This document shows, one piece after another, positions 1-64,000 of a stretch of 64,000 nt of DNA (positions are counted from its first letter, which is position 1; each line of letters begins with the position of its first letter). The notes under the pieces are model-generated. The model ran no database searches, was not told the origin of the DNA, and saw only the letters and a list, made by a program, of their open reading frames with translations. A program made the position numbers and the translations under genes. Source of the DNA: Galbibacter kalidii (GTDB lineage: Bacteria > Bacteroidota > Bacteroidia > Flavobacteriales > Flavobacteriaceae); contig NZ_JAPFGA010000002.1 in NCBI RefSeq assembly GCF_026241135.1, forward strand, positions 124,001-188,000. The letters run 5' to 3'.

Positions 1-347
1 TTTTTTAATATTCTTTCTGCTTCTGGCCTGCGTTCTACTCCTTTTAAGTATAAAGGGGATGCTTTTTCATCGTAACGGGTCCAGGCATCAAACATCGAAG
101 TAAAAATAAGTCCAAGGTACCTCGAAGTAATCGTGGGTCGGGGCTTAAATCGATCGGTATCCCTTGCGGTGCCTTCAAAAGCTATCTGCGCCCATTGATG
201 GGCCACATTGTCTTCGCCCCTTGGTTGCTCATCGGTTTTTAGCTGATTTTCAGCAATTTCTTTTTTGTTGTCTTGTCCTCTTTTACAATTTGTAAACGCT
301 ATCAGCAGTATAACGACAAATGACAATTGAATTAGTTTAGTTTTCAT
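1..347 (-). CDS. Lipoprotein, N-terminal part; vanadium-haloperoxidase/PAP2-like
   Basis: The frame is open from an ATG at 345-347 to the left edge (115 codons), so the gene is cut by the window. The first ~21 residues are a hydrophobic signal ending in FTNC, a lipobox-like site, so the product is probably an outer-membrane or periplasmic lipoprotein. The mature part contains AHQWAQIAFEGTARDTDRF followed by RPTITSRYLG and FDAWTRYDEKA. I recognise this pattern from flavobacterial proteins annotated as vanadium-dependent haloperoxidase/PAP2-related. The catalytic part lies outside the window, so function is unproven. The gene is divergent from the LytTR regulator. Confidence 0.6.
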   Translation of the reverse strand, partial: MKTKLIQLSFVVILLIAFTNCKRGQDNKKEIAENQLKTDEQPRGEDNVAHQWAQIAFEGTARDTDRFKPRPTITSRYLGLIFTSMFDAWTRYDEKASPLYLKGVERRPEAERILK

Positions 348-458
348 ATTAGTTAGTTTTAGTAAGTTCAATAATAAGCTTTTGAACCGCACGGGATTTA
401 TTTTTTACACAGATTACGTATATTGCTTTACGAAATACACCATATATTTGATAAACAG

Positions 459-1139
459 ATGAAATGCCTTATTGTAGATGACGATCCGTTGATGTGTGAC
501 TTGCTTGAGCATTTTTGCAGTAAGGTGGATGCCATTACCCATGTTATTACCACTACTTCGGGTTTTGAGTCGGTAAACCTTATCAATTCCTCTTCTTTTG
601 ATTTGATTCTACTCGATTTTAACCTTCCCGATATTAATGGGGAAGAGATTTTAAAAGCCATCGACCCTAAATCTGCGGTAGTAATGGTCACTTCTAATAA
701 AGATTTTGCTTCTCATTCTTATGAATATGACCAAATTGTAGATTTTCTGGTAAAACCGATAGATTTCCCCAGATTCTTCAGAGGGATTCAAAAAGCTCAG
801 GATTTTGTAAACAGGTATCGGGAAAAAGATAACAGGTTGTTTATAAAAGAAGGGAACAAACTGGTAAAAGTAGATTTGGAAAAGGTGCTGTTTTTTAAAT
901 CGGAAGCCAATTATATTTCCGTAGTATTCAAAGAAAAAAAGATCCTTACGCTGATGGCGTTGAAAGAACTGGAAGTGAAGTTGCCGGATTTTTTTCAACG
1001 TGTGCACCGCTCCTACATTGTCAACCTCAACAAAATTGAATCCATCGACAACAATGCCATAACAATTGGAAAAATGCACCTTCCTGTAAGCCAAAGCCAC
1101 GAAAAGGAGCTCTACCAAAAAATCAAGCTTTTAAATTAG
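459..1139 (+). CDS. LytTR-family response regulator
   Basis: A two-domain response regulator of 226 residues. The N-terminal receiver domain has the acidic pair in CLIVDDDP, the phospho-acceptor Asp in LILLDFNLPD and the conserved Lys in LVKPIDF. The C-terminal LytTR DNA-binding domain follows from about residue 130 (FIKEGNKLVKV, VLFFKSEANYISV, FFQRVHRSYIVNLNKIE). I chose the ATG at 459 over an upstream TTG at 423 because the receiver begins at once with MKCLIVDDD. LytTR regulators act with a histidine kinase. The nearest one starts beyond the restriction-modification island at 7163-9784, so the pair may have been split by that insertion; this is inference. Confidence 0.9.
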   Translation: MKCLIVDDDPLMCDLLEHFCSKVDAITHVITTTSGFESVNLINSSSFDLILLDFNLPDINGEEILKAIDPKSAVVMVTSNKDFASHSYEYDQIVDFLVKPIDFPRFFRGIQKAQDFVNRYREKDNRLFIKEGNKLVKVDLEKVLFFKSEANYISVVFKEKKILTLMALKELEVKLPDFFQRVHRSYIVNLNKIESIDNNAITIGKMHLPVSQSHEKELYQKIKLLN

Positions 1140-1239
1140 TTTGTTTTCATAAGATGTTCTCTGCAAGTTGAAAACCAAAAGAATTTGTCCTTACCTAGGC
1201 ATGAATAAAAGAATGTTGAAAACTTCTAATCAATATAAG

Positions 1240-1270
1240 TTGACTAATTACACAGAAACAATTACATTTG
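1240..1270 (+). promoter_or_regulatory. Promoter of the restriction-modification operon
   Basis: TTG at 1240-1242, a 20-base spacer and TACATTTG at 1263-1270 match the Bacteroidota vegetative promoter (-33 TTG, -7 TAnnTTTG). Transcription would begin near 1277, about 24 bases before the ATG of the XRE gene. The rest of 1140-1300 shows no gene I would defend. Confidence 0.6.
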
Positions 1271-1300
1271 ACCTAAACAGGGAAAGTCAACTATGGGAAA

Positions 1301-1600
1301 ATGACTATTGGACAAAAAATAAAAACCTTACGAGAAAATGCAGGAATGCTACAAAGAGAACTTGCATATAGACTAGAGGTTGGAGACGCATTTATCAGCA
1401 AGGTGGAACGAAATCAAAAAAACCTAAAAAAAGAACATTTAAAGACAATTAGCAGGTTGTTCAAAGTTCCATACTCTGAACTCGAAACCCTTTGGTTAGC
1501 CAATAAAATCTATGACATAATAAAAGATGAAAAACAAGCAATTGATGTTTTAAAAGTTGCCGAAGAACAAATAAAATATAAAACCCATAAAAATGATTAG
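1301..1600 (+). CDS. XRE-family regulator, probable R-M controller protein
   Basis: A 99-residue protein with an N-terminal helix-turn-helix (about residues 5-60: IGQKIKTLRENAGMLQREL, then LEVGDAFISKVERNQKN). This is the Cro/C1 (XRE) fold used by controller (C) proteins of type II restriction-modification systems. Its last 8 bases overlap the start of the adenine methylase gene, so the two are co-transcribed from the promoter at 1240-1270. In such systems the C protein delays expression of the nuclease until methylation is complete. That role is inferred from position. The C-terminal 40 residues are helical and charged and may serve dimerisation. Confidence 0.85.
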   Translation: MTIGQKIKTLRENAGMLQRELAYRLEVGDAFISKVERNQKNLKKEHLKTISRLFKVPYSELETLWLANKIYDIIKDEKQAIDVLKVAEEQIKYKTHKND

Positions 1601-3248
1601 TACGATTTCAAAACCAAAATATGAGATAGGTGACATCGTTCAGTCATTTGAAGAACAACTTGAACTGTTCTTTTCTAAAGAACTTGATAAAAGGGTTGAA
1701 AAACCTAAACCTAATGAAAACTTAGGACAAGTTTTTACCTCCCCTCTTCTTGCCAAATTTATGATTGGATTGCTTCAAGAGAACATTAATCCCAAAATAT
1801 CACTTCTTGACCCTTGTATTGGGCCTAACACCTTTTTTAAAGCTATTCCTCACAAAAAAGCAAATTGCTATCTAAAAGGAATTGAAATAGATGAAAACTT
1901 AGTTAATGAAGATACTAAGAGTTTTTATAATGAACCTAAAAGGACATTAGTTAACGGAAGTTTTTTTGATTTAAGCACTTCAGAAAAGTTTGACTTAATA
2001 ATTCAAAACCCCCCTTATGTAAGGCAAGAATTGTTATCAAAAGGCATAAACTCAAAGGGTGCAATTCAAAATACACTTTCAAATAACGTTTCAACTATCC
2101 CTTCACAATCTAACTTATACATCTATTTCCTATTAAAAGCTATTTTACACCTTAAAGAAAATGGGATTATGGTCGCTGTAATATATGACAGTTGGCTGTA
2201 CAGTAGTTTTGGTACATTTTTAAAGGAGTCTTTTATTAAATTGGGCTTTTTGGAAAACATATACCATTTTAAGAAAAGTGCTTTTGAAAATATTGAGGTT
2301 GGGGCTACAGTTATTAAGTTTCATAAAACTAAAAATACAAGAAAATCGGTTTCATACTACTCGCTTAACAACCTAAATGATATAAAATCGTATGGCAGTT
2401 TATCTCTTAAATCCCAAAACTTCAAACAAAAAGAACTATTAACCCACTCTTTTAATAATGGCAGCATTGTTAATTATAAATCATCTTTTTTCAAAAAAAT
2501 CAAATCGATAGTATCCCAACCCATTCAGCGAGGAACTTCTGCTATAATCAATAAATATTTTATTTTCAACAATAAAAAGTTCCCTGAACTGAAACCGATA
2601 ATTAAAGATGTATACCAAATAAAAACTTATTCCACTTCTATAGGGAATGCTTATATTTTAGCTTTAAACGGTTCTATTTCGAAATCAACTAAAGAATATA
2701 TTAGCTCAATCAAGAATGAGATTATCAACACCCCTTCAGACAAGTACAAGGCCGTTAAAAAGAACATCCATTTAAACAAAAATTGGTATGGTATAAAAAT
2801 AAAAAACTGTGGCAATTTTATTTTCAATTACTACTTGAGAAATAACATTGACTTTATATATAACCGGGATAGGGTTTTGTCATCAGACAATTTTTACTCG
2901 ATTAACATCAATGAATCCCCATTGGCTCATTTGGCAATTTTAAATTCCACATTTACAAAGCTGTCTATTTTAAATAATTCTAGGAGTCAAGGAAATGGGT
3001 TGAGAAAAATACAGCTTTATGAATTTAATGAAATTAAAGTTGTTGACGTCAATAAAATTTCAAACCAATCACTAAAGAGGCTTGAAAAATTAGGTGAAAC
3101 TTTGGCAAATGAAAACAGATATGACGATAACCAAAACGAGATAATAAGAAAAATAGACGCAGTTTTATTAAAGGAATATAACGAATACAACAATACTTCT
3201 ATCGAACTAGAGGTAATAGAAAGTGAACTAAAAGAATACATCAATTAA
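1593..3248 (+). CDS. N6-adenine DNA methyltransferase
   Basis: A 551-residue class I SAM-dependent methylase. NLGQVFTSPLLAKFM precedes the SAM-binding motif LLDPCIGPNTFF (near residue 72). The catalytic motif IV is NPPY (near residue 140), diagnostic of amino-methylases acting on adenine in DNA. A C-terminal region with LAILNSTFTKLSI and GLRKIQLYEFNEIKV resembles target-recognition regions of Eco57I-type enzymes. The gene overlaps the XRE gene by 8 bases and ends 1 base before the next start, so it is the second gene of a four-gene operon. It should protect host DNA at the site cut by the neighbouring fusion enzyme. Confidence 0.85.
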   Translation: MISTISKPKYEIGDIVQSFEEQLELFFSKELDKRVEKPKPNENLGQVFTSPLLAKFMIGLLQENINPKISLLDPCIGPNTFFKAIPHKKANCYLKGIEIDENLVNEDTKSFYNEPKRTLVNGSFFDLSTSEKFDLIIQNPPYVRQELLSKGINSKGAIQNTLSNNVSTIPSQSNLYIYFLLKAILHLKENGIMVAVIYDSWLYSSFGTFLKESFIKLGFLENIYHFKKSAFENIEVGATVIKFHKTKNTRKSVSYYSLNNLNDIKSYGSLSLKSQNFKQKELLTHSFNNGSIVNYKSSFFKKIKSIVSQPIQRGTSAIINKYFIFNNKKFPELKPIIKDVYQIKTYSTSIGNAYILALNGSISKSTKEYISSIKNEIINTPSDKYKAVKKNIHLNKNWYGIKIKNCGNFIFNYYLRNNIDFIYNRDRVLSSDNFYSININESPLAHLAILNSTFTKLSILNNSRSQGNGLRKIQLYEFNEIKVVDVNKISNQSLKRLEKLGETLANENRYDDNQNEIIRKIDAVLLKEYNEYNNTSIELEVIESELKEYIN

Positions 3249-3249
3249 T

Positions 3250-6000
3250 ATGATAAATCTATGGTATAACTCTGATGAAGTAACAGGTTTTCATCCAGTT
3301 GTAGAAAATGCAATAAATAATGCTATATCAAATTGTGGGTATGACACTTTATTAGAGTTAGAACACCATCCATCAATCCCAAATAGTACGATAATTCCTG
3401 ATTTTGCTATCAAACTAAAATCTTCAAACCGATATATCTTTGTTATTGAAGTAAAAAAAACATCTCGTGATGTAACCTCTCAAAGATTTCAAAATCAGTC
3501 TCGGTCATATGTATCTGATTTTTCCCCATATTGGGAACCAGGTTATCCAAAATACTTTTGCTTAACAAATATTGAAGAGTTAATTCTTTTTGCCGATAGG
3601 CAAGGTCCAATATCAACTTGCATATTAAAAGGAAATCCAAAATCTCATACTCGATTTAATCCGCAGACTCGTGATGCTACTCAAACTAGCTTAGAGTTTC
3701 AAGCTACTTTTGAACAAATATTACCTTTAATTGTTAACCGAACACAACCTGATTGGGATAACAATTGGCAACCAATCATAGATACATTCTATCAAAATTA
3801 CCAAAGTGTAAGTAGTAGTCTTGGTTATAATAAAGAGCTATCTGATGAATTATCCCTATATGAGTTTTTTAGACTTTTGGCATTTACTTATTTAAAAGAT
3901 TATTACAATCAAACCAATAACTCTAATCAGAGTTATTTTAGAAGTTTCCCTTCACAGAGTGACAGCCTACAATCCTTTACTAATAGACTTTCAAACAATT
4001 ATACCAGAGTTCTACAACTAGATTTCAATCAAGTTTTCTCAAATCACCCAAATTCTACAGATAGAATTTTTCCTGAAAATTTTAATGTATCAATTATTCA
4101 ATACTTTAAAAACACGATTCTGGCATTGAATAATTATGGTTCTCAAGCGGTATCTGACAACCCTTTGCCTGAATATATTTTCAATCTGTTGACTTCAAAA
4201 GTCTATGACAAAGAAATCCTTCATAAAAAGGGAAAAATTATGTCAGACACAGAACTATCTATATTATTATCTACAGTTACAATTGACAATCCTAATGCAT
4301 CAGTTTTAGACCCTTGCTCAGGTGATGGTGCTTTGTTAGATGCAGCATATGATTATCTCAATATTCTAAATCTAACCAATGGCAACACCCTAACACATAA
4401 TCAACTATTAAATCAAATTAACGGTATTGAAATTGACCCATTTTTAGCACAGTTAGCAACGTTTAGGTTAGTTTCAAAAAACCTTTCAGGTGTTGATAAT
4501 ACAACAAATGCAAATATTATTGCAGGTAGTACATTCAGAAATTCCAATAATTCTGGATATGATGTCGTTTTGATGAATCCTCCTTTTTTAAGAAATGATA
4601 ACCCAGATGCACCAATTACAAGTGCTGACAAAACATTGATGAATAATGCTATTACAAGTTGTGGTCAAACAAATTTCGTAACTCTTGCATCACAGCCAAA
4701 TCTATATTTCTACTTTGTTAATTATGTCTGGCATTATTTAAACAATCAAGGAAAAGCTGGTATTATTTTAATGGCTAAATTTCTAAATAATGAAGAGGGA
4801 GAACACTTAAAACAGTTTATTTTAGATAAAGTTGATGCAATTATTTTATATCCAAGAAACTTCTTTGAAGATTTCAAAGTAACAACTGTAATTACTGTGT
4901 TAAATAAACAACCATCTAATGAGATTAAGTTTTTACGTATAATAGATTCTGATTTATTATCTAGACCTAATGACATAAAGTCTATTCTAAACTCAACTAC
5001 AACGACTACAATCACATCAGATTATACTTTAAAAATTACAGATAGAAACATAAATGCTTCTGACAATTGGAAAATGCATTTCAATGACCCAGAAGATAAA
5101 TTTGCTGCCTTAGACACCCTTCAATTTTTAGAACCACTAGGTGATTTCTTTACCAACAAAAGACGAGGTGGTGCCGAAAACAGTGGCGGTTCAAAAATTA
5201 TTTTTCCCGACTTTACAAAATCACCATATTTAGGTATTTCAAATTCAAATAAAGGCTTTGGTATTAAAAATAGTAGAGGTTCAAGAAGTTTAATTTTAGA
5301 ACAAGCTGATTTAGAACAAGAACTAGCGATTCATTTTCCAAATCGATATGATGACTCATCGGTTAATGGACTAGGAACAACTTATCAATCTGATACTTCT
5401 CTTAATTCAGTTTTTACGGCAAATAATACAAATGATTCTGCTAAGTGGAAAAGGATTGTAAATGCTGCTTATAGAAACAAAGTCAATTTCGATATTTTAA
5501 TACCAAGAGCTGAAAGAACCAAACACAGTTGTTATTTTAATCCTTTTACATCTCCTGTAGTATTAACCACAAACTTTTTTTACCTATCAAGTTTTGTAAA
5601 CGGAAACACTAATTCATCTATTACTGAAGGAAGTCAAATTAAATTTATTACTGCTTATTTAAACTCTTGTTTTGGACAAATACAATTTGAGATACATTCA
5701 AACAATCAAGAGGGTTTAAGAAAACTTGAGGGATTTCATATTGATGAATTAAAAGTTCCTGACGTAAAACAACTAACAAGAAATGAAATAGATTCAGTTA
5801 TTACTGCATTTGAAAATCTTAACTCTCAAAAAACAACAGTAAGTGGAGACGAAGGGATTACTACACCAAGAAGGCAACTCGATATAGAAATCGCAAACAT
5901 AATTTTTAATAGGAATAGCTTAGGGTTTCCCAATGCTAATCAATTAACTGATTTTTTTGAGCTCTTTTTAGCTGATTTAGTTGAAGACAGAAGATTATGA
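3250..6000 (+). CDS. Nuclease-methyltransferase fusion (type IIG-like restriction enzyme)
   Basis: A 916-residue protein. Near the N-terminus PDFAI and FVIEVKK supply Asp51, Glu67 and Lys69 of a PD-(D/E)xK nuclease core. A SAM-binding motif LDPCSGDGALLD follows near residue 352, then GIEIDPFLAQLA and the catalytic motif NPPF near residue 442. A C-terminal part with LNSCFGQIQFE and GLRKLEGFHIDELKVPD looks like a target-recognition domain. One chain therefore carries both cleavage and adenine methylation, as in Eco57I-like type IIG enzymes. It is the only gene in the island with a visible nuclease domain, so it is the likely restriction component. Its last 4 bases overlap the cytosine methylase gene (ATGA). 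Confidence 0.8.
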   Translation: MINLWYNSDEVTGFHPVVENAINNAISNCGYDTLLELEHHPSIPNSTIIPDFAIKLKSSNRYIFVIEVKKTSRDVTSQRFQNQSRSYVSDFSPYWEPGYPKYFCLTNIEELILFADRQGPISTCILKGNPKSHTRFNPQTRDATQTSLEFQATFEQILPLIVNRTQPDWDNNWQPIIDTFYQNYQSVSSSLGYNKELSDELSLYEFFRLLAFTYLKDYYNQTNNSNQSYFRSFPSQSDSLQSFTNRLSNNYTRVLQLDFNQVFSNHPNSTDRIFPENFNVSIIQYFKNTILALNNYGSQAVSDNPLPEYIFNLLTSKVYDKEILHKKGKIMSDTELSILLSTVTIDNPNASVLDPCSGDGALLDAAYDYLNILNLTNGNTLTHNQLLNQINGIEIDPFLAQLATFRLVSKNLSGVDNTTNANIIAGSTFRNSNNSGYDVVLMNPPFLRNDNPDAPITSADKTLMNNAITSCGQTNFVTLASQPNLYFYFVNYVWHYLNNQGKAGIILMAKFLNNEEGEHLKQFILDKVDAIILYPRNFFEDFKVTTVITVLNKQPSNEIKFLRIIDSDLLSRPNDIKSILNSTTTTTITSDYTLKITDRNINASDNWKMHFNDPEDKFAALDTLQFLEPLGDFFTNKRRGGAENSGGSKIIFPDFTKSPYLGISNSNKGFGIKNSRGSRSLILEQADLEQELAIHFPNRYDDSSVNGLGTTYQSDTSLNSVFTANNTNDSAKWKRIVNAAYRNKVNFDILIPRAERTKHSCYFNPFTSPVVLTTNFFYLSSFVNGNTNSSITEGSQIKFITAYLNSCFGQIQFEIHSNNQEGLRKLEGFHIDELKVPDVKQLTRNEIDSVITAFENLNSQKTTVSGDEGITTPRRQLDIEIANIIFNRNSLGFPNANQLTDFFELFLADLVEDRRL

Positions 6001-7166
6001 AAAAAAACAACACAAAGGTCATCGGATTATTTTCTGGCTGTGGAGGTCTTGATTTAGGCTTTAAGCAAGCTGGTTATGACTTAATATGGGCAAATGATAT
6101 TTTAAAAGATGCGTGTGAAACGTATAAATTAAATATTGGTGACCACATTATTAATGAAGACATTACTAAAGTCGATTTAAATTCCATTCCTAAGGCAGAT
6201 ATTATAATTGGCGGTCCTCCTTGCCAAGGTTTTTCCGGCATAGGTAAAAGAGACCCAAATGACAATAGATCAGCATTAGTTTATTCCTATTTAGATGTGG
6301 TAAATAAAATTGAGCCTAAAGTTTTCCTTTTTGAAAATGTAACAGGAATAAAATCTTCAAAGGCGGCTGACGGGTCTAAAGTAATTGACAATCTTAAAGA
6401 AGCCTTTGAAGCTATTGGTTATCATATAAACATTCATACCCTTAATGCTGCGGATTATGGTGTGCCTCAGAAACGAAAAAGGGTATTTATCATTGGTAAT
6501 AAATTTGGAGTTGATATAACTGCTCCCAGTCAAACTCATTATGAGAACGAATCAAATAAAAAGAAATGGATTTCATCGTATGAAGCAATTTCTGATTTGG
6601 AATCACCAACTGACGACGGTATCGTGAAATACAGGAATTCTCCAATGTGTGATTATCAAAAATTAATGCGTAAAAATAGCGATAACACAACTTTACAAAT
6701 AACACCATATTCAAGCCCGACTGACAAAGAAATTATAAAACATGTTAAACCAGGTGGCAATTATATGGATGTTCCAGATGAAGTTTCAACCAAACGAATA
6801 ATGTATTTTAAAAGCACTGGAGGTAGAACAACCACATATGGAAGACTTGATCCCAAAAAACCTAACTACACATTAAACACACATTTCAACAGACCGAATA
6901 TTGGATGTAATATACACTATGAAGAGGACAGAATGATAACAATTAGAGAAGGTTTGAGATTCCAGTCTTTTCCAGATGATTTTCATTTAATTTCTAAAAC
7001 GAAAAGAAATTATTATGTTCAAGTTGGAAACGCTGTTCCCCCATTATTATCAAAAGCTTGGGCGGAACATTTATTTGAATATTTAATTGAAAAGCCCAAT
7101 ACTAAAACCGCACACTTAGTGATAAGTAGAACGGAAAAAGTACGAACGCACATTAGCTCAATTTAA
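5997..7166 (+). CDS. C5-cytosine DNA methyltransferase
   Basis: A 389-residue 5-methylcytosine methylase with its motifs in order: motif I LFSGCGGLDLGF (residues 11-22), motif IV GGPPCQGFSG with the catalytic Cys near residue 75, motif VI FENV near 113, motif VIII VPQKRKRVFIIG and motif X VQVGNAVPPLL. Start overlaps the fusion gene by 4 bases, so it closes the operon. A cytosine methylase beside adenine methylases suggests a non-palindromic recognition site with a different base modified on each strand; this is inference. Its stop overlaps the stop of the convergent histidine kinase gene, an unusually tight right boundary for an island. Confidence 0.9.
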   Translation: MKKNNTKVIGLFSGCGGLDLGFKQAGYDLIWANDILKDACETYKLNIGDHIINEDITKVDLNSIPKADIIIGGPPCQGFSGIGKRDPNDNRSALVYSYLDVVNKIEPKVFLFENVTGIKSSKAADGSKVIDNLKEAFEAIGYHINIHTLNAADYGVPQKRKRVFIIGNKFGVDITAPSQTHYENESNKKKWISSYEAISDLESPTDDGIVKYRNSPMCDYQKLMRKNSDNTTLQITPYSSPTDKEIIKHVKPGGNYMDVPDEVSTKRIMYFKSTGGRTTTYGRLDPKKPNYTLNTHFNRPNIGCNIHYEEDRMITIREGLRFQSFPDDFHLISKTKRNYYVQVGNAVPPLLSKAWAEHLFEYLIEKPNTKTAHLVISRTEKVRTHISSI

Positions 7167-9784
7167 ATTAACGTCCGCTCCACCCTAAAACAACACATAT
7201 AAAAGGCAAAGGCATTATTTATCTTTTCTAAATCCTCTTTTTTTAGTGCCATTATTTGCTGCGGAAAAAGGGCTGAAAGTTCATCGAGTTTTAAATTATT
7301 GATATGTACAATCAATTTATGCTGAATGGATTCCCATTCTTTTTGATTGGCATCAGCAACCGCTTTGTCTATCCTGTCTAAATAGGTTTCAAACTCCTTA
7401 TGCAACAAGTCCAGCACTTTTTTTATTTTTTGCGCCTCTTCATCATAATTTGAATAGATATTGGAAAAATCCGGAGCAGTCCATTCCCGGCTTCCCAAAA
7501 GAGTGTAAACAGCATCTTTTAACTCCTCTACCCGAAAGGGTTTTTGAAAATGCCATATTTTTCTTTGTAATTTCTCAGGCTCCAACGCCGATGTAATAAT
7601 TACCGGACAAGTAATTTTCTTTTCTTTTATGAGTTGCTGCAAAACAGGATAAAACTTTTCCTGCCCCAACAACAAATCGCTTATCACCAAATCGGGTTTG
7701 TTTGCTTCAAGATAGTTGACGGCAGTTTCAGGGTTGTTCAGTTGTGTTATATCAATAGCGTCATCGGCAAGGACATGTTTAATCAATTCCGTAGTAGAAA
7801 TATCATCCTCTATATGAAGTACCTTGTAATTTTTGGAAAGCGTTGGTAGCAGAGGGGCTTGTCTGTCCTTATTATTTGTTACATCTTCTGCAGTGGTCGG
7901 CAGCACGGGGAGGGTCACACAAAATTCAGAACCTACTTCTTTTTCAGAAGTTGCTTTCAACGTCCCTCCAAACAAACCGGTGAGTTGTTTCACTATCGAC
8001 AAACCGAGTCCATAGCCTCCATACCGGCCCGACAAGCCTTCCCCTTCCTGAAAAAACCGGTCGTTTATTTTACTCAGGTTTTCGGCTTTTATGCCTATGC
8101 CGGTGTCTGTCACTTTTATTGTAAGCTTGTCTTCTTGACTGATGTGGGCTTGCAATTTAATGGTTCCTTCATAGGTAAACTTAATGGCATTGACTATCAG
8201 GTTGATGACAATTTGTGACAGCCGCAAGGGGTCGGTTTGGTAGGTTTGTTCCTCAAGTTTTTTATCTATGTCTATTGTAAACTTTAATCCTTTTTGTAGT
8301 GCATCATATTGATAACTCGAATGGATCTCTTTTAAAAGTGCTGCAATATTTGTTGTTTTGTATTCAATTTTTAATGCCCCCTCTACCAGTTTTTTATGAT
8401 CGAGCACATCGTACACCAATCCGGCTAAATTATTGGCGCTCCTCTCGAGGGAATTAATAATAGGTCCTTGATCTTCTGAAGGTGAATTTTTATACAACAA
8501 CTGAATCAACCCCTGAATAGCATTAAGTGGAGTGCGCATTTCGTGGCTCATGTTCTGTAAAAATTCATCCCGTTGTGCCTTGGCTTGTTTTTCTTTTTCG
8601 AGTGATGTGTTCAGCTTTTCAACATTTTGGTCTATTTTAGCTTTCATTTTGGTAAAAGCTTTGGCCAAAACACCTATTTCATCTTTTCTGTTGGTTGGAA
8701 GGTTTATCGTTGTTGTTTTTCCTTTGTCATAATTACTGATTGCGTTGGTGACCTGGTTGATTTTTTTGGAGAAAAAATTGACAAAAAACCAGGAGATCAA
8801 AATAGAAAGCAAGCACACCCAAACCAAGGTCTGTATGCTGTTTTTTCCAACTGCTCGCGCACTTTGCAGCAACACACTTTCCTCGATTAAGGATATAAAA
8901 TAGATCTTTCTTTTCTTGTTAAAATAGCCTAATTCCCTTGTGTAGCTAAGATAATGATCGTTTATTGTTTTTGGGCTACCGGCTTCTTCGCCTGTAACCG
9001 GCAAGATCGATTCCTGGTCGATATTAAAATCCGCATAAAAATTATAATTGCTCTTTTTCTGAAGGGCAAATGTCTTTTGTTCTTCCGGTGCGTACAAATA
9101 TTGACCTTCTGCGTCTATTAAATAAAGTTGGGGTTCTGGTTCTAAGCCTGAAATCTGGCCTAATGTATTGTACAAGTCCCTTAAATCTACATTTATAATA
9201 ACAATCCCCTTTATCTGCCCATTATTGAAAATAGGGCTGGCCGCCCTTAGAGTTGGTATGTGGGGTTCACTAATTACCCCATATTCTTCATTTAAATTTA
9301 TCTTTGAAAAATAAAGCTCGTCTGCTTTGATATGAACTGCTTCTTTAAAATAATCCCGATCCCCTTTTTCCTGAAGATCATCTGATTTAACGATCTTACC
9401 TTCCTCTTTATCGAAACGAATAATTTCCTTTCCGTTATTCTCAACCCCTATATAACGTATCTGGAAATAAGATTTTTTATTTTTAAGTATCGTATAAAAA
9501 AGTTGATCTATGTCTTGCGTTGCTTCTTTATCTGAATTGGCAACATAATTTTGAAGTGTCGGACTTGAAGCAATTACGGCAATATCGTTAGAAACCTCTC
9601 CCAATAGGGCATAAAAAGACTGCTCTGCCAGTTGTGAGACATAGGTAATACGCTTTTTGGAATATTCTGTAATTACCTTAGAAGACTTTTCGAACACCAA
9701 ATACCCGGATAAAAGTATGGCAAAAATTATAAGTCCCGTAAAGAACAAGGCTGCCCGGGTAACTATGGAATGTCGAAATTTCAT
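7163..9784 (-). CDS. Hybrid sensor histidine kinase with Cache-like sensor
   Basis: An 873-residue membrane kinase. Transmembrane segments near residues 11-30 and 320-338 bracket a ~290-residue periplasmic sensor with a Cache-like look (YFQIRYIGVENNGKEIIRFD; RAASPIFNNGQIKGIVIINV). A HAMP linker is followed by the phospho-acceptor box FLQNMSHEMRTPLNAIQG (His near 413), ATP-binding motifs (NLIVNAIKF, DTGIGI, GGYGLGLSIV) and a receiver domain (VLHIEDD; LVISDLLLG, Asp near 703). The last ~90 residues contain IQHKLIVHINNLKLDEL, possibly a degenerate phosphotransfer domain. Likely partner of the LytTR regulator at 459-1139. Its stop overlaps that of the cytosine methylase. Confidence 0.88.
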   Translation of the reverse strand: MKFRHSIVTRAALFFTGLIIFAILLSGYLVFEKSSKVITEYSKKRITYVSQLAEQSFYALLGEVSNDIAVIASSPTLQNYVANSDKEATQDIDQLFYTILKNKKSYFQIRYIGVENNGKEIIRFDKEEGKIVKSDDLQEKGDRDYFKEAVHIKADELYFSKINLNEEYGVISEPHIPTLRAASPIFNNGQIKGIVIINVDLRDLYNTLGQISGLEPEPQLYLIDAEGQYLYAPEEQKTFALQKKSNYNFYADFNIDQESILPVTGEEAGSPKTINDHYLSYTRELGYFNKKRKIYFISLIEESVLLQSARAVGKNSIQTLVWVCLLSILISWFFVNFFSKKINQVTNAISNYDKGKTTTINLPTNRKDEIGVLAKAFTKMKAKIDQNVEKLNTSLEKEKQAKAQRDEFLQNMSHEMRTPLNAIQGLIQLLYKNSPSEDQGPIINSLERSANNLAGLVYDVLDHKKLVEGALKIEYKTTNIAALLKEIHSSYQYDALQKGLKFTIDIDKKLEEQTYQTDPLRLSQIVINLIVNAIKFTYEGTIKLQAHISQEDKLTIKVTDTGIGIKAENLSKINDRFFQEGEGLSGRYGGYGLGLSIVKQLTGLFGGTLKATSEKEVGSEFCVTLPVLPTTAEDVTNNKDRQAPLLPTLSKNYKVLHIEDDISTTELIKHVLADDAIDITQLNNPETAVNYLEANKPDLVISDLLLGQEKFYPVLQQLIKEKKITCPVIITSALEPEKLQRKIWHFQKPFRVEELKDAVYTLLGSREWTAPDFSNIYSNYDEEAQKIKKVLDLLHKEFETYLDRIDKAVADANQKEWESIQHKLIVHINNLKLDELSALFPQQIMALKKEDLEKINNAFAFYMCCFRVERTLI

Positions 9785-9849
9785 TTCGTCTGATTGGTGT
9801 GTGGAAACGAAATTAGGTTTTATTTAAGTTGAATGCAAACAATAGAAAG

Positions 9850-9881
9850 TGCCTGCCCCATTTATCCAAATAAGGCAGGCA
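9850..9881 (-). terminator. Hairpin after pyk
   Basis: TGCCTGCC at 9850-9857 pairs with GGCAGGCA at 9874-9881 around a 16-base loop, just beyond the pyk stop. There is no strong U-run, so it may be an inefficient terminator or an RNA-stability hairpin. Confidence 0.45.
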
Positions 9882-9910
9882 TCATCTAAAAAATAATATC
9901 TATATCCTTT

Positions 9911-11341
9911 TTAATCGATTTCGGTTACCCTCAACGTGTTTACCATTCCTTTTTCCTGAATAGGCATGGCCGCAAGACTGATCATCATATCTCCTTTTTC
10001 CAAAAAGCCTTTTTCTTGAGCCATGGTAGTAACATCGTCTATGGTTTGATCGGTACTTACGAATCTATCATAATGAAAGGCTTTTACACCCCACAACAAA
10101 CTCAATTGCGTTAATATCCTTTCATTGGATGTGAACACCAAAATATGCGCTTTTGGTCTCCAGGCCGAAATTTGGAATGCTGTATATCCGCTATTGGTCA
10201 ATGTAGTAATCACCTTTGCATCGATCTCGTTGGCCATACTCGATGCATGATAACAAACTGATTTTGTAATATATCTTTTTGTTTTGATGTGTGGTGGTTC
10301 AGCAGGAACTTTGATCAGGTTTGAATGTTCAACACTTTCAATAATGCTCGACATACGTTCTATTACCTGAACAGGATAAGCTCCAACCGAGGTTTCTCCT
10401 GACAACATCACAGCATCTGCACCGTCCATTACCGAATTGGCAACGTCATTTACCTCAGCACGTGTGGGTGTTAAGCTCGAAATCATGGTTTCCATCATCT
10501 GCGTAGCGATAATCACCGGAATCCTGGCTTTTTTAGCTCTCAACACCAACTGTTTCTGAACCAATGGCACTTCCTGTGCAGGAATTTCAACTCCTAGGTC
10601 ACCACGTGCTACCATCAAGCCGTCGCAATGTGCAACGATCTTGTCGATATTCTCTACTGCTTCCGGTTTTTCAATCTTGGCAATGATCGGTATTTTATGA
10701 TCTGTATGTTCATTGATCAGTTTTTGAAGATCCATCAAGTCTTCACTGTGTCTTACAAACGATAGTGCGATCCAGTCTACATCCTGTTTGACCGCGAAAA
10801 TGGCATCTTCTACATCTTTTTTGGTAAGTGCCGGCAGGGAAATATCGGTATTTGGAAGATTCACTCCTTTTTTGGACTTTAGAGGTCCTCCTTGTAATAC
10901 TTTTGCTTTAACTTCTTCTTTTTTATTGGTTGAAACAACTTCAAAAATCAACTTTCCGTCGTCCAACAAAATACGTTCCCCGGGATTTACATCTCTTGGG
11001 AATTCTGCATAGTTCATGTACACACGGTTTGCATCACCTTCAAATGCTTCTCCGGTCACAAATGTTATTTCATCTCCTTCACTTACGGTCACATCTTCTT
11101 TCATGACCCCAACACGCAATTTTGGCCCCTGAAGATCGGCAAGAATGGCACTGTTATATCCAAATTCTGCATTCAGGGAACGTATCATCTCAATACGTTC
11201 TTTTACATCGTCATAATTAGCATGAGAAAAGTTGATTCTAAATACGTTTACGCCCGCCTCAACCATATCTTTTAAGACTTTCTTGGTACTTGTGGCGGGA
11301 CCAAGCGTCGCTACAATTTTTGTCTTTTTCCTTTTAGGCAT
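9911..11341 (-). CDS. pyk: Pyruvate kinase
   Basis: Glycolytic enzyme converting phosphoenolpyruvate and ADP to pyruvate and ATP in the cytosol. The 476-residue chain has TKIVATLGPAT at the N-terminus, NVFRINFSHAN with the active-site Arg, the B-domain region, the catalytic stretch IPIIAKIEKPEAVENID, MVARGDLGVE and MLSGETSVGAYP. All are standard for bacterial pyruvate kinase, and the length is normal. The start overlaps the end of the IPExxxVDY gene by 8 bases, so both are one transcript, downstream of the acpP-fabF-rnc block. Confidence 0.97.
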   Translation of the reverse strand: MPKRKKTKIVATLGPATSTKKVLKDMVEAGVNVFRINFSHANYDDVKERIEMIRSLNAEFGYNSAILADLQGPKLRVGVMKEDVTVSEGDEITFVTGEAFEGDANRVYMNYAEFPRDVNPGERILLDDGKLIFEVVSTNKKEEVKAKVLQGGPLKSKKGVNLPNTDISLPALTKKDVEDAIFAVKQDVDWIALSFVRHSEDLMDLQKLINEHTDHKIPIIAKIEKPEAVENIDKIVAHCDGLMVARGDLGVEIPAQEVPLVQKQLVLRAKKARIPVIIATQMMETMISSLTPTRAEVNDVANSVMDGADAVMLSGETSVGAYPVQVIERMSSIIESVEHSNLIKVPAEPPHIKTKRYITKSVCYHASSMANEIDAKVITTLTNSGYTAFQISAWRPKAHILVFTSNERILTQLSLLWGVKAFHYDRFVSTDQTIDDVTTMAQEKGFLEKGDMMISLAAMPIQEKGMVNTLRVTEID

Positions 11342-11810
11342 TCGTTAGAAAAATTAAGTTATTTTTAGATTTTAATTGTTGTGTGTCTATTTTGTATGCA
11401 GTTATTATTCCCGGTATCTTTTTAATCTTTATCAGGGCCGGAATTTCATTTTTATAAGTCCCTTCTTCATCTATTTTAAGAAAATAATCCACTTTGTTGT
11501 ATTCCGGTATTAAGAATTTGGCTTGTATTGCCGGGTTTTTCCCAAAAAGGTCGGGTTCAGTCCTATCCAGCACAACCTTTGCTTTGTTTTTCAACAAATT
11601 CCAAGATACTTCGTTTTCTTCATCAAACCATTTAAATGCCGGGACGTTTCCTTGTTCTGCAATATTTACATCATTATCCAGTCTTTCCAATTTTATATTT
11701 AGCTCTAAATTCAAAAAATAAGCCAACCTGTAATCCTCTAAAGAACCGTGGATTGCGATTAGGGTGTACGGATGTTCATAAAAATCATCTAATAGTTTAT
11801 AGACCGCCAT
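11334..11810 (-). CDS. IPExxxVDY family protein
   Basis: A 158-residue protein with the signature IPEYNKVDYF near residue 103, which defines a small Bacteroidota family of unknown function found next to pyk and rnc. No signal peptide or membrane segment is visible, so it is probably cytosolic. The last 8 bases overlap the pyk start, a coupling that suggests a link to central metabolism. No activity can be assigned from the sequence. Confidence 0.9.
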   Translation of the reverse strand: MAVYKLLDDFYEHPYTLIAIHGSLEDYRLAYFLNLELNIKLERLDNDVNIAEQGNVPAFKWFDEENEVSWNLLKNKAKVVLDRTEPDLFGKNPAIQAKFLIPEYNKVDYFLKIDEEGTYKNEIPALIKIKKIPGIITAYKIDTQQLKSKNNLIFLTNA

Positions 11811-11914
11811 AAATAAGTTTACACAGAAGTGTAAATATATAATTATAACTATGACTTAGCAACTTTTAACTCCCTGATTGCAGTGAATTTAATACGAAAA
11901 CGATGTAGTTTTTG

Positions 11915-12655
11915 TTATAAAAATTCGTCGATTTTATCTTGAAGTGCATAATATGCCCTTTTCGAAGCACTTTCTTCTGCCTTCTTCTTTGATGTCGCTC
12001 TTGCCTTAGAAATTAACTTTTTATTAATGTAAAGTTTTACGGCAAAATGCTTCAATTCGTCATTTCCATCATCTTCATAGGTATCAAAAAGAAACTCTTT
12101 TTTCTCTTTTTGGCACCACTCTATAATCAAACTTTTATAGCTTATTATTTTCCCTTCCAAACTTTCGATATCCACATAAGGTTCTATGACCCGCTTCCTG
12201 ATAAAACGCTCACAATAGTGATAGCCCTGATCGAGAAAAATGGCTCCAACCAAGGCTTCAAAGACATTTCCGTGGATATTATCCCCAAAATGTTCGTTTG
12301 GAATCTTACTTTTTACAAATTTGATGAGGTTGAGGTCTTTTCCCAATTCGTTGAGATGCTCCCTACTCACCACTTTTGAACGCATTTTAGTGAGATAACC
12401 TTCGTCGCCCGTAGGTACTTCCATAAAAAGATAATAGGAAATAATGGTACTGAGCATGGTATCTCCCAAAAACTCCAATCGCTCGTAATTTATTGGGAGT
12501 CCGTCCTCGTTTTTTTCATTTACAGACCGATGTGTAAATGCCTTTTTATAATATTGAATGTTTTTAGGCTTAAAACCAAGTATTTGCTGAATTTCCAATA
12601 AAAAATCCCCGTCATCTCGTGACCGGGAATTAAATATTTTCCGAATGATTCTCAT
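11915..12655 (-). CDS. rnc: Ribonuclease III
   Basis: Double-strand RNA endonuclease for rRNA processing and RNA decay. The 246-residue chain has the signature NYERLEFLGDTML (catalytic Glu and Asp), a second acidic site in VFEALVGAIFLDQGY, and a C-terminal double-stranded RNA-binding domain from about residue 170 (SYKSLIIEWCQKEKKEFLF to KKKAEESASKRAYYAL). It lies 17 bases after fabF in the acpP-fabF-rnc transcript, a common arrangement in Bacteroidota. Confidence 0.96.
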   Translation of the reverse strand: MRIIRKIFNSRSRDDGDFLLEIQQILGFKPKNIQYYKKAFTHRSVNEKNEDGLPINYERLEFLGDTMLSTIISYYLFMEVPTGDEGYLTKMRSKVVSREHLNELGKDLNLIKFVKSKIPNEHFGDNIHGNVFEALVGAIFLDQGYHYCERFIRKRVIEPYVDIESLEGKIISYKSLIIEWCQKEKKEFLFDTYEDDGNDELKHFAVKLYINKKLISKARATSKKKAEESASKRAYYALQDKIDEFL

Positions 12656-12672
12656 TCAATAGGGTTGATAAT

Positions 12673-13923
12673 CTAATCCAGCTTTTTAAAAACAACACAA
12701 GCATTATGACCTCCAAAGCCAAAAGTGTTACTCATAGCAACCTTAACGTCTCGTTTTTGTGCTTTGTTAAGGGTTAGGTTCAAGTTGGGGTCTATGTTTT
12801 CATCTACGGTGGAATGATTGATGGTAGGAGGCACCAATTTGTGTTCCATAGCCAAAATAGATGCAATCGCTTCTACAGCTCCGGCAGCACCGAGTAAGTG
12901 ACCTGTCATTGATTTTGTAGAATTGATATTGATGTTTTTTGCGCTTTCGCCAAATACTTTGCCAATAGCTTTCAGTTCGGCAACATCGCCAAGCGGAGTG
13001 GATGTTCCATGCGTGTTTATCGCATCGACATCTTCCGGTTTAATTTCGGCATTTTCCAGACAGTTCTTCATTACTGCAACAACTCCAATCCCTTCTGGAT
13101 GTGGCGCTGTCATGTGATAAGCATCTGAAGACAATCCGCCTCCAATTATTTCAGCATAAATCTTGGCTCCTCGGGCTACGGCATGTTCATATTCCTCAAG
13201 CACCAAAGCTCCCGATCCTTCTCCAAGTACAAAACCATCCCGATTGGCATCAAAAGGTCTTGAAGCTGTTTTTGGATCGTCATTTCTGGTACTCATGGCA
13301 TGCATAGCATTAAAACCACCCATTCCTGCAGCTGTTACAGCTGCTTCAGAACCTCCGGTCACTACCACATCGGTAGTTCCCAAACGAATGGAGTTCAATG
13401 CGTCTATAATTGCATTTGCTGAAGATGCACAAGCAGATACAGTAGTGTAATTGGGACCCATAAATCCATTTTTGATGGAAATAAGTCCGGGCGCAATATC
13501 GGCAATCATTTTAGGGATAAAGAAAGGATTGAACCTCGGGCTTCCGTCTCCCAATGCAAAGTTGGTTACTTCTTCCTGAAAAGTCTCCAATCCTCCAATA
13601 CCGGCTCCCCAAATAACACCTACCCTGTATTTGTCCACTTTTTCGACATCAAGACCGGAATCTTTCAAGGCCTCGTCTGCCGTTACCATGGCATACTGAG
13701 CAAAGCGATCCATACGGCGCGCTTCTTTTCTGTCTATAAAGTTTGTAGGGTCGAAGTTTTTAACCTCACAAGCGAATTGCGTTTTAAATTTGGACGCATC
13801 AAAATGGGTCACAGGTGCAGCTCCGCTAACACCATTGACGAGGCCGTTCCAATATTCTTCTACAGTGTTGCCTATGGGCGTCAACGCGCCTAATCCTGTT
13901 ACTACAACTCGCTTTAATTTCAT
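12673..13923 (-). CDS. fabF: 3-oxoacyl-[acyl-carrier-protein] synthase II
   Basis: Condensing enzyme elongating acyl-ACP with malonyl-ACP in fatty acid synthesis. The nucleophile Cys is in TTVSACASSANAI; the two catalytic His lie in NTHGTSTPLGD and TGHLLGAAGAVEA. I take the ATG at 13921-13923 (MKLKRVVVTGLGALTP), the usual KAS II start, rather than an in-frame start 30 bases upstream; the product is 416 residues. It follows acpP, with a long hairpin in the spacer. Confidence 0.96.
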   Translation of the reverse strand: MKLKRVVVTGLGALTPIGNTVEEYWNGLVNGVSGAAPVTHFDASKFKTQFACEVKNFDPTNFIDRKEARRMDRFAQYAMVTADEALKDSGLDVEKVDKYRVGVIWGAGIGGLETFQEEVTNFALGDGSPRFNPFFIPKMIADIAPGLISIKNGFMGPNYTTVSACASSANAIIDALNSIRLGTTDVVVTGGSEAAVTAAGMGGFNAMHAMSTRNDDPKTASRPFDANRDGFVLGEGSGALVLEEYEHAVARGAKIYAEIIGGGLSSDAYHMTAPHPEGIGVVAVMKNCLENAEIKPEDVDAINTHGTSTPLGDVAELKAIGKVFGESAKNININSTKSMTGHLLGAAGAVEAIASILAMEHKLVPPTINHSTVDENIDPNLNLTLNKAQKRDVKVAMSNTFGFGGHNACVVFKKLD

Positions 13924-13956
13924 CTGAATACTTTTTATTCTGATAAATACCAATCT

Positions 13957-14004
13957 ATCAAAAAAATTTATTCACGCCAAAAAAGCATGAATAAATTTTT
14001 TGAT
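13957..14004. promoter_or_regulatory. Long AT-rich inverted repeat between acpP and fabF
   Basis: About 20 bases on each side form a nearly perfect inverted repeat: ATCAAAAAAATTTATTCA on the left, TGAATAAATTTTTTGAT on the right, with one T missing and one mismatch. The loop is A-rich. It lies in the 103-base acpP-fabF spacer and could act as an attenuator lowering fabF relative to acpP, or as a processing site. Confidence 0.5.
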
Positions 14005-14026
14005 CTATTTCCTTTTATAAAAACGC

Positions 14027-14260
14027 TTATTTTGCTTCTTCGATATACTTAACTGCTTGACCAACAGTAGCAATGTTTTCAGCTTGATCGTCCGGAATTT
14101 GAATATCGAATTCTTTTTCGAATTCCATGATTAATTCCACAGTGTCTAATGAGTCTGCGCCTAAATCGTTAGTGAAGCTTGCTTCTGGCACAACCTCGTT
14201 TTCATCTACACCTAATTTGTCTACGATAATCGCTTTTACTCTTGATGCAATGTCTGACAT
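14027..14260 (-). CDS. acpP: Acyl carrier protein
   Basis: A 77-residue acidic protein that carries acyl chains on a phosphopantetheine arm. The modification Ser sits in the standard motif [11 protein letters not shown]. It is first in the acpP-fabF-rnc transcript and divergent from purN. Length and sequence are typical. Confidence 0.98.
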
Positions 14261-14292
14261 AATTTTTTTGTTTTTAAAATTTAAATTGTTGG

Positions 14293-14300
14293 CAAAAATA
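14293..14300 (-). promoter_or_regulatory. -7 element of acpP
   Basis: On the minus strand this is TATTTTTG, matching TAnnTTTG, 33 bases before the acpP ATG. No clear -33 TTG is present at the expected spacing. The rest of 14301-14540 is an AT-rich divergent intergenic region without further features that I can support. Confidence 0.45.
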
Positions 14301-14540
14301 AAAAACTTTGCTTTAAAAAAACGTTTTGGGACTAAAATGTGCTTTTAAAGTTAATAATTTTTAATTCAACTATTTTATTTTTGCCTTCAATTTCTTGATT
14401 ATTATTCTTTTTTTTGCCTAAAAATAAAATGCTTACATATTAAAAACAGAGACATTTCCTTCATCTACACATTTACTAATCAAGATGAAAAGATATTGAC
14501 CTATTCTTGAATGTTTTTTTATTTTTAAAAATATAAACAT

Positions 14541-15104
14541 ATGAAAAACATCGTCATTTTCGCTTCGGGATCGGGAACCAACGCCGAAAACATTATAAAA
14601 TATTTTGAGCAGACTGTTTCAGCATCGGTCACCACGGTACTTTCCAACAAACGTGACGCCAAGGTACTCGATCGCGCCAACACCCACAATAAAAGCGCAT
14701 TTTATTTTAACAAAACAGCATTTTTCAATGGGCAAGTACTACAACTATTGGATGCTTTAAAACCCGACTTGATCGTTTTGGCCGGATTTTTATGGAAAGT
14801 ACCTTCAGCCATCATCAATTCCTTTCCCGATAAAATAATTAACATCCATCCGGCGTTATTACCTAAATATGGAGGCAAAGGCATGTACGGAATGCGCATT
14901 CATGAAGCAGTAGTGAACAACAAGGAAACAGAATCGGGCATTACTATACATTACGTAAATGAACAATATGACGAAGGCAACATTATTTTTCAGGAAAAAA
15001 TAGCTGTAACGCCTTCAGATACCCCGGAAGATATTGCTGCGAAGATCCACGAACTGGAATACACACATTTTCCGAAAGTAATTGAAAAACTGCTTCATGA
15101 CTAA
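14541..15104 (+). CDS. purN: Phosphoribosylglycinamide formyltransferase
   Basis: Third step of purine synthesis: formyl transfer from 10-formyl-tetrahydrofolate to GAR. The 187-residue chain opens with IVIFASGSGTNAENII (phosphate loop) and has the active-site stretch NIHPALLPKYGGKGMYG with the conserved Asn and His, then ESGITIHYVNEQYDEG with the conserved Asp. The stop overlaps the rnhA start by 8 bases. Confidence 0.96.
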   Translation: MKNIVIFASGSGTNAENIIKYFEQTVSASVTTVLSNKRDAKVLDRANTHNKSAFYFNKTAFFNGQVLQLLDALKPDLIVLAGFLWKVPSAIINSFPDKIINIHPALLPKYGGKGMYGMRIHEAVVNNKETESGITIHYVNEQYDEGNIIFQEKIAVTPSDTPEDIAAKIHELEYTHFPKVIEKLLHD

Positions 15105-15579
15105 ATTTGATGTACATATTTATACCGACGGTGCTTCTAGGGGAAATCCAGGCCCCGGAGGTTACGGAATTGTAATGGAGTGGGTTGGAAAGCCGTATAA
15201 AAAAGAATTTTCCAAAGGTTTTAAGAAAACCACCAACAACCGAATGGAACTTATGGCTGTAACCGAGGCTTTGAAAAAACTGAAAAGGCCAAATACAACG
15301 GTCAAGGTTTTTTCAGACTCAAAATATGTAGTCGATGCCGTTACAAAAAAATGGGTCTTCGGATGGGAAAAGAAAAATTTTAAAGACAAGAAGAACCCCG
15401 ACCTTTGGATCGATTTTTTAAAGGAATACAGAAAACAAAAAGTACATTTTCAATGGATAAAAGGACACAATAACCATCCACAGAATGAACGCTGTGACTT
15501 TTTGGCCGTTGAAGCTTCAAAAAAACCAAATTTAAAAACAGACAATGGATTTGAAAACAATATAAAACCCTTATTATAA
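15097..15579 (+). CDS. rnhA: Ribonuclease HI
   Basis: Cleaves the RNA strand of RNA-DNA hybrids. Catalytic residues are visible in IYTDGASRGNPG (Asp), NRMELMAVTEAL (Glu) and VFSDSKYVV (Asp), with a late Asp in NERCDFLAVEA. I use the ATG at 15097 (MTKFDVHIYTDG), not the in-frame start 15 bases upstream; the product is 160 residues. It overlaps purN by 8 bases, so translation is probably coupled. Confidence 0.94.
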   Translation: MTKFDVHIYTDGASRGNPGPGGYGIVMEWVGKPYKKEFSKGFKKTTNNRMELMAVTEALKKLKRPNTTVKVFSDSKYVVDAVTKKWVFGWEKKNFKDKKNPDLWIDFLKEYRKQKVHFQWIKGHNNHPQNERCDFLAVEASKKPNLKTDNGFENNIKPLL

Positions 15580-15622
15580 CATAGAACTCGTTTAAACGAG
15601 TTCATAAATAAATTACCCCTCA

Positions 15623-16219
15623 ATGAAATTATTCCTCATCCTTTCATTACATTTTGCCGTAATACCGGCACACTCCCAAGAATGGAGTTTAAAGCGAAAC
15701 AGTAACAACATACAGGTTTTTACCCGGAATCTGGATTCTACCAAAATCAATGAATACAAAGCTGTACTCATCGCCAATACCACAGCAGAAAAAGTTGTGG
15801 AAATATTGACCGACGGGGACAAGCTTAACACGTGGAATCACAAAACCCCAAAAAGTAAAACCCTTAAAAAGATTTCAGACAAGGAAATCGTCCTCTGGAT
15901 GGAAAATGACTTGCCTTGGCCCATTAGTGATCGCGATAATATTTCACATCTCTTTGTCAGTAAGCCCGACAGTATCACATACAAGATAGACATTCTTCCA
16001 GGAGACTCTAGCCTTGTTGAAAAAGACCAAAGAGTAATCCGAATGGATCATTTCCAGGGGTTTTGGCTGGTCAGAACCCTTGACCAAGATTCCGTTGAAG
16101 TCACTCAACAAATGTACGGTGACCCAAAAGGCAATATCCCCCCATGGCTTGTCAACTCCATTTTGATTGCATTTCCATATCATTCTTTTGAAAATCTGAA
16201 AGAAATACTGGAAAACTAA
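15623..16219 (+). CDS. Secreted START-domain-like protein
   Basis: A 198-residue protein with an N-terminal signal peptide (MKLFLILSLHFAVIPAHSQ). The mature part resembles bacterial START/SRPBCC lipid-binding domains: WSLKRNSNNIQVFTRNLD, then VVEILTDGDKLNTWNHK, LPWPISDRDNISHL, and a C-terminal GNIPPWLVN helix. The fold probably binds a hydrophobic ligand in the periplasm. It sits between rnhA and a sugar-kinase gene with no obvious operon logic. Confidence 0.75.
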   Translation: MKLFLILSLHFAVIPAHSQEWSLKRNSNNIQVFTRNLDSTKINEYKAVLIANTTAEKVVEILTDGDKLNTWNHKTPKSKTLKKISDKEIVLWMENDLPWPISDRDNISHLFVSKPDSITYKIDILPGDSSLVEKDQRVIRMDHFQGFWLVRTLDQDSVEVTQQMYGDPKGNIPPWLVNSILIAFPYHSFENLKEILEN

Positions 16220-16222
16220 ACG

Positions 16223-16230
16223 TATATTTG
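16223..16230 (+). promoter_or_regulatory. -7 element of the PfkB-family gene
   Basis: TATATTTG, a perfect TAnnTTTG, 15 bases before the ATG at 16246. It rules out the in-frame TTG at 16228, which lies inside the promoter. No clear -33 element is visible. Confidence 0.5.
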
Positions 16231-16245
16231 CACAAAAATTTTTGC

Positions 16246-17172
16246 ATGGGTAAATTACTGATTGTAGGAAGCGTAGCTTTTGACGCTATTGAAACCCCTT
16301 TTGGTAAAACAGATAAAATTCTTGGTGGTGCTGCTCCATTTATAAGTTTGGCCGCTTCTCAATTTAATGTTGAAAGTGCCATTGTTTCTGTAGTGGGAGA
16401 GGACTTTCCGCAAGAATATCTCGACTTATTTTCTGAAAAAAATATTGATATCAACGCCATAGAGATCGTGAAAGGCGAAAAAACTTTTTTTTGGAAAGGG
16501 AAATATCACAACGATCTAAATTCCCGCGATACATTAGAAACTCAACTGAACGTTTTGGCCAATTTCAAGCCCGTCGTTCCTGAAAATTATAAAAATGCCG
16601 ATGTTGTGATGTTAGGAAATCTAAATCCTTCCGTCCAATTAAGTGTTATTGCCCAGATGGAAACCAAACCAAAGCTTATTGTGCTAGACACAATGAACTT
16701 TTGGATGGACAACACCCTGGACGAATTAATGGATGTTATCGAAAAAGTGGATGTTATCACAATCAACGATGAGGAAGCCAGACAATTATCAGGAGAATAT
16801 TCTTTGGTAAAAGCTGCCGAGAAGATACATGCGATGGGACCAAAATATGTGGTGATCAAGAAAGGGGAACACGGAGCACTATTGTTCCACAATGGCAATG
16901 TGTTTTTTGCACCCGCCTTACCACTGGAAGAAGTCTTTGATCCCACGGGAGCAGGAGATACTTTTGCTGGAGGGTTCACAGGATATTTGGCAAAAACAGA
17001 CGACTATTCGTTTGAAAACATGAAACGCGCCGTGATACACGGTTCAAACCTAGCCTCGTTCTGTGTAGAAAAATTTGGAACACGAAGATTAAAAGAATTA
17101 GGTCCTGACGAAGTCTATAAAAGGCTTCAACAGTTTAAAGCCCTGACACAATTTGATATAGAAATTTCATAA
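16246..17172 (+). CDS. PfkB-family carbohydrate kinase
   Basis: A 308-residue kinase of the ribokinase/PfkB family. The N-terminal substrate region is LIVGSVAFDAIETPFGKTD followed by LGGAAPFISLAASQF. The C-terminal signature FDPTGAGDTFAGGFTGYL carries the anion hole and catalytic Asp. The substrate is unknown; flavobacterial homologs are often labelled sugar kinase. Start chosen from the promoter position. A strong terminator follows, separating it from the PurF-like gene. Confidence 0.88.
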   Translation: MGKLLIVGSVAFDAIETPFGKTDKILGGAAPFISLAASQFNVESAIVSVVGEDFPQEYLDLFSEKNIDINAIEIVKGEKTFFWKGKYHNDLNSRDTLETQLNVLANFKPVVPENYKNADVVMLGNLNPSVQLSVIAQMETKPKLIVLDTMNFWMDNTLDELMDVIEKVDVITINDEEARQLSGEYSLVKAAEKIHAMGPKYVVIKKGEHGALLFHNGNVFFAPALPLEEVFDPTGAGDTFAGGFTGYLAKTDDYSFENMKRAVIHGSNLASFCVEKFGTRRLKELGPDEVYKRLQQFKALTQFDIEIS

Positions 17173-17184
17173 ACAAAACTACCT

Positions 17185-17212
17185 GCCCTGAAAAAAATTT
17201 CGGGGCTTTTTT
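17185..17212 (+). terminator. Rho-independent terminator after the PfkB-family gene
   Basis: GCCCTGAAA at 17185-17193 pairs with TTTCGGGGC at 17198-17206 (one G-U pair) over an AAAA loop, followed directly by six T. It is a textbook intrinsic terminator. Confidence 0.85.
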
Positions 17213-17223
17213 ATTAGAATACG

Positions 17224-19125
17224 ATGAGTGACGCTATTAAACACGAATGTGGAATTGCCTTAATTAGGTTGTTAAAACCTTTAGAATACTACAAAGAAAA
17301 ATACGGAAGTGCTTTTTATGGTATCAATAAAATGTACCTGATGATGGAAAAGCAACACAACCGTGGTCAAGATGGAGCAGGTTTTGCCAGTATCAAAATG
17401 AATATGCAACCCGGAGAACGCTATATGAGTAGGGTACGTTCCAATCAGTCACAGCCCATTCAAGATATTTTTAAAACGATCAACACCCGCATCAACGGGG
17501 AACTGAAAGAACACCCTGAATACAACGACAGTATCGAACTTCAAAAGCGCCATATTCCTTATATAGGTGAGCTTATGTTAGGGCATGTTCGTTATGGAAC
17601 CTTCGGAAAGAACAGCATTGAAAGTGTTCATCCATTTTTGAGACAAAACAACTGGATGCACAGAAACCTAATCGTTGCCGGAAATTTTAACATGACCAAT
17701 GTCAACGAACTTTTCGACAACCTCATCAGATTAGGTCAGCACCCGAAAGAAAAGGCAGACACCATTACCGTTATGGAAAAGATCGGGCATTTTCTTGACG
17801 ATGCCGTGTCTAAACTCTACAAGCAAATAAAAAAGGAAGGGCACAACAAAATGGAAGCCTCTCCTATTATTGCCGAAAGATTGAATGTCGCTAAAATTCT
17901 AAGAAAAGCTGCTAAAAACTGGGATGGAGGTTATGCCATGGCCGGACTTTTGGGTCACGGTGATGCTTTTGTACTTAGAGATCCTGCAGGGATTCGACCA
18001 ACATACTACTACCAAGATGACGAAGTTGTAGTGGTTGCTTCGGAAAGACCTGTAATACAAACTGTTTTTAATGTCAATTTTGAAGACGTACAAGAACTGG
18101 ATCCCGGAAGGGCTATCATTATAAAAAAAGATGGTTCAGTAAAAACCAAAAAAATTCTCGAACCTTTGGAAAGAAAAGCCTGTTCTTTTGAACGCATCTA
18201 TTTTTCCAGGGGAAGTGACGCTGAAATATATAAAGAACGCAAAAAGCTGGGGCGTTTGTTAATGCCTAAAATTTTAAAAGAGGTTAATTACGATCTCGAA
18301 AACACCGTGTTTTCATACATACCAAACACTGCGGAAACTTCTTATTTCGGAATGATCAAAGCAGCAGAAGATTATGCCAATCAACTGCGCTTGAAACAGA
18401 TCAAGGAAAAAGGGGACAACCTTAGCGAAGAAGAACTTTCAAAAATTTTGAATTCCTACCGACCGCGTATTGAAAAAATCGCCATTAAAGATGCGAAACT
18501 TCGTACGTTTATTACTGAAGATAGCAGCAGGGACGATTTGGTAACCCACGTTTACGACATTACCTACGGTTCTGTAAAACCAACAGATAATCTTGTGATC
18601 ATAGACGATAGTATCGTTCGTGGAACTACGCTTAAAAGGAGTATTTTGAGAATTCTCGACAGACTGAACCCTAAAACTATTATGGTTGTTTCATCGGCAC
18701 CTCAAATCCGCTACCCGGATTGTTATGGTATCGATATGGCCAGATTGGAAGGGCTCATCGCTTTCAAAGCTGCCTTAGAACTTCACAAAGAAAAGGGAAC
18801 TTCTCATATTACTGAAGAAATATACAAGAATTGTAAAGCTCAGGTGAACCTACCGGATACAGAAGTAAAAAATGCCGTTCAAGCATTTTATGAACCCTTT
18901 ACAGACGAGGAAATTTCAGCAAAAATCTCTGAGCTATTAGCACCGAAAGACATCAATGCAAAAGTCAAAATTATATATCAAACCGTGGATAACCTTCACG
19001 AGGCTTGTCCAAAAAATCTTGGAGATTGGTATTTCACCGGAAATTACCCGACTCCGGGTGGTAACAGAGTAGTAAACAGGGCCTTTATGAACTTTTATGA
19101 AGGAGTGAAAGACAGAGCATATTAA
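17224..19125 (+). CDS. purF: Amidophosphoribosyltransferase-like protein
   Basis: A 633-residue class II glutamine amidotransferase plus phosphoribosyltransferase. The candidate nucleophile Cys is at position 9 (HECGIALI), followed by QHNRGQDGAGFAS and GHVRYGTFG from the glutaminase domain. The PRPP-binding loop is VIIDDSIVRGTTL. This is longer than the ~470-510 residues of most PurF enzymes and has extra blocks in both domains. That is the form I associate with a Bacteroidota-specific PurF-like family. Either it catalyses the first step of purine synthesis or it is a paralog; a second purF elsewhere would decide. Confidence 0.8.
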   Translation: MSDAIKHECGIALIRLLKPLEYYKEKYGSAFYGINKMYLMMEKQHNRGQDGAGFASIKMNMQPGERYMSRVRSNQSQPIQDIFKTINTRINGELKEHPEYNDSIELQKRHIPYIGELMLGHVRYGTFGKNSIESVHPFLRQNNWMHRNLIVAGNFNMTNVNELFDNLIRLGQHPKEKADTITVMEKIGHFLDDAVSKLYKQIKKEGHNKMEASPIIAERLNVAKILRKAAKNWDGGYAMAGLLGHGDAFVLRDPAGIRPTYYYQDDEVVVVASERPVIQTVFNVNFEDVQELDPGRAIIIKKDGSVKTKKILEPLERKACSFERIYFSRGSDAEIYKERKKLGRLLMPKILKEVNYDLENTVFSYIPNTAETSYFGMIKAAEDYANQLRLKQIKEKGDNLSEEELSKILNSYRPRIEKIAIKDAKLRTFITEDSSRDDLVTHVYDITYGSVKPTDNLVIIDDSIVRGTTLKRSILRILDRLNPKTIMVVSSAPQIRYPDCYGIDMARLEGLIAFKAALELHKEKGTSHITEEIYKNCKAQVNLPDTEVKNAVQAFYEPFTDEEISAKISELLAPKDINAKVKIIYQTVDNLHEACPKNLGDWYFTGNYPTPGGNRVVNRAFMNFYEGVKDRAY

Positions 19126-19210
19126 AGAAATTTGTGCATTTCATCGAAAAAATTTGCAATTTAACTGAATTTTAACAGGGGTCTATCTATAAGATCTTAT
19201 ATTTGTGTCT

Positions 19211-19306
19211 ACCATAGCATAAGTAGGTTAAGTTCATGGTAAGATTTGGGGCAAAAAAGGTGGATTAATTTCCACCTTTTTTATTTTATATACTTTCCAT
19301 TTCCCC
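19211..19306 (+). ncRNA. Small-RNA or micropeptide gene, copy 1
   Basis: First of two identical 96-base copies. On the plus strand it has TATATTTG at 19198-19205 (a -7 box), a short hairpin ACCAT/ATGGT (19211-19215 with 19236-19240), and a strong terminator: AAAAAAGGTGGA at 19253-19264, loop TTAATT, then TCCACC and six T ending at 19282. The predicted transcript is about 70 bases. It also holds an 11-codon frame at 19236-19268 encoding MVRFGAKKVD, whose stop lies in the terminator hairpin. I cannot say whether RNA or peptide is the product. Confidence 0.65.
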
Positions 19307-19519
19307 TTTGCACGATTTTAAATTTTTTGTCTTTTCCATGCAAAACACTTCTGTTGTTCAAACTTCTTTTTCTTCATTTGATTTCATAAAAAACTAATAT
19401 CCAACCCACTTTTTCACAAAGAAAATCATACTCCAAAAACTCGCTTGCACTTTAACTAAAAATATTGCATTACAACTGATTCTTTTTGGTACAAAAATGG
19501 CTTGGTATATATTTGAATC

Positions 19520-19615
19520 ACCATAGCATAAGTAGGTTAAGTTCATGGTAAGATTTGGGGCAAAAAAGGTGGATTAATTTCCACCTTTTTTATTTTATAT
19601 ACTTTCCATTTCCCC
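19520..19615 (+). ncRNA. Small-RNA or micropeptide gene, copy 2
   Basis: Second copy, 309 bases after the first and identical over 96 bases by eye, although flanking sequence differs. Its promoter is better: TTG at 19486-19488, a 19-base spacer, and TATATTTG at 19508-19515. The terminator hairpin spans 19562-19591. The same MVRFGAKKVD frame occurs at 19545-19577. Perfect identity of the transcribed part, with independent promoters, suggests recent duplication or selection on the transcript. Confidence 0.7.
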
Positions 19616-19823
19616 CTCTTCCAGGCTTTATAACATTTATTGCTACACATTGAAAATCTATAATTCAAAATTCTATTTATACTTTGCGGTTTTTTCGGGT
19701 TCATAGCAAACTTTGCCTGAAATCATTTCTCGGAGAGATCACAAAGTTTTCCCCGCCCTTACGGGTAGGCACAAAGAACGCAGACAATTGGCAACTTTTA
19801 TATAGTTTATTACTTTAAACCCA

Positions 19824-19849
19824 TAAAAAAAGCGCCTGTAACAGACGCT
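19824..19849 (-). terminator. Terminator of the Gfo/Idh/MocA gene
   Basis: On the minus strand AGCGTCTGT pairs with ACAGGCGCT (one mismatch), followed by seven T. It begins 26 bases after the oxidoreductase stop codon. Between copy 2 of the small-RNA gene and this site (19616-19823) I see no gene. Confidence 0.8.
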
Positions 19850-19874
19850 ATGATGCATTGCTATTTTTCTATTA

Positions 19875-21290
19875 TCAACTAAGTTCCCAACCTTCTCTAT
19901 AATTTCCCTTCACCCATTTATTGGCATCTTTATAGTTGGTCACTCTCATGTTCTCCCCGTCCCACAAGATCTTTCTCCTTCCAGGATAATCATATGGTGC
20001 CCAATCGCCTGCTTTCTTGCCGGGTTTCAACACTTTATACTGATACGCTTTAATCGCAAGATTTCCCATAAGCACGGACTCTGTTAGAGGTCCGGCGTAA
20101 GAGAATGGCGATGATGTTGGCGTTCCGTTTAAACAAGCTTCAACAAAATTACCTGTATGTCCGTTTTTAATCCGCTTTAGTGTTTGTTTTGGAAATGTCC
20201 CTACTTTGTCTTTATAATGATTTAATATTCTGGGATTACCTGAATAGGTATCGGTCACCATAATTCCTTTTTCACCATAAAAAACACTTCCACCGCCACT
20301 ATCGCCAACGGTTTCTCCTTCTTGTAATTCATCCGGAATATTTGGCATCATCCCTCCATCAAACCAATTCAATTCCACTTCACCATGGACTTCGGTTTCA
20401 AATTTCAATCGCACTACAGAAGAAGGAGGACAAGCTTCACTATAATCGGCTTCAACAAAATCTCCCGACCAAACGGTAGTACAACTGGCTTCTGCTTCGG
20501 TTGGATACCCTAACCCAAGTGTTTTAAAGGGTGTTTCCATAATGTGGCATCCCATATCGCCTAAAGCTCCAGTACCGAAATCCCACCAACCTCTCCACTT
20601 AAACGGAAGGTAAGCTGAGTTGTACGGGCGAAATGCCGCCGGTCCCAGCCACTGGTTCCAATCCAAGGTTTCGGGCACGGGTTCGCCTTCAGTAATATTT
20701 CTTAATCCTTGTGGCCAAACCGGACGGTTGGTCCAACAGTCTACTTTGTGTACTTTCCCAATCACACCGGCGTCAATCCATTCTTGAGTAGTTCGAATGC
20801 CATCAGAAGAACTTCCCTGATTCCCCATTTGTGTCACAATACCATTTTCTTTGGCCACCTTTGCCATTAATCGTGCTTCGTAGATATTATGCGTTAATGG
20901 TTTTTCAACATAAGCGTGTTTTTTGGCCCCCATAAACGGGATTGCCACCGTTGCATGATTGTGATCGGGCGTAGCCACCATAATGGCATCAATATCGTTT
21001 AAATGCTTTTCGTAAACCTTTCTAAAATCCTTGTACTTCTTTGTTTTTGGGTGCAGCTTAAAGGTTTCTGCAGCTCTTTTCTCATCAACATCACAAAGCG
21101 CTACAAATTTTACTTTTTTGGTGCCGACCAAATCTTTTACCACTTGTCCGCCTCTCCCTCCAACACCTACACCTGCAATATACAGAGTGTCACTTGGCGG
21201 TATGTGCATTCCTCCCAACACGTGGGAAGGAACAATATAAAAAGCTCCTCCGGCAGCTGCCGTATTTTTAATAAAATCCCTTCGTTTCAT
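19875..21290 (-). CDS. Gfo/Idh/MocA-family oxidoreductase, Tat-exported
   Basis: A 471-residue NAD(P)-dependent oxidoreductase. The N-terminus RRDFIKNTAAAGGAF is a twin-arginine (Tat) signal, so the folded, cofactor-loaded enzyme is exported to the periplasm. A Rossmann GVGVGGRGGQ follows, then VALCDVDEKRA, MVATPDHNHA and the family signature YVEKPLTHN. A C-terminal substrate domain has WRGWWDFGTGALGDMGCH. Homologs act on sugars or cyclitols, but the substrate cannot be read from sequence. Single-gene transcript with its own terminator, unrelated to the thi operon downstream. Confidence 0.9.
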   Translation of the reverse strand: MKRRDFIKNTAAAGGAFYIVPSHVLGGMHIPPSDTLYIAGVGVGGRGGQVVKDLVGTKKVKFVALCDVDEKRAAETFKLHPKTKKYKDFRKVYEKHLNDIDAIMVATPDHNHATVAIPFMGAKKHAYVEKPLTHNIYEARLMAKVAKENGIVTQMGNQGSSSDGIRTTQEWIDAGVIGKVHKVDCWTNRPVWPQGLRNITEGEPVPETLDWNQWLGPAAFRPYNSAYLPFKWRGWWDFGTGALGDMGCHIMETPFKTLGLGYPTEAEASCTTVWSGDFVEADYSEACPPSSVVRLKFETEVHGEVELNWFDGGMMPNIPDELQEGETVGDSGGGSVFYGEKGIMVTDTYSGNPRILNHYKDKVGTFPKQTLKRIKNGHTGNFVEACLNGTPTSSPFSYAGPLTESVLMGNLAIKAYQYKVLKPGKKAGDWAPYDYPGRRKILWDGENMRVTNYKDANKWVKGNYREGWELS

Positions 21291-21370
21291 TTTTTATGTA
21301 TTAGTTTTTAAAATTCATTGTAAAAGTTACACAAAAAAAATGAACAAGATATTGTTATATTAATTTTCGA

Positions 21371-22480
21371 CTACCAAGCTTTTTCCCAATCTTTCCAAAC
21401 CGGTTCCAGATAATTTGCTTTTAACATTTCTGCAATGGTTTCGGTAGAGCGTTCATCTGAAATTTCAAATTGCTCAAGAGATTGAGGTTCGACCACATAC
21501 CCTCCGGGATTGGTTTTCGATTCGGCACTCATGGACGTAATGCCTAAATGAATAATATGATCCCTGAAAATTTCACTTTCCCGGGTCGAAATGGAAAGTT
21601 CTACTTCCTCATCCAATAATCGATAGGCACAAATAAGCTGCACCAAATCCGCATCGGTCATTTCAACTTTTGGCTCCACTCCACCACTAAAAGGTCGAAG
21701 TCGCGGAAAGGAAATGGAATATCGGGTTTGCCAGTATTCTTTTTGAAGGTATTTTAAATGTAAGGCCGTAAAAAAGCTATCTGCCCGCCAATCTTCCAGT
21801 CCGAATAAAGCTCCCAAGCCTATTTTGTGTATTCCCGCTCTTCCCAAACGGTCGGGGGTTTCCAATCGGTAATCAAAATTTGATTTTTTCCCTTTCGGAT
21901 GGTGTTGCTTGTAGGTCTCCCGATGGTAGGTCTCCTGATATACGAGCGTGGCATACAATCCGGCTTCCTTTAAATAAATATATTCTGTCTCTTCCAGGGG
22001 TTGTACTTCTATCGATATATTTGAAAAAATGGGACGAAGCAAGGTAATGGCATTATGCAAATAATCCACCCCTACGGTTCGATTGGCTTCCCCGGTAACC
22101 AACAGAATATGATCATAACCTTTTTCCTTTAAAAAAGTGGCTTCTTTGAGGATCTCATCATCGTTCAGGGTTCTTCTGGGGATTTTATTGGTAAAGCTAA
22201 AGCCGCAATAGGTACAAATATTCTGACATTCATTACTCAGATACAGCGGCGCGTACATTTGCATGGTTTTCCCAAAACGCTTTAAGGTGAGCAAATGACT
22301 TTTTCGGGCCATTTCCTCTAAAAAAGGCTTTGCCGTTGGAGAGATCAGTGCTTTGAAATCTTCTAAGTCCCTTTGCTCTTTTTCCAGTGCCTTTTGAACA
22401 TCGCCCAGGGTTTTATCAAATATACTTTGCAAGGTTTCATCCCAGGAATATTGTGCTAATGTATCTTTAAAACTACTCAT
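21371..22480 (-). CDS. thiH: 2-iminoacetate synthase
   Basis: Radical SAM enzyme that cleaves tyrosine to dehydroglycine for the thiazole ring of thiamine. The 4Fe-4S motif is [10 protein letters not shown] near residue 85, followed by the family's [17 protein letters not shown]. Length (369) is normal. It is the last gene of the thi operon and overlaps thiG by 8 bases. Confidence 0.96.
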
Positions 22481-23246
22481 ATAAAAATTGAGTTAACGGA
22501 CTACTGGCGTTTGCTTCCACTGATGAAGAAGCCAGTTTGGCCTCATAAGCCATACGTCCGGATTCAACTGCCATTTTAAACGCTTTTGCCATTTTAACCG
22601 GATTTTGTGAAACCGCAATCGCTGTATTGACCAGCACCGCATCGGCTCCTATTTCCATAGCATGAGCCGCATGCGAAGGGCTTCCAATTCCTGCATCCAC
22701 AATCACCGGAACTTTACTTTGTTCAATAATAATTTCTAAAAAATCTAAGGTTTTCAATCCTTTATTGGTTCCTATGGGAGCTCCCAGTGGCATCACACAC
22801 TGTGCGCCCACCTCTTCCAATCGTTTACACAATACCGGATCGGCATGAATATATGGCATCACCACAAATCCTTTTTTTACAAGAATATCACAAGCTTTTA
22901 AGGTTTCTACGGGATCCGGCAGTAAATATTTTGGATCGGGATGTACCTCCACTTTCACCCAATGAGTTCCCAAAGCTTCCCGAGCCATTTCTGCTGCAAA
23001 AACAGCTTCTTCTGCGTTTCGAACCCCGGAAGTATTGGGTAACAAATGAATATGTTTATGTTTTAAAGCGCTTACCAAATCGCCTTCTTTTGCTTCGGGG
23101 TCTACACGCTTTAAAGCTACGGTTACCAGCTCACTTTCACTTGCCAGTATGGCTTCTTCCATAACATTTGCACTACTGAATTTCCCCGTTCCGGTAAACA
23201 GCCGGGATGAAAAAGTGCGTCCCGCGATGGTTAAATTATCTTGCAT
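22473..23246 (-). CDS. thiG: Thiazole synthase
   Basis: Builds the thiazole phosphate from deoxyxylulose phosphate, dehydroglycine and ThiS thiocarboxylate. The 257-residue chain has [12 protein letters not shown], the Schiff-base Lys in VTVALKRVD, and phosphate-binding stretches [25 protein letters not shown] take the ATG at 23244-23246 (MQDNLTIAG), the family's usual start; an in-frame start 36 bases upstream would read far into thiE. It overlaps thiE by 11 bases. Confidence 0.96.
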
Positions 23247-23883
23247 AACTTTGAAGTTTAAAATGGTTTTGGATTTGATCAACGCATTGTTGCAGATCTT
23301 CTTGTTGATGTAAAAACGACGAAATGGCCACCCCTTGAACCCCTGCTTGTTTTAGTGCAGAAACATCTGTTTTAGTTATTCCTCCAATAGCAACCATCGG
23401 AGTAGACCTATCCTGAATATCCAATGCTTTTAAAATTTCCCGATAGCCTTCTATGTTCATTATCGGACTTAAATTCTTTTTGGTGGTCGTAAACCGAAAG
23501 GGGCCCAATCCTATATAATCTACTTTCTTATTCACTATCAAATTATAGCAATCTGCAAGGGTATTGGCTGTTCCGCCTATTATTTTTTCAGCACCCAATA
23601 GTTTTCGGGCAATCAGTGGACAACTATCTTCCTTTCCCAAATGAACACCCGCCGCATCTGTTGCTTTTGCCACTTCCACATCGTCGTTCACTATAAGTTT
23701 CGCTCCATATCGTTCACAAACGGTGGCTGCCCTTAGTGCTGTTTCCAAAAATATGCCTTTGGAAACCTCCTTCAAGCGCAGCTGAATCCATTTTACCCCT
23801 GCTTTTGCCATTTTTTCAATAAACAAAAGGTGTTCTTCAGGGGTTTCTCCTTGAGATATGTAATACAATCCTATATTTTGCAT
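23236..23883 (-). CDS. thiE: Thiamine-phosphate synthase
   Basis: Joins HMP pyrophosphate and thiazole phosphate. Key residues appear in WIQLRLKEV (pyrophosphate-binding), [29 protein letters not shown] and [10 protein letters not shown]. Start at the ATG 23881-23883 gives 215 residues, normal for ThiE; the longer reading frame adds 51 residues overlapping thiD and looks artefactual. Compare the paralog at 24622-25356, which lacks several of these motifs. Confidence 0.94.
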
Positions 23884-24641
23884 AAATGCTTTCCAATTAA
23901 TGTGGGGGTGGAAGCCAAAAAGTTTTCCGTATAAGTTTTTGCCTTTCGACAACTCTCCTCCCAGTCTTTTGTTAAATAATAATAAGCAGCAATGGCCGCT
24001 GATAACACACAACCACTTCCGTGCTTTTTGGTACAATCATTTCTTGAGGGTTTCAAAATAGTTTTGTCACTCGTCCCCAAAAAAAGTTCGTCTTCACCCA
24101 AGCGGTCTTTTCGGTGTCCTCCTTTTAAATATAAATGAGAGCATCTGGTGATGGCTTTCACTCCTCCGGCTACCGTATTTTCTTCGGAAAAAGCTTTTAC
24201 TTCTTCATAATTGGGAACTACCAAATCGATGTCTGGCAACAGTTGATGGATTTCTTTGGAAATAGGAGCTGATGAATGAAAGTCAAAGCCTGTTGATGCC
24301 TTCAAAACCGGATCCCATACAATCTTGCATTCCGGGGATTTTTCTTTGATGAGTTGCACCAATTCCTGAAGCAATGAAAGATGCTGAACAATTCCGATTT
24401 TCACCACTGAAACCGAAAAGCGATTCAGCAACATTTCCAGTTGTTGCATCACCATATCATCGGAAAGCCATTCGCAAGTTTCAAATGCGACATCGGTCTG
24501 AATGGTATTGGCGGTATTGACAGCAATTCCGGGAACACCGATGGCCTCAAAAGTTTTGCAATCAGCCAAAATTCCGGCACCTCCACTAGGGTCAAATCCC
24601 GCTATGCTCATCACTACTGGTTTATCCGTACACATCCTCAT
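23871..24641 (-). CDS. thiD: Hydroxymethylpyrimidine kinase / HMP-phosphate kinase
   Basis: Phosphorylates HMP to HMP pyrophosphate. Motifs: VMSIAGFDPSGGAGI at the N-terminus (substrate loop) and KKHGSGCVLSAAIAAYY at the C-terminus (anion hole with the catalytic Cys-containing loop). Two ATG codons six bases apart (24641 and 24635) are both plausible starts. Overlaps thiE by 13 bases and the thiE paralog by 20 bases, so the operon is tightly packed. Confidence 0.95.
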   Translation of the reverse strand: MRMCTDKPVVMSIAGFDPSGGAGILADCKTFEAIGVPGIAVNTANTIQTDVAFETCEWLSDDMVMQQLEMLLNRFSVSVVKIGIVQHLSLLQELVQLIKEKSPECKIVWDPVLKASTGFDFHSSAPISKEIHQLLPDIDLVVPNYEEVKAFSEENTVAGGVKAITRCSHLYLKGGHRKDRLGEDELFLGTSDKTILKPSRNDCTKKHGSGCVLSAAIAAYYYLTKDWEESCRKAKTYTENFLASTPTLIGKHLCKI

Positions 24642-25356
24642 ATATTTTTTGAAGGTTTTTAAATTGTCTTATCGGATCCGTTTCACACCATATATTTCCC
24701 AATACCGCTGCTCCGGCATACCCCATTTCTGGGGTTAGTGGAAGCGTTTTTTCTGAAATTCCTCCCAAAGCAATCACCGGACGTTGGGTTTTTGATAGTC
24801 GATACTCTTTCCCTTCATATTCCTTTTTTGAAATCGAGGTAAAGACCGGACTCAAAAATGCGTAGTCATACACAATTTGACGCTCCACTTCTTTTTGCTG
24901 ATGAAATGAAGCGCTTACCGTTAATCCTTTTCTTTTCCAATTTTCACTCACTAAGTGAGATTTATAAAGTTCTGACGCCTGTCTGTCGAACAGGGAGGCT
25001 TGCGTCGAAATGTTTTTATAGGTTTCCGATTTATGTCTCGTGTGCTTGTCCCTGTGAAATATTCCCGAAGGGATTTCACAGGACTTTTCCTGAGGTTGTT
25101 GACTCTCAATTTCTGCACGTTTTTTTTCAGTAAGATGAATTCCTTTCAGTTCAAATTCCCCTACCAGTTCATGATGTTGATGCAAAACTATTTTTCTATG
25201 TATTTCCTTCGGAAAGAAATTCAACCATTGTCGCATTTCCTCTTTTGAAAAAAAAGGCTTTCTCACGTGCAAAATTTCCAAACCCAACACAAATAGCTGT
25301 TTTATCTGCGTTATTTCATTTTTAAGATCAGATTCAGAAGTAATGACAATGAACAT
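24622..25356 (-). CDS. ThiE/TenI-like paralog with a palindromic insertion
   Basis: A 244-residue protein between thiC and thiD. The flanks follow a ThiE/TenI barrel (LHVRKPFFSKEEMRQWL; ELKGIHLTEKKR; LTVSASFHQQKEV; YAFLSPVFTSISKKEY; VIALGGIS). Several ThiE catalytic motifs are absent, so it may be a TenI-type thiazole tautomerase rather than a second synthase. Residues ~86-135 do not fit the fold. That stretch is coded by DNA with two strong hairpins and looks like an in-frame insertion. The frame is intact through it. Confidence 0.8.
   Translation of the reverse strand: MFIVITSESDLKNEITQIKQLFVLGLEILHVRKPFFSKEEMRQWLNFFPKEIHRKIVLHQHHELVGEFELKGIHLTEKKRAEIESQQPQEKSCEIPSGIFHRDKHTRHKSETYKNISTQASLFDRQASELYKSHLVSENWKRKGLTVSASFHQQKEVERQIVYDYAFLSPVFTSISKKEYEGKEYRLSKTQRPVIALGGISEKTLPLTPEMGYAGAAVLGNIWCETDPIRQFKNLQKIYEDVYG
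24977..25082. repeat. Palindromic insertion inside a coding sequence
   Basis: Two hairpins lie inside the thiE paralog. At 25051-25082 CCTGTGAAAT and ATTTCACAGG form a perfect 10-base stem with a 12-base loop. At 24977-24999 GCCTGTCTGT and ACAGGGAGGC pair at 9 of 10 positions around CGA, and flanking GAC/GTC could extend it. Strong structure inside a coding region is unusual, and the encoded segment has no place in the ThiE barrel. Likely a repeat element that inserted in frame, similar in principle to Rickettsia palindromic elements. Confidence 0.6.
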
Positions 25357-25370
25357 GAGGTTCTTTTTGA

Positions 25371-27263
<1,893 letters not shown>

Positions 27264-27467
27264 TCAACCCCCTTGGGTAGCTTGAATAATCATCACCTTA
27301 TCACCTTCGTCGAGTTGTTGTGTTGTCCAGGTCGAACGTGTCACTACACAATTATTAACGGCCACAGCGATTCCTTGTGAACCAATTTTGAGTTGTTCCA
27401 ATACTGAACCCACGGTAATGGGAGGTGAAAATGAATACGATTGCTTGTTGATGTTTACAGTTATCAT
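27264..27467 (-). CDS. thiS: Thiamine biosynthesis sulfur carrier
   Basis: A 67-residue ubiquitin-fold protein ending in the obligatory Gly-Gly (ATQGG), which is adenylated and thiocarboxylated to donate sulfur to the thiazole. First gene of the thi operon, 110 bases after the TPP riboswitch. No ThiF adenylase is in the operon; it must be elsewhere or replaced. Confidence 0.95.
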   Translation of the reverse strand: MITVNINKQSYSFSPPITVGSVLEQLKIGSQGIAVAVNNCVVTRSTWTTQQLDEGDKVMIIQATQGG

Positions 27468-27576
27468 AATCTTTTAAATTAATAGCTGTAAACCAAAGGG
27501 GAAATCCCAACAGGAAGTGAAATACAAAAAACTACATTTTGAAAAGTAATTTTGTTGTATAAAAAGTGACTGACTT

Positions 27577-27650
27577 TTCCCTTCGCAGGTATTAACCTGA
27601 TCAGGTTCAAAGGGTTTATCTCAGCTGAAATGAATCAGCACCCCCAAAGT
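27577..27650 (-). promoter_or_regulatory. TPP riboswitch (THI element)
   Basis: On the minus strand the aptamer contains the conserved elements in order: GGGGGTGCTGA, CTGAGAT, a stem closing on ACCC, GAACCTGATC, GGTTAATACC and TGCG. These form the pyrimidine and pyrophosphate sensor helices of the TPP riboswitch. It lies in the leader of thiS, so the whole seven-gene operon should be repressed by thiamine pyrophosphate. A -7 box TATCTTTG lies just upstream at 27659-27666. Confidence 0.95.
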
Positions 27651-27814
27651 TTACTTTTCAAAGATAAATGAAAATCAGGTAGAAATAAAAATAATACCTT
27701 AAAAACTTTATTTCCAGACGTTTCCTCTAACAACAACATTTTTATCTGTTGGTTTTTGAAGAAATAAAAATGATAATCTTTTTATTGATTGGAATTATTC
27801 CATAATTTTGGAAT

Positions 27815-28912
27815 ATGTCCAATATAGAAAAACACATCAAAGGCAGGGGAGCGCAAATAAACGTTCGCAATAAGTTCTTGGAATTATCCCATGAAACGCG
27901 TGATGATTTTCTTGAATATTGCCGTTTGGAAGGAGAGGTAGCCGACAAAAACAAGACCCAATACCTTGAAGTTTTTCCAAAAACCATCGTCAACAAAGTG
28001 ACAAGTCCCGATGTGGGCATGGGCTATTCCATGAATCCCTATCAAGGTTGTGAACACGGATGCATTTATTGTTATGCCAGAAACGCTCACGAATATTGGG
28101 GCTATAGTGCCGGATTGGATTTTGAAAGGAAAATCCTCATCAAAAAAAATGCTCCACAATTGCTGGAAAAGAAGTTGCTGAGCAAGAATTGGCGCGCTAA
28201 AACCATTGTTATGTCCGGTAACACTGATTGTTATCAACCTGCAGAACAAAAATTTGGCATCACCCGAAAATGTCTAGAAATCTTTTTAAAGTTCAAACAC
28301 CCTGTGGCCATTATCACCAAAAACGCTTATATCTGTCACGATCTTGATATTTTGAAGGCTCTGACAAAAGACAGATTGATAGGGGTCAACATTTCTATTA
28401 CCTCATTGAGCGAAGAAACCCGCCGTGTGTTGGAACCCAGAACGGCCAGCATCAAAAAAAGATTGAAGACCGTAAAAACCCTTACTGAAAATAACATTCC
28501 TGTCAATGTAATGATCGCTCCTATCATTCCGTCGATCAACAGTCACGAAATACTATCGCTCGCCAAAGCTGCAGAAGAACACGGAGCAAAATCGATCGGT
28601 TTTACCATAGTGCGGCTGAACGGGGCTATCGGACAAATATTTACTGATTGGATCAAAAAAACCATGCCCGATAAAGCCGAAAAGGTTTTACACCAAATTG
28701 CTGATTGCCACGGTGGCACACTGAATGACAGTAGATATGGCGTAAGGAAAAAAGGAGAGGGAAAAATCGCAGAACAAATTCACAATCTCTTCCGGATAGC
28801 CCGGCAAACCTATTTTAAAGACAAAACCTTCCCAAGGTTGAACCACGAGTTGTATGAGACGGAAAAACACAGGCACAGAAGTAGTCGGGATGGGCAAATG
28901 ACTTTGTTTTGA
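27815..28912 (+). CDS. PA0069-family radical SAM protein
   Basis: A 365-residue radical SAM protein. The cluster motif is CEHGCIYCYARNAHEYWGYS, typical of the PA0069/Rv2578c (SplB-related) group, preceded by GMGYSMNPYQG. Other family blocks: TIVMSGNTDCYQPAE, KHPVAIITKNA and VMIAPIIPSIN. The reaction is unknown. It stands alone, divergent from the thi operon and convergent with the efflux operon. Confidence 0.9.
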   Translation: MSNIEKHIKGRGAQINVRNKFLELSHETRDDFLEYCRLEGEVADKNKTQYLEVFPKTIVNKVTSPDVGMGYSMNPYQGCEHGCIYCYARNAHEYWGYSAGLDFERKILIKKNAPQLLEKKLLSKNWRAKTIVMSGNTDCYQPAEQKFGITRKCLEIFLKFKHPVAIITKNAYICHDLDILKALTKDRLIGVNISITSLSEETRRVLEPRTASIKKRLKTVKTLTENNIPVNVMIAPIIPSINSHEILSLAKAAEEHGAKSIGFTIVRLNGAIGQIFTDWIKKTMPDKAEKVLHQIADCHGGTLNDSRYGVRKKGEGKIAEQIHNLFRIARQTYFKDKTFPRLNHELYETEKHRHRSSRDGQMTLF

Positions 28913-28990
28913 TTGTCACCTCAAAATAAAGCGAACTCACGTTTTGCTATCAAACTATGTGATTTTTTTAACTCATCATCATTTCCACCA

Positions 28991-29034
28991 TAAAAAAATC
29001 GGTTTTCATCTTATTCCTAAGACAAAAACCGATT
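28991..29034 (-). terminator. Terminator of the RND efflux operon
   Basis: On the minus strand AATCGGTTTT and AAAACCGATT form a perfect 10-base stem with an 18-base loop, followed by seven T. It lies about 70 bases after the RND permease stop. Confidence 0.85.
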
Positions 29035-29071
29035 CCAGTCACTATTAACCCTAATGAACTTCAATAGAAAC

Positions 29072-29099
29072 CTTGATGTTCCTCATCATCAAGATTTTT
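29072..29099 (+). terminator. Terminator-like hairpin after the radical SAM gene
   Basis: CTTGATG at 29072-29078 pairs with CATCAAG at 29087-29093, then ATTTTT on the plus strand. It lies 160 bases after the radical SAM stop. Weaker than the terminator at 28991. The interval 28913-29102 holds no gene. Confidence 0.5.
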
Positions 29100-29102
29100 C
29101 TT

Positions 29103-32100
29103 TTATACGTTTTCTAATACTACTGCAGGTTCAGGTTCAATTTTGCTTTTGTTGTTATTTTTTCTTCCTCTTCTTCCCCTGATTTTTAGTTTTATCCTAT
29201 ATGTGATATAAAACAACAATGGAACAATGATCAATGTAAGGAAGGTGGCAACAAAAAGTCCGAAAATAACGGTCCATGCCAACGGCCCCCAGAAGATCAC
29301 ATTATCCCCACCCATATAGATTTGGGCATCAAACTCTGAAAACAGGGAAAAGAAATCAATATTCAATCCGATAGCTAAAGGAATAAGTCCTAAAATAGTG
29401 GTAATTGCCGTTAAAAGTACCGGACGTAGCCTTGCCCTACCAGCCATCACCAAGACTTCTTTCATATCAGCTATAGGAAGCAGATCACTGTCTTCCCTAA
29501 AGCCCAATTTAATTTTTCTTCGGTCAATAAGAATCTGTGCATAATCCAGCAAGACCACCCCATTGTTCACCACAATTCCCGCCAGGGAGATGATCCCCAT
29601 CATGGTCATCATGATCACAAACGGCCATCCGGTAATCATCAAACCGCCAAAAACACCTATGAAACTCAAAAAGATCGCAAGCATAATGATCGTAGGCTTT
29701 GAAATGGAGCTGAACTGGAACACCAAAATAAGCATGATCAATCCAAGTCCCGAAAAGAATGCTCCCATCAAAAAGTTCATTTGCTTTTCTTGCTCTTCAA
29801 GCTGACCCGTATAATCAATGTGAATATTATCCGGCACCACAAAATTGCCCATTTCCTTTTGGATATCACCCACTACGGCACCAGCATCTGTAAAACCAGG
29901 AGCCAAGCCTGAATAAACGGTTACTACCCTTTTCAGGTCACGGTGTTTGATCGCACTAAACGAAGATGTGTTTTTTCTGTGTGCTACTGCGGAAACGGGA
30001 ATTTCCTTTATTTGTCCACTTGCTTGATCCCGGAATATGATATTCTGATCAAAAATCGCATTGGGATTGTATCTCAAATCCTGATTGAAGCGTACATAAA
30101 TATCATAATCTTCCCCTCCTTCTTTATAAATTCCGGCTTTTTCACCAAAAATAGAACGCCTCAATTGACTTCCTACTTGTCCGACAGAAACGCCCATTTC
30201 CCCGGCTTTTTCACGGTCTACCTCAACAACCATTGCCGGTTTTCCTTTGTTCACATCGATTTTCAATTCTTCAACTCCCGATACATTTTTGGAATTGATA
30301 AAATCCCTCATTTTTTCTGCAGTCACAATGAGTTCGTCATAATCCTCACCACTCAATTCAATATTGATAGGATATCCGGCCGGAGGTCCAACAGCATCTT
30401 TTTCCACAGAAATAGCAATTCCGGGGAAAATCCCTTTCAGATCTTCCTGTACTTTTTTACGAAGTAATTCACTGTCTTTTCCTCTACGGTATTTATATTC
30501 CCGCATGGTCGCTGTAATCTTGGCTTTGTGTGGCATTTCTGCACTCGAACCTCCGTCTGTTTGCGGATTTCCGGCACCTTCACCTACCTGGGATACGGCA
30601 GACTCCACCATATAATTATAGCCATTGTCCATATACTCATCATCGTTCAAAACAGCATACACCCGTTTCTCGATCTCTTTGGTGATTACATTGGTCTTTT
30701 CAATATCTGTTCCTTGCGGATATTCTACATAAACAATGATCTGGTTGGGTTTGTTATCCGGAAAGAATTCCACTTTTGTCCTTCCGCTCCCCAGCGATCC
30801 TCCAAAGAGCATAAACACGATAATGAGCAAGCCAATGGTTCCGCCTGTAAAAAACACAGGTCTCCATCCATTGAGTGCCGATTTTAAGAAATTCTGATAT
30901 TTATTTTCAAGCCATGTCAAAATATGGGTTTGGAAATAATTTGCAGCTCTTTTCAGTCCATATCTATATATCCAAAACATAATTGCCGTAAAGATCATGA
31001 GTGTTCCGATACCCCTTACAGCTCCTCCGAAAATCAAGATAAACAGTCCGGGAACTCCAAGGATAACACTCAAACGGATCAATTGTTTTCTATTCAGCAC
31101 TTTTTCGTTGGTATCCATAAATTGGGAAACCAACATGGAATTCATAAAAATGGCCACAAAAAGCGAAGATCCTAGAACTACCGATAGCGTTATGGGGAAG
31201 TAAATCATAAATTCACCCATCATCCCCGGCCACATTCCCAGCGGGATAAAGGCTGCGACAGTCGTAGCTGTTGAAATAATAATAGGAACGGCGATTTCCC
31301 CGATTCCTTTTTTTGCAGCTTCAATGCGGGACATGCCTTCTTCATCTATCAGTCTATAAACATTTTCGACCACCACAATTCCGTTATCCACCAACATTCC
31401 CAGTCCCATGATAAGTCCAAATAGAATCATGGTGTTAAGTGTGTAGCCAAGTCCTTGCAGGATCATGAAAGACATGAACATAGACATAGGAATCGCAAAA
31501 CCGACAAAGAGTGCGTTTCTGAACCCTAAAAAGAACATCAACACGCCAACAACCAAAATAATCCCGAAAATAATGTTGTTTACCAGATCACTTACCTGGT
31601 TCAAGGTTTGAGTAGATTGATCGTTAGCAATACTGATAGAAAGATCGGGGGGGAAATTATTCTCCTCCGCTTCTTTTATAATTGTGCGGATTTGCCCGGC
31701 AGCTTCAATCATGTTTTTACCGGCACGTTTTTTTACGTCCAGCATCACCACATTTGCGCCAAACTCCCGAGCATAGGTAGTTTTATCTTCTTCTTTAAAG
31801 CTAATATCTGCAATATCCCGTAAATAAACTGCTCCGTTTTCTGATTTTACAACAAAATTATTCAGTTGCTTCGGATCCTCGATCTCTCCCAAAATACGAA
31901 TCGTTCTTCGCTGTCCACTGGTGATCATATTCCCGGCAGACATGGTCACATTTCCTCCGCTAATAGTGTTTAAGACATCATCGAAGCTCACTTGTGCCGC
32001 CATCATCTTATAGATATCCACTGCCACTTCTACTTCTTTTTCTTGCGCACCTCGGATATCTACTTCTTTTATTTGTGGCAAATCTTCGATCCTGTCTTCC

Positions 32101-32627
32101 AGATATTCGCCATATTCCTTCAGTTTATCCACCGGATAATCCCCTTTGATATTCACATTGAGGATCGGCATTTCTTCAGACAGGTTCAGGTCAAAAACAT
32201 TAGGCTCTACTTTGGCATTGTTGAAAACGGGCCAATCTTCACCCGCTTTTTTGGCATCTACCTCGTCTTTTACCTTTTGTTTGGCAGATTCAACCGTAAT
32301 GTCTTCATCAAATTCGACCGTAATGATCGAATAATCTTCCTGAGAGGTAGAAATAATCTCTACCACATTGCTCACGTTTTCCAGTTCCTCTTCAAGCGGA
32401 TCGGTGACCAATCGTTCAATATCTTCAGCTGTATTCCCCGGATAGGGTGTGCTTATATATATTTTGGTTTCTTTTACTTCCGGAAACGATTCCCGCGGCA
32501 TTCCGAAATAGGCTGAAATACCGAGAAAAAATATGATCCCGATCAGTACATAGATCGTCGTCTTGTTCTCTATAGCCCATGACGAGAGTCTAAATTCCTT
32601 TTCGGCGTTTTTATTTATTTTGCTCAT
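29103..32627 (-). CDS. RND-family efflux permease
   Basis: A 1174-residue inner-membrane proton-driven pump (AcrB/MMPL superfamily, hydrophobe/amphiphile type). Recognisable blocks: the N-terminal membrane helix followed by PRESFPEVKETKIYISTPYP, FGLIMGLGMLVDNGIVVVEN in the fourth membrane helix (with the Asp of the proton relay), GIISLAGIVVNNGVVLLDYA in the second half, and ARLRPVLLTAITTILGLIPL. The C-terminus is basic. Third structural gene of the TetR-TolC-HlyD-RND operon; the adaptor stop lies 6 bases upstream. Substrate unknown. Confidence 0.95.
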   Translation of the reverse strand: MSKINKNAEKEFRLSSWAIENKTTIYVLIGIIFFLGISAYFGMPRESFPEVKETKIYISTPYPGNTAEDIERLVTDPLEEELENVSNVVEIISTSQEDYSIITVEFDEDITVESAKQKVKDEVDAKKAGEDWPVFNNAKVEPNVFDLNLSEEMPILNVNIKGDYPVDKLKEYGEYLEDRIEDLPQIKEVDIRGAQEKEVEVAVDIYKMMAAQVSFDDVLNTISGGNVTMSAGNMITSGQRRTIRILGEIEDPKQLNNFVVKSENGAVYLRDIADISFKEEDKTTYAREFGANVVMLDVKKRAGKNMIEAAGQIRTIIKEAEENNFPPDLSISIANDQSTQTLNQVSDLVNNIIFGIILVVGVLMFFLGFRNALFVGFAIPMSMFMSFMILQGLGYTLNTMILFGLIMGLGMLVDNGIVVVENVYRLIDEEGMSRIEAAKKGIGEIAVPIIISTATTVAAFIPLGMWPGMMGEFMIYFPITLSVVLGSSLFVAIFMNSMLVSQFMDTNEKVLNRKQLIRLSVILGVPGLFILIFGGAVRGIGTLMIFTAIMFWIYRYGLKRAANYFQTHILTWLENKYQNFLKSALNGWRPVFFTGGTIGLLIIVFMLFGGSLGSGRTKVEFFPDNKPNQIIVYVEYPQGTDIEKTNVITKEIEKRVYAVLNDDEYMDNGYNYMVESAVSQVGEGAGNPQTDGGSSAEMPHKAKITATMREYKYRRGKDSELLRKKVQEDLKGIFPGIAISVEKDAVGPPAGYPINIELSGEDYDELIVTAEKMRDFINSKNVSGVEELKIDVNKGKPAMVVEVDREKAGEMGVSVGQVGSQLRRSIFGEKAGIYKEGGEDYDIYVRFNQDLRYNPNAIFDQNIIFRDQASGQIKEIPVSAVAHRKNTSSFSAIKHRDLKRVVTVYSGLAPGFTDAGAVVGDIQKEMGNFVVPDNIHIDYTGQLEEQEKQMNFLMGAFFSGLGLIMLILVFQFSSISKPTIIMLAIFLSFIGVFGGLMITGWPFVIMMTMMGIISLAGIVVNNGVVLLDYAQILIDRRKIKLGFREDSDLLPIADMKEVLVMAGRARLRPVLLTAITTILGLIPLAIGLNIDFFSLFSEFDAQIYMGGDNVIFWGPLAWTVIFGLFVATFLTLIIVPLLFYITYRIKLKIRGRRGRKNNNKSKIEPEPAVVLENV

Positions 32628-32633
32628 GGACGT

Positions 32634-33800
32634 TTATCTTTTTAAAATTTTCACTTTTTGTCCTTCCTGTACGCTTCGGGCTCCTTCTTTTATAATCTGG
32701 TCGCCTTCTTTTATCCCACTAAGTACTTCCACTAGATCTTCTTGTGTCTTGCCGGTTTCAATGATGGATCGATGCACTTCAGCCTCTCCGTTTTCGTCAA
32801 TGGCTGATGCTACATATACATATTGATCACCTTCGGCATTCTCCGATATAACGCTCTGTGGAACCAAAATGGCTTTTTCGTTTGTATAGTCGTTAATATT
32901 CATTTTGGCTGTCAGGTTGGGTTTTATCGATCCGTTTTTATTAGGAACACCCACTTCTATTCTAAAAGAACGGTTACCCGGATTGATATAATTGCTCGCT
33001 TGACGAACCTCTGTTTCTACTTTTTCCCCTAACACCGGAAAATCTGCAATTACTTGAGTTCCTTTCTTTACATTCGGCAGGTATCTTTCCGGTACTTCCG
33101 CTTCTATGTACATATTTCTCAAACTCACTATACGCAAGATGGCTGTTCCAGGGGAAACATTACTTCCCTGTTCAGAAATAATCTCTTCAATGGTTCCCGA
33201 AAAAGGTGCTATAACGGTAGTTTTGACCAACTGCCTTTCCAATTGCACCACTGCATTTTTAGTTGACTCATACTGTGTCTGGGATTCCAAATATTGCATC
33301 TCGGAACCGATGTTTTGTTCCCACAATCTTTTTTGGCGTTCAAAAGTGGTTTTCGCCAAACTTGCTTGTGCCCTCAATTGTGAGAGTTGTGCTCCAAGGC
33401 CTCCATCGTCGATTCGCGCCAAAACCTGACCTCTGCCTACTTTTTGGCCTTCGTTCACATAAACGCGCTGAAGGGTTCCTGAATATTCTGCATTGATCAT
33501 CAGGTTTTCTTTGGTACTCACATTCCCTTGTAATTCGATATAATGATTAAAAAGAGTGTCCTTGGCTTTTAGAGCCGTCACCAACACTCGATTTTCAACA
33601 GTATCAAGTTTTTTGATTGCTTCATCAAGTTTTCCAAGATCAGCTCCAAGAATATCGTGTTGCTTAGAAACCTCCTCTCGCATAGTTCTCAAAGCTTTTA
33701 GATCGCCTTCGGCTATAACATCATCTACAGACTTTTTAGAATCTCCTCCACAAGAGACCATAAAGGCTGCTAAAAATATGGTTGCATATATATTCTTCAT
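32634..33800 (-). CDS. Periplasmic adaptor of the RND pump (HlyD/MFP family)
   Basis: A 388-residue lipoprotein. Start at the ATG 33798-33800 places a lipobox at AAFMVSC; the longer frame would bury it. Coiled-coil hairpin around residues 30-70, then lipoyl/barrel-sandwich blocks (GTLQRVYVNEGQKVGRGQVLARID; TTVIAPFSGTIEEIISEQGSNV) and a beta-barrel. It bridges the RND permease and the TolC-like channel. Confidence 0.93.
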   Translation of the reverse strand: MKNIYATIFLAAFMVSCGGDSKKSVDDVIAEGDLKALRTMREEVSKQHDILGADLGKLDEAIKKLDTVENRVLVTALKAKDTLFNHYIELQGNVSTKENLMINAEYSGTLQRVYVNEGQKVGRGQVLARIDDGGLGAQLSQLRAQASLAKTTFERQKRLWEQNIGSEMQYLESQTQYESTKNAVVQLERQLVKTTVIAPFSGTIEEIISEQGSNVSPGTAILRIVSLRNMYIEAEVPERYLPNVKKGTQVIADFPVLGEKVETEVRQASNYINPGNRSFRIEVGVPNKNGSIKPNLTAKMNINDYTNEKAILVPQSVISENAEGDQYVYVASAIDENGEAEVHRSIIETGKTQEDLVEVLSGIKEGDQIIKEGARSVQEGQKVKILKR

Positions 33801-33828
33801 TTTTTGTTGATTTAGTTTTTTGCTCAAT

Positions 33829-35184
33829 TTAATTCCTGTTTAAAAGGTTGGGAGTGTTCAATACGGTTTCAAGTTCCGCTTTCTTTTCAATAACGTCCAA
33901 CATGGATTCAATATATTCTTGTTGGGCTGTATACAACTGAGTTTGTGCCTGTCTCAGCTCAAAGCTCGTTGAGATTCCTTCTTTGTATTTTACTTGATTT
34001 TTATGCTCTATCCGCTCTGCCAACCTCAAATTCCCTTGTGAGGTATGATAATTTTCAATAGCAAACCTATAATTGCTCTTTGCCAGATCCAGATCTGCAT
34101 TGATCTGCTCGGTTTGTTGTTCGAATTCTGTTTTGGCTTGTTCTAAGGCTATTTTTGCTTGTTGGGTTTTTGCACTTCTTTGCAGCGAACTGAAGATGGG
34201 TACTGTCATACTCACTCCCAAAATAGAAGATTGGAACCATGAGGTTTCCCTGTCAAAAAACACAAATTCATCATCATAGGCCGCTGTCCCATAATTTACA
34301 AATGCATTTATGGAAGGTAAGGCCCTACTTTTTTCCAATTTCAATTCCAATTCACGCTGTTTTGTTAAGTTTTGCGCTATTTGATAATCAACATTATCCT
34401 CATAACTGAAAGTAGTGTCCATTAGCTCTAAACTCACACTTTCCACAGTCAAGCTTCCCAGATTGTCTTCCAAAATAACATTACTATTTACCGGAATCCC
34501 CAAAGCAAGGTTCAGCATTTGTTTGGCATAAACCTCCAAACGCTTCGAGTTGCTAAGCTGATTTTCAATCTGTGCTGTTGTAATTTGCAATTGTTCGACA
34601 TCTTCTTCTTCAGCAAAACCATTTTCAAACATTGCTTTTGTTTCCCTTAGGTTGTCTTTCAACGTTTCAAGGTTTTTCTCCAATATGCTTATACTTTCTT
34701 GTGATAAAAGCACCCCGCCATAAGCGTTAATTACTCCTTTTCTTACTTCCAGCAAGGTTTTTTCGTTTGCGTTTTCATTGTAATCCACAAACACTTTGGC
34801 TGCCTTGAGACCTACCAAATATGAACCGTCAAAAATAAGCTGGTTCAATGTTGCTGTGAGTGACATTTGCTGTTTTGTCCCAAAGGTTACCGGCACAAAA
34901 GTCCCCGGTTCTCCACCGGCTATTTCGCCCGGAATCAAAGTAACAGGTTGTTTCAGCTGGTTTTGATAATCTACTGCCCCGTTTATTTGCGGCAGTCCCG
35001 TTGCTGTTGTTTCCCATTTTTGTTTTAATGACTTGGCCACTTCCCGTCTTGAGTTCAAAGCGGTATAACTACTGTCCAACGCAAAATTGACAGCTTCTTC
35101 TAGAGAGAAACTGTAATTTTTCTCCTGGGAGAAGCTAACAGTTGTAGCTAGTAATATGATAGAGATGACTAAATACTTTCTCAT
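33829..35184 (-). CDS. TolC-family outer-membrane efflux channel
   Basis: A 451-residue protein with a signal peptide (ILLATTVSFSQ), long alpha-helical repeats and the duplicated outer-membrane efflux protein organisation: NFALDSSYTALNSRREVAKS in the first half and QNLTKQRELELKLEKSRALPSINAF in the second. It forms the exit duct of the pump. It starts 3 bases after the TetR stop, so the regulator is the first gene of the same transcript. Confidence 0.93.
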   Translation of the reverse strand: MRKYLVISIILLATTVSFSQEKNYSFSLEEAVNFALDSSYTALNSRREVAKSLKQKWETTATGLPQINGAVDYQNQLKQPVTLIPGEIAGGEPGTFVPVTFGTKQQMSLTATLNQLIFDGSYLVGLKAAKVFVDYNENANEKTLLEVRKGVINAYGGVLLSQESISILEKNLETLKDNLRETKAMFENGFAEEEDVEQLQITTAQIENQLSNSKRLEVYAKQMLNLALGIPVNSNVILEDNLGSLTVESVSLELMDTTFSYEDNVDYQIAQNLTKQRELELKLEKSRALPSINAFVNYGTAAYDDEFVFFDRETSWFQSSILGVSMTVPIFSSLQRSAKTQQAKIALEQAKTEFEQQTEQINADLDLAKSNYRFAIENYHTSQGNLRLAERIEHKNQVKYKEGISTSFELRQAQTQLYTAQQEYIESMLDVIEKKAELETVLNTPNLLNRN

Positions 35185-35187
35185 CTG

Positions 35188-35793
35188 TTAATCTTTGTTT
35201 TCATTAATAAATTCTTTTAAAACCTCAATTCCTTTTTCGGTAGCAATTGCCCTTATGTGATATTCCAGATATTTCGATTTTAGATCACTCTGGGAAAATA
35301 TATCCGGCGGAAAAATGTCCTCGTCTTTAATCCCAATCATACCACTGAAATAAATTCGCGACACAAAATCAATACCGACCTCTTTTCGGAACATCCCACA
35401 TTTTATTCCTTTTTTAATATTCTCCGTAACACAATCCTGCATCATTTCAAATTGTTTCCTAAGCAAGCGATTGTAGGTTCCCGGATAATATTTTTTAAGT
35501 TGAAAATGCGGTGATGACTTTTCATCTTTGAGATAATCACTCACAAATTTTTTAATATGGAACAACTCTTCTATAGGGTTGTTTGACACTTCACATATGT
35601 AATCAATCCCTTCACAAATTGACTCAGACAGGTGAAAAACCGCTGAATCCACCAAATCACCCTTATTCTTGAAATGTTGATAAATGGTCTTTTTAGAGAT
35701 CCCCAAAGACAATGCAATATCGTCCATAGTGACACTCTTAAACCCTAAGGTTATAAACATTTCTGCTGACTTATCTAATATTTTCTCCTTCAT
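35188..35793 (-). CDS. TetR-family regulator of the efflux operon
   Basis: A 201-residue repressor. N-terminal helix-turn-helix: FITLGFKSVTMDDIALSLGI then SKKTIYQHFKNKGDLV, a clear TetR motif. The C-terminal ligand domain is variable. I start at the ATG 35791-35793 because the promoter TATCTTTG lies only 10 bases upstream; the longer frame would start before the promoter. It probably represses its own operon through the palindrome at 35814-35845 until a pump substrate binds. Confidence 0.93.
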   Translation of the reverse strand: MKEKILDKSAEMFITLGFKSVTMDDIALSLGISKKTIYQHFKNKGDLVDSAVFHLSESICEGIDYICEVSNNPIEELFHIKKFVSDYLKDEKSSPHFQLKKYYPGTYNRLLRKQFEMMQDCVTENIKKGIKCGMFRKEVGIDFVSRIYFSGMIGIKDEDIFPPDIFSQSDLKSKYLEYHIRAIATEKGIEVLKEFINENKD

Positions 35794-35802
35794 AATTGAG
35801 GG

Positions 35803-35845
35803 CAAAGATAATAATGGAAACTTTAAAAACAAATAAAGTTTCCAT
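35803..35845 (-). promoter_or_regulatory. Promoter and TetR operator of the efflux operon
   Basis: ATGGAAACTTT (35814-35824) and AAAGTTTCCAT (35835-35845) form a perfect 11-base inverted repeat with a 10-base spacer. On the minus strand a TTG and TATCTTTG (complement of 35803-35810), 19 bases apart, make a consensus promoter whose -33 element and spacer are covered by the palindrome. A bound dimer would block RNA polymerase. Confidence 0.75.
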
Positions 35846-35920
35846 AGTTTTTAAGATTTAACATTAAATTTAAATGGGCGTCTTTCCTAATTATGGTATT
35901 TTAGCAAAAAATTGAACCCT

Positions 35921-36895
35921 ATGTTGTCCATAGATAAGTACAGGAAAGCTTTTGTAGCACATTTAGAAAAAACCGTTATCACTAAAGAACCTGTTAATCT
36001 TTACGAACCCATCACGTATATTTTAAGCTTAGGCGGGAAACGTTTACGTCCGGTGTTGACCTTAATGGCTGCCGATATTTTTGGGAACAATCATAAAAAA
36101 GCCATGCATGCGGCCATGGCAATCGAAATTTTTCATAATTTTTCTTTGGTTCACGACGACATTATGGATGATGCCCCATTGCGGAGGGGAAAAGAAACAG
36201 TACACGAAAAATGGAACCTCAACACAGGAATTCTCTCCGGGGATGCTATGTTGATCGTTGCTTATCAGTTTTTTGAAAATTACGAAGCGGAAACTTTTAA
36301 AAAACTGGCACGACTGTTCAGTAAAACGGCTATCGAAGTTTGTGAAGGCCAACAATACGACATCGATTTTGAAACCAGGGAGGATGTGAGTATCGAGGAA
36401 TACATCAAAATGATCACTTACAAGACCGCTGTCTTGGTCGGAGCTTCTTTACAAATGGGCGCTTTTATAGGAAATGCTATGGAGGAAGAGGCGCAAGCCA
36501 TATATGATTTTGGACTCAACCTCGGGGTTGCTTTTCAGTTGAAAGATGATTATTTGGATGCTTTTGGAGACCCAAAAACATTTGGAAAACAGGTTGGGGG
36601 TGATATCATCGAAAATAAAAAAACTTATCTATACCTTAAAACCATGGAAAAACTAAATGCCGATGATGCTGATCAGTTACTGCATCTGTATTCTATCGAC
36701 CCGGAAGATCCCGCTAATAAAATCCAGGCGGTCAAAGATTTGATGCTTTCCAGTGGAGGAAGTGAAGCCACCTTGGAGGCTATTGAAGATTACACCCAAA
36801 AGGCGCTGGATGTACTGGACACCCTTTCCATAAACGATGACAAAAAAGAATTGCTTCGGAATTTCGCCAACGAATTGATGAACAGAAATGTATAG
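35921..36895 (+). CDS. Polyprenyl diphosphate synthase
   Basis: A 324-residue trans-isoprenyl synthase making linear prenyl diphosphates, in this phylum usually for menaquinone or undecaprenyl-like carriers. First aspartate-rich motif LVHDDIMDDAPLRRG, second FQLKDDYLDAFGD, plus the substrate Arg in GGKRLRPVL. Start at ATG 35921; the in-frame TTG at 35912 is unlikely. Chain length cannot be predicted reliably by eye. Confidence 0.93.
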   Translation: MLSIDKYRKAFVAHLEKTVITKEPVNLYEPITYILSLGGKRLRPVLTLMAADIFGNNHKKAMHAAMAIEIFHNFSLVHDDIMDDAPLRRGKETVHEKWNLNTGILSGDAMLIVAYQFFENYEAETFKKLARLFSKTAIEVCEGQQYDIDFETREDVSIEEYIKMITYKTAVLVGASLQMGAFIGNAMEEEAQAIYDFGLNLGVAFQLKDDYLDAFGDPKTFGKQVGGDIIENKKTYLYLKTMEKLNADDADQLLHLYSIDPEDPANKIQAVKDLMLSSGGSEATLEAIEDYTQKALDVLDTLSINDDKKELLRNFANELMNRNV

Positions 36896-37888
36896 TTATT
36901 CCGCAAAGGGAACCTCCCTTGAGTGAATTTCCGGGGTTCGGATGAGCTTCGGAACGATTTCTTCTTTGCTGATGATAGCGACCACTTCAATCCCAACATG
37001 AATTCCGTATAAATTATCCGGATTGTTCACCCCAATATAAAATTTGTCGGCTGTGTTTTCCTTAATGTGGATCACTCCTGATTTATAATTTTCACGCGAA
37101 CCCTCCATATTAAAACTAAAGTCTTCTTTTTCCCTAAAAAGTTGAGCCTGTTCTTTTTCCAACAAATAAACATCACATATATGTGCCCCCGGAGGCGCAT
37201 TTAATTGGGTCACAGCACTGGAAAGTGAAGTTACTTCTGTGTCGAGATGTTTACTCAATTCTGATGCAAGACTAAATGTTTTCGCCGTTCTTTTCACCGC
37301 CTCCTGGTCGCGATCTGCGGTAAGCACATAAAACCATTCCTTGGTGTTTTCGGGCAGATAGACCGGAAAAACCACACGATTTTTGCCTCCTTTAACCAAG
37401 GCATTTGATTTACTGTTTAAGTAGAACCGCTCTTTTTGAAGGATTTCTGTTTCCAAGGTTTCAAGCGTGTCCATCACCGTTTTTTCTTCACCGTAAACAG
37501 TGTCCGTCACCGTTTTGTACACAATTTTTGCCGGTGTTTTTCCAAAGGTATCTATGCTGATATCCATATCAAAAGCAACCGCTTTGTCAAAACTATTTCT
37601 GAATCTAAGTCTGTAAACACTCTTTTCTATTGATGTTATCGAACTCTTAAGTTTTCGAAATCGCTTTTCAGTAAACACTGTATTTCCACTTTTCAGGGCA
37701 GTAAATGAAAACACCGGAATTTTTTTTCCGTCCGTCTTTTTTATTTTGATGTTGATCAAATCCCCTTCATTGGCAGCAATAAAAAATTCCTGTTCCGTTT
37801 TTGCTTCCAAGGCTACCTGTTCGCTCAGGTTAGTCTGACTGTAGGTAATACTTGTGACAAGCAGTAAGCAAGCATATATAATTCTCAT
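36896..37888 (-). CDS. Secreted protein of unknown function
   Basis: A 330-residue protein with a signal peptide (MRIIYACLLLVTSITYS). I do not recognise a domain. The mature part is beta-rich with QEFFIAANEGDLINIKIKK and HIKENTADKFYIGVNNPDNLYGIHVGIEVVAI, which suggests a sandwich fold with a carbohydrate- or surface-binding role, but this is a guess. Its stop abuts the stop of the convergent prenyl synthase gene (positions 36895/36896). Confidence 0.7.
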   Translation of the reverse strand: MRIIYACLLLVTSITYSQTNLSEQVALEAKTEQEFFIAANEGDLINIKIKKTDGKKIPVFSFTALKSGNTVFTEKRFRKLKSSITSIEKSVYRLRFRNSFDKAVAFDMDISIDTFGKTPAKIVYKTVTDTVYGEEKTVMDTLETLETEILQKERFYLNSKSNALVKGGKNRVVFPVYLPENTKEWFYVLTADRDQEAVKRTAKTFSLASELSKHLDTEVTSLSSAVTQLNAPPGAHICDVYLLEKEQAQLFREKEDFSFNMEGSRENYKSGVIHIKENTADKFYIGVNNPDNLYGIHVGIEVVAIISKEEIVPKLIRTPEIHSREVPFAE

Positions 37889-37969
37889 GGGCAATTTAGA
37901 TTTTAGCTAAAAATAGAAATTTTGTTTGAAACTAGCTATAAAAATGCATTCCCCGCGGATTTAGATTCA

Positions 37970-40234
37970 TCAATCCAAACGATAACGAACACCCAAAAAA
38001 CCACGGATTCCCTGATTGGGACCATAAACATAGGAAGGGTCGAAGGTAAGGGCGTAAGGATTCTCTTCGGTAGCCATGACATTCCCCTCAGGATCATACT
38101 CTACATTTTTGTCAAACGGATCGTGAGCCCGGGCAATGATAAACGGATTTCCCCTGTTTGGTGTCCAATTCAGCAGGTTTTTTACCCCTCCGTAGATCTC
38201 AAAGCCTTTAAATCCGTCATAAGTAAACTGAATATTTTGAACGCTCCACACCGGCGAATATTCTTTTCTGGGATCAAGATCCCCCAATAATGGCAAACGC
38301 ATCGGACCATACAAATTTCCCGTATAATCAAGATTCAGGTTCCAAGGCATTATTTTATACGAAACTCCCCATGTTCCCGAGAATCGTTCTGTAAGCATTT
38401 GCCGGGTTCTCTCTCCATTTTCTGTTTGTGAAACATCCATCAAAGTAGCACCCAAGGTCATTTTCAATCCGTTGTAAAAAACGATATCTGCATTGGCACT
38501 CACCCCGGTGCTTACTGCATGACCATCCAGGTTGTCATATATAATCTGATTGGGATTAGTATCATAATCAGGCAAAATCATATTGGTAAAATAGGTATAC
38601 CAAACCGACAGATCCAAACCGATAAAATTATCGTTTCCGGTATATATCTTCTTTAAGTAATTGATGTTCACATTATAGGATTGCTCCGGATCCAATTCTT
38701 CTTCAATAATAACGTCGCGTGCTCCGGTCAATGCTGCATGGTCTTCTGTAAACAAATTCACCACACGGAAACCCGTCCCCGCATTCAAGCGTAAAATATC
38801 GTTGTCTGTTACACTCCATTTATAGGCCAAACGAGGCGTAAGAATACTTCCATGTCGTTTATCATAATCATAGCGCAAACCTGCAAGCAAGGTCTGTTTT
38901 TTTGAAAATTTTATTTCATCCTGAACAAAAATTCCAGGAATCGCAGCCTCATCCGGTTTGTTTTCACCATCAGAAGCCGTTGCTGTAGTATTATCGTCAT
39001 AAAAGTTATATCGCAATGCGGCTCCAAACAACAAATTGTGATTGTTCACCTCTTTATCCCATGTGAGTTGTCCAAAAGCAATACGCTGCTGTGCCAAATA
39101 GGGCTCATCTCCATACACCGAATTCTGATCGTGATCTGTATATGAAAAACTGAACAACATTTTCTCTTTAAACGGAAGTTGATAGTTCCCAAAGAATTCC
39201 CAACGCGAGGTGTAAATACTTTCACCGTATATTTCGTCTCCACCACGAAACTCGGGTGTCCATTGCATTTCCCCTCCCCAGCGGTCTTCATAAAAATATC
39301 GCGCTGCCAATGAGAACACCCTGTTTTCTTTCCGTTTAAAATTCCACTTTTGAAAAAGAGAGATTCGGTGTTGTAGCGTCAGGTCTGTAAAATTATCGTT
39401 GTTATTATCGATGGGCTGATCGTAATTAAAATAATTGGCACCAAGTAGAAAAGAAGTCTTTTCTCCGAGCAGCGCTTTATATCCCAGATCAACATTTAAT
39501 TCCCCCCAAGTCGTTCCAAAAGCATCAACCGTTAGTTTTGGAGCATAAAGCGCCTCTTTGGTAATGACATTGATAAGTCCGCCAACAGCCTCACTACCAT
39601 AAAGCGAAGAAGCCGGACCTTTTACGACTTCCAAACGTTCTATCAAGGAATTTGGTATCCCCGAAAGTCCGTAAACTGTTGAAAGTCCACTTACAATAGG
39701 CATTCCGTCTATCAACACCATGGTATAAGGTCCCTCCAAACCGTTAATATGAATATCTCCGGTGTTACATATGTTGCAATTTAGCTGTGGACGTACTCCA
39801 TTTACATTTTGAAGGGCTTCAAACACATTCGCAGTGGGGTTCTTTTTAAAAAAAGCAGGTTTATATACCTCTACCGGTACGGGTGTTTCCATCCTGCTCA
39901 CCGGTTTTAGCGTTCCCGTAATCACTACCTCATCGAGGCTTGAAGCTCTTTTCAGGTTAAATTCCACCGAAGCCGTATTATTCTCAAGTCTTATTTCCTT
40001 TTTTTTAGGAATAAAACCCGTGTACGAGGCCACTACTTCATACACTCCGTTTTCAAGCTTTTCTATTTTAAAGTATCCATTGTCATCTGTTGACGTTCCT
40101 TTGTTTGTTTCTGAAATATACACATTCGCATAAGGCAAAGGTTCTCCATTAGACAAAACCCTCCCTTCAATCTCTTGTCCGAATACCACAATTGACATTA
40201 GCAAAAACAATAATAATGAGTATTTCTTTTTCAT
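37970..40234 (-). CDS. TonB-dependent receptor, probably for a metal
   Basis: A 754-residue outer-membrane receptor. Signal peptide, a carboxypeptidase-D-like beta-sandwich (EIEGRVLSNGEPLPYANVYI), a TonB plug (VFEALQNVNGVRPQLNCNICNTGDIHING) and a C-terminal 22-strand barrel ending in YRLD. A Cys-x-x-Cys in the plug could bind a metal or form a disulfide. It is divergent from a DtxR-type regulator and a ZIP transporter across an 84-base spacer with a perfect palindrome, so its ligand is probably a metal or metal chelate. Confidence 0.9.
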   Translation of the reverse strand: MKKKYSLLLFLLMSIVVFGQEIEGRVLSNGEPLPYANVYISETNKGTSTDDNGYFKIEKLENGVYEVVASYTGFIPKKKEIRLENNTASVEFNLKRASSLDEVVITGTLKPVSRMETPVPVEVYKPAFFKKNPTANVFEALQNVNGVRPQLNCNICNTGDIHINGLEGPYTMVLIDGMPIVSGLSTVYGLSGIPNSLIERLEVVKGPASSLYGSEAVGGLINVITKEALYAPKLTVDAFGTTWGELNVDLGYKALLGEKTSFLLGANYFNYDQPIDNNNDNFTDLTLQHRISLFQKWNFKRKENRVFSLAARYFYEDRWGGEMQWTPEFRGGDEIYGESIYTSRWEFFGNYQLPFKEKMLFSFSYTDHDQNSVYGDEPYLAQQRIAFGQLTWDKEVNNHNLLFGAALRYNFYDDNTTATASDGENKPDEAAIPGIFVQDEIKFSKKQTLLAGLRYDYDKRHGSILTPRLAYKWSVTDNDILRLNAGTGFRVVNLFTEDHAALTGARDVIIEEELDPEQSYNVNINYLKKIYTGNDNFIGLDLSVWYTYFTNMILPDYDTNPNQIIYDNLDGHAVSTGVSANADIVFYNGLKMTLGATLMDVSQTENGERTRQMLTERFSGTWGVSYKIMPWNLNLDYTGNLYGPMRLPLLGDLDPRKEYSPVWSVQNIQFTYDGFKGFEIYGGVKNLLNWTPNRGNPFIIARAHDPFDKNVEYDPEGNVMATEENPYALTFDPSYVYGPNQGIRGFLGVRYRLD

Positions 40235-40251
40235 TAGTCTATATTAAATTT

Positions 40252-40273
40252 ATTTTTAGACAAAGCTAAAAAT
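40252..40273. promoter_or_regulatory. Palindromic operator between the TonB receptor and the DtxR-type gene
   Basis: ATTTTTAG and CTAAAAAT are perfect inverted repeats separated by ACAAAG (22 bases in all). On the minus strand the palindrome contains TAGCTTTG (complement of 40261-40268), a -7 box for the receptor gene. On the plus strand it abuts the -33 element of the dtxR-zip operon. A related imperfect copy (TTTTTGCACAAACTAAAAA) lies at 40297-40315. Likely binding sites for the DtxR-type protein. Confidence 0.65.
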
Positions 40274-40302
40274 TTGTTTTTACATATAAAAATGTATTTT
40301 TG
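40274..40302 (+). promoter_or_regulatory. Promoter of the dtxR-zip operon
   Basis: TTG at 40274-40276, an 18-base spacer and TATTTTTG at 40295-40302. The ATG at 40319 lies about 10 bases after the predicted start site, so the leader is very short. Confidence 0.6.
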
Positions 40303-40318
40303 CACAAACTAAAAACGA

Positions 40319-40972
40319 ATGACTCTTTCTGAAGAAGATTATATAAAAGCCATTTTCCTACTCTCTAAAGATGTGGAAAAAGGCATTTCGACCAACGCCA
40401 TTGCTATGCAAATGGACACCAAAGCATCCTCGGTTACTGATATGATTAAAAAACTAGCCGACAAAGGATTAGTTCACTACAAAAAGTATCAAGGCGTTCG
40501 TCTGGCAGAAAAAGGGAGGACTTATGCAGCCAAAATTGTGAGAAAGCATCGTCTTTGGGAGTTTTTTTTAGTTGAAAAGCTCAATTTTACATGGGATGAG
40601 GTTCACGATATTGCAGAAGAACTGGAACACATCAAAAGCGAGCAGCTGATCGAAAAGCTAGATGCCTTCCTTGATTTTCCGCGGGTGGATCCGCATGGAG
40701 ATCCTATTCCGGATAAAGATGGGAATATTGCCAAGGTCGATAAGGTATTGTTGTCATCAGCAAAAAAAGGGGAACGCGGTATTGTTGTAGGGGTCAAAGA
40801 TTCTTCTTCAGAATTCCTGAGGTATTTGGACAAACTGAAAATCGCCTTAGGAAAAGAAATCACCATTTTAAACAAAGAACCTTTTGACAATTCGGTTTTG
40901 ATCGAACTCGACTCACATAAAATCAGTATTTCAGCCTTAACGGCCAATAATATTTATCTAAAAACCATATAA
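40319..40972 (+). CDS. DtxR/MntR-family metal-dependent regulator
   Basis: A 217-residue regulator. N-terminal winged helix: SEEDYIKAIFLLSKD, GISTNAIAMQMDTKASSVTDMIKKL, LVHYKKYQGVRLAEKG. The dimerisation and metal-binding domain follows (VRKHRLWEFFLVEKLNF, DEVHDIAEELEHIKSEQL) with the conserved His and Glu residues, and a C-terminal FeoA/SH3-like domain (KGERGIVVGVKD). It should bind the palindrome at 40252 when loaded with Mn or Fe. Stop is 3 bases before the ZIP start. Confidence 0.92.
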   Translation: MTLSEEDYIKAIFLLSKDVEKGISTNAIAMQMDTKASSVTDMIKKLADKGLVHYKKYQGVRLAEKGRTYAAKIVRKHRLWEFFLVEKLNFTWDEVHDIAEELEHIKSEQLIEKLDAFLDFPRVDPHGDPIPDKDGNIAKVDKVLLSSAKKGERGIVVGVKDSSSEFLRYLDKLKIALGKEITILNKEPFDNSVLIELDSHKISISALTANNIYLKTI

Positions 40973-40975
40973 CAG

Positions 40976-41800
40976 ATGTTTGAAACAATCATAGAATTCT
41001 TTGAGGGGATAGACCCTGTCCTGGGCGCACTGATTGCGACCATTTTTACTTGGCTGCTCACCGCTCTGGGAGCCGCTTTTGTTTTCTTTTTTAAACAAAT
41101 GAAGCGTAGCGCTCTCGATGGGATGCTAGGCTTTACCGGAGGTGTGATGATAGCAGCCAGTTTCTGGAGCTTACTCGCTCCCGCTATTGAAATGAGTGAA
41201 GGTGAAGGCTTTGAAAAAGTGCTTCCGGCAGCTGTTGGCTTCGGACTCGGAGCGCTTTTCCTCTTTGGATTGGACAAAATTTTACCGCATCTGCACATCA
41301 ATTTTAAAGCGAGTGAAACTGAAGGTATAGAGACCAATTGGCATAAAACCATCTTGTTGGTGCTCGCCATTACCCTCCACAATATTCCCGAAGGATTGGC
41401 AGTAGGGGTGCTTTTTGGCGGTGTTGCTGCCGGAGTACCTGAAGCTACCATTTCCGGTGCCGTTGTTTTGGCCATAGGGATCGGGATTCAAAATTTCCCG
41501 GAAGGTATTGCCGTTGCCATGCCATTACGCCGACAAGGAGCTAGTAGAAGGAAAAGCTTTAACTACGGACAATTATCTGCTATCGTAGAACCCGTTGCAG
41601 GTGTTATCGGAGCCTTGGCTGTGAGTTTCTTTACGCCTATTTTACCTTACGCCCTGGCTTTTGCCGCCGGCGCCATGGTCTTTGTAGTCGTGGAGGAAGT
41701 AATTCCCGAAACGCAACAGGATAAATATACCGATATTGCCACCCTTGGTTTTATGGGCGGATTTTTGATTATGATGACATTGGATGTGGCTTTGGGTTAA
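40976..41800 (+). CDS. ZIP-family metal transporter
   Basis: A 274-residue inner-membrane transporter with about eight hydrophobic segments. The ZIP signature is visible in segments 4 and 5: LAITLHNIPEGLAVGVLFGG and GIGIQNFPEGIAVAMPL, whose His, Asn and Glu residues form the binuclear metal site. It imports divalent metal (Zn, Mn or Fe) and completes the outer-to-inner membrane route begun by the TonB receptor. Confidence 0.92.
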   Translation: MFETIIEFFEGIDPVLGALIATIFTWLLTALGAAFVFFFKQMKRSALDGMLGFTGGVMIAASFWSLLAPAIEMSEGEGFEKVLPAAVGFGLGALFLFGLDKILPHLHINFKASETEGIETNWHKTILLVLAITLHNIPEGLAVGVLFGGVAAGVPEATISGAVVLAIGIGIQNFPEGIAVAMPLRRQGASRRKSFNYGQLSAIVEPVAGVIGALAVSFFTPILPYALAFAAGAMVFVVVEEVIPETQQDKYTDIATLGFMGGFLIMMTLDVALG

Positions 41801-41812
41801 TGTCCCTCCTTT

Positions 41813-41834
41813 CCTCCCGCCTTAGGCGGAGGGG
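41813..41834. repeat. GC-rich palindrome
   Basis: CCGCC TTA GGCGG at the centre with further partial pairing. It resembles the short GC-rich intergenic palindromes scattered through flavobacterial genomes and may terminate transcription from either side. Confidence 0.5.
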
Positions 41835-41847
41835 AGTTCTCTATTCT

Positions 41848-42294
41848 TTAATTGGTAGCGGAAGTATGATCACTAATGATAAGCCATTTATCATCAAATT
41901 TTCGCCATATCAGGGTAAAATATCCGTTGAGGTCGCCAATACTGCGCTTTAGGTGAAAAGAACCTATGATTTGAGCAACTCCTTCTTTTACTTGTTGTAG
42001 TTTAATCACTTTAAAGGTCAGTTTTCCCATGGCGGTGGTATCGGGATACCCTTTTAAATAGCGCTCTTTTGTAGCTTCCCAACCAAAAACAGCTCCGGAG
42101 GAACCTACAAAAGCCAAATCTTCAGATTTCCAATAGCCTTCCATAAACGCAGGGATATCACCGCGATTCCACGCTGATTCCTGTTCGTTGAACACCTTCA
42201 AAATAGCCGATCGATCGGCTGGAGAAATTTGTTCCTGTGCAAAGGACAGGTTTATATTCAGTAATAAAAAAACAGCGAGGAAGAATGGTTTCAT
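41848..42294 (-). CDS. Secreted DUF4440/SnoaL-like protein
   Basis: A 148-residue protein with a signal peptide (LAVFLLLNINLSFAQ). The mature part is an NTF2-like cone: ILKVFNEQESAWNRGDIPAFMEGYW, LAFVGSSGAVFGWEATKERYLKGYP, GSFHLKRSIGDLNGYFTLIWRK, FDDKWLIISDHTSA. This is the DUF4440/SnoaL pattern. Ligand and role are unknown. Confidence 0.85.
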   Translation of the reverse strand: MKPFFLAVFLLLNINLSFAQEQISPADRSAILKVFNEQESAWNRGDIPAFMEGYWKSEDLAFVGSSGAVFGWEATKERYLKGYPDTTAMGKLTFKVIKLQQVKEGVAQIIGSFHLKRSIGDLNGYFTLIWRKFDDKWLIISDHTSATN

Positions 42295-42400
42295 TGTTAG
42301 ATAGTTTTAAATGATGGTTCCAAGGTAATTAATTAAAACATAAGTTTTTGTAATGTTGAATAAACTATGAAATTACATTAAAAACTCGTATAATTACTAT

Positions 42401-43159
42401 ATGAAATCAGAAATAATAAAATCACTTTCCAATAGTTTTGAAGACCACTCTCAAACAACCGAAAATGGAATCGAATTTTGGTTTGCCAGGGATGTTCAGC
42501 ATTTACTTGGATATTCAGAATGGAGGAACTTTCAAAAAGTAATTGTTAAAGCAAAAACTTCTTGTGAAGCTACCGGAAATGAAATTTTGGACCATTTTGT
42601 TGACGTCAACAAAATGGTTAAACTAGGTTCTGGGAGTAAAAGGGAAATTGACGATATAATGCTTACCCGATATGCCTGCTATCTAATAGCCCAAAATGGA
42701 GACCCTAGAAAAGAACAAATTGCTTTTGCCCAAAATTATTTTGCAATTCAAACCAGGAAATTTGAGGTAATCGAAAAAAGAATAAAAGACTGGGAAAGGT
42801 TACAAGCTAGACAAAAATTAACGCTTTCAGAAAAAGAATTAGCCACTGAAAGACAGATTTCAACTGAACACATAACAAATAACCGTGGAGTTAGAAGTAT
42901 TTTACTGAAAAGAGGGATCAAACCGGAAGAACTACCCCCTGAAGAAGATGTTAAAAAACTTGAGCGCAGGGTAAATTCTGAATCTAAAAAGCTTGGAAAA
43001 AATCCTGATAAAGTATTATTTATAACAACTAGTATTTCTATGGATTTGTTTTGTCATAAAAACACTAATCAATCAAATCCAAAGAACGCTCCATCGTGGA
43101 TAAGTGTGGCCATTCCTGAGCTTGCGCTTCTTTATAAACCGCTATTAATCGGGGCTTGA
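42401..43159 (+). CDS. dinD: DinD-like DNA-damage-inducible protein
   Basis: A 252-residue protein with an N-terminal BRO/Ant-type domain (FWFARDVQHLLGYSEWRNF; LTRYACYLIAQNGDPRKEQIAFAQNYFAIQTR) and the DinD-specific region (NNRGVRSILLKRGIKPEELPPEEDVKKLERR). E. coli DinD inhibits RecA filament activity; a similar role is possible. The last ~31 codons overlap the convergent DUF6155 gene and do not resemble the family, so the natural C-terminus may have been lost or replaced. Confidence 0.8.
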   Translation: MKSEIIKSLSNSFEDHSQTTENGIEFWFARDVQHLLGYSEWRNFQKVIVKAKTSCEATGNEILDHFVDVNKMVKLGSGSKREIDDIMLTRYACYLIAQNGDPRKEQIAFAQNYFAIQTRKFEVIEKRIKDWERLQARQKLTLSEKELATERQISTEHITNNRGVRSILLKRGIKPEELPPEEDVKKLERRVNSESKKLGKNPDKVLFITTSISMDLFCHKNTNQSNPKNAPSWISVAIPELALLYKPLLIGA

Positions 43160-43577
43160 ATTGGTCTAAAAGTCCGTGTACCATAGTAAATTTAACCGCT
43201 TCATCAAAAGATTTGACCATACTTTTATAGAAAGCTTCTTGCTTCAATGCTTTTTCTTTATTGAAGGTTTGTGCTATTTCCAAATTAAACCACATCACAT
43301 CAGCAATCAAAACCGGATTGACGCCCAGGGTGATAAAATGCTTGATATATTTTTGAGCCACAGAGCGTCGGGCTCTGGGTTTTCTTCTTTTTACAGGAAA
43401 GTATTCGTTGGCAATTTTGGCTTTACACTCATCTATGAGCTTGTCTTCTTTCGGATTAAAAACAAAATCATAATAGACTTTTACTTCTTTAAAACGACCA
43501 TATAGCTCAAGAACTTGCTCTTCGAGCTCTTTTTTCTTTAAGGATTTAAGGTATTTCTTTAGATCGCGTTTGGACAT
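43065..43577 (-). CDS. DUF6155 family protein
   Basis: A 170-residue basic helical protein (MSKRDLKKYLKSLKKKELEEQVLELY at the N-terminus) matching a Bacteroidota family of unknown function. It has no signal peptide. It ends antisense to the last 95 bases of dinD and starts 6 bases from the end of the FeoB-associated gene, so it is probably the last gene of the feo transcript. Confidence 0.8.
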   Translation of the reverse strand: MSKRDLKKYLKSLKKKELEEQVLELYGRFKEVKVYYDFVFNPKEDKLIDECKAKIANEYFPVKRRKPRARRSVAQKYIKHFITLGVNPVLIADVMWFNLEIAQTFNKEKALKQEAFYKSMVKSFDEAVKFTMVHGLLDQFKPRLIAVYKEAQAQEWPHLSTMERSLDLID

Positions 43578-43583
43578 ATCGGA

Positions 43584-43733
43584 TTAATGACAGTTACAAT
43601 CATCGCTTCCACAAGCACTGTCGTTTTTCTTTCCGCCTAAAAAATAAAGCGCTTTCGGGAAAAAGAACTTGCAGATTAAATAAGCAACTGCCAAAAAAAG
43701 AATGATATAAACTAATATATTTTGGAGATCCAT
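43584..43733 (-). CDS. FeoB-associated Cys-rich membrane protein
   Basis: A 49-residue protein found by translating the gap after feoB. One hydrophobic segment (NILVYIILFLAVAYLICKFFF) is followed by a short tail with the Cys-rich end ACGSDDCNCH. This is the small partner that often follows feoB in Bacteroidota. The Cys cluster may handle ferrous iron at the membrane. Start codon at 43731-43733, 11 bases after the feoB stop. Confidence 0.9.
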   Translation of the reverse strand: MDLQNILVYIILFLAVAYLICKFFFPKALYFLGGKKNDSACGSDDCNCH

Positions 43734-43744
43734 TTTAGATTTTC

Positions 43745-45844
43745 TTATTTAATTATTTGATACGCAATGAAAGCTACAAGATACGCAAATCCGGTCATAA
43801 ATACTAATTGCATTATAGGCCACTTCCAGGTATTGGTTTCCCGTTTTACAATAGCCAAGGTACTCATACACTGCATCGCAAAGGCATAAAACAACAATAA
43901 AGAAATCCCTGAAGCCAGATCGAACAGTGGACCGCCCGTAATCGGGTTTACTTCTGCTGCCATTCTGTTTTTTATGGTTTCTTCTTCATCACTACCAACA
44001 CTATAAATGGTAGCCAAAGTCCCCACGAACACCTCACGTGCAGCAAAAGAACTTATAACCGCAATACCTATTTTCCAATCATATCCTAAAGGCAATATTA
44101 CTGGTTCTATAACTTTTCCGGCAATACCTATATAAGAATTCCGCAGTTTGTATGAGGTGATTTTAGTTGAAAGCTCCTCTTCGGAAAGGCTTTGTGAAGC
44201 CGTTTGGGCAGTAATGACCTCTTCTGCATTATCATACCTGTCCGACGGGCCATTGGAAGCCAAAAACCACAAAATAATCGATATTGCCATAATGATCTTA
44301 CCGGCGCCAAAAACAAAGCTTTTGGTTTTTTCTATAACGGTAATCAACACATTTTTGAACAATGGCACCTTATAATTGGGCATTTCCATCACAAAAAATG
44401 TCCGACTCTTTATTTTCAGAACCTTATTGAGCATCCATGCAGAAGACACTGCCACACCAAAGCCCAGCAAATACAATAACATTAGGGTAATCCCTTGTAT
44501 GCTCATCCCCATAAAACGATTATCGGGAATCACCAGGGCAATGATGATAAGATATACAGGAAGACGTGCCGAACAGGTCGTAAATGGCGTTACCAAAATG
44601 GTGATCAAACGCTCTTTCCAGTTTTCAATATTTCGGGTGGCCATTACCGCCGGAATAGCACAGGCTGTCCCCGAAATCAAAGGTACAACACTCTTTCCGC
44701 TCAATCCAAAACGGCGCATGATGCGATCCATCAAAAATACTACACGGCTCATGTAACCGGACTCTTCCAAAATGGAAATAAACAAGAACAAAAAGGCGAT
44801 CTGCGGAATAAAAATCACGATTCCTCCCAAGCCCGGAATAATTCCCTCAGAAATAAGATTGGAAAGTGCTCCTTGAGGTAAGGTGTTTTTTGTCCATTCA
44901 CTTAGCGATGCAAAAGAACTATCAATAAAATCCATTGGATAGCTGCTCCAGTCGTATATCGCCTGAAAAATAACGAGTAAAATGGCAAAAAAGATCACAT
45001 AGCCCCACACTTTATGGGTCAAAATCCGGTCGAAAGAAGCCCGGAATCCTTTTGCTGCATTAGCATCAACTTTATACCCTTCTTTTAAAACCCCATTGAT
45101 AAACTGATAGCGCAAGACCGTTTCCTTATGCTGCATCCTTTTCAGTTCTGACTTAGGTTTTGTTGAAAAAGCCGAAGTGTCCTTAATCAGCGAACGGTCG
45201 AGACTCACAAAATTGGCATCTTGGGTGATCACCAGCCACAATTTATAAATATCCTGCTGCGGAAAAGCACTTTTTAATCCGTCAAAATATTCAGGGTCTA
45301 CTAGAGTCGTATCCACGCAAGGTATAGTAGAAATGCTCCTATAATCAGCTATCAGTGCTTTAATTCTGTCAATTCCGGTTTTCTTTCTGGTACTTACAAC
45401 AGCCACTTTTGTATGAAGGCGCTCTTCAAGGATCTTCTCATCGAGAACAATCCCTTTACGCTCCATTCTATCAGCCATATTAATCACCAAAATGGTCGGT
45501 ATTTTTAAATCCTTTATTTGTGTGAACAGAAGCAGATTCCTTTTCAGATTCTCTACATCGGTAACGATAATGGCCACATCGGGAAAGTCTTTGTCGTTTT
45601 TGTTCAACAGGAGTTCAATAACCATATTTTCATCCAGGGAAGTTGCATTAAGGCTATAGGTTCCCGGCAAGTCCAGAATATGTGCTTTAACCCCTCGGGG
45701 CAATTTACAAACCCCTTCTTTTTTCTCGACCGTGATCCCGGGATAGTTCCCTACCTTTTGGTTGAGTCCCGTTAATTGGTTAAAAACCGAAGTCTTTCCT
45801 GTGTTGGGATTTCCTATGAGGGCTACATTGATCTGCTTACTCAT
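43745..45844 (-). CDS. feoB: Ferrous iron transporter B
   Basis: A 699-residue inner-membrane Fe(II) importer. N-terminal G domain: G1 GNPNTGKTSVFNQLTG, switch region NYPGITVEKKEG, G3 DLPGTYS, G4 NMADRM. The membrane part has the family's paired gates (LIPGLGGIVIFIPQIAFLFLF; AFAAREVFVGTLATIYSVG) with conserved Cys-containing segment LISGTACAIPAVM. It overlaps feoA by 8 bases. Confidence 0.96.
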   Translation of the reverse strand: MSKQINVALIGNPNTGKTSVFNQLTGLNQKVGNYPGITVEKKEGVCKLPRGVKAHILDLPGTYSLNATSLDENMVIELLLNKNDKDFPDVAIIVTDVENLKRNLLLFTQIKDLKIPTILVINMADRMERKGIVLDEKILEERLHTKVAVVSTRKKTGIDRIKALIADYRSISTIPCVDTTLVDPEYFDGLKSAFPQQDIYKLWLVITQDANFVSLDRSLIKDTSAFSTKPKSELKRMQHKETVLRYQFINGVLKEGYKVDANAAKGFRASFDRILTHKVWGYVIFFAILLVIFQAIYDWSSYPMDFIDSSFASLSEWTKNTLPQGALSNLISEGIIPGLGGIVIFIPQIAFLFLFISILEESGYMSRVVFLMDRIMRRFGLSGKSVVPLISGTACAIPAVMATRNIENWKERLITILVTPFTTCSARLPVYLIIIALVIPDNRFMGMSIQGITLMLLYLLGFGVAVSSAWMLNKVLKIKSRTFFVMEMPNYKVPLFKNVLITVIEKTKSFVFGAGKIIMAISIILWFLASNGPSDRYDNAEEVITAQTASQSLSEEELSTKITSYKLRNSYIGIAGKVIEPVILPLGYDWKIGIAVISSFAAREVFVGTLATIYSVGSDEEETIKNRMAAEVNPITGGPLFDLASGISLLLFYAFAMQCMSTLAIVKRETNTWKWPIMQLVFMTGFAYLVAFIAYQIIK

Positions 45845-46085
45845 ACGGCTTATTTTCTGCTAAGACGTCTATTTCAATTTGAAGTGCTGTTGCCCTGCGG
45901 ATGGCCAAAAACGAACCGTTGATATTCAAATACAACGGATCTTTAAACGGTGCGATCTGCAATAATTCAACTTCATTCCCCGGCAAACATCCCATTTCCA
46001 GAAGTTTAATGGGAATGATGTCTGTAGAAAATTCTTTTATAATGGCGCGTTCTCCGCGTTTTAAATGTGCAATTGTCAACTTCAA
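45837..46085 (-). CDS. feoA: Ferrous iron transport protein A
   Basis: An 82-residue SH3-like cytosolic protein (LKRGERAIIKEF; LLEMGCLPGNEVELLQIAPFKDPLYLNI; LAIRRATALQIEI) that supports FeoB. First gene of the feo transcript. Confidence 0.94.
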   Translation of the reverse strand: MKLTIAHLKRGERAIIKEFSTDIIPIKLLEMGCLPGNEVELLQIAPFKDPLYLNINGSFLAIRRATALQIEIDVLAENKPYE

Positions 46086-46112
46086 ACCTTATTTAGATTC
46101 ATTTTAAGTAAG

Positions 46113-46120
46113 CAAAAGTA
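46113..46120 (-). promoter_or_regulatory. -7 element of feoA
   Basis: On the minus strand TACTTTTG, matching TAnnTTTG, 28 bases before the feoA ATG. I see no clear -33 element and no perfect Fur- or DtxR-like palindrome around it. Confidence 0.45.
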
Positions 46121-46177
46121 AGATAAAAATTAGGTTTGATGAAATTATTTGGTGATATAAAAAGGAACAATGTTCAC

Positions 46178-46858
46178 TTATTGGTATTCAGTCTTAAGCA
46201 CCTGGATGTCATGCAAGAGTTTTTCCATGTCTTCTTCCTTAGTGCCGTCATAAAATCCGCGAATGCGTTTTTTCTTATCGACAAGAATGAAATTTTCGGT
46301 ATGGATCATATCAAACGGTCCGCCATCACCTATGGTTTTTACAGCCATATAACTTTTTCTAGCCAGCTCGTAGATTTGCTTTTTATCGCCTGTCACCATA
46401 TTCCATTTACTGTCGATCACTCCTTTTTCAAGCGCGTACTCCTTGAGTCTTGGCACCGAATCGATCTCCGGAGTGACCGAATGTGAAAGGAACATCACTT
46501 CCTGATCGTCCTTTAACTTTTCCTGCAAACGTACCATATTGTCTGTCATAATCGGACAAATGGACAGGCAGGTGGTAAAGAAAAAATCGGCTACATAAAT
46601 CTTATCCTCATAATTGCTTTCAGTAATCGTATCCCCATTTTGATTGACCAACTCAAACGGTGAAATGGTGTGGTATTTCCTCACATACTGAATGCTATTG
46701 TCCACCAATTCGGGATTAACCATGGCGGGTTCATAAACAGTCAAACGCTCTTTTGGTTTCAGCACCTGATAGATCAAACTGATAATGATGACCGACAGCA
46801 CAAAAAGCGTAATAAAGAGGTATTTGAATTTACTGAAAAAACGAAGCATGGAAAACAT
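46178..46858 (-). CDS. SCO1/SenC-family copper chaperone
   Basis: A 226-residue membrane-anchored thioredoxin-fold protein. One N-terminal membrane helix (LFITLFVLSVIIISLIY), then the copper-binding motif FFTTCLSICPIM (CxxxC), VMFLSHSVTPEID and the conserved His in MIHTENFILVDKK. SCO proteins deliver copper to cytochrome oxidase. Two ATG codons (46858 and 46849) are possible starts. The gene is separate from feo. Confidence 0.93.
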   Translation of the reverse strand: MFSMLRFFSKFKYLFITLFVLSVIIISLIYQVLKPKERLTVYEPAMVNPELVDNSIQYVRKYHTISPFELVNQNGDTITESNYEDKIYVADFFFTTCLSICPIMTDNMVRLQEKLKDDQEVMFLSHSVTPEIDSVPRLKEYALEKGVIDSKWNMVTGDKKQIYELARKSYMAVKTIGDGGPFDMIHTENFILVDKKKRIRGFYDGTKEEDMEKLLHDIQVLKTEYQ

Positions 46859-46972
46859 CTTTTACAATGCAAAAATACAACATCAAAGAGGAAAATTTGT
46901 GTTTTTATCTTAAATGAATCATAAAACCAAAGTATCAATCCATTTTGATTATGGTAAATAGACTGAAAACCT

Positions 46973-46980
46973 TACTTTTG
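46973..46980 (+). promoter_or_regulatory. -7 element of rseP
   Basis: TACTTTTG, matching TAnnTTTG. Transcription would start near 46987, which excludes the in-frame GTG at 46980 and supports the ATG at 47007. No convincing -33 element. Confidence 0.5.
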
Positions 46981-47006
46981 TGCGATTTGAAATTGATACT
47001 AGATTT

Positions 47007-48332
47007 ATGAGTCCGATTTTAGTTAAGACAATACAGCTTTTTTTAAGTTTATCTATACTGATTATTCTACACGAACTTGGTCATTTTATCCCAGCTAAAT
47101 TATTTAAAACCAGGGTAGAAAAATTCTTCCTGTTTTTTGATGTGAAGTTTGCCTTGTTCAAAAAGAAAATAGGCGGAACCGTTTATGGTATCGGGTGGTT
47201 GCCTTTGGGCGGATATGTGAAAATTTCCGGAATGATCGATGAGAGCATGGACAAAGAGCAGATGGCACAACCGCCACAGCCTTGGGAATTCCGTTCTAAA
47301 CCCGCATGGCAACGTTTGATTATCATGTTGGGCGGGGTTACTGTCAACCTGTTTTTAGGGTTCTTCATTTATGCTATGATCCTTTTTGTTTACGGAAGCA
47401 ATAAAGTGGATTCTTCAGAATTTCCTAACGGATTTGAAGTTGCCAACCAGATCGAACAATTTGGTTTCCAAGATGGTGATAAAGTATTAAAAGTAGACGG
47501 AAAACAACCGGAAAACATCCTGGACGTTAGCAGAATGATGATCGTTAGAGGTGTAAAAACTGTAGAAGTAGAACATCCTGACGGAAACACAGCAGTGCTT
47601 GCCCTTCCTGATACTTTAGGCACATATTTATTCAAGCAAGGGGTGATGCAGCCTATTATCCCGAGAAGAAGCACTGTTTTAGACAGTATTGTTCCCGACA
47701 GTCCGGCCATGAAAGCCGGTTTGCAGGCAAACGACCGTATTGTGTCGATCAATGGGAAAGCTATCAATCACTGGGACGAATTTAGCCGTGTGGTTGAAAA
47801 TGGCAATCAGCAACCTATCAATTTTGTTATAGAGCGCAACAAGCTTACTGACACGATGACCATTACTCCTGATGCCGATAACGCGATTGGGGTGTATTCA
47901 ACATCACCTTTAGCCGGTGTAGAATTTGAAAAGAAAAAATACTCCTTTGCTGAGGCGCTACCAGCGGGTATCGAATACGGTTATTGGACCTTAATGGATT
48001 ATGTGAGTTCGATGAAATTCATATTCACTAAAAAAGGAGCAACGGAGGTGGGTGGCTTTGGTACCATTGCCAAACTCTTTCCAGACACATGGAATTGGCG
48101 GAATTTTTGGCATTCTACCGCTTTTATTTCCATTATTTTGGCCTTTATGAATATCCTGCCTATCCCGGCATTGGATGGTGGTCATGTGATGTTTCTCCTC
48201 TATGAGATTATTACCGGAAGAAAACCGAATGAAAAATTCCTGGAATATGCACAAATGGTTGGGTTCTTTTTATTAATTGCCTTACTTTTGTATGCTAACG
48301 GGAACGATCTTTACAAAGCTATTTTTGATTAA
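47007..48332 (+). CDS. rseP: RIP zinc metalloprotease RseP (site-2 protease)
   Basis: A 441-residue intramembrane zinc protease. The active site HELGH is in the first membrane helix (IILHELGHFIPAKLF) and the second metal-ligand motif is ALDGGHVMFLLYEIITG near the C-terminus. Two PDZ-like domains lie between (GDKVLKVDGKQPENI; MKAGLQANDRIVSINGKAI). It cleaves membrane anti-sigma factors or signal-peptide remnants. Start chosen by promoter position. Confidence 0.95.
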   Translation: MSPILVKTIQLFLSLSILIILHELGHFIPAKLFKTRVEKFFLFFDVKFALFKKKIGGTVYGIGWLPLGGYVKISGMIDESMDKEQMAQPPQPWEFRSKPAWQRLIIMLGGVTVNLFLGFFIYAMILFVYGSNKVDSSEFPNGFEVANQIEQFGFQDGDKVLKVDGKQPENILDVSRMMIVRGVKTVEVEHPDGNTAVLALPDTLGTYLFKQGVMQPIIPRRSTVLDSIVPDSPAMKAGLQANDRIVSINGKAINHWDEFSRVVENGNQQPINFVIERNKLTDTMTITPDADNAIGVYSTSPLAGVEFEKKKYSFAEALPAGIEYGYWTLMDYVSSMKFIFTKKGATEVGGFGTIAKLFPDTWNWRNFWHSTAFISIILAFMNILPIPALDGGHVMFLLYEIITGRKPNEKFLEYAQMVGFFLLIALLLYANGNDLYKAIFD

Positions 48333-48353
48333 AATAAAAATTAATCTTTTTTG

Positions 48354-48384
48354 TTTGCCTTAAACAAAAAAACATATATATTTG
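48354..48384 (+). promoter_or_regulatory. Strong promoter of the tRNA-Asn locus
   Basis: TTTG at 48354-48357, a 19-base spacer and TATATTTG at 48377-48384, then GCATCCGC. This is the typical strong flavobacterial tRNA promoter. It now precedes a broken tRNA copy and the GIY-YIG gene, with the intact tRNA 390 bases downstream. Confidence 0.75.
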
Positions 48385-48411
48385 CATCCGCAAAATAAGG
48401 GAATACCACCT

Positions 48412-48455
48412 TCCTCCTTAGCTCACCCCAATAGCTATCGATAGGTTAGAGCATC
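48412..48455 (+). pseudogene. Broken tRNA-Asn fragment with an insertion in the D loop
   Basis: Bases 48411-48425 match 48772-48786 of the intact tRNA region (15 bases: the acceptor 5' strand and first D-stem strand). Bases 48444-48455 match tRNA bases 48790-48801 (GGTTAGAGCATC). Between them the three loop bases are replaced by 18 bases containing the palindrome CTATCGATAG. The anticodon arm onward is missing, so it cannot be a working tRNA. Confidence 0.75.
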
Positions 48456-48484
48456 GGAGAAGACGTTCTTAGAAATGTGTTATT

Positions 48485-48769
48485 ATGGTATATATATTAT
48501 ACTCTGAAGCCTTAGATAGGTTTTACACCGGGGAATCGGAATCAGAAAATGTTGACTTGAAATTGAAACAACACAACGATGGTTTTTTCAAAGATTCATT
48601 TACATCGATTACTGATGATTGGGTTTTATTTTATAAAATTGAATGTGATTCACGAAGTCAAGCAAAAAAAATTGAATCACACATTAATAAAATGAAAAGT
48701 TCAACGTATGTCAGGAATATTGTAAAATATCCTGAAATTATAGAACGGTTAAAATTAAAATATAAATAA
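48485..48769 (+). CDS. GIY-YIG endonuclease-domain protein
   Basis: A 94-residue single-domain nuclease (URI/GIY-YIG superfamily). The signature is degenerate but present: VYILYS then RFYTGESE, with later QAKKIESHINKMKSSTY providing the conserved Glu, and a basic C-terminus. It ends 3 bases before the intact tRNA-Asn and lies between that gene and a broken copy of it, in the same orientation. This arrangement suggests a selfish or homing element that targets tRNA-Asn; see findings. Confidence 0.85.
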   Translation: MVYILYSEALDRFYTGESESENVDLKLKQHNDGFFKDSFTSITDDWVLFYKIECDSRSQAKKIESHINKMKSSTYVRNIVKYPEIIERLKLKYK

Positions 48770-48772
48770 TAT

Positions 48773-48846
48773 TCCTCCTTAGCTCAGTTGGTTAGAGCAT
48801 CTGACTGTTAATCAGAGGGTCCTTGGTTCGAGCCCAAGAGGGGGAG
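48773..48846 (+). tRNA. tRNA-Asn (anticodon GTT)
   Basis: A complete 74-base cloverleaf. Acceptor TCCTCCT pairs with AGGGGGA (one T-G pair); D arm GCTC/GAGC; anticodon arm TCTGA-CTGTTAA-TCAGA with GTT as anticodon; T arm CTTGG-TTCGAGC-CCAAG; discriminator G. CCA is not encoded in full. Confidence 0.95.
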
Positions 48847-48858
48847 CATAACAACGAC

Positions 48859-48888
48859 AAGCCATTCAAGAAATTGAGTGGCTTTTTT
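48859..48888 (+). terminator. Terminator of tRNA-Asn
   Basis: AAGCCA and TGGCTT pair with further TCA/TGA pairing inside, followed by six T. It ends the tRNA transcript, and the accessory element begins beyond it. Confidence 0.75.
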
Positions 48889-48899
48889 GTTTCTGCTCG

Positions 48900-48919
48900 G
48901 GTACAACATAGGTACAACA
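48900..48919. repeat. GGTACAACA direct repeat beside the tRNA
   Basis: GGTACAACA occurs at 48900-48908 and 48911-48919, with an 11-base period. Short direct repeats next to a tRNA end are typical arm-binding sites of tyrosine integrases, so this may be the left attachment region of the mobile element. No integrase gene is present in the window. Confidence 0.4.
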
Positions 48920-48981
48920 AAATCCACTTTTTAATTATTTCTTATCTTAAGGTCTGTATTGGAAAATATAAGTAACCATAT

Positions 48982-49656
48982 ATGGATAAATGGATAAAAA
49001 AATTAGCTCTATTATGGTGTAAAATAGATGATAAAATTGATTCTCTTTTTGAACGTAGGGTATTGAATAACACCAATGGCATCTTTGCCTTTACAATGTC
49101 CTTTATTATCCTTTTGGGATTGATTCTTGTAATCGTTTATCCTTTTGATTCCTTATCTCAAAGAATACTGTTTTTCTTTATCTACACAGTAATCGGTTTT
49201 ATTGCAATTGTCATTGCAGGGGTTTCCCATGAAAAAAAACGAATAAAGAATAGTAGGCTGTATCCATTTCAGTATGTGTCCATTAAATGGGATACCATAA
49301 ATTACAAGGCGTTAAAATTTAACAAGGAGGAACAAATTGATTTCAACTTACTCCTTAACAGAAGACGGGTACAAAATAAAATCAATTTTCAGGAAAACAA
49401 CAGAAGTAAGGAGGGAGCAAATCACCGCTTGCTGTTCTCTATGTTTCATGTGCTTATCCAAGATGGGATCGATAATTTCACTAGCATACAGAAAAAGGAC
49501 TTTTTTGAGATGTTAATGGATTCTTTTTTGATGAACAATAACCCGATAAAATATGACACGTTAAAAACCAGTTTTTCCAACTGGAAAGGTGATTTAAATT
49601 CGGATAAAGGCAAAAGTTATATCAAATATTGGATGGATATTTTTAATTTATCGTAA
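48982..49656 (+). CDS. Two-helix membrane protein of the mobile element
   Basis: A 224-residue protein I do not recognise by domain. Two hydrophobic segments near residues 35-55 and 62-80 (GIFAFTMSFIILLGLILVIV; ILFFFIYTVIGFIAIVIAGV) are followed by a cytosolic, charged C-terminal half. Similar uncharacterised genes lie at the tRNA-proximal end of flavobacterial mobilizable elements. It may be involved in element maintenance or exclusion. Confidence 0.65.
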   Translation: MDKWIKKLALLWCKIDDKIDSLFERRVLNNTNGIFAFTMSFIILLGLILVIVYPFDSLSQRILFFFIYTVIGFIAIVIAGVSHEKKRIKNSRLYPFQYVSIKWDTINYKALKFNKEEQIDFNLLLNRRRVQNKINFQENNRSKEGANHRLLFSMFHVLIQDGIDNFTSIQKKDFFEMLMDSFLMNNNPIKYDTLKTSFSNWKGDLNSDKGKSYIKYWMDIFNLS

Positions 49657-49782
49657 TTATTGAATTATTAAAGGATAATCTCAGTTATCGTATTGATTAA
49701 GTCATATTTGGCGTCATATATTTGTCCCTGCGCAACATAAGTAAAAGGCCTTTTACTCATCATTAATTTAAAACTTAAAAAG

Positions 49783-50076
49783 ATGAATGAGCAAGAGCAT
49801 GTTGTAGGGTTATTACAAGATATCAAATCTTTACTCTCCCATAACAAAAAGATTTTAAACGTAGAAGACCTGTCCCGGTATACCGGGCTCTCCAAAAGTA
49901 AGATATATAAGCTTACCCAATTGAAGTTGATCCCTACGGGTAACAATAAGCATATCCGTCAAAAGTTTTTTGACAAAGATGTCATTGATGCCTGGCTTAT
50001 GGGAAATCCGAACCTTTCTGATGAGTTTCTGGAACAAAAGTTCAATGAACAACTTTTGAAAAAAAGAAAATTCTAA
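49783..50076 (+). CDS. Excisionase-type HTH protein
   Basis: A 97-residue protein with a MerR/excisionase helix-turn-helix (KILNVEDLSRYTGLSKSKIYKLTQLKLIP, then KFFDKDVIDAWLM). Such proteins control excision or replication of Bacteroidota mobile elements and usually precede the primase-helicase gene, as here (29 bases). Confidence 0.85.
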   Translation: MNEQEHVVGLLQDIKSLLSHNKKILNVEDLSRYTGLSKSKIYKLTQLKLIPTGNNKHIRQKFFDKDVIDAWLMGNPNLSDEFLEQKFNEQLLKKRKF

Positions 50077-50105
50077 TTGTCAATATCAATTCTTAAATCA
50101 ATTTT

Positions 50106-51311
50106 ATGAAGAAGATTCCCTACCGTCGTATTGGCACCACCTATTGGAAAGATATAGAAAAACCGCTTATATCGGGTGACTCCATCTCCATCATGGTACG
50201 GTGGAACAAAGAAACGATCATTGCAGACCACGGGAAGGCTTACCTGTCAAAAATTCCAAAGCTAGACGGGTTCTGCTGCATACCTGAGCATATCAAGTAT
50301 GAGCAAGTGGTAGGTAATTCCTATAACACCTATCATGAGCTGCCTATAAAACCCAAAAAGGGCAAGTGCCCCGTTTCTATGGGTTTTGTAAGGCATATTT
50401 TCGGGGAACAGGCAGAACTGGGCTTGGATTACTTGAAAATCATCTATGAACAACCCTCACAGATACTGCCCATTTTGTGTTTGGTCAGTAAAGAGCGTGG
50501 CACTGGAAAAAGTACATTCATCAAATGGCTCAAGGTCATCTTTGGGCAAAACATGACTTATATCAAAGGGGACGGTTTCTCTTCCCAGTTCAATGCCGAT
50601 TGGGTGTCGAAAGTCATTGTGGCAGTGGACGAGGTTTTCTTCGATAAAAAAGAAATCACCGAACGGCTTAAATATTTAAGTACCACCGACAAGGACAAAA
50701 TTGAGGCCAAGGGAAAAGACCGGGAAGAAGTCGAATTTTTCGGAAAATTCATTCTCTGTAGCAATAACGAGGACACTTTTATACTTATCGATTCCAACGA
50801 AATACGCTTTTGGGTCAGGAAGGTATTCCCTTTTGATACTGAAGACACTGAGTATTTGCACAAGCTTGTTTCTGAAATACCGGCTTTTATGCAATTTCTC
50901 ATAGACCGTCCATACGCTTCAGAAAGGAAAACACGGATGTGGTTTACCCCGGAACAGATCAAGACCAAGGCTCTTAAAAAATTGGTTTGGCTGAACAATA
51001 ATGTGGTCGAAAGGGAAATGGTACATCTGCTCTATGAGATGTTTGAGTCTACCGGTGCCGACGAGCTCAAGATTACCCCAAGGGAAATCGTATCAAACCT
51101 GAGCAAGGTGAGGCGTAAAAACTTCGAACCAAACGATATCAGGAGAATACTGAAAAACAAATGGGAACTCACCCCTTCCGACAATTCAAATTCCTATCAG
51201 GGATATGAGTTTACCAGTTATGGTGAGTTTGTCCAGATAAACCGTGTTGGAAGATATTTTACTGTTGAAAGAAGAAAGATTTACGGAATTTTTGATGAAA
51301 TGATGAATTAA
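50106..51311 (+). CDS. Primase-helicase family protein
   Basis: A 401-residue superfamily 3-like helicase (DUF5906 type). Walker A: KERGTGKSTFIKWLKVIFG; Walker B: KVIVAVDEVFFDK; a sensor region FGKFILCSNNEDTF follows. A C-terminal helical region may bind DNA. It probably unwinds the element's origin, with the iteron-like region directly downstream and the CHC2/Toprim primase as partners. No N-terminal primase domain is obvious. Confidence 0.88.
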   Translation: MKKIPYRRIGTTYWKDIEKPLISGDSISIMVRWNKETIIADHGKAYLSKIPKLDGFCCIPEHIKYEQVVGNSYNTYHELPIKPKKGKCPVSMGFVRHIFGEQAELGLDYLKIIYEQPSQILPILCLVSKERGTGKSTFIKWLKVIFGQNMTYIKGDGFSSQFNADWVSKVIVAVDEVFFDKKEITERLKYLSTTDKDKIEAKGKDREEVEFFGKFILCSNNEDTFILIDSNEIRFWVRKVFPFDTEDTEYLHKLVSEIPAFMQFLIDRPYASERKTRMWFTPEQIKTKALKKLVWLNNNVVEREMVHLLYEMFESTGADELKITPREIVSNLSKVRRKNFEPNDIRRILKNKWELTPSDNSNSYQGYEFTSYGEFVQINRVGRYFTVERRKIYGIFDEMMN

Positions 51312-51345
51312 AGGATTAACTGATTGATAATTAAAAATATAAGCG

Positions 51346-51499
51346 TTCATCAAAGTTTCATCAAACGTTCATCAAAATATAACCCCTATCAAAAATGATG
51401 AAGGTTTAAAACAGAGTTTGATGAATGATGAAAAAATGATGAAGACTGGAACACCAGTAAAAACAGGGGTTATAAGAGATTCTTCATCATTTCATCAAA
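51346..51499. repeat. Iteron cluster, possible replication origin
   Basis: TTCATCAAA occurs at 51346, 51357 and 51368, an exact 11-base period on one face of the helix. It recurs inverted (TTTGATGAA at 51417) and direct at 51491, with partial copies between. A perfect 10-base inverted repeat, TATAACCCCT (51378-51387) with AGGGGTTATA (51465-51474), frames the centre. It lies between the helicase and primase genes. Confidence 0.6.
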
Positions 51500-51524
51500 A
51501 TTTTTACAAAACAAAACCCTACAC

Positions 51525-52385
51525 ATGAAAAACAAGAAACTCACATGCGAAAGAGCCCGAAATTTTTCCTGCCTAAAGGCGCTCCAAAACCTCGGGCACT
51601 TTCCCATTAAAAAATCGGAGAAAGAAGCTTGGTTTCTGAGTCCCCTGCGGTCAGAAACCCAAGCCTCTTTCAAAGTCTCTTTGACCTTGAACCGTTGGTA
51701 CGACCATGGTGCCGGTATCGGTGGTAATGTAATCGATCTGGTCTGCCTTATCAAACAATGCTCGGTTAAAGAGGCCTTGTATATCCTGGACAATGAAAAC
51801 ATTCCTTTTTCTTTTCAAGGGCAAATAACTAATCCAGATAAAAACCGTATTGAAATCCTTTCCACCGGGAACATACAACACCCTGCCCTGTTCGACTATT
51901 TGAAATCCAGAAGGATCAAGCCCCGAACAGCAAACCGTTATTGCCGGGAAGTACACTACTCACATAAAGGAAAAAAATATTTTGCCGTTGGCCTAGAAAA
52001 CAAGTCCGGGGGATATGAGCTGAGGAACAAGTTTTATAAAAATTGTTCATCCCCTAAGGACATAAGCTTGGTCAAGCATGCCCGAACAAGCCTCGTCATT
52101 TGTGAAGGCTTGTTCGACATGCTTTCCCTGTTAAGCTATGCCCCTTCTGTTGCGGAAAAAAATGATGTGTTGGTGCTCAACTCCGTTGCCTTTGTAAAGA
52201 AAATCAAAGAGTATTTAGTGAATTACAATTGTATCTACCTCTATTTGGACAGGGACAGTGCAGGCAGCAAGGCTACCGAATATTTACTTAAGCAAAGTCC
52301 AAAGTGCGTGGATATGTCCCCGTTGTACAATGGGTTTACCGATCTGAACGACTGGTGGGTCTTTCAAAAGCAGCTATCCGGCTGA
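51525..52385 (+). CDS. DNA primase with CHC2 zinc finger and Toprim domain
   Basis: A 286-residue primase. The N-terminal region has LKALQNLGHFPIKKSEKEAWF and WYDHGAGIGGNVIDLVCL, the CHC2-like fold (zinc ligands partly degenerate). The Toprim domain has SLVICEGLFDMLSLL (Glu) and YLYLDRDSAGSKAT (Asp-x-Asp). It would prime element replication together with the primase-helicase. Confidence 0.9.
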   Translation: MKNKKLTCERARNFSCLKALQNLGHFPIKKSEKEAWFLSPLRSETQASFKVSLTLNRWYDHGAGIGGNVIDLVCLIKQCSVKEALYILDNENIPFSFQGQITNPDKNRIEILSTGNIQHPALFDYLKSRRIKPRTANRYCREVHYSHKGKKYFAVGLENKSGGYELRNKFYKNCSSPKDISLVKHARTSLVICEGLFDMLSLLSYAPSVAEKNDVLVLNSVAFVKKIKEYLVNYNCIYLYLDRDSAGSKATEYLLKQSPKCVDMSPLYNGFTDLNDWWVFQKQLSG

Positions 52386-52395
52386 GTAAGAATTT

Positions 52396-52466
52396 CAAGA
52401 TGTGTTTTTGTTACCACAAAAACAATCTTGCTTTGCTCCCGGAGGTCGCAAAGGGCTCTTAGAGCC
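52396..52466. promoter_or_regulatory. Candidate origin of transfer (oriT)
   Basis: Three hairpins in tandem before the mob genes. First, CAAGAT and TGTTTTTGT pair with ACAAAAACA and ATCTTG around TACC: 15 base pairs with one bulged G (52396-52430). Second, CTTTGC pairs with GCAAAG (52431-52453). Third, GGCTCT pairs with AGAGCC (52454-52466). A relaxase gene follows, so this fits an oriT; the first hairpin could also end transcription of the primase gene. Confidence 0.5.
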
Positions 52467-52521
52467 AACAGTAATTTCCATCCAGCTTTCTGAAAAAATA
52501 AAGAATAATTGATCTTAAAAA

Positions 52522-52839
52522 ATGCCTAAACCGAAAGTCAAAATAAAATCCACCTATATCAAGTTCCGGTGCTCCCGGTTTGAAAAACGGCTGTTGCAGG
52601 TCAAGGCCAAAAGGGCGAATATGAGCCTGAGCTCCTATTGCCGGATGGCGGCCATGGATGATAAGATCGTGGAACGGTTTACGGATGAACAAATAGAAAT
52701 CTATAAGACACTGGTACAGTACCACCACAATTTCAAACGGATCGGGAACATGTTCAAGAAACGGAACCCCAAACTCCAACAGGTGGTGTACCGGTTAGCG
52801 GAAGACATCAAAGCACATTTAAAAAGTTTTAAAAAATGA
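52522..52839 (+). CDS. MobC-like relaxosome accessory protein
   Basis: A 105-residue basic protein with a ribbon-helix-helix start (STYIKFRCSRFEKRLLQVKAKRANMSLSSYCRMAAM) typical of MobC/plasmid mobilization accessory proteins. It should bind oriT and help the relaxase. It overlaps the relaxase gene by 4 bases (ATGA). Confidence 0.88.
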   Translation: MPKPKVKIKSTYIKFRCSRFEKRLLQVKAKRANMSLSSYCRMAAMDDKIVERFTDEQIEIYKTLVQYHHNFKRIGNMFKKRNPKLQQVVYRLAEDIKAHLKSFKK

Positions 52840-53708
52840 TCGGTAAAGGAAGTTCCATAGCACATACAAGGGCATCCATGCAATATGGATGGAACCAGGA
52901 AAAGGACGCCGAAGTGGTCTACAGGCAACATCTCTGCGGGGAAAACCCAAAAGAGATCACCAAAGAGTTCCAAACGGTGCAACAGACCAATGCCCGGTGC
53001 CGAAAGAACACTTTAAGCTTTGTACTGAGCCCGACCATTGAGGACGGGCAAAGATTAAAGCAAAAACAGCTTTCCGAACTCACCCGGAAATTTACCGAAC
53101 AAATGAATTTAAAAGAACACCAGGCCATTGCTTTTGTGCATAGGGACAAAAAACACCTCCACGTCCATTTATATGTCAACCGGATTGGATTTGACGGTAA
53201 GGCCTATAACGATAGTTACATTGGAAAGAAAAGCCAATTGGCAGCGGAAAAGGTGGCGCAGCAAATGCAATTGACAACCGCGAGGCAGGTCCAACAGGAA
53301 AAACAACAATCCTTGCTGTATATCCGGGGGATCATCAAACGGAACCATGAAAGGGCTTTGCAACACCGGCCTAAGTCCGTCGACCATTATATAAAACTGA
53401 TGCAGGAACAAGGTGTCAAGGTCATCCCTTCCATCAACAAATCCAATCAGTTGCAGGGGTTTCGGTTTGAATATGGGGGTCACAACCTAAAAGGCAGTGG
53501 GGTGCACAGGGATATGTCGGGCGGTAAGATACTGCTGGCCATTTCCCAAAACACCGAAAAAGGCCTAAAGGCATCAAAGGACAATACCCTTAAGATATTA
53601 AACCAAACGGTAACACTCAGTACCAACCTAGCAACATCCATCGCCAAAAAAGTGGCGAAGCAGGTCATAAAAAAAGCGATTGATACGGGAATTGGGATCG
53701 GCTATTAA
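52836..53708 (+). CDS. Relaxase / mobilization nuclease
   Basis: A 290-residue relaxase. The metal-binding three-His motif is visible in FVHRDKKHLHVHLYVNRI near residue 107-124, preceded by the oriT-nicking segment NARCRKNTLSFVLSPT. The C-terminal half is a basic helical tail. It would nick oriT and lead the DNA strand into a recipient through a helper element's conjugation apparatus. Confidence 0.9.
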   Translation: MIGKGSSIAHTRASMQYGWNQEKDAEVVYRQHLCGENPKEITKEFQTVQQTNARCRKNTLSFVLSPTIEDGQRLKQKQLSELTRKFTEQMNLKEHQAIAFVHRDKKHLHVHLYVNRIGFDGKAYNDSYIGKKSQLAAEKVAQQMQLTTARQVQQEKQQSLLYIRGIIKRNHERALQHRPKSVDHYIKLMQEQGVKVIPSINKSNQLQGFRFEYGGHNLKGSGVHRDMSGGKILLAISQNTEKGLKASKDNTLKILNQTVTLSTNLATSIAKKVAKQVIKKAIDTGIGIGY

Positions 53709-53719
53709 AATATGGTACC

Positions 53720-54166
53720 ATGGCAAAACTGGAAGAAATAGCGGCATTGCTTACGGAAGAGATAGCGAGTTTTAATGCATCAGTGCATAAATTGGAGCTC
53801 CTTTCAAATAAGCTTCATAAAGTAAAGGTAAAGGCGGACGCTTCCGAGATTCAGCGTCTTCTGGAAGCGTATCTAAAAAAACAGGGGCAGTTTGAACAAG
53901 ACCAAGCTAAAAACACACAAGAATTACTTGGGCATATTGACCGTTCCAAACTGTTCCCGAAATGGCTTGTTGTATGCAGTGTGATATTTGTGGCTCTTTT
54001 ATTGACATTGGGTTTTACCGCATTACATTTCCGGCATAGGAACCAGCAGTTAAAAAATGAAAACATGCTTATAAAAAAGCACTATCGAAATTTTATAAAG
54101 GGACAGCCCGAAATAGAAGCGCAATACCTGAAATGGACGGACAAAGATAAAGACCCAGCGCAGTAG
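53720..54166 (+). CDS. Mobilization-associated membrane protein
   Basis: A 148-residue protein 11 bases after the relaxase. N-terminal helices (about residues 1-70), one membrane segment (WLVVCSVIFVALLLTLGF near 92-110) and a short basic tail. Proteins of this layout follow relaxases in Bacteroidota mobilizable elements (possibly DUF6730). It may link the relaxosome to the membrane. Confidence 0.75.
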   Translation: MAKLEEIAALLTEEIASFNASVHKLELLSNKLHKVKVKADASEIQRLLEAYLKKQGQFEQDQAKNTQELLGHIDRSKLFPKWLVVCSVIFVALLLTLGFTALHFRHRNQQLKNENMLIKKHYRNFIKGQPEIEAQYLKWTDKDKDPAQ

Positions 54167-54220
54167 TATTAGTCCCTGGTAAGTTTTGGGGCTTTTACCC
54201 TGATTGCAAAAGTTACCATA

Positions 54221-54307
54221 ATAATAAAAAGAGCCCATGCCGTTGTATATGCTTATTACATTTAGTGAGAGTCATTGACCCCGCCTTACGGGTGTACAAG
54301 CACCCTC
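54221..54307 (-). ncRNA. Candidate guide RNA 3 of the dCas12f-sigma system
   Basis: On the minus strand a scaffold occupies 54307-54241 and the predicted guide 54240-54221 (GCATGGGCTCTTTTTATTAT). The scaffold begins GAGGGTGCTTGTACACCC (hairpin GGGTG/CACCC) and ends GCATATACAACG, as in the other two units. Its middle is more diverged: GGCGGGGT for GGTGGGGT, and a different ACTC/GAGT arm. No conserved block follows the guide, so it is the last unit of the array. Guide limits are inferred from the point where the three units stop matching. Confidence 0.7.
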
Positions 54308-54350
54308 AATAATCACATTTATTTATAAATTATTCAATAACCTGAATTCT
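54308..54350 (-). repeat. Conserved block between guide-RNA units 2 and 3
   Basis: Minus strand, about 43 bases matching 54440-54485 at most positions: GAGAATTCAG, TTATTGAATA, TTTATAAATAAA and GAGGGTG in the same order. It includes the palindrome GAATTC. A TTG lies ~30 bases before each scaffold start, but no good TAnnTTTG follows, so it may be a promoter for a non-housekeeping sigma factor or a processing site. Confidence 0.55.
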
Positions 54351-54439
54351 CTGTTTTATATGTCTAAGTACGTTGTATATGCTACTCGCAATTAGTGAGT
54401 GTATTATGAACCTCACCTTACGGGTGTACAAGCACCCTC
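54351..54439 (-). ncRNA. Candidate guide RNA 2 of the dCas12f-sigma system
   Basis: Minus-strand scaffold 54439-54371 (69 bases) followed by predicted guide 54370-54351 (TACTTAGACATATAAAACAG). Nearly identical to unit 1 across the scaffold, including GGGTG/CACCC, an ACTC/GAGT arm and the GCATATACAACG end. It is preceded by the ~45-base conserved inter-unit block, which may hold its promoter or a processing signal. Confidence 0.75.
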
Positions 54440-54485
54440 GATAAACACCTTTATTTATAAAATATTCAATAACTGAATTCTCAGA
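54440..54485 (-). repeat. Conserved block between guide-RNA units 1 and 2
   Basis: Minus strand, partner of 54308-54350. Unit 1 has no such block upstream; there the dCas12f coding end takes its place. Together these show that the array grew by duplication of a ~130-140-base unit (scaffold starts differ by 142 and 130 bases). Confidence 0.55.
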
Positions 54486-54492
54486 TTTATGT

Positions 54493-54582
54493 TTCTTAAA
54501 GAGTATCGTGTACGTTGTATATGCTACTCGCAATTAATGAGTGTTATTATGAACCCCACCTTACGGGTGTACAAGCACCCTC
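54493..54582 (-). ncRNA. Candidate guide RNA 1 of the dCas12f-sigma system
   Basis: Minus-strand scaffold 54582-54513 (70 bases) followed by predicted guide 54512-54493 (TACACGATACTCTTTAAGAA). It begins 12 bases after the dCas12f stop, as reRNAs/omegaRNAs follow tnpB genes, and could be cut from the dCas12f mRNA. Scaffold-then-guide order (5' to 3') matches Cas12f and TnpB RNAs. A longer guide is possible, because the common downstream block begins only 30 bases after the scaffold. Confidence 0.78.
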
Positions 54583-54594
54583 TAAATAAAATAA

Positions 54595-55692
54595 TCATGC
54601 TATGATAAGTTCTATACCTGATTTATCAGCTTTGTATTTTATTTTGTTCATCAGCTGATAATAGCTCCAGTTCCTTAATACAAATTCTTCCTCCTTGGCA
54701 AGACCGATTTTGTCCTCTTGTTTTAATAAAATGAGCGTACCCGCCCGGTGTTTAATGCAGAAATCAATTAGTTTTCTGCTATATACATGAATACGATGGG
54801 ATACATAATTACTTTCTGTGTTGCGAAACTTGTCCACCGCTTTGAGTTTTCGTTTTCGCCCTTTGCCCGATTTGCAATAAGTAGCGCCTACCTGAGCCCT
54901 CTTCCGGGCGGCCTGTATCGCCAGCCTACGATATAGGAATTCTTCCTTGGTGCCGATGGTAAGCTTGGTTTTCCCGGTTTTTACAACTATAGGATATTCA
55001 AGAGAGAGTGAGGCCTCTGCTATAATCTCGGTTTTTAAATCATGCTTTTCTTTTTCAATTTCAAATGTAGCCATCCAAAAGATTTTTCCTTCTTTGAGTT
55101 TAATATGCGAAGAGCAAAGTTTAATATCCCCATCAACTAAACACTCCAAGAGTCTTCGTTTGTCAGTAAAATCTTTACCTAAATAAGTCTTAAATGGTAT
55201 GGAGAATAAACGAAAACAAAATGCCTTTTTTTCTTTTTTATATGATAATTTAATTATGTTCCTCGATCTAATTGGAAATGCTATATCCCTCCTAAAGTTT
55301 TTAAGGGAACGAAGGCCTTTCCAATAATCTGATTTATTTTTATTAAAAGAAGAGCGTAGAGTATTATTTAAGCTTGACAAAATATCAGTAGGTATCTGAC
55401 CCTTAAAACGCTTAGAAACCACAAGATAAGTAGTATTGATTTGGGAACCTTTCAAGATTCCCAGTTCATCTTTTTTTTCATCAGCCAGTTTGTGCTTAAT
55501 CCCTTCTGTGAGATAAAAGAAATCCTTGATCATTTCCTGTACATACAAATGGGATACAATAAGGTTGGCTGCTCTATAGCAACGGTTCTGCCATTGGTAG
55601 AGTTTATTCACCGCCTCTTTTCTTTCTTCTTTAGTAGGTAGGTCAACTGTTATCTGAATCTTCCGTGTAAGTTTAAGTGTTGAACTCTTCAT
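54595..55692 (-). CDS. Nuclease-dead Cas12f/TnpB-family protein (dCas12f)
   Basis: A 365-residue protein of the Cas12f/TnpB superfamily. Start at the ATG 55690-55692, 2 bases after the sigma-factor stop. The C-terminal half aligns by eye with Cas12f1: ASLSLEYPIVV for the RuvC-I strand, AGTLILLKQ for RuvC-II, NWSYYQLMNKIKYKADKSGIEL for the bridge after it. The RuvC-I Asp is Ser (residue 228) and the RuvC-II Glu is Leu (323). The protein stops where other family members continue into the zinc finger and RuvC-III Asp. It should bind guide RNA and target DNA without cutting. Alternative: a decayed TnpB; the intact frame, sigma linkage and guide array argue against that. Confidence 0.9.
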   Translation of the reverse strand: MKSSTLKLTRKIQITVDLPTKEERKEAVNKLYQWQNRCYRAANLIVSHLYVQEMIKDFFYLTEGIKHKLADEKKDELGILKGSQINTTYLVVSKRFKGQIPTDILSSLNNTLRSSFNKNKSDYWKGLRSLKNFRRDIAFPIRSRNIIKLSYKKEKKAFCFRLFSIPFKTYLGKDFTDKRRLLECLVDGDIKLCSSHIKLKEGKIFWMATFEIEKEKHDLKTEIIAEASLSLEYPIVVKTGKTKLTIGTKEEFLYRRLAIQAARKRAQVGATYCKSGKGRKRKLKAVDKFRNTESNYVSHRIHVYSRKLIDFCIKHRAGTLILLKQEDKIGLAKEEEFVLRNWSYYQLMNKIKYKADKSGIELIIA

Positions 55693-55694
55693 AA

Positions 55695-56483
55695 CTAAGC
55701 ATATCCTAATTTTTCCTCTTGTTGTTCCTTCCACAACTTATAGGCAGCTACAAATTCTTTATGAACCTCTTTTTGGGACAGGTTCAGTACCTCGCCAATT
55801 AAAGCAAAAGAATACTTTTTGTTAAACCGTAACTCTATCACCCTTTCCTGTTCGTCAGTCATCATTTCAGGGGACTTTACATCTCTACTTGAACACATGT
55901 GATCATGTTTAAGTTTGTTTCCATGATGTATAATAGTTTTAATATCCTGAATGGCCTTTTTTACATCTTGGCTTGTTTGGGAAATACTTATTCCCATCAC
56001 CTCTGCTATAGCCTTATACTGAAAACCATATTTTAAACAAAGCTCAATCAAATGTCTTCTTTCTGAACTCAATAAGGGTAATACTCTTTTTATTTGGTCA
56101 AATAGTTTTTGTTTCGACTGCTGATCCTTTAAATTCTCTTCATCATTTACAGGATCATAACCTACCATATAATCCTGGTAGTTTTCGTAATTCTCTAAAG
56201 AATTGACTTTCCTAAAGAACTTGTTTTTGGGTTTACTGAAGTAGAAAATACATTCCCTTTTCATCACAAATCTTAAGAAAAAGAAGATATGCTTTGGGGA
56301 TTCGATACTTTTTCTATGTATCCATAATTTTAAAAAAGTATCCTGGACCAAGGTTTCTATCACAAATTCATCATCAAGCCATCGTTTCCCCACCCAAAAG
56401 ATACTTTTACTGTATTGCGCATGGATTTGAACTAAAGCAGCGGGGTCACTGTTTTTTAATAATTTAAAATTACGGTGTGACAT
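55695..56483 (-). CDS. ECF-type sigma factor linked to dCas12f
   Basis: A 262-residue sigma-70-family factor. Region 2: [42 protein letters not shown]. Region 4: [44 protein letters not shown] further ~70 residues contain [30 protein letters not shown], a second HTH-like segment not present in ordinary ~190-residue ECF factors. Start at ATG 56481-56483. No anti-sigma gene is adjacent. In known dCas12f-sigmaE systems this protein is recruited by the RNA-guided complex and brings RNA polymerase to the target. Confidence 0.88.
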
Positions 56484-56500
56484 AACGAACTCATTTAAAG

Positions 56501-56518
56501 CGGTGGTAGCTTCCACCG
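56501..56518. promoter_or_regulatory. Hairpin in the leader of the sigma-dCas12f operon
   Basis: CGGTGG and CCACCG form a perfect 6-base inverted repeat around TAGCTT, 18 bases before the sigma-factor ATG. It may be a protein-binding site or a translational control hairpin. Confidence 0.45.
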
Positions 56519-56891
56519 GAATTAAATTTGATTAAATAGTTGAAGCGAGTTCTTATACTTTATAAAGAGAAGATAGCTTTGAAAATGGTTGAGAAGAATG
56601 CCCACTTATCCAAAAATAAAAAGGCGCAGAACTCAAATTACCGAACTGAGGTACTGGTATACCTTGGAAACGATAACAGAGCCCACGCCCGGGTCGTGAG
56701 CAAAGTTACTTATCATCTCGTTTCCATAAAAATTACCAGTTTTCAGTTCGAGATTCAAAGCAATTGCTTCTAATGTTTTTCTATAAGAAGAATCGCAAAA
56801 ATATGTAATCTAAAACAAATATAGGAAAATATTTAAAATGCGAGCCACAGACCGCGTTTATTTCACCTGCATCATATTTATTTGTTTATTG
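56519..56891. other. Divergent intergenic region, no gene recognised
   Basis: This 373-base interval between the sigma factor and the small HTH gene has one open frame (56540-56773, TTG start) that resembles nothing I know and is probably not translated. It should hold the promoters of both transcripts, but I see no perfect TAnnTTTG on the sigma side. Confidence 0.4.
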
Positions 56892-57134
56892 ATGGAATAT
56901 AACAAAGCAATATATAATCATATAGAGCATCTCTGGAAAGCATCTGAACTATCAAAAAGAAGGTTTTCCATAAACCATAATATAGAAGAAAGTACTTTAA
57001 GAGATATACTTAAGAAAAAGAATTATCAAATATCGTTACCTACTATTTATAAAATTTGCGAGTCCAGAAATATTACTCCCTCTGAATTTTTCATAGAGGT
57101 TGAAAAATTTTCAAAAATTAAAGCTCGAAAATAA
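56892..57134 (+). CDS. Small XRE-like HTH protein
   Basis: An 80-residue protein with a compact helix-turn-helix (ASELSKRRFSINHNIEESTLRDILKKKNYQISLPTIYKICESRNITPSEFF). Start at ATG 56892, the first Met consistent with the fold; a longer frame has a hydrophobic N-terminus of doubtful reality. It is divergent from the sigma-dCas12f operon and may regulate it or belong to the mobile element. Confidence 0.7.
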   Translation: MEYNKAIYNHIEHLWKASELSKRRFSINHNIEESTLRDILKKKNYQISLPTIYKICESRNITPSEFFIEVEKFSKIKARK

Positions 57135-57187
57135 ATTTGACAAGTGAAAGTTAGCCAATCCATAACGATTGGCTTATATAGTACTCC

Positions 57188-57277
57188 CTGTTCCTTGCCC
57201 ATAAGCTTATTGAGCAATACTAAGCATGGCTCAAAGAGAAAGATGAAATTATAGCACTGCTTAAAAAGAAAAAATAG
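57188..57277 (+). pseudogene. Remnant of a regulator C-terminus
   Basis: The frame reads LFLAHKLIEQY, an in-frame stop, then AWLKEKDEIIALLKKKK and a proper stop. The second half resembles the coiled end of Bacteroidota HTH regulators. Upstream codons in this frame are interrupted, so only a fragment survives. Confidence 0.5.
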
Positions 57278-57361
57278 CCCCCTAATCTTTCCATAACCTT
57301 AACCCTATTCTTTGCGAGGACTACAGTTGCTTCTTAAATAGCCTTAATCACAAAATAAAGA

Positions 57362-57547
57362 GCGTTTGTTGTACTTGGTACTATCCCTGAGGATGTTGAT
57401 CATTATCAATGGTTGTTTTGAGGTAAAGGTTTATAGCACCACTATAAAAAGGCTAAGAAGGAAGGAAAAAAAACCCTGACAAATATTAATAAAGGTATCA
57501 AGGTACTACCCATAAAACTCATGGAAAGCGATACGTTTGTTTCATGA
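57362..57547 (+). pseudogene. Decayed coding fragment of unknown family
   Basis: One frame reads AFVVLGTIPEDVDHYQWLF, stop, GKGL, stop, HHYKKAKKEGKKTLTNINKG to a final stop at 57545-57547. Two internal stops in an otherwise protein-like frame show decay. I do not recognise the family. The rest of 57278-57784 holds no gene I can support. Confidence 0.5.
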
Positions 57548-57784
57548 GTTAATGCATTTTAAAAATCAACAAGATTGGTAGTTAAGTTAATGTATTTATA
57601 GTTAGTTAACAGTACGGGTCAGATATAGCCTGATACGTTTTTAAGATTCCCTCAAAACCGACACAACGCATTGGTTTTAAAGTGCCCCGCGTGTTGTGTT
57701 TTTGTTATTAAGATCGTTTTGAGAAAATAAAGCATAGTTTCTTTTGAATATAAATCATTCCTGTGTGGAAAAAACCGAAAAAAA

Positions 57785-59419
57785 TTAATTATCATCTGAT
57801 AAACTTTTAGCCATCAGCAGAGCATTATAAACATTCACTATTTTACCGGATTTGGAAAGCTGCTTAAAAGGAAGCAATCTTTTGGGATTGTCCTTACTAG
57901 GGACACTCACATCAATATTGTATTCTACCCCTGAATTCATAATAATTCTTTTGACTTGTGCGGCTGACAAATCTGGGTATTGCGAAAAAATTATACCAGC
58001 AATACCGGAAACAACTGCAGAAGATAAGGAAGTGCCGCTATCCTCTTTGTACTTGTTGTTTGGAATAGCAGCTTTTATAAGATGGCCAGGAGCAAAAACA
58101 TCGACATCATGTTGTCCATAATTAGAAAAATAAGCTAATAAATCAGGATCTATTGTATTTGTTGTTGCGCCAACCAATATATAGTTGTTAGACACCTCGG
58201 TTTCATCATTTAAATTATCATTAGGGTAATAATCCGTTATCTCACTCAAATTCAACCTGCTGTTGCCAGCGGAAGAAACTATCAATACATTGTTGTCTTC
58301 AGCATATTTTATTGCATCCAACACCCATTGCTTATGTAATGATAATTCCTTGCCAAAACTCATGTTAATGACTTTCGCTCCATTGTCAACAGCATATTTG
58401 ATTCCTAAAGCGATATCCTTATCATGTTCATTTCCGTTGGAAGAAATACTTACCGGCATAATAAGGCAATTTTCACACACACCTTTTAAGCTATCAGTCT
58501 GAGCAGCAATTATCGAAGCTACCTCTGTCCCGTGATACAATTCGCCAATATGACCATTCACAATAGGTGTACCATAAGAAATGTCATTTATATCATCTGG
58601 ATTGTCTCCTAAAATATCACGATCAAAATAATCTGGGTTTAACGATTTATTCAAATCACCTTCAACCGTTTTCCTCAAATCATCTATCCATTCTTTTGAG
58701 AGATCATACTTTATATAATCACTCATGTAATATATTAGTTTAGCAAGTTCCTCATCTTTTTCTTTATAAATATCATATAAGCTGTCTAATTGGTCGGTTG
58801 TATAATCTTCCTTCGGAAAAAATTTAAGCAAAGCTTTTTTACTTTTTGGATATGTATCGGTAAGGAAATTAACATAATCCATATCTGACTGAGCTGACTC
58901 CTTCGCTTCTTCATATTTCTTTAAAGCCTTTTTGTATAGTTCCTTATTTACAAGTCCATTAAGGGAATCCTTTTTGTAAGCCCTGATAATCCGTAAAGAT
59001 TCATTATTGGGATATATGATATTTTCTCCCTTGGCATTTCCGATGAAATTCCATCCATTTATATCGTCTATATAACCATTCGCATCATCATCTTTACCAT
59101 TGCCGGGGATTTCCTTCTTATTTTGCCATATGTTTCTTTTTAGGCTCTCATGATTGATGTCTATCTCCGTATCTATAACAGCTATAATAATTGGGTTCTT
59201 TGGGGGCGTTATCAATTCATCATTAATGGCTCTATCTAGACTTATACCAGGAACAGAATCAAGTTTAATATCTTCAAGAATCCAATTATTTAGATTATTA
59301 TCATCAGGTTTAGTATTAGAAAAATAAGTAAACTCAACTGATTGAAGTTGTTTTTTATCGCTACATGAAAAAAACCAAATTGTATTTAATAATAGTAAAG
59401 AAATATATAGACGGTTCAT
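57785..59419 (-). CDS. Subtilisin-like serine protease, lipoprotein
   Basis: A 544-residue S8 protease with a lipobox (LNTIWFFSC) at the N-terminus. Catalytic triad: Asp in IIIAVIDTEIDINHESL, His in LYHGTEVASIIAAQ, Ser in DSGTSLSSAVVSGIAG. About 170 residues of charged helical sequence separate the Asp and His blocks, longer than in standard subtilisins. It follows the precursor gene of a RiPP locus and is the obvious candidate to remove the leader at Gly-Gly or to process the exported product. Confidence 0.9.
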   Translation of the reverse strand: MNRLYISLLLLNTIWFFSCSDKKQLQSVEFTYFSNTKPDDNNLNNWILEDIKLDSVPGISLDRAINDELITPPKNPIIIAVIDTEIDINHESLKRNIWQNKKEIPGNGKDDDANGYIDDINGWNFIGNAKGENIIYPNNESLRIIRAYKKDSLNGLVNKELYKKALKKYEEAKESAQSDMDYVNFLTDTYPKSKKALLKFFPKEDYTTDQLDSLYDIYKEKDEELAKLIYYMSDYIKYDLSKEWIDDLRKTVEGDLNKSLNPDYFDRDILGDNPDDINDISYGTPIVNGHIGELYHGTEVASIIAAQTDSLKGVCENCLIMPVSISSNGNEHDKDIALGIKYAVDNGAKVINMSFGKELSLHKQWVLDAIKYAEDNNVLIVSSAGNSRLNLSEITDYYPNDNLNDETEVSNNYILVGATTNTIDPDLLAYFSNYGQHDVDVFAPGHLIKAAIPNNKYKEDSGTSLSSAVVSGIAGIIFSQYPDLSAAQVKRIIMNSGVEYNIDVSVPSKDNPKRLLPFKQLSKSGKIVNVYNALLMAKSLSDDN

Positions 59420-59520
59420 TAAAACTTTTTTGTATAAAGTGAAAAAGGGAAGGACAAAGGATTAGCACCTTTGTAATCCCCTCAATTAAAATTACTCAAG
59501 TATATCGTGTATTATGTTTA

Positions 59521-59682
59521 TTATACCTCTGTGGGCCTTGAAGTGATTGTTTTTGTTTTACCTATTACGGTTTCTCCTTGATCGTCTCCATCAAATGAAA
59601 GATTACCACCATTTATATGTTGTGGATTATCTAATTTAGAAATTTGAAATTTCTCCAGTTTAAGTTTTGATTGCTTCTTCAT
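59521..59682 (-). CDS. RiPP precursor peptide (class I lanthipeptide-like)
   Basis: A 53-residue peptide found by translating the gap. The leader MKKQSKLKLEKFQISKLDN ends in HINGG, the Bacteroidota leader style with a double-glycine cleavage site. The 27-residue core begins NLSFDGDDQG and ends TSRPTEV. It has five Thr and two Ser that LanB could dehydrate but no Cys, so classical lanthionine rings cannot form. It lies between the regulator and the protease on the same strand. Confidence 0.82.
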   Translation of the reverse strand: MKKQSKLKLEKFQISKLDNPQHINGGNLSFDGDDQGETVIGKTKTITSRPTEV

Positions 59683-59763
59683 AAAGTTTAGTTTTTTTAA
59701 TTAAATACTCGGTTAAATGTAAAAGATTTTAAAATAATATCAGAGAGGAACTTTTATTTAATG

Positions 59764-59785
59764 GTCGTCATTTATAAATCACGAC
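59764..59785. promoter_or_regulatory. Palindrome upstream of the precursor gene
   Basis: GTCGT-C-ATTTATAAAT-C-ACGAC is a 22-base palindrome with one mismatched pair. It overlaps the stop of the TPR-AraC gene and lies ~80 bases upstream of the precursor ATG. It could be an operator for the AraC-type regulator or an RNA hairpin separating precursor expression from the synthetase genes. Confidence 0.5.
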
Positions 59786-61494
59786 TTAATTTTATCTTTT
59801 TCTAGTTGCTTAATAAAATAGGAAGGATATATCCCGTGAGTATCATAAAACCTCTTAGAGTACGTTTCTGCACTCCTAAAGCCACATTCCTTTGCAATGG
59901 CTTTAATAGTATATTTCCTAAAATTACTTTCATGGTTTAATTTAGAAACAGAATATGAAATTCTCAGGTCGTTGATATAATCCGTGAAACTATGCCCTTT
60001 AATATGATTGATTACTTTTGATAGATAAGTTGAATTTGAATTCAATTCCCGGGCTAAACTGTTCAATGTTATTCGAGGGTCTGTAAATTTATTTTCAGCT
60101 TCAAAATCATTTAATTTATTTATTATAGAGTCTACAATATTTTTTGGCAACCCATGTCCGTCATCTATTTTATTTTTTTTGCTCGATCCAAATGTTTTTT
60201 TACTCTGTTCAGCTATTCCGTTTTTTTCCAAAAGTAATTGGTATCTTGACTTATATGTTTTCATTTTTCTTATTTCTCTGAATAATATTATAACAATTAG
60301 AGCTATTAAAAAAACAAGAAAGTATGTAGTTTTTGAATATCCGTCATACAAACTTTGTAAATCATTAATCAACTGATTTTTTTCCTGAATAATCTTTGGC
60401 GTATCATAATCTTTATCAATCCTTCTGCTCAAATATTGATAATTACTTGAAATTATACTATCAGCCTTTAGTAATTGATTAAGGTATCTTAATTGCGATG
60501 TCTTATCATCCTTTTTTTGATAATACAAGATTAAAGCCTCATAAGTATTCCTTAAATCAGGGTGTAAATCACCAATTTCAGAAAAAATAGAATCTATTTT
60601 TAAAAAGTAATTAATCCCTATACTCTCATCGGTTAATCTTATATGTGACATCCCTAAATAATAATACGCTTCGGAAAGATTAGGAATATCATTTTTATTT
60701 TTTAAAAACTCTAATGTTTTATGCAAACTATCAATAGAGGCTTCATAGTTTTTTTGCTTGTAAGCTGCAAGTCCCTCATTGAAAATAAAATATTGCCTGT
60801 AATTATTGTTCCCGAGCATTTTAGTTTCAATTAAACCTTTCTTATTAAAGATTCGAGAGGAATCTAACTTTCCGGTTCTTAAGTATCCATCAGACAATGC
60901 AAACAGCCCCATTAAATAGTATTCTGAATTATATGAGTCGGACTTTTTATCAGAGTAAAACTTGTATACATTTTTAAATATGGCCAAAGCCTCATCATAA
61001 TGTCCTAATCTACTTTTAAGCAATCCTATTCTGTAATTAATAGAAACTTCCTTAGATCTATAGTTTTGTTCATCCTTGATTATACTATTTTTAGCGTTAA
61101 GATAGTTGTCAATTGACTTTTTGAAATCTCTTATAGCAAAGGACTCATCAGCCTTTATAAGATATCCAAGAAAAGGGTAAAACGAGTTGTGTATATGCTT
61201 TTCTTTAGAGAAAGTTATTATGCTATCAGCATATTTTAACTTGAGTTTTGATTCACTTACTTCTGCTATAAAATAATAGCCATTGAGTACTTTAGCAGGA
61301 TCTTCATTTGATTCAGCTCTTTTTAAATAGGCATTGGCATATTTGATTGCAATAGTAGGATTGCTTTCAGTCGAATAGAATAGATCAACTAGCGCATCTT
61401 CACTGATTTGATCTAAAGAATCAATCTTTTTTTGAGCATGACTCTTTATGATTGTAAAAAATAATAACGTTGATATGTAAATGATTATTCGCAT
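59779..61494 (-). CDS. Membrane TPR-AraC regulator
   Basis: A 571-residue regulator found in Bacteroidota. Signal peptide (LLFFTIIKSHAQ), periplasmic TPR repeats from ~30 to 370, one membrane helix (YFLVFLIALIVIILF near 393-407), and a cytosolic C-terminal AraC-type HTH (LNSLARELNSNSTYLSKVINHIKG; TIKAIAKECGFRSAETYSKRFYDTHGIYPSYF). It can sense a periplasmic signal and act directly on DNA. It overlaps the SpaB_C gene by 10 bases, so it belongs to the RiPP operon. Confidence 0.9.
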   Translation of the reverse strand: MRIIIYISTLLFFTIIKSHAQKKIDSLDQISEDALVDLFYSTESNPTIAIKYANAYLKRAESNEDPAKVLNGYYFIAEVSESKLKLKYADSIITFSKEKHIHNSFYPFLGYLIKADESFAIRDFKKSIDNYLNAKNSIIKDEQNYRSKEVSINYRIGLLKSRLGHYDEALAIFKNVYKFYSDKKSDSYNSEYYLMGLFALSDGYLRTGKLDSSRIFNKKGLIETKMLGNNNYRQYFIFNEGLAAYKQKNYEASIDSLHKTLEFLKNKNDIPNLSEAYYYLGMSHIRLTDESIGINYFLKIDSIFSEIGDLHPDLRNTYEALILYYQKKDDKTSQLRYLNQLLKADSIISSNYQYLSRRIDKDYDTPKIIQEKNQLINDLQSLYDGYSKTTYFLVFLIALIVIILFREIRKMKTYKSRYQLLLEKNGIAEQSKKTFGSSKKNKIDDGHGLPKNIVDSIINKLNDFEAENKFTDPRITLNSLARELNSNSTYLSKVINHIKGHSFTDYINDLRISYSVSKLNHESNFRKYTIKAIAKECGFRSAETYSKRFYDTHGIYPSYFIKQLEKDKIKS

Positions 61495-62354
61495 AATAAG
61501 GCCTTTTGACTATTTAAATACTTGGATAAAAAAAAGTAGCATATAAATTCATGTAATCTTTGATTTTTCCGAAACGCCCTGTTAACACTCATATGAACTA
61601 TACTAGCAGTATATATGTGGTCTTTTTCTTTTTTATGTTTATATATATCATCAATACATGGTTTTATGCTTATTGAACGGTTCTGAATAAGTTCCTCCAT
61701 TCGATAAAACTCTTGATTTTGAGGTATTTCACCCATGATTTGATTCAATATAGCACGATGTTCTCTATAAGATCGACTTAATTGCTTAATAGCATCTTTA
61801 TTGGCATTAAACTCTTGCTTAAAATTATGTAATCCTTGATCTACAAATTTTATTTTATCATTAATATCAAATTTAAAAGACTCGAGTATAGAGTTAATAC
61901 TTTTTATAATAAACAGGGTGAAAAGTTCTTGATTTTTAAATATATGAAGAGCTCTTATCATCATTAAGCTATCGTGAAAAAATAAAGATTCTGTTTGAGT
62001 AATTACTTTTCCCCCATAACGTTCAAGCTCTCTTACATAGGTATCCATTGCTATGTTATAAATCAACTTTTTTTCCATGCAGGCTTTAAAATAGTTTTGT
62101 GTGATCTGCATGGTTTTTGAAATAGCATGGAAGTTTCTTGCTTTTAGCCGGATACGAAGGTGATGTTCAGGGTCATTATACCTGATGAAAAACCATTTTT
62201 TAATTAAATTTTCCTTAATTAACTGTTCGGTCATTTGTGAAATATATTCCTCCAAAACAATATCAGCCATTCGGTTTCCTGTATATAACTTGTAGTAAAG
62301 CCATTCTTCTCCTGGCAAATAGTAACGCTTATTTATTTTTAAAGAAGAATTCAT
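61485..62354 (-). CDS. SpaB_C-type lanthipeptide elimination-domain protein
   Basis: A 289-residue protein of the thiopeptide/lantibiotic family: EEWLYYKLYTGNRMADIVLEEYI, WFFIRYNDPEHHLRIRL, YVRELERYGGKVI. This is the C-terminal (glutamate-elimination) half of split LanB enzymes, which turns glutamylated Ser/Thr into dehydro residues. Its start overlaps the stop of the dehydratase gene by 4 bases (ATGA). Confidence 0.9.
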   Translation of the reverse strand: MNSSLKINKRYYLPGEEWLYYKLYTGNRMADIVLEEYISQMTEQLIKENLIKKWFFIRYNDPEHHLRIRLKARNFHAISKTMQITQNYFKACMEKKLIYNIAMDTYVRELERYGGKVITQTESLFFHDSLMMIRALHIFKNQELFTLFIIKSINSILESFKFDINDKIKFVDQGLHNFKQEFNANKDAIKQLSRSYREHRAILNQIMGEIPQNQEFYRMEELIQNRSISIKPCIDDIYKHKKEKDHIYTASIVHMSVNRAFRKNQRLHEFICYFFLSKYLNSQKALLCE

Positions 62355-64000
62355 TTGTAAAAGCTTTTATAAAAACATAAAACCATTTGGTTGGAATAAT
62401 ATTCATTATTGTGATTTTTTACCACTCCTTTGTTATGAAAAAGAAACTCTTCCAAGACAAAACTCCGCTTCCTTTTTATAGTTTGTAAGAGCATCTCAAT
62501 ACAGTCATTATTATTAAGGTTGAGTGTTAATGTATTATCACCATCTATCAATTGTACCCAATCAGGGATTTGATAATCTTCTCGCCATGTTTTGAGTTTA
62601 TCTTTCAAGCTCATGTGACCTTTATCATCATCAATAATTTTTTTAAAGTCCGAAACATCGATTTTCCATATAGCTTTTGCTAGGATAAAGTCTCTATAGA
62701 CAACTCTGGGAAGGAAATAGTATATTTCAGAGAGTGCCCCCCAATCAAAGCCTATACTTTGTCGTTTACTTTGTAAACCAACCTCACATAAAAATTGATA
62801 TATTGGAAGAGAGCTATTTTTATAATTATGTGCATTGGTTAAATAAGGCAACACTTCCTTGTTTAGTTTTTTGGAACGAAGTATAATTCTATTGTCTTTT
62901 ACAGAGATCAATAAATCTGTGACTGGTATTTGCTGCTCTAGATTTAAATTGGAATTGGCTAAATATGGAATCTCATATTTTCTTAATTTAGGGCGTAGTA
63001 TTACATTTCCAGTGCGTTCCTCGGGAAGATGTATAATTTCAGCTACAATTTTATCGGTATTAAGGGATTCTTCCTTCTTAGATATTTCATTAATTAGGCT
63101 ATGAACCTCAGAATTACCGTGATAAAATCTACTCATTAATTTGGCTGCGCTACTCCCAAAAATAGAGTTAACATACATCATTTCCTTGTTGTCAATTAAC
63201 AATAATTCTGCTAAACAGCTCATGGTGTCAGGAAGATTATTCCAGTTTGGATTTAAATCCGGGAAGTCATTATCTTCCAGTTCCACAATAAATGGAGTTT
63301 TCTTATGGTGCTGTATTTTTTTATTTAAAACCTGTGTTATGGTATCCCAATGTAATTTTTTATTGGAAAGTTTTTTATTTGGGATGATGACTTGATCAAT
63401 TAAATATGTTTGATTTGAATTCAAATTGACATGTTGGTATCCAATACCCATCTCAGTGTCTAACGCTTCTGTTAACGGAACTTCTTCCCCTTCATATCTA
63501 TTCAGAAACCTGGTTTTAAACTTGCTCAAGTCGGTAGACGATGTATGCAGAGTGATTTTATTCAAGAAGCACAGCACATCTCTTAATTTCCTTTTCCAAT
63601 TATGATTTAGGTGAGTTGTGGTCATTTTAGGAAACATATCCGTTTGAAGAAGGTGCTTTTTTGTATAGGGGATACCTATACCATCTGCAAGACTGATTAT
63701 TTTGTCATATTTTTCAATGGAATTCCCAAGAGATTTATCTAACAAACCGATCTGCTTTTGAAGCTTTCCTAAGTTTTTGTCTAATTTTTTTCCGGCTTTT
63801 CCTGTGTTTATTAATTTAAATAACTTTAAATGATATGGAATTCCAGAAAGTGTTGGCTCATATTCGGAGGTGATAATTTGGTTATCAATTAGCTCATCTA
63901 TAAAATTGCAGGATTCTAAATTATTAAACCCTTGTCTTGTCAAGATTTCTACAAACTCTGATATCCGCACCCCTTTTTCAGCTTCTTGAAGCAATAGATC
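62351..64000 (-). CDS. Lanthipeptide dehydratase LanB, C-terminal part
   Basis: At least 549 residues, open to the right edge (reading upstream of 63994 without a stop), so the N-terminus is outside the window. Blocks such as LHWDTITQVLN, FIVELEDNDFPDLNPNW, SRFYHGNSEVHSLINEI and PKLRKYEIPYLA match the glutamylation domain of LanB (Lant_dehydr_N). It glutamylates Ser/Thr of the precursor using Glu-tRNA; with the SpaB_C protein it forms a split dehydratase. Confidence 0.88.
   Translation of the reverse strand, partial: DLLLQEAEKGVRISEFVEILTRQGFNNLESCNFIDELIDNQIITSEYEPTLSGIPYHLKLFKLINTGKAGKKLDKNLGKLQKQIGLLDKSLGNSIEKYDKIISLADGIGIPYTKKHLLQTDMFPKMTTTHLNHNWKRKLRDVLCFLNKITLHTSSTDLSKFKTRFLNRYEGEEVPLTEALDTEMGIGYQHVNLNSNQTYLIDQVIIPNKKLSNKKLHWDTITQVLNKKIQHHKKTPFIVELEDNDFPDLNPNWNNLPDTMSCLAELLLIDNKEMMYVNSIFGSSAAKLMSRFYHGNSEVHSLINEISKKEESLNTDKIVAEIIHLPEERTGNVILRPKLRKYEIPYLANSNLNLEQQIPVTDLLISVKDNRIILRSKKLNKEVLPYLTNAHNYKNSSLPIYQFLCEVGLQSKRQSIGFDWGALSEIYYFLPRVVYRDFILAKAIWKIDVSDFKKIIDDDKGHMSLKDKLKTWREDYQIPDWVQLIDGDNTLTLNLNNNDCIEMLLQTIKRKRSFVLEEFLFHNKGVVKNHNNEYYSNQMVLCFYKSFYK

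What the first reader, a model, noticed from the sequence alone, without database searches (positions are those of the whole stretch)
54221..56518. Complete dCas12f-sigma factor locus for RNA-guided transcription
Seen: an ECF-type sigma-factor gene, a Cas12f/TnpB-family gene 2 bases after it without the RuvC catalytic residues, and, 12 bases further, three scaffold-plus-guide units on the same strand. Known: Bacteroidota carry linked dCas12f and sigmaE genes that, as I recall from a 2025 preprint, activate transcription at guide-specified sites with a minimal 5'-G target-adjacent motif and no promoter motif. Inference: this is such a system, with three guides and therefore several targets, carried by mobile DNA.
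Basis: partly seen in the sequence, partly recalled or inferred. Interest (0 to 1): 0.97.

Follow-up and report, generated by a model that had tools for sequence, protein, structure and literature searches.

The report
RNA-guided gene switch with own target
This is a close relative of a known bacterial system in which a disabled CRISPR protein and an RNA guide bring the transcription machinery to chosen genes, and one of its three guides resembles a conserved control element found in front of the system's own genes and of nutrient-uptake genes of the same bacterium.

Summary
An ECF sigma gene, a nuclease-dead Cas12f gene 2 bases on, and three scaffold-plus-guide units 12 bases further lie at 54222-56516 (minus strand). 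The protein is about 76% identical to the dCas12f of solved complexes (PDB 9n9c/9n9m); the sigma matches the RpoE chain of 9n9q. The locus is a member of the dCas12f-sigmaE RNA-guided transcription family, not a new kind.

New here: guide 3 (G|GCATGGGCTC) belongs to a guide class, GCGTGGGCTC, found in 64 of 82 loci. A 5'-G-flanked near-match lies 173 bp before the window's own sigma ORF, and matching elements precede two host SusCD operons. The site is inside a 155-nt covarying element without an Rfam match, where the guide segment is the 5' arm of a terminator-like hairpin. The element also occurs in genomes without dCas12f.

Best reading: the complex starts transcription inside this leader, past the terminator's 5' arm, switching on SusCD operons and itself.

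Against: guide 3 mismatches every host element found at position 3; guides match their own locus's element no better than other loci's; guides 1 and 2 have no credible host target. "Three guides, several targets" is only partly supported. No function was tested.

The parts
56838..57134 (+). small Cro/C1-type HTH gene, divergent from the leader element
   Evidence: PF13443 E 2.1e-6; a divergent ORF of 75 aa or more stands in the same place at 62 of 69 elements with enough flank (no control for chance ORFs was run)
56618..56772 (-). structured leader-like element holding the predicted target
   Evidence: covariance model R1, 177 bits (this sequence is one of the 31 the model was built from); covariation; no Rfam match
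56671..56688 (-). predicted target of guide 3 (GCGTGGGCTCTGTTATCG); the 5'-G (TAM) is 56689
   Evidence: 10 of 12 and 12 of 18 positions match guide 3
56618..56634 (-). 3' arm GAGTTCTGCGCC plus T-run, complementary to the target segment (terminator-like)
   Evidence: helices 3 and 4, 99.1% and 100% of cells paired; location
55695..56516 (-). ECF sigma factor (sigmaE / RpoE-like); likely true start ATG at 56483
   Evidence: 9n9q_C, E 4.6e-102; Sigma70_r4 2.9e-11
54595..55692 (-). nuclease-dead Cas12f (dCas12f), 365 aa
   Evidence: 9n9c_A, E 4.7e-187; Foldseek 9n9m_A, E 1.4e-46, TM 0.81; PADLOC Cas12f 1.5e-53
54514..54582 (-). gRNA scaffold, unit 1
54494..54513 (-). guide 1 (GTACACGATACTCTTTAAGA)
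   Evidence: no other match in host genome
54372..54439 (-). gRNA scaffold, unit 2
54352..54371 (-). guide 2 (GTACTTAGACATATAAAACA)
   Evidence: no other match in host genome
54242..54307 (-). gRNA scaffold, unit 3
54222..54241 (-). guide 3 (G|GCATGGGCTCTTTTTATTA), member of the GCGTGGGCTC class

Best explanation
The locus is a dCas12f-sigmaE RNA-guided transcription system. Shown by sequence: a Cas12f relative that lost catalytic residues, a linked ECF sigma, and an array of three guide RNAs. Inferred: dCas12f loads a gRNA, binds DNA beside a 5'-G, and sigmaE brings RNA polymerase to start transcription downstream of the R-loop. Inferred from matches: guide 3 addresses the segment GCGTGGGCTC in a conserved structured leader. 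One copy lies in front of the system's own sigma gene, which would give self-activation. Others lie in front of the second dCas12f-sigmaE copy and of two host SusC-SusD operons with peptidase genes. More speculative: the target segment is also the 5' arm of the leader's terminator-like hairpin, and the 3' arm begins 53-57 nt further on. An RNA-guided start between the two would make transcripts that lack the 5' arm and escape termination. Confidence by step: identity 0.97, the guide-3 class targets this element class 0.8, self-activation in this very locus 0.45 (lowered from 0.55), terminator bypass 0.35.
For: dCas12f and sigma match the chains of the solved dCas12f complexes. The 9n9c sequence equals the protein of Allomuricauda taeanensis JCM 17757 (L013) at 363 of 363 positions compared. 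A sigma gene lies upstream of dCas12f, within 0.5 kb, in 82 of 82 loci. Guide class: 61 of 82 loci within 2 mismatches of GCGTGGGCTC, plus L065, L078 and L079 by a looser search, 64 in all; 194 shuffled 10-mers (6 of 200 too similar were dropped) gave a mean of 1.1 loci, the highest 45 (not looked into). A full-length element lies within 260 bp of the sigma match in 48 of 82 loci, partial in L059. The base before the target is G in 49 of 51 elements found by the model there. Element structure: 92.4% of cells paired, 59 two-sided changes against 19.2 shuffled. Copies stand before SusC genes. Element and dCas12f co-occur: 13 of 13 genomes with a dCas12f match against 43 of 286 without (Fisher 1e-10); without elements beside dCas12f, 10 of 13, p 2.7e-6 (self copies set aside by hand). 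Independent check: of 18 hits of the A. taeanensis-type guide in four genomes, 4 are its own gRNAs and 6 lie about 259-289 bp after an element, 4 of these with SusC recognised after them and 2 cut by the contig end.
Against: Guide 3 carries A where all four host elements found carry G (position 3). Guides do not fit their own locus's element better than other loci's: in 35 pairs, 14 agree in the first 10 nt, and own pairs score 447 matches over 18 nt against 452.5 when shuffled. Exact G+10-nt matches to guide 3 exist at two places on contig C1 without an element. Guides 1 and 2 have no target. In one search, 24 of 82 loci have the guide but no element in the self position (some contigs are cut there), and 13 the element but no matching guide (L066, L085 and L086 gain one). 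43 of 286 genomes without a dCas12f match have the element, so it must also serve something else. The conserved G before the target pairs in structure B, so it may be kept for that reason. The second host copy's guide fits the host SusC elements better than guide 3 does. Six other located hits of the taeanensis-type guide have no element within 1.5 kb, and the reversed control pattern gave 9 hits.
Confidence: 0.55

Rival explanations
1. The guide acts on RNA, not DNA: the gRNA 3' end mimics the leader segment GGCGUGGGCUC and pairs with the nascent 3' arm GAGUUCCACGCC, blocking the terminator (or the reverse), with dCas12f as an RNA carrier.
For: The guide class equals the terminator 5' arm; that pairing is conserved at 99-100% of cells.
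Against: Solved dCas12f complexes include a gRNA-DNA R-loop. A second guide type matches sites after the leader, outside both arms. The sigma linkage (82 of 82) has no role in this reading.
Confidence: 0.12
2. The window copy is decaying or retargeted: it no longer works on the host. Guides 1 and 2 are for another host's DNA and guide 3 has drifted, while the second copy on contig C20 does the work.
For: No host target for guides 1 and 2; mismatch of guide 3 at position 3 with the four elements found; mobilisation genes next door; patchy presence, 13 of 299 family genomes.
Against: Both genes are open and the three scaffolds keep the conserved stems. Another genome (L011) also has a GCATGGG guide.
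Confidence: 0.28
3. The protein is an RNA-guided repressor of the TldR kind and the sigma gene is a bystander.
For: Nuclease-dead TnpB relatives act as repressors (passages of PMC13418256).
Against: Sigma gene next to it in 82 of 82 loci; dCas12f and the sigma homologue are in the same PDB entry 9n9q; the element copies lie upstream of genes.
Confidence: 0.03

Closest known systems
dCas12f-sigmaE system of Allomuricauda (Flagellimonas) taeanensis, PDB 9n9c, 9n9m, 9n9o, 9n9q
   Same: Orthologous dCas12f (76% identity) and sigma, same gene order and scaffold; its guide matches a site in an element-SusC cassette of its own genome
   Different: Three units instead of one (by profile); guide 3 matches a site inside the leader element, whereas the taeanensis guide matches one about 260 bp after it
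TldR, nuclease-dead TnpB repressors
   Same: Nuclease-dead relative of TnpB/Cas12f used for gene control (passages of PMC13418256)
   Different: No sigma partner in the passages seen; TldR represses, this family is held to activate (recalled)
CRISPR-Cas12f nucleases (Al3Cas12f 9nzo/9nzr, AsCas12f 8j12)
   Same: Fold
   Different: RuvC-I residue replaced and C-terminal part missing; no Cas1/Cas2 among the 13 proteins of the window scanned with Pfam

Membership tests
dCas12f-sigmaE RNA-guided transcription system | Cas12f-fold protein of the dCas12f clade | tested here: met
dCas12f-sigmaE RNA-guided transcription system | RuvC catalytic residues absent | tested here: met
   DLG to SLS; chain ends before the last RuvC part; read from a sequence alignment, not a structure superposition
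dCas12f-sigmaE RNA-guided transcription system | linked ECF sigma factor of the matching family | tested here: met
dCas12f-sigmaE RNA-guided transcription system | gRNA scaffold downstream, shared with relatives | tested here: met
dCas12f-sigmaE RNA-guided transcription system | guide with a 5'-G-flanked target upstream of genes | tested here: inconclusive
   guide 3: target with 10 of 12 matches; guides 1 and 2: none
dCas12f-sigmaE RNA-guided transcription system | guide-dependent recruitment of RNA polymerase | not testable with these tools
   needs ChIP, RIP or transcription assays
CRISPR-Cas12f immune system | catalytic RuvC and adaptation genes | tested here: not met
   RuvC. Adaptation genes: none among the 13 proteins of the window scanned with Pfam; the rest of the window was not scanned
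TldR repressor | stand-alone nuclease-dead TnpB with its RNA, no sigma partner (definition recalled) | tested here: not met
   sigma gene next to it in 82 of 82 loci

The most novel reading that the evidence does not exclude
A single, widely shared guide class addresses the invariant hairpin of a multi-copy attenuator-like leader. One guide thus switches on all HTH-leader-SusCD cassettes of a genome, and the guide's own sigma-dCas12f operon, by starting transcription between the two arms of the leader's terminator: RNA-guided bypass of attenuation with a built-in positive feedback loop, spread partly by mobile DNA.
Probability: 0.35. Interest if true: 0.88.

Novelty: new member of a known kind. 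Interest (0 to 1): 0.65.

Why it matters
The kind of system is known from structures, but what such systems control in nature is, as far as I could see, open. This window led to a testable answer across genera. Most relatives examined carry one guide class, its match sits in one structured element, and that element precedes SusCD nutrient-uptake operons and often the regulator itself. The element has no match in the Rfam release searched and occurs without dCas12f too, which raises the question of what it does on its own and how an RNA-guided sigma took it over. If terminator bypass holds, it is a new way to overrule attenuation.

Tried and rejected
Guides 1 and 2: 20-mers and 14-mers in the host genome, the window and three host loci at 12 nt, and the two host SusC gaps (233 and 429 of 2000 shuffles reach the observed best). 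Both best gap matches fall in the same 1-kb gap behind a G, but this is not significant. Rejected as targets.

Exact G+10 matches of guide 3 on contig C1: no element around them. Treated as chance; by my estimate about two are expected for an 11-mer, though the tool's reversed control gave none.

Guide-target covariation: single loci look as if guide and own element vary together (L017, L023, L078; two Leeuwenhoekiella genomes), but others go the other way (L014, L054, L058, L060, L062, L071, L077, L083) and the overall test over 35 pairs is negative.

The upstream element as a mobile-element end or known RNA: no Rfam match. It is apparently an insertion target in one genome, but mostly stands between a divergent small gene and a sense-strand gene. 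Rejected.

The idea that every element depends on dCas12f: rejected by 43 of 286 genomes without a dCas12f match.

A regex used forced a G before the target, so its 60 of 60 is not evidence and is not used; the unforced count is 49 of 51. Helix P3 of structure A was left out of the model because the aligner shifted it. Helix 1 of structure B was drawn one column off (27.4% paired); one search pairs it in 30-31 of 31.

Leeuwenhoekiella matches 46-49 nt before three SusC starts lie in a hairpin arm; kept only as a lead.

Literature: seven searches of the held library (listings only) and passages of one paper (PMC13418256) gave nothing on dCas12f-sigmaE. bioRxiv is not held, so I cannot say whether the guide class, the self-target or the leader are in print.

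Full report
What is there. On the minus strand of 54222-56516 stand an ECF sigma gene, a 365-aa Cas12f relative 2 bases after it, and three scaffold-plus-guide units. The units are followed by different sequences, and the scaffold is found by profile in 81 of 82 loci; the miss, L040, ends 17 bases after the dCas12f match (the profile was built from units of 14 of these loci). Fourteen scaffolds share three stems. The 82 loci are the best 80 of 109 found by one scan, the window, and a second copy in the same genome.

What it is. The protein matches 'Nuclease-deactivated Cas12f' chains (E 4.7e-187). An AlphaFold model of moderate confidence (mean pLDDT 72.4) finds the dCas12f-gRNA-DNA complex 9n9m first. 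The solved protein is that of Allomuricauda taeanensis (363 of 363). The sigma matches chain C of 9n9q. The motif DLG aligns to SLS and the last RuvC part is missing. This is a member of the known dCas12f-sigmaE family. That this family starts transcription beside R-loops at a 5'-G without promoter motifs is recalled from a preprint that I could not read here.

The guide class. In 61 of 82 loci a guide begins within 2 mismatches of GCGTGGGCTC. Three more (L065, L078, L079) appear in the looser, making 64. Of 194 shuffled 10-mers the mean is 1.1 loci and the highest 45, which I did not look into. Guide 3 of the window is GCATGGGCTC. The misses include Echinicola, Empedobacter, the taeanensis group, Zunongwangia and one Sinomicrobium locus.

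The target element. Upstream of the window's sigma ORF, CCCGG|GCGTGGGCTCTGTTATCG lies 173 bp before the ORF start. It sits in a 155-nt element. Thirty-one aligned copies (A1; chosen by motif, so fixed bases of the motif mean little) support a nested hairpin: 92.4% of cells paired, 59 cells changed on both sides against 19.2 in shuffles, slid versions at most 42.1% (the structure was drawn from the window's copy and the copies are related). They also support a second, incompatible pairing of the target segment with a downstream arm before a T-run, 99.1% and 100% paired. The arm starts 53-57 nt after the first target base in all 31. Rfam gave no match to the element of the window at gathering scores, nor to the element in six loci at E up to 1. 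A covariance model built from these 31 finds the element within 260 bp of the sigma match in 48 of 82 loci and partially in L059. L039 and L081 have it further away. The base before the target is G in 49 of 51; L073 has A, L059 is cut.

What the element precedes. In the host genome four copies were found (only 150 of 1190 candidates were scored): the two dCas12f loci and two on contig C13 before SusC-SusD pairs with a met-zincin or S9 peptidase gene next. Among 77 distinct copies in loci L087-L235, 35 precede SusC, 18 sigmaE-dCas12f, 2 another sigma, and 22 none recognised within the held flank, which is short in many. Some of the 22 have other or more distant genes in longer flanks, so SusC is common but not universal. 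A divergent ORF of at least 75 aa stands upstream in 62 of 69 with enough flank (no control was run); many look HTH-like by eye, and of three run through Pfam two pass the cut-off.

Support from another guide. The taeanensis-type guide was searched, with up to 2 mismatches, in four genomes: 18 hits, against 9 for the reversed control. Four are its own gRNAs. Six lie about 259-289 bp after an element: five, one; SusC is recognised after four of the six, and the other two contigs end 448 bp on. Six other located hits have no element in their 1.5-kb flanks, and two have no locus. G327 has none near an element among its located hits. Genome G003 holds both guide kinds, and both match the same two cassettes, C33 and C68. 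So two different guide sequences converge on one class of cassette.

Covariation of guide and own element: not supported. Examples exist (L078, 18 of 18; L017; L023; Leeuwenhoekiella GCGTGACAT and GCGTGAGCTT), but of 35 own pairs 14 agree in the first 10 nt, and own pairs match no better than shuffled ones: 447 against 452.5 over 18 nt, 317 against 316.4 over the first 10. The guide fits the element class, not specially its own copy.

Co-occurrence. In one draw of 299 family genomes (the handles recur, so I take the two draws as the same), 13 have a dCas12f match (G049 only a fragment, G294 with stops) and 56 the element (stricter filters). All 13 are among the 56; 43 of 286 others have it too. 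Fisher p is 1e-10, or 2.7e-6 when copies beside dCas12f are set aside by hand (10 of 13). The element is therefore not made for dCas12f; the guide uses an element that exists independently.

How it most likely works. Step 1, gRNA loading, and step 2, R-loop beside G: inferred from the solved relatives. Step 3, sigma-dependent start downstream: recalled for the family. Step 4, start between the two terminator arms, so that the transcript escapes termination: my inference from the 53-57 nt geometry. Step 5, self-activation: inferred from the self-target.

Results against. Guide 3 mismatches the four host elements at position 3. Guides 1 and 2 have no credible host target. The C20 copy's second guide fits the host elements better. 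In one search, 24 loci have the guide but no element in the self position and 13 the reverse (three of the 13 gain a guide). These leave room for a decaying or retargeted window copy.

Surroundings. NikA-like (52522-52839), relaxase (52836-53708), Toprim primase (51525-52385), DUF5906 (50106-51311) and DUF6730 (53720-54166) genes point to a mobilisable element; ends were not found. The family is patchy: 13 of 299 genomes, with no match in the two other same-genus genomes listed.

Noticed in passing
L006 8450-10827 (contig C20 of the host genome): Second dCas12f-sigmaE copy (77% identity) with about 460 bp between the two genes and two gRNA units; the second guide GCGTGGGTTCTC belongs to the same class as guide 3.
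   Followed up: partly
L121, L122 (one genome): A gene that looks to me like an IS110-type transposase (331 aa, label recalled, not searched) abuts the element, as if it had inserted into the apical palindrome twice.
   Followed up: no
L179, L180, L182: A Leeuwenhoekiella guide, GCGTGAGCTTGC, also matches 10 nt in a hairpin arm 46-49 nt before three SusC start codons.
   Followed up: partly
L050, L057 (four units), L074 (three units): Other multi-unit gRNA arrays; in L050 and L057 the guides are variants of one theme, perhaps following variant elements.
   Followed up: partly
window 57785-62354: Subtilase, AraC/TPR regulator and lantibiotic dehydratase C-terminal gene downstream of the locus (possible peptide natural product cluster).
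   Followed up: no
window 55695-56516: The sigma protein has two separate region-4-like matches (140-186 and 219-252), one more than I would expect for an ECF sigma.
   Followed up: no
window 27561-27655: TPP riboswitch on the minus strand (Rfam RF00059).
   Followed up: no
L167 (gap before SusC) and L002 1140-1260: Similar short palindromic repeats (GTCCGGTGGAC / ATCCAGTGGAT) in intergenic gaps, perhaps a small dispersed repeat.
   Followed up: no
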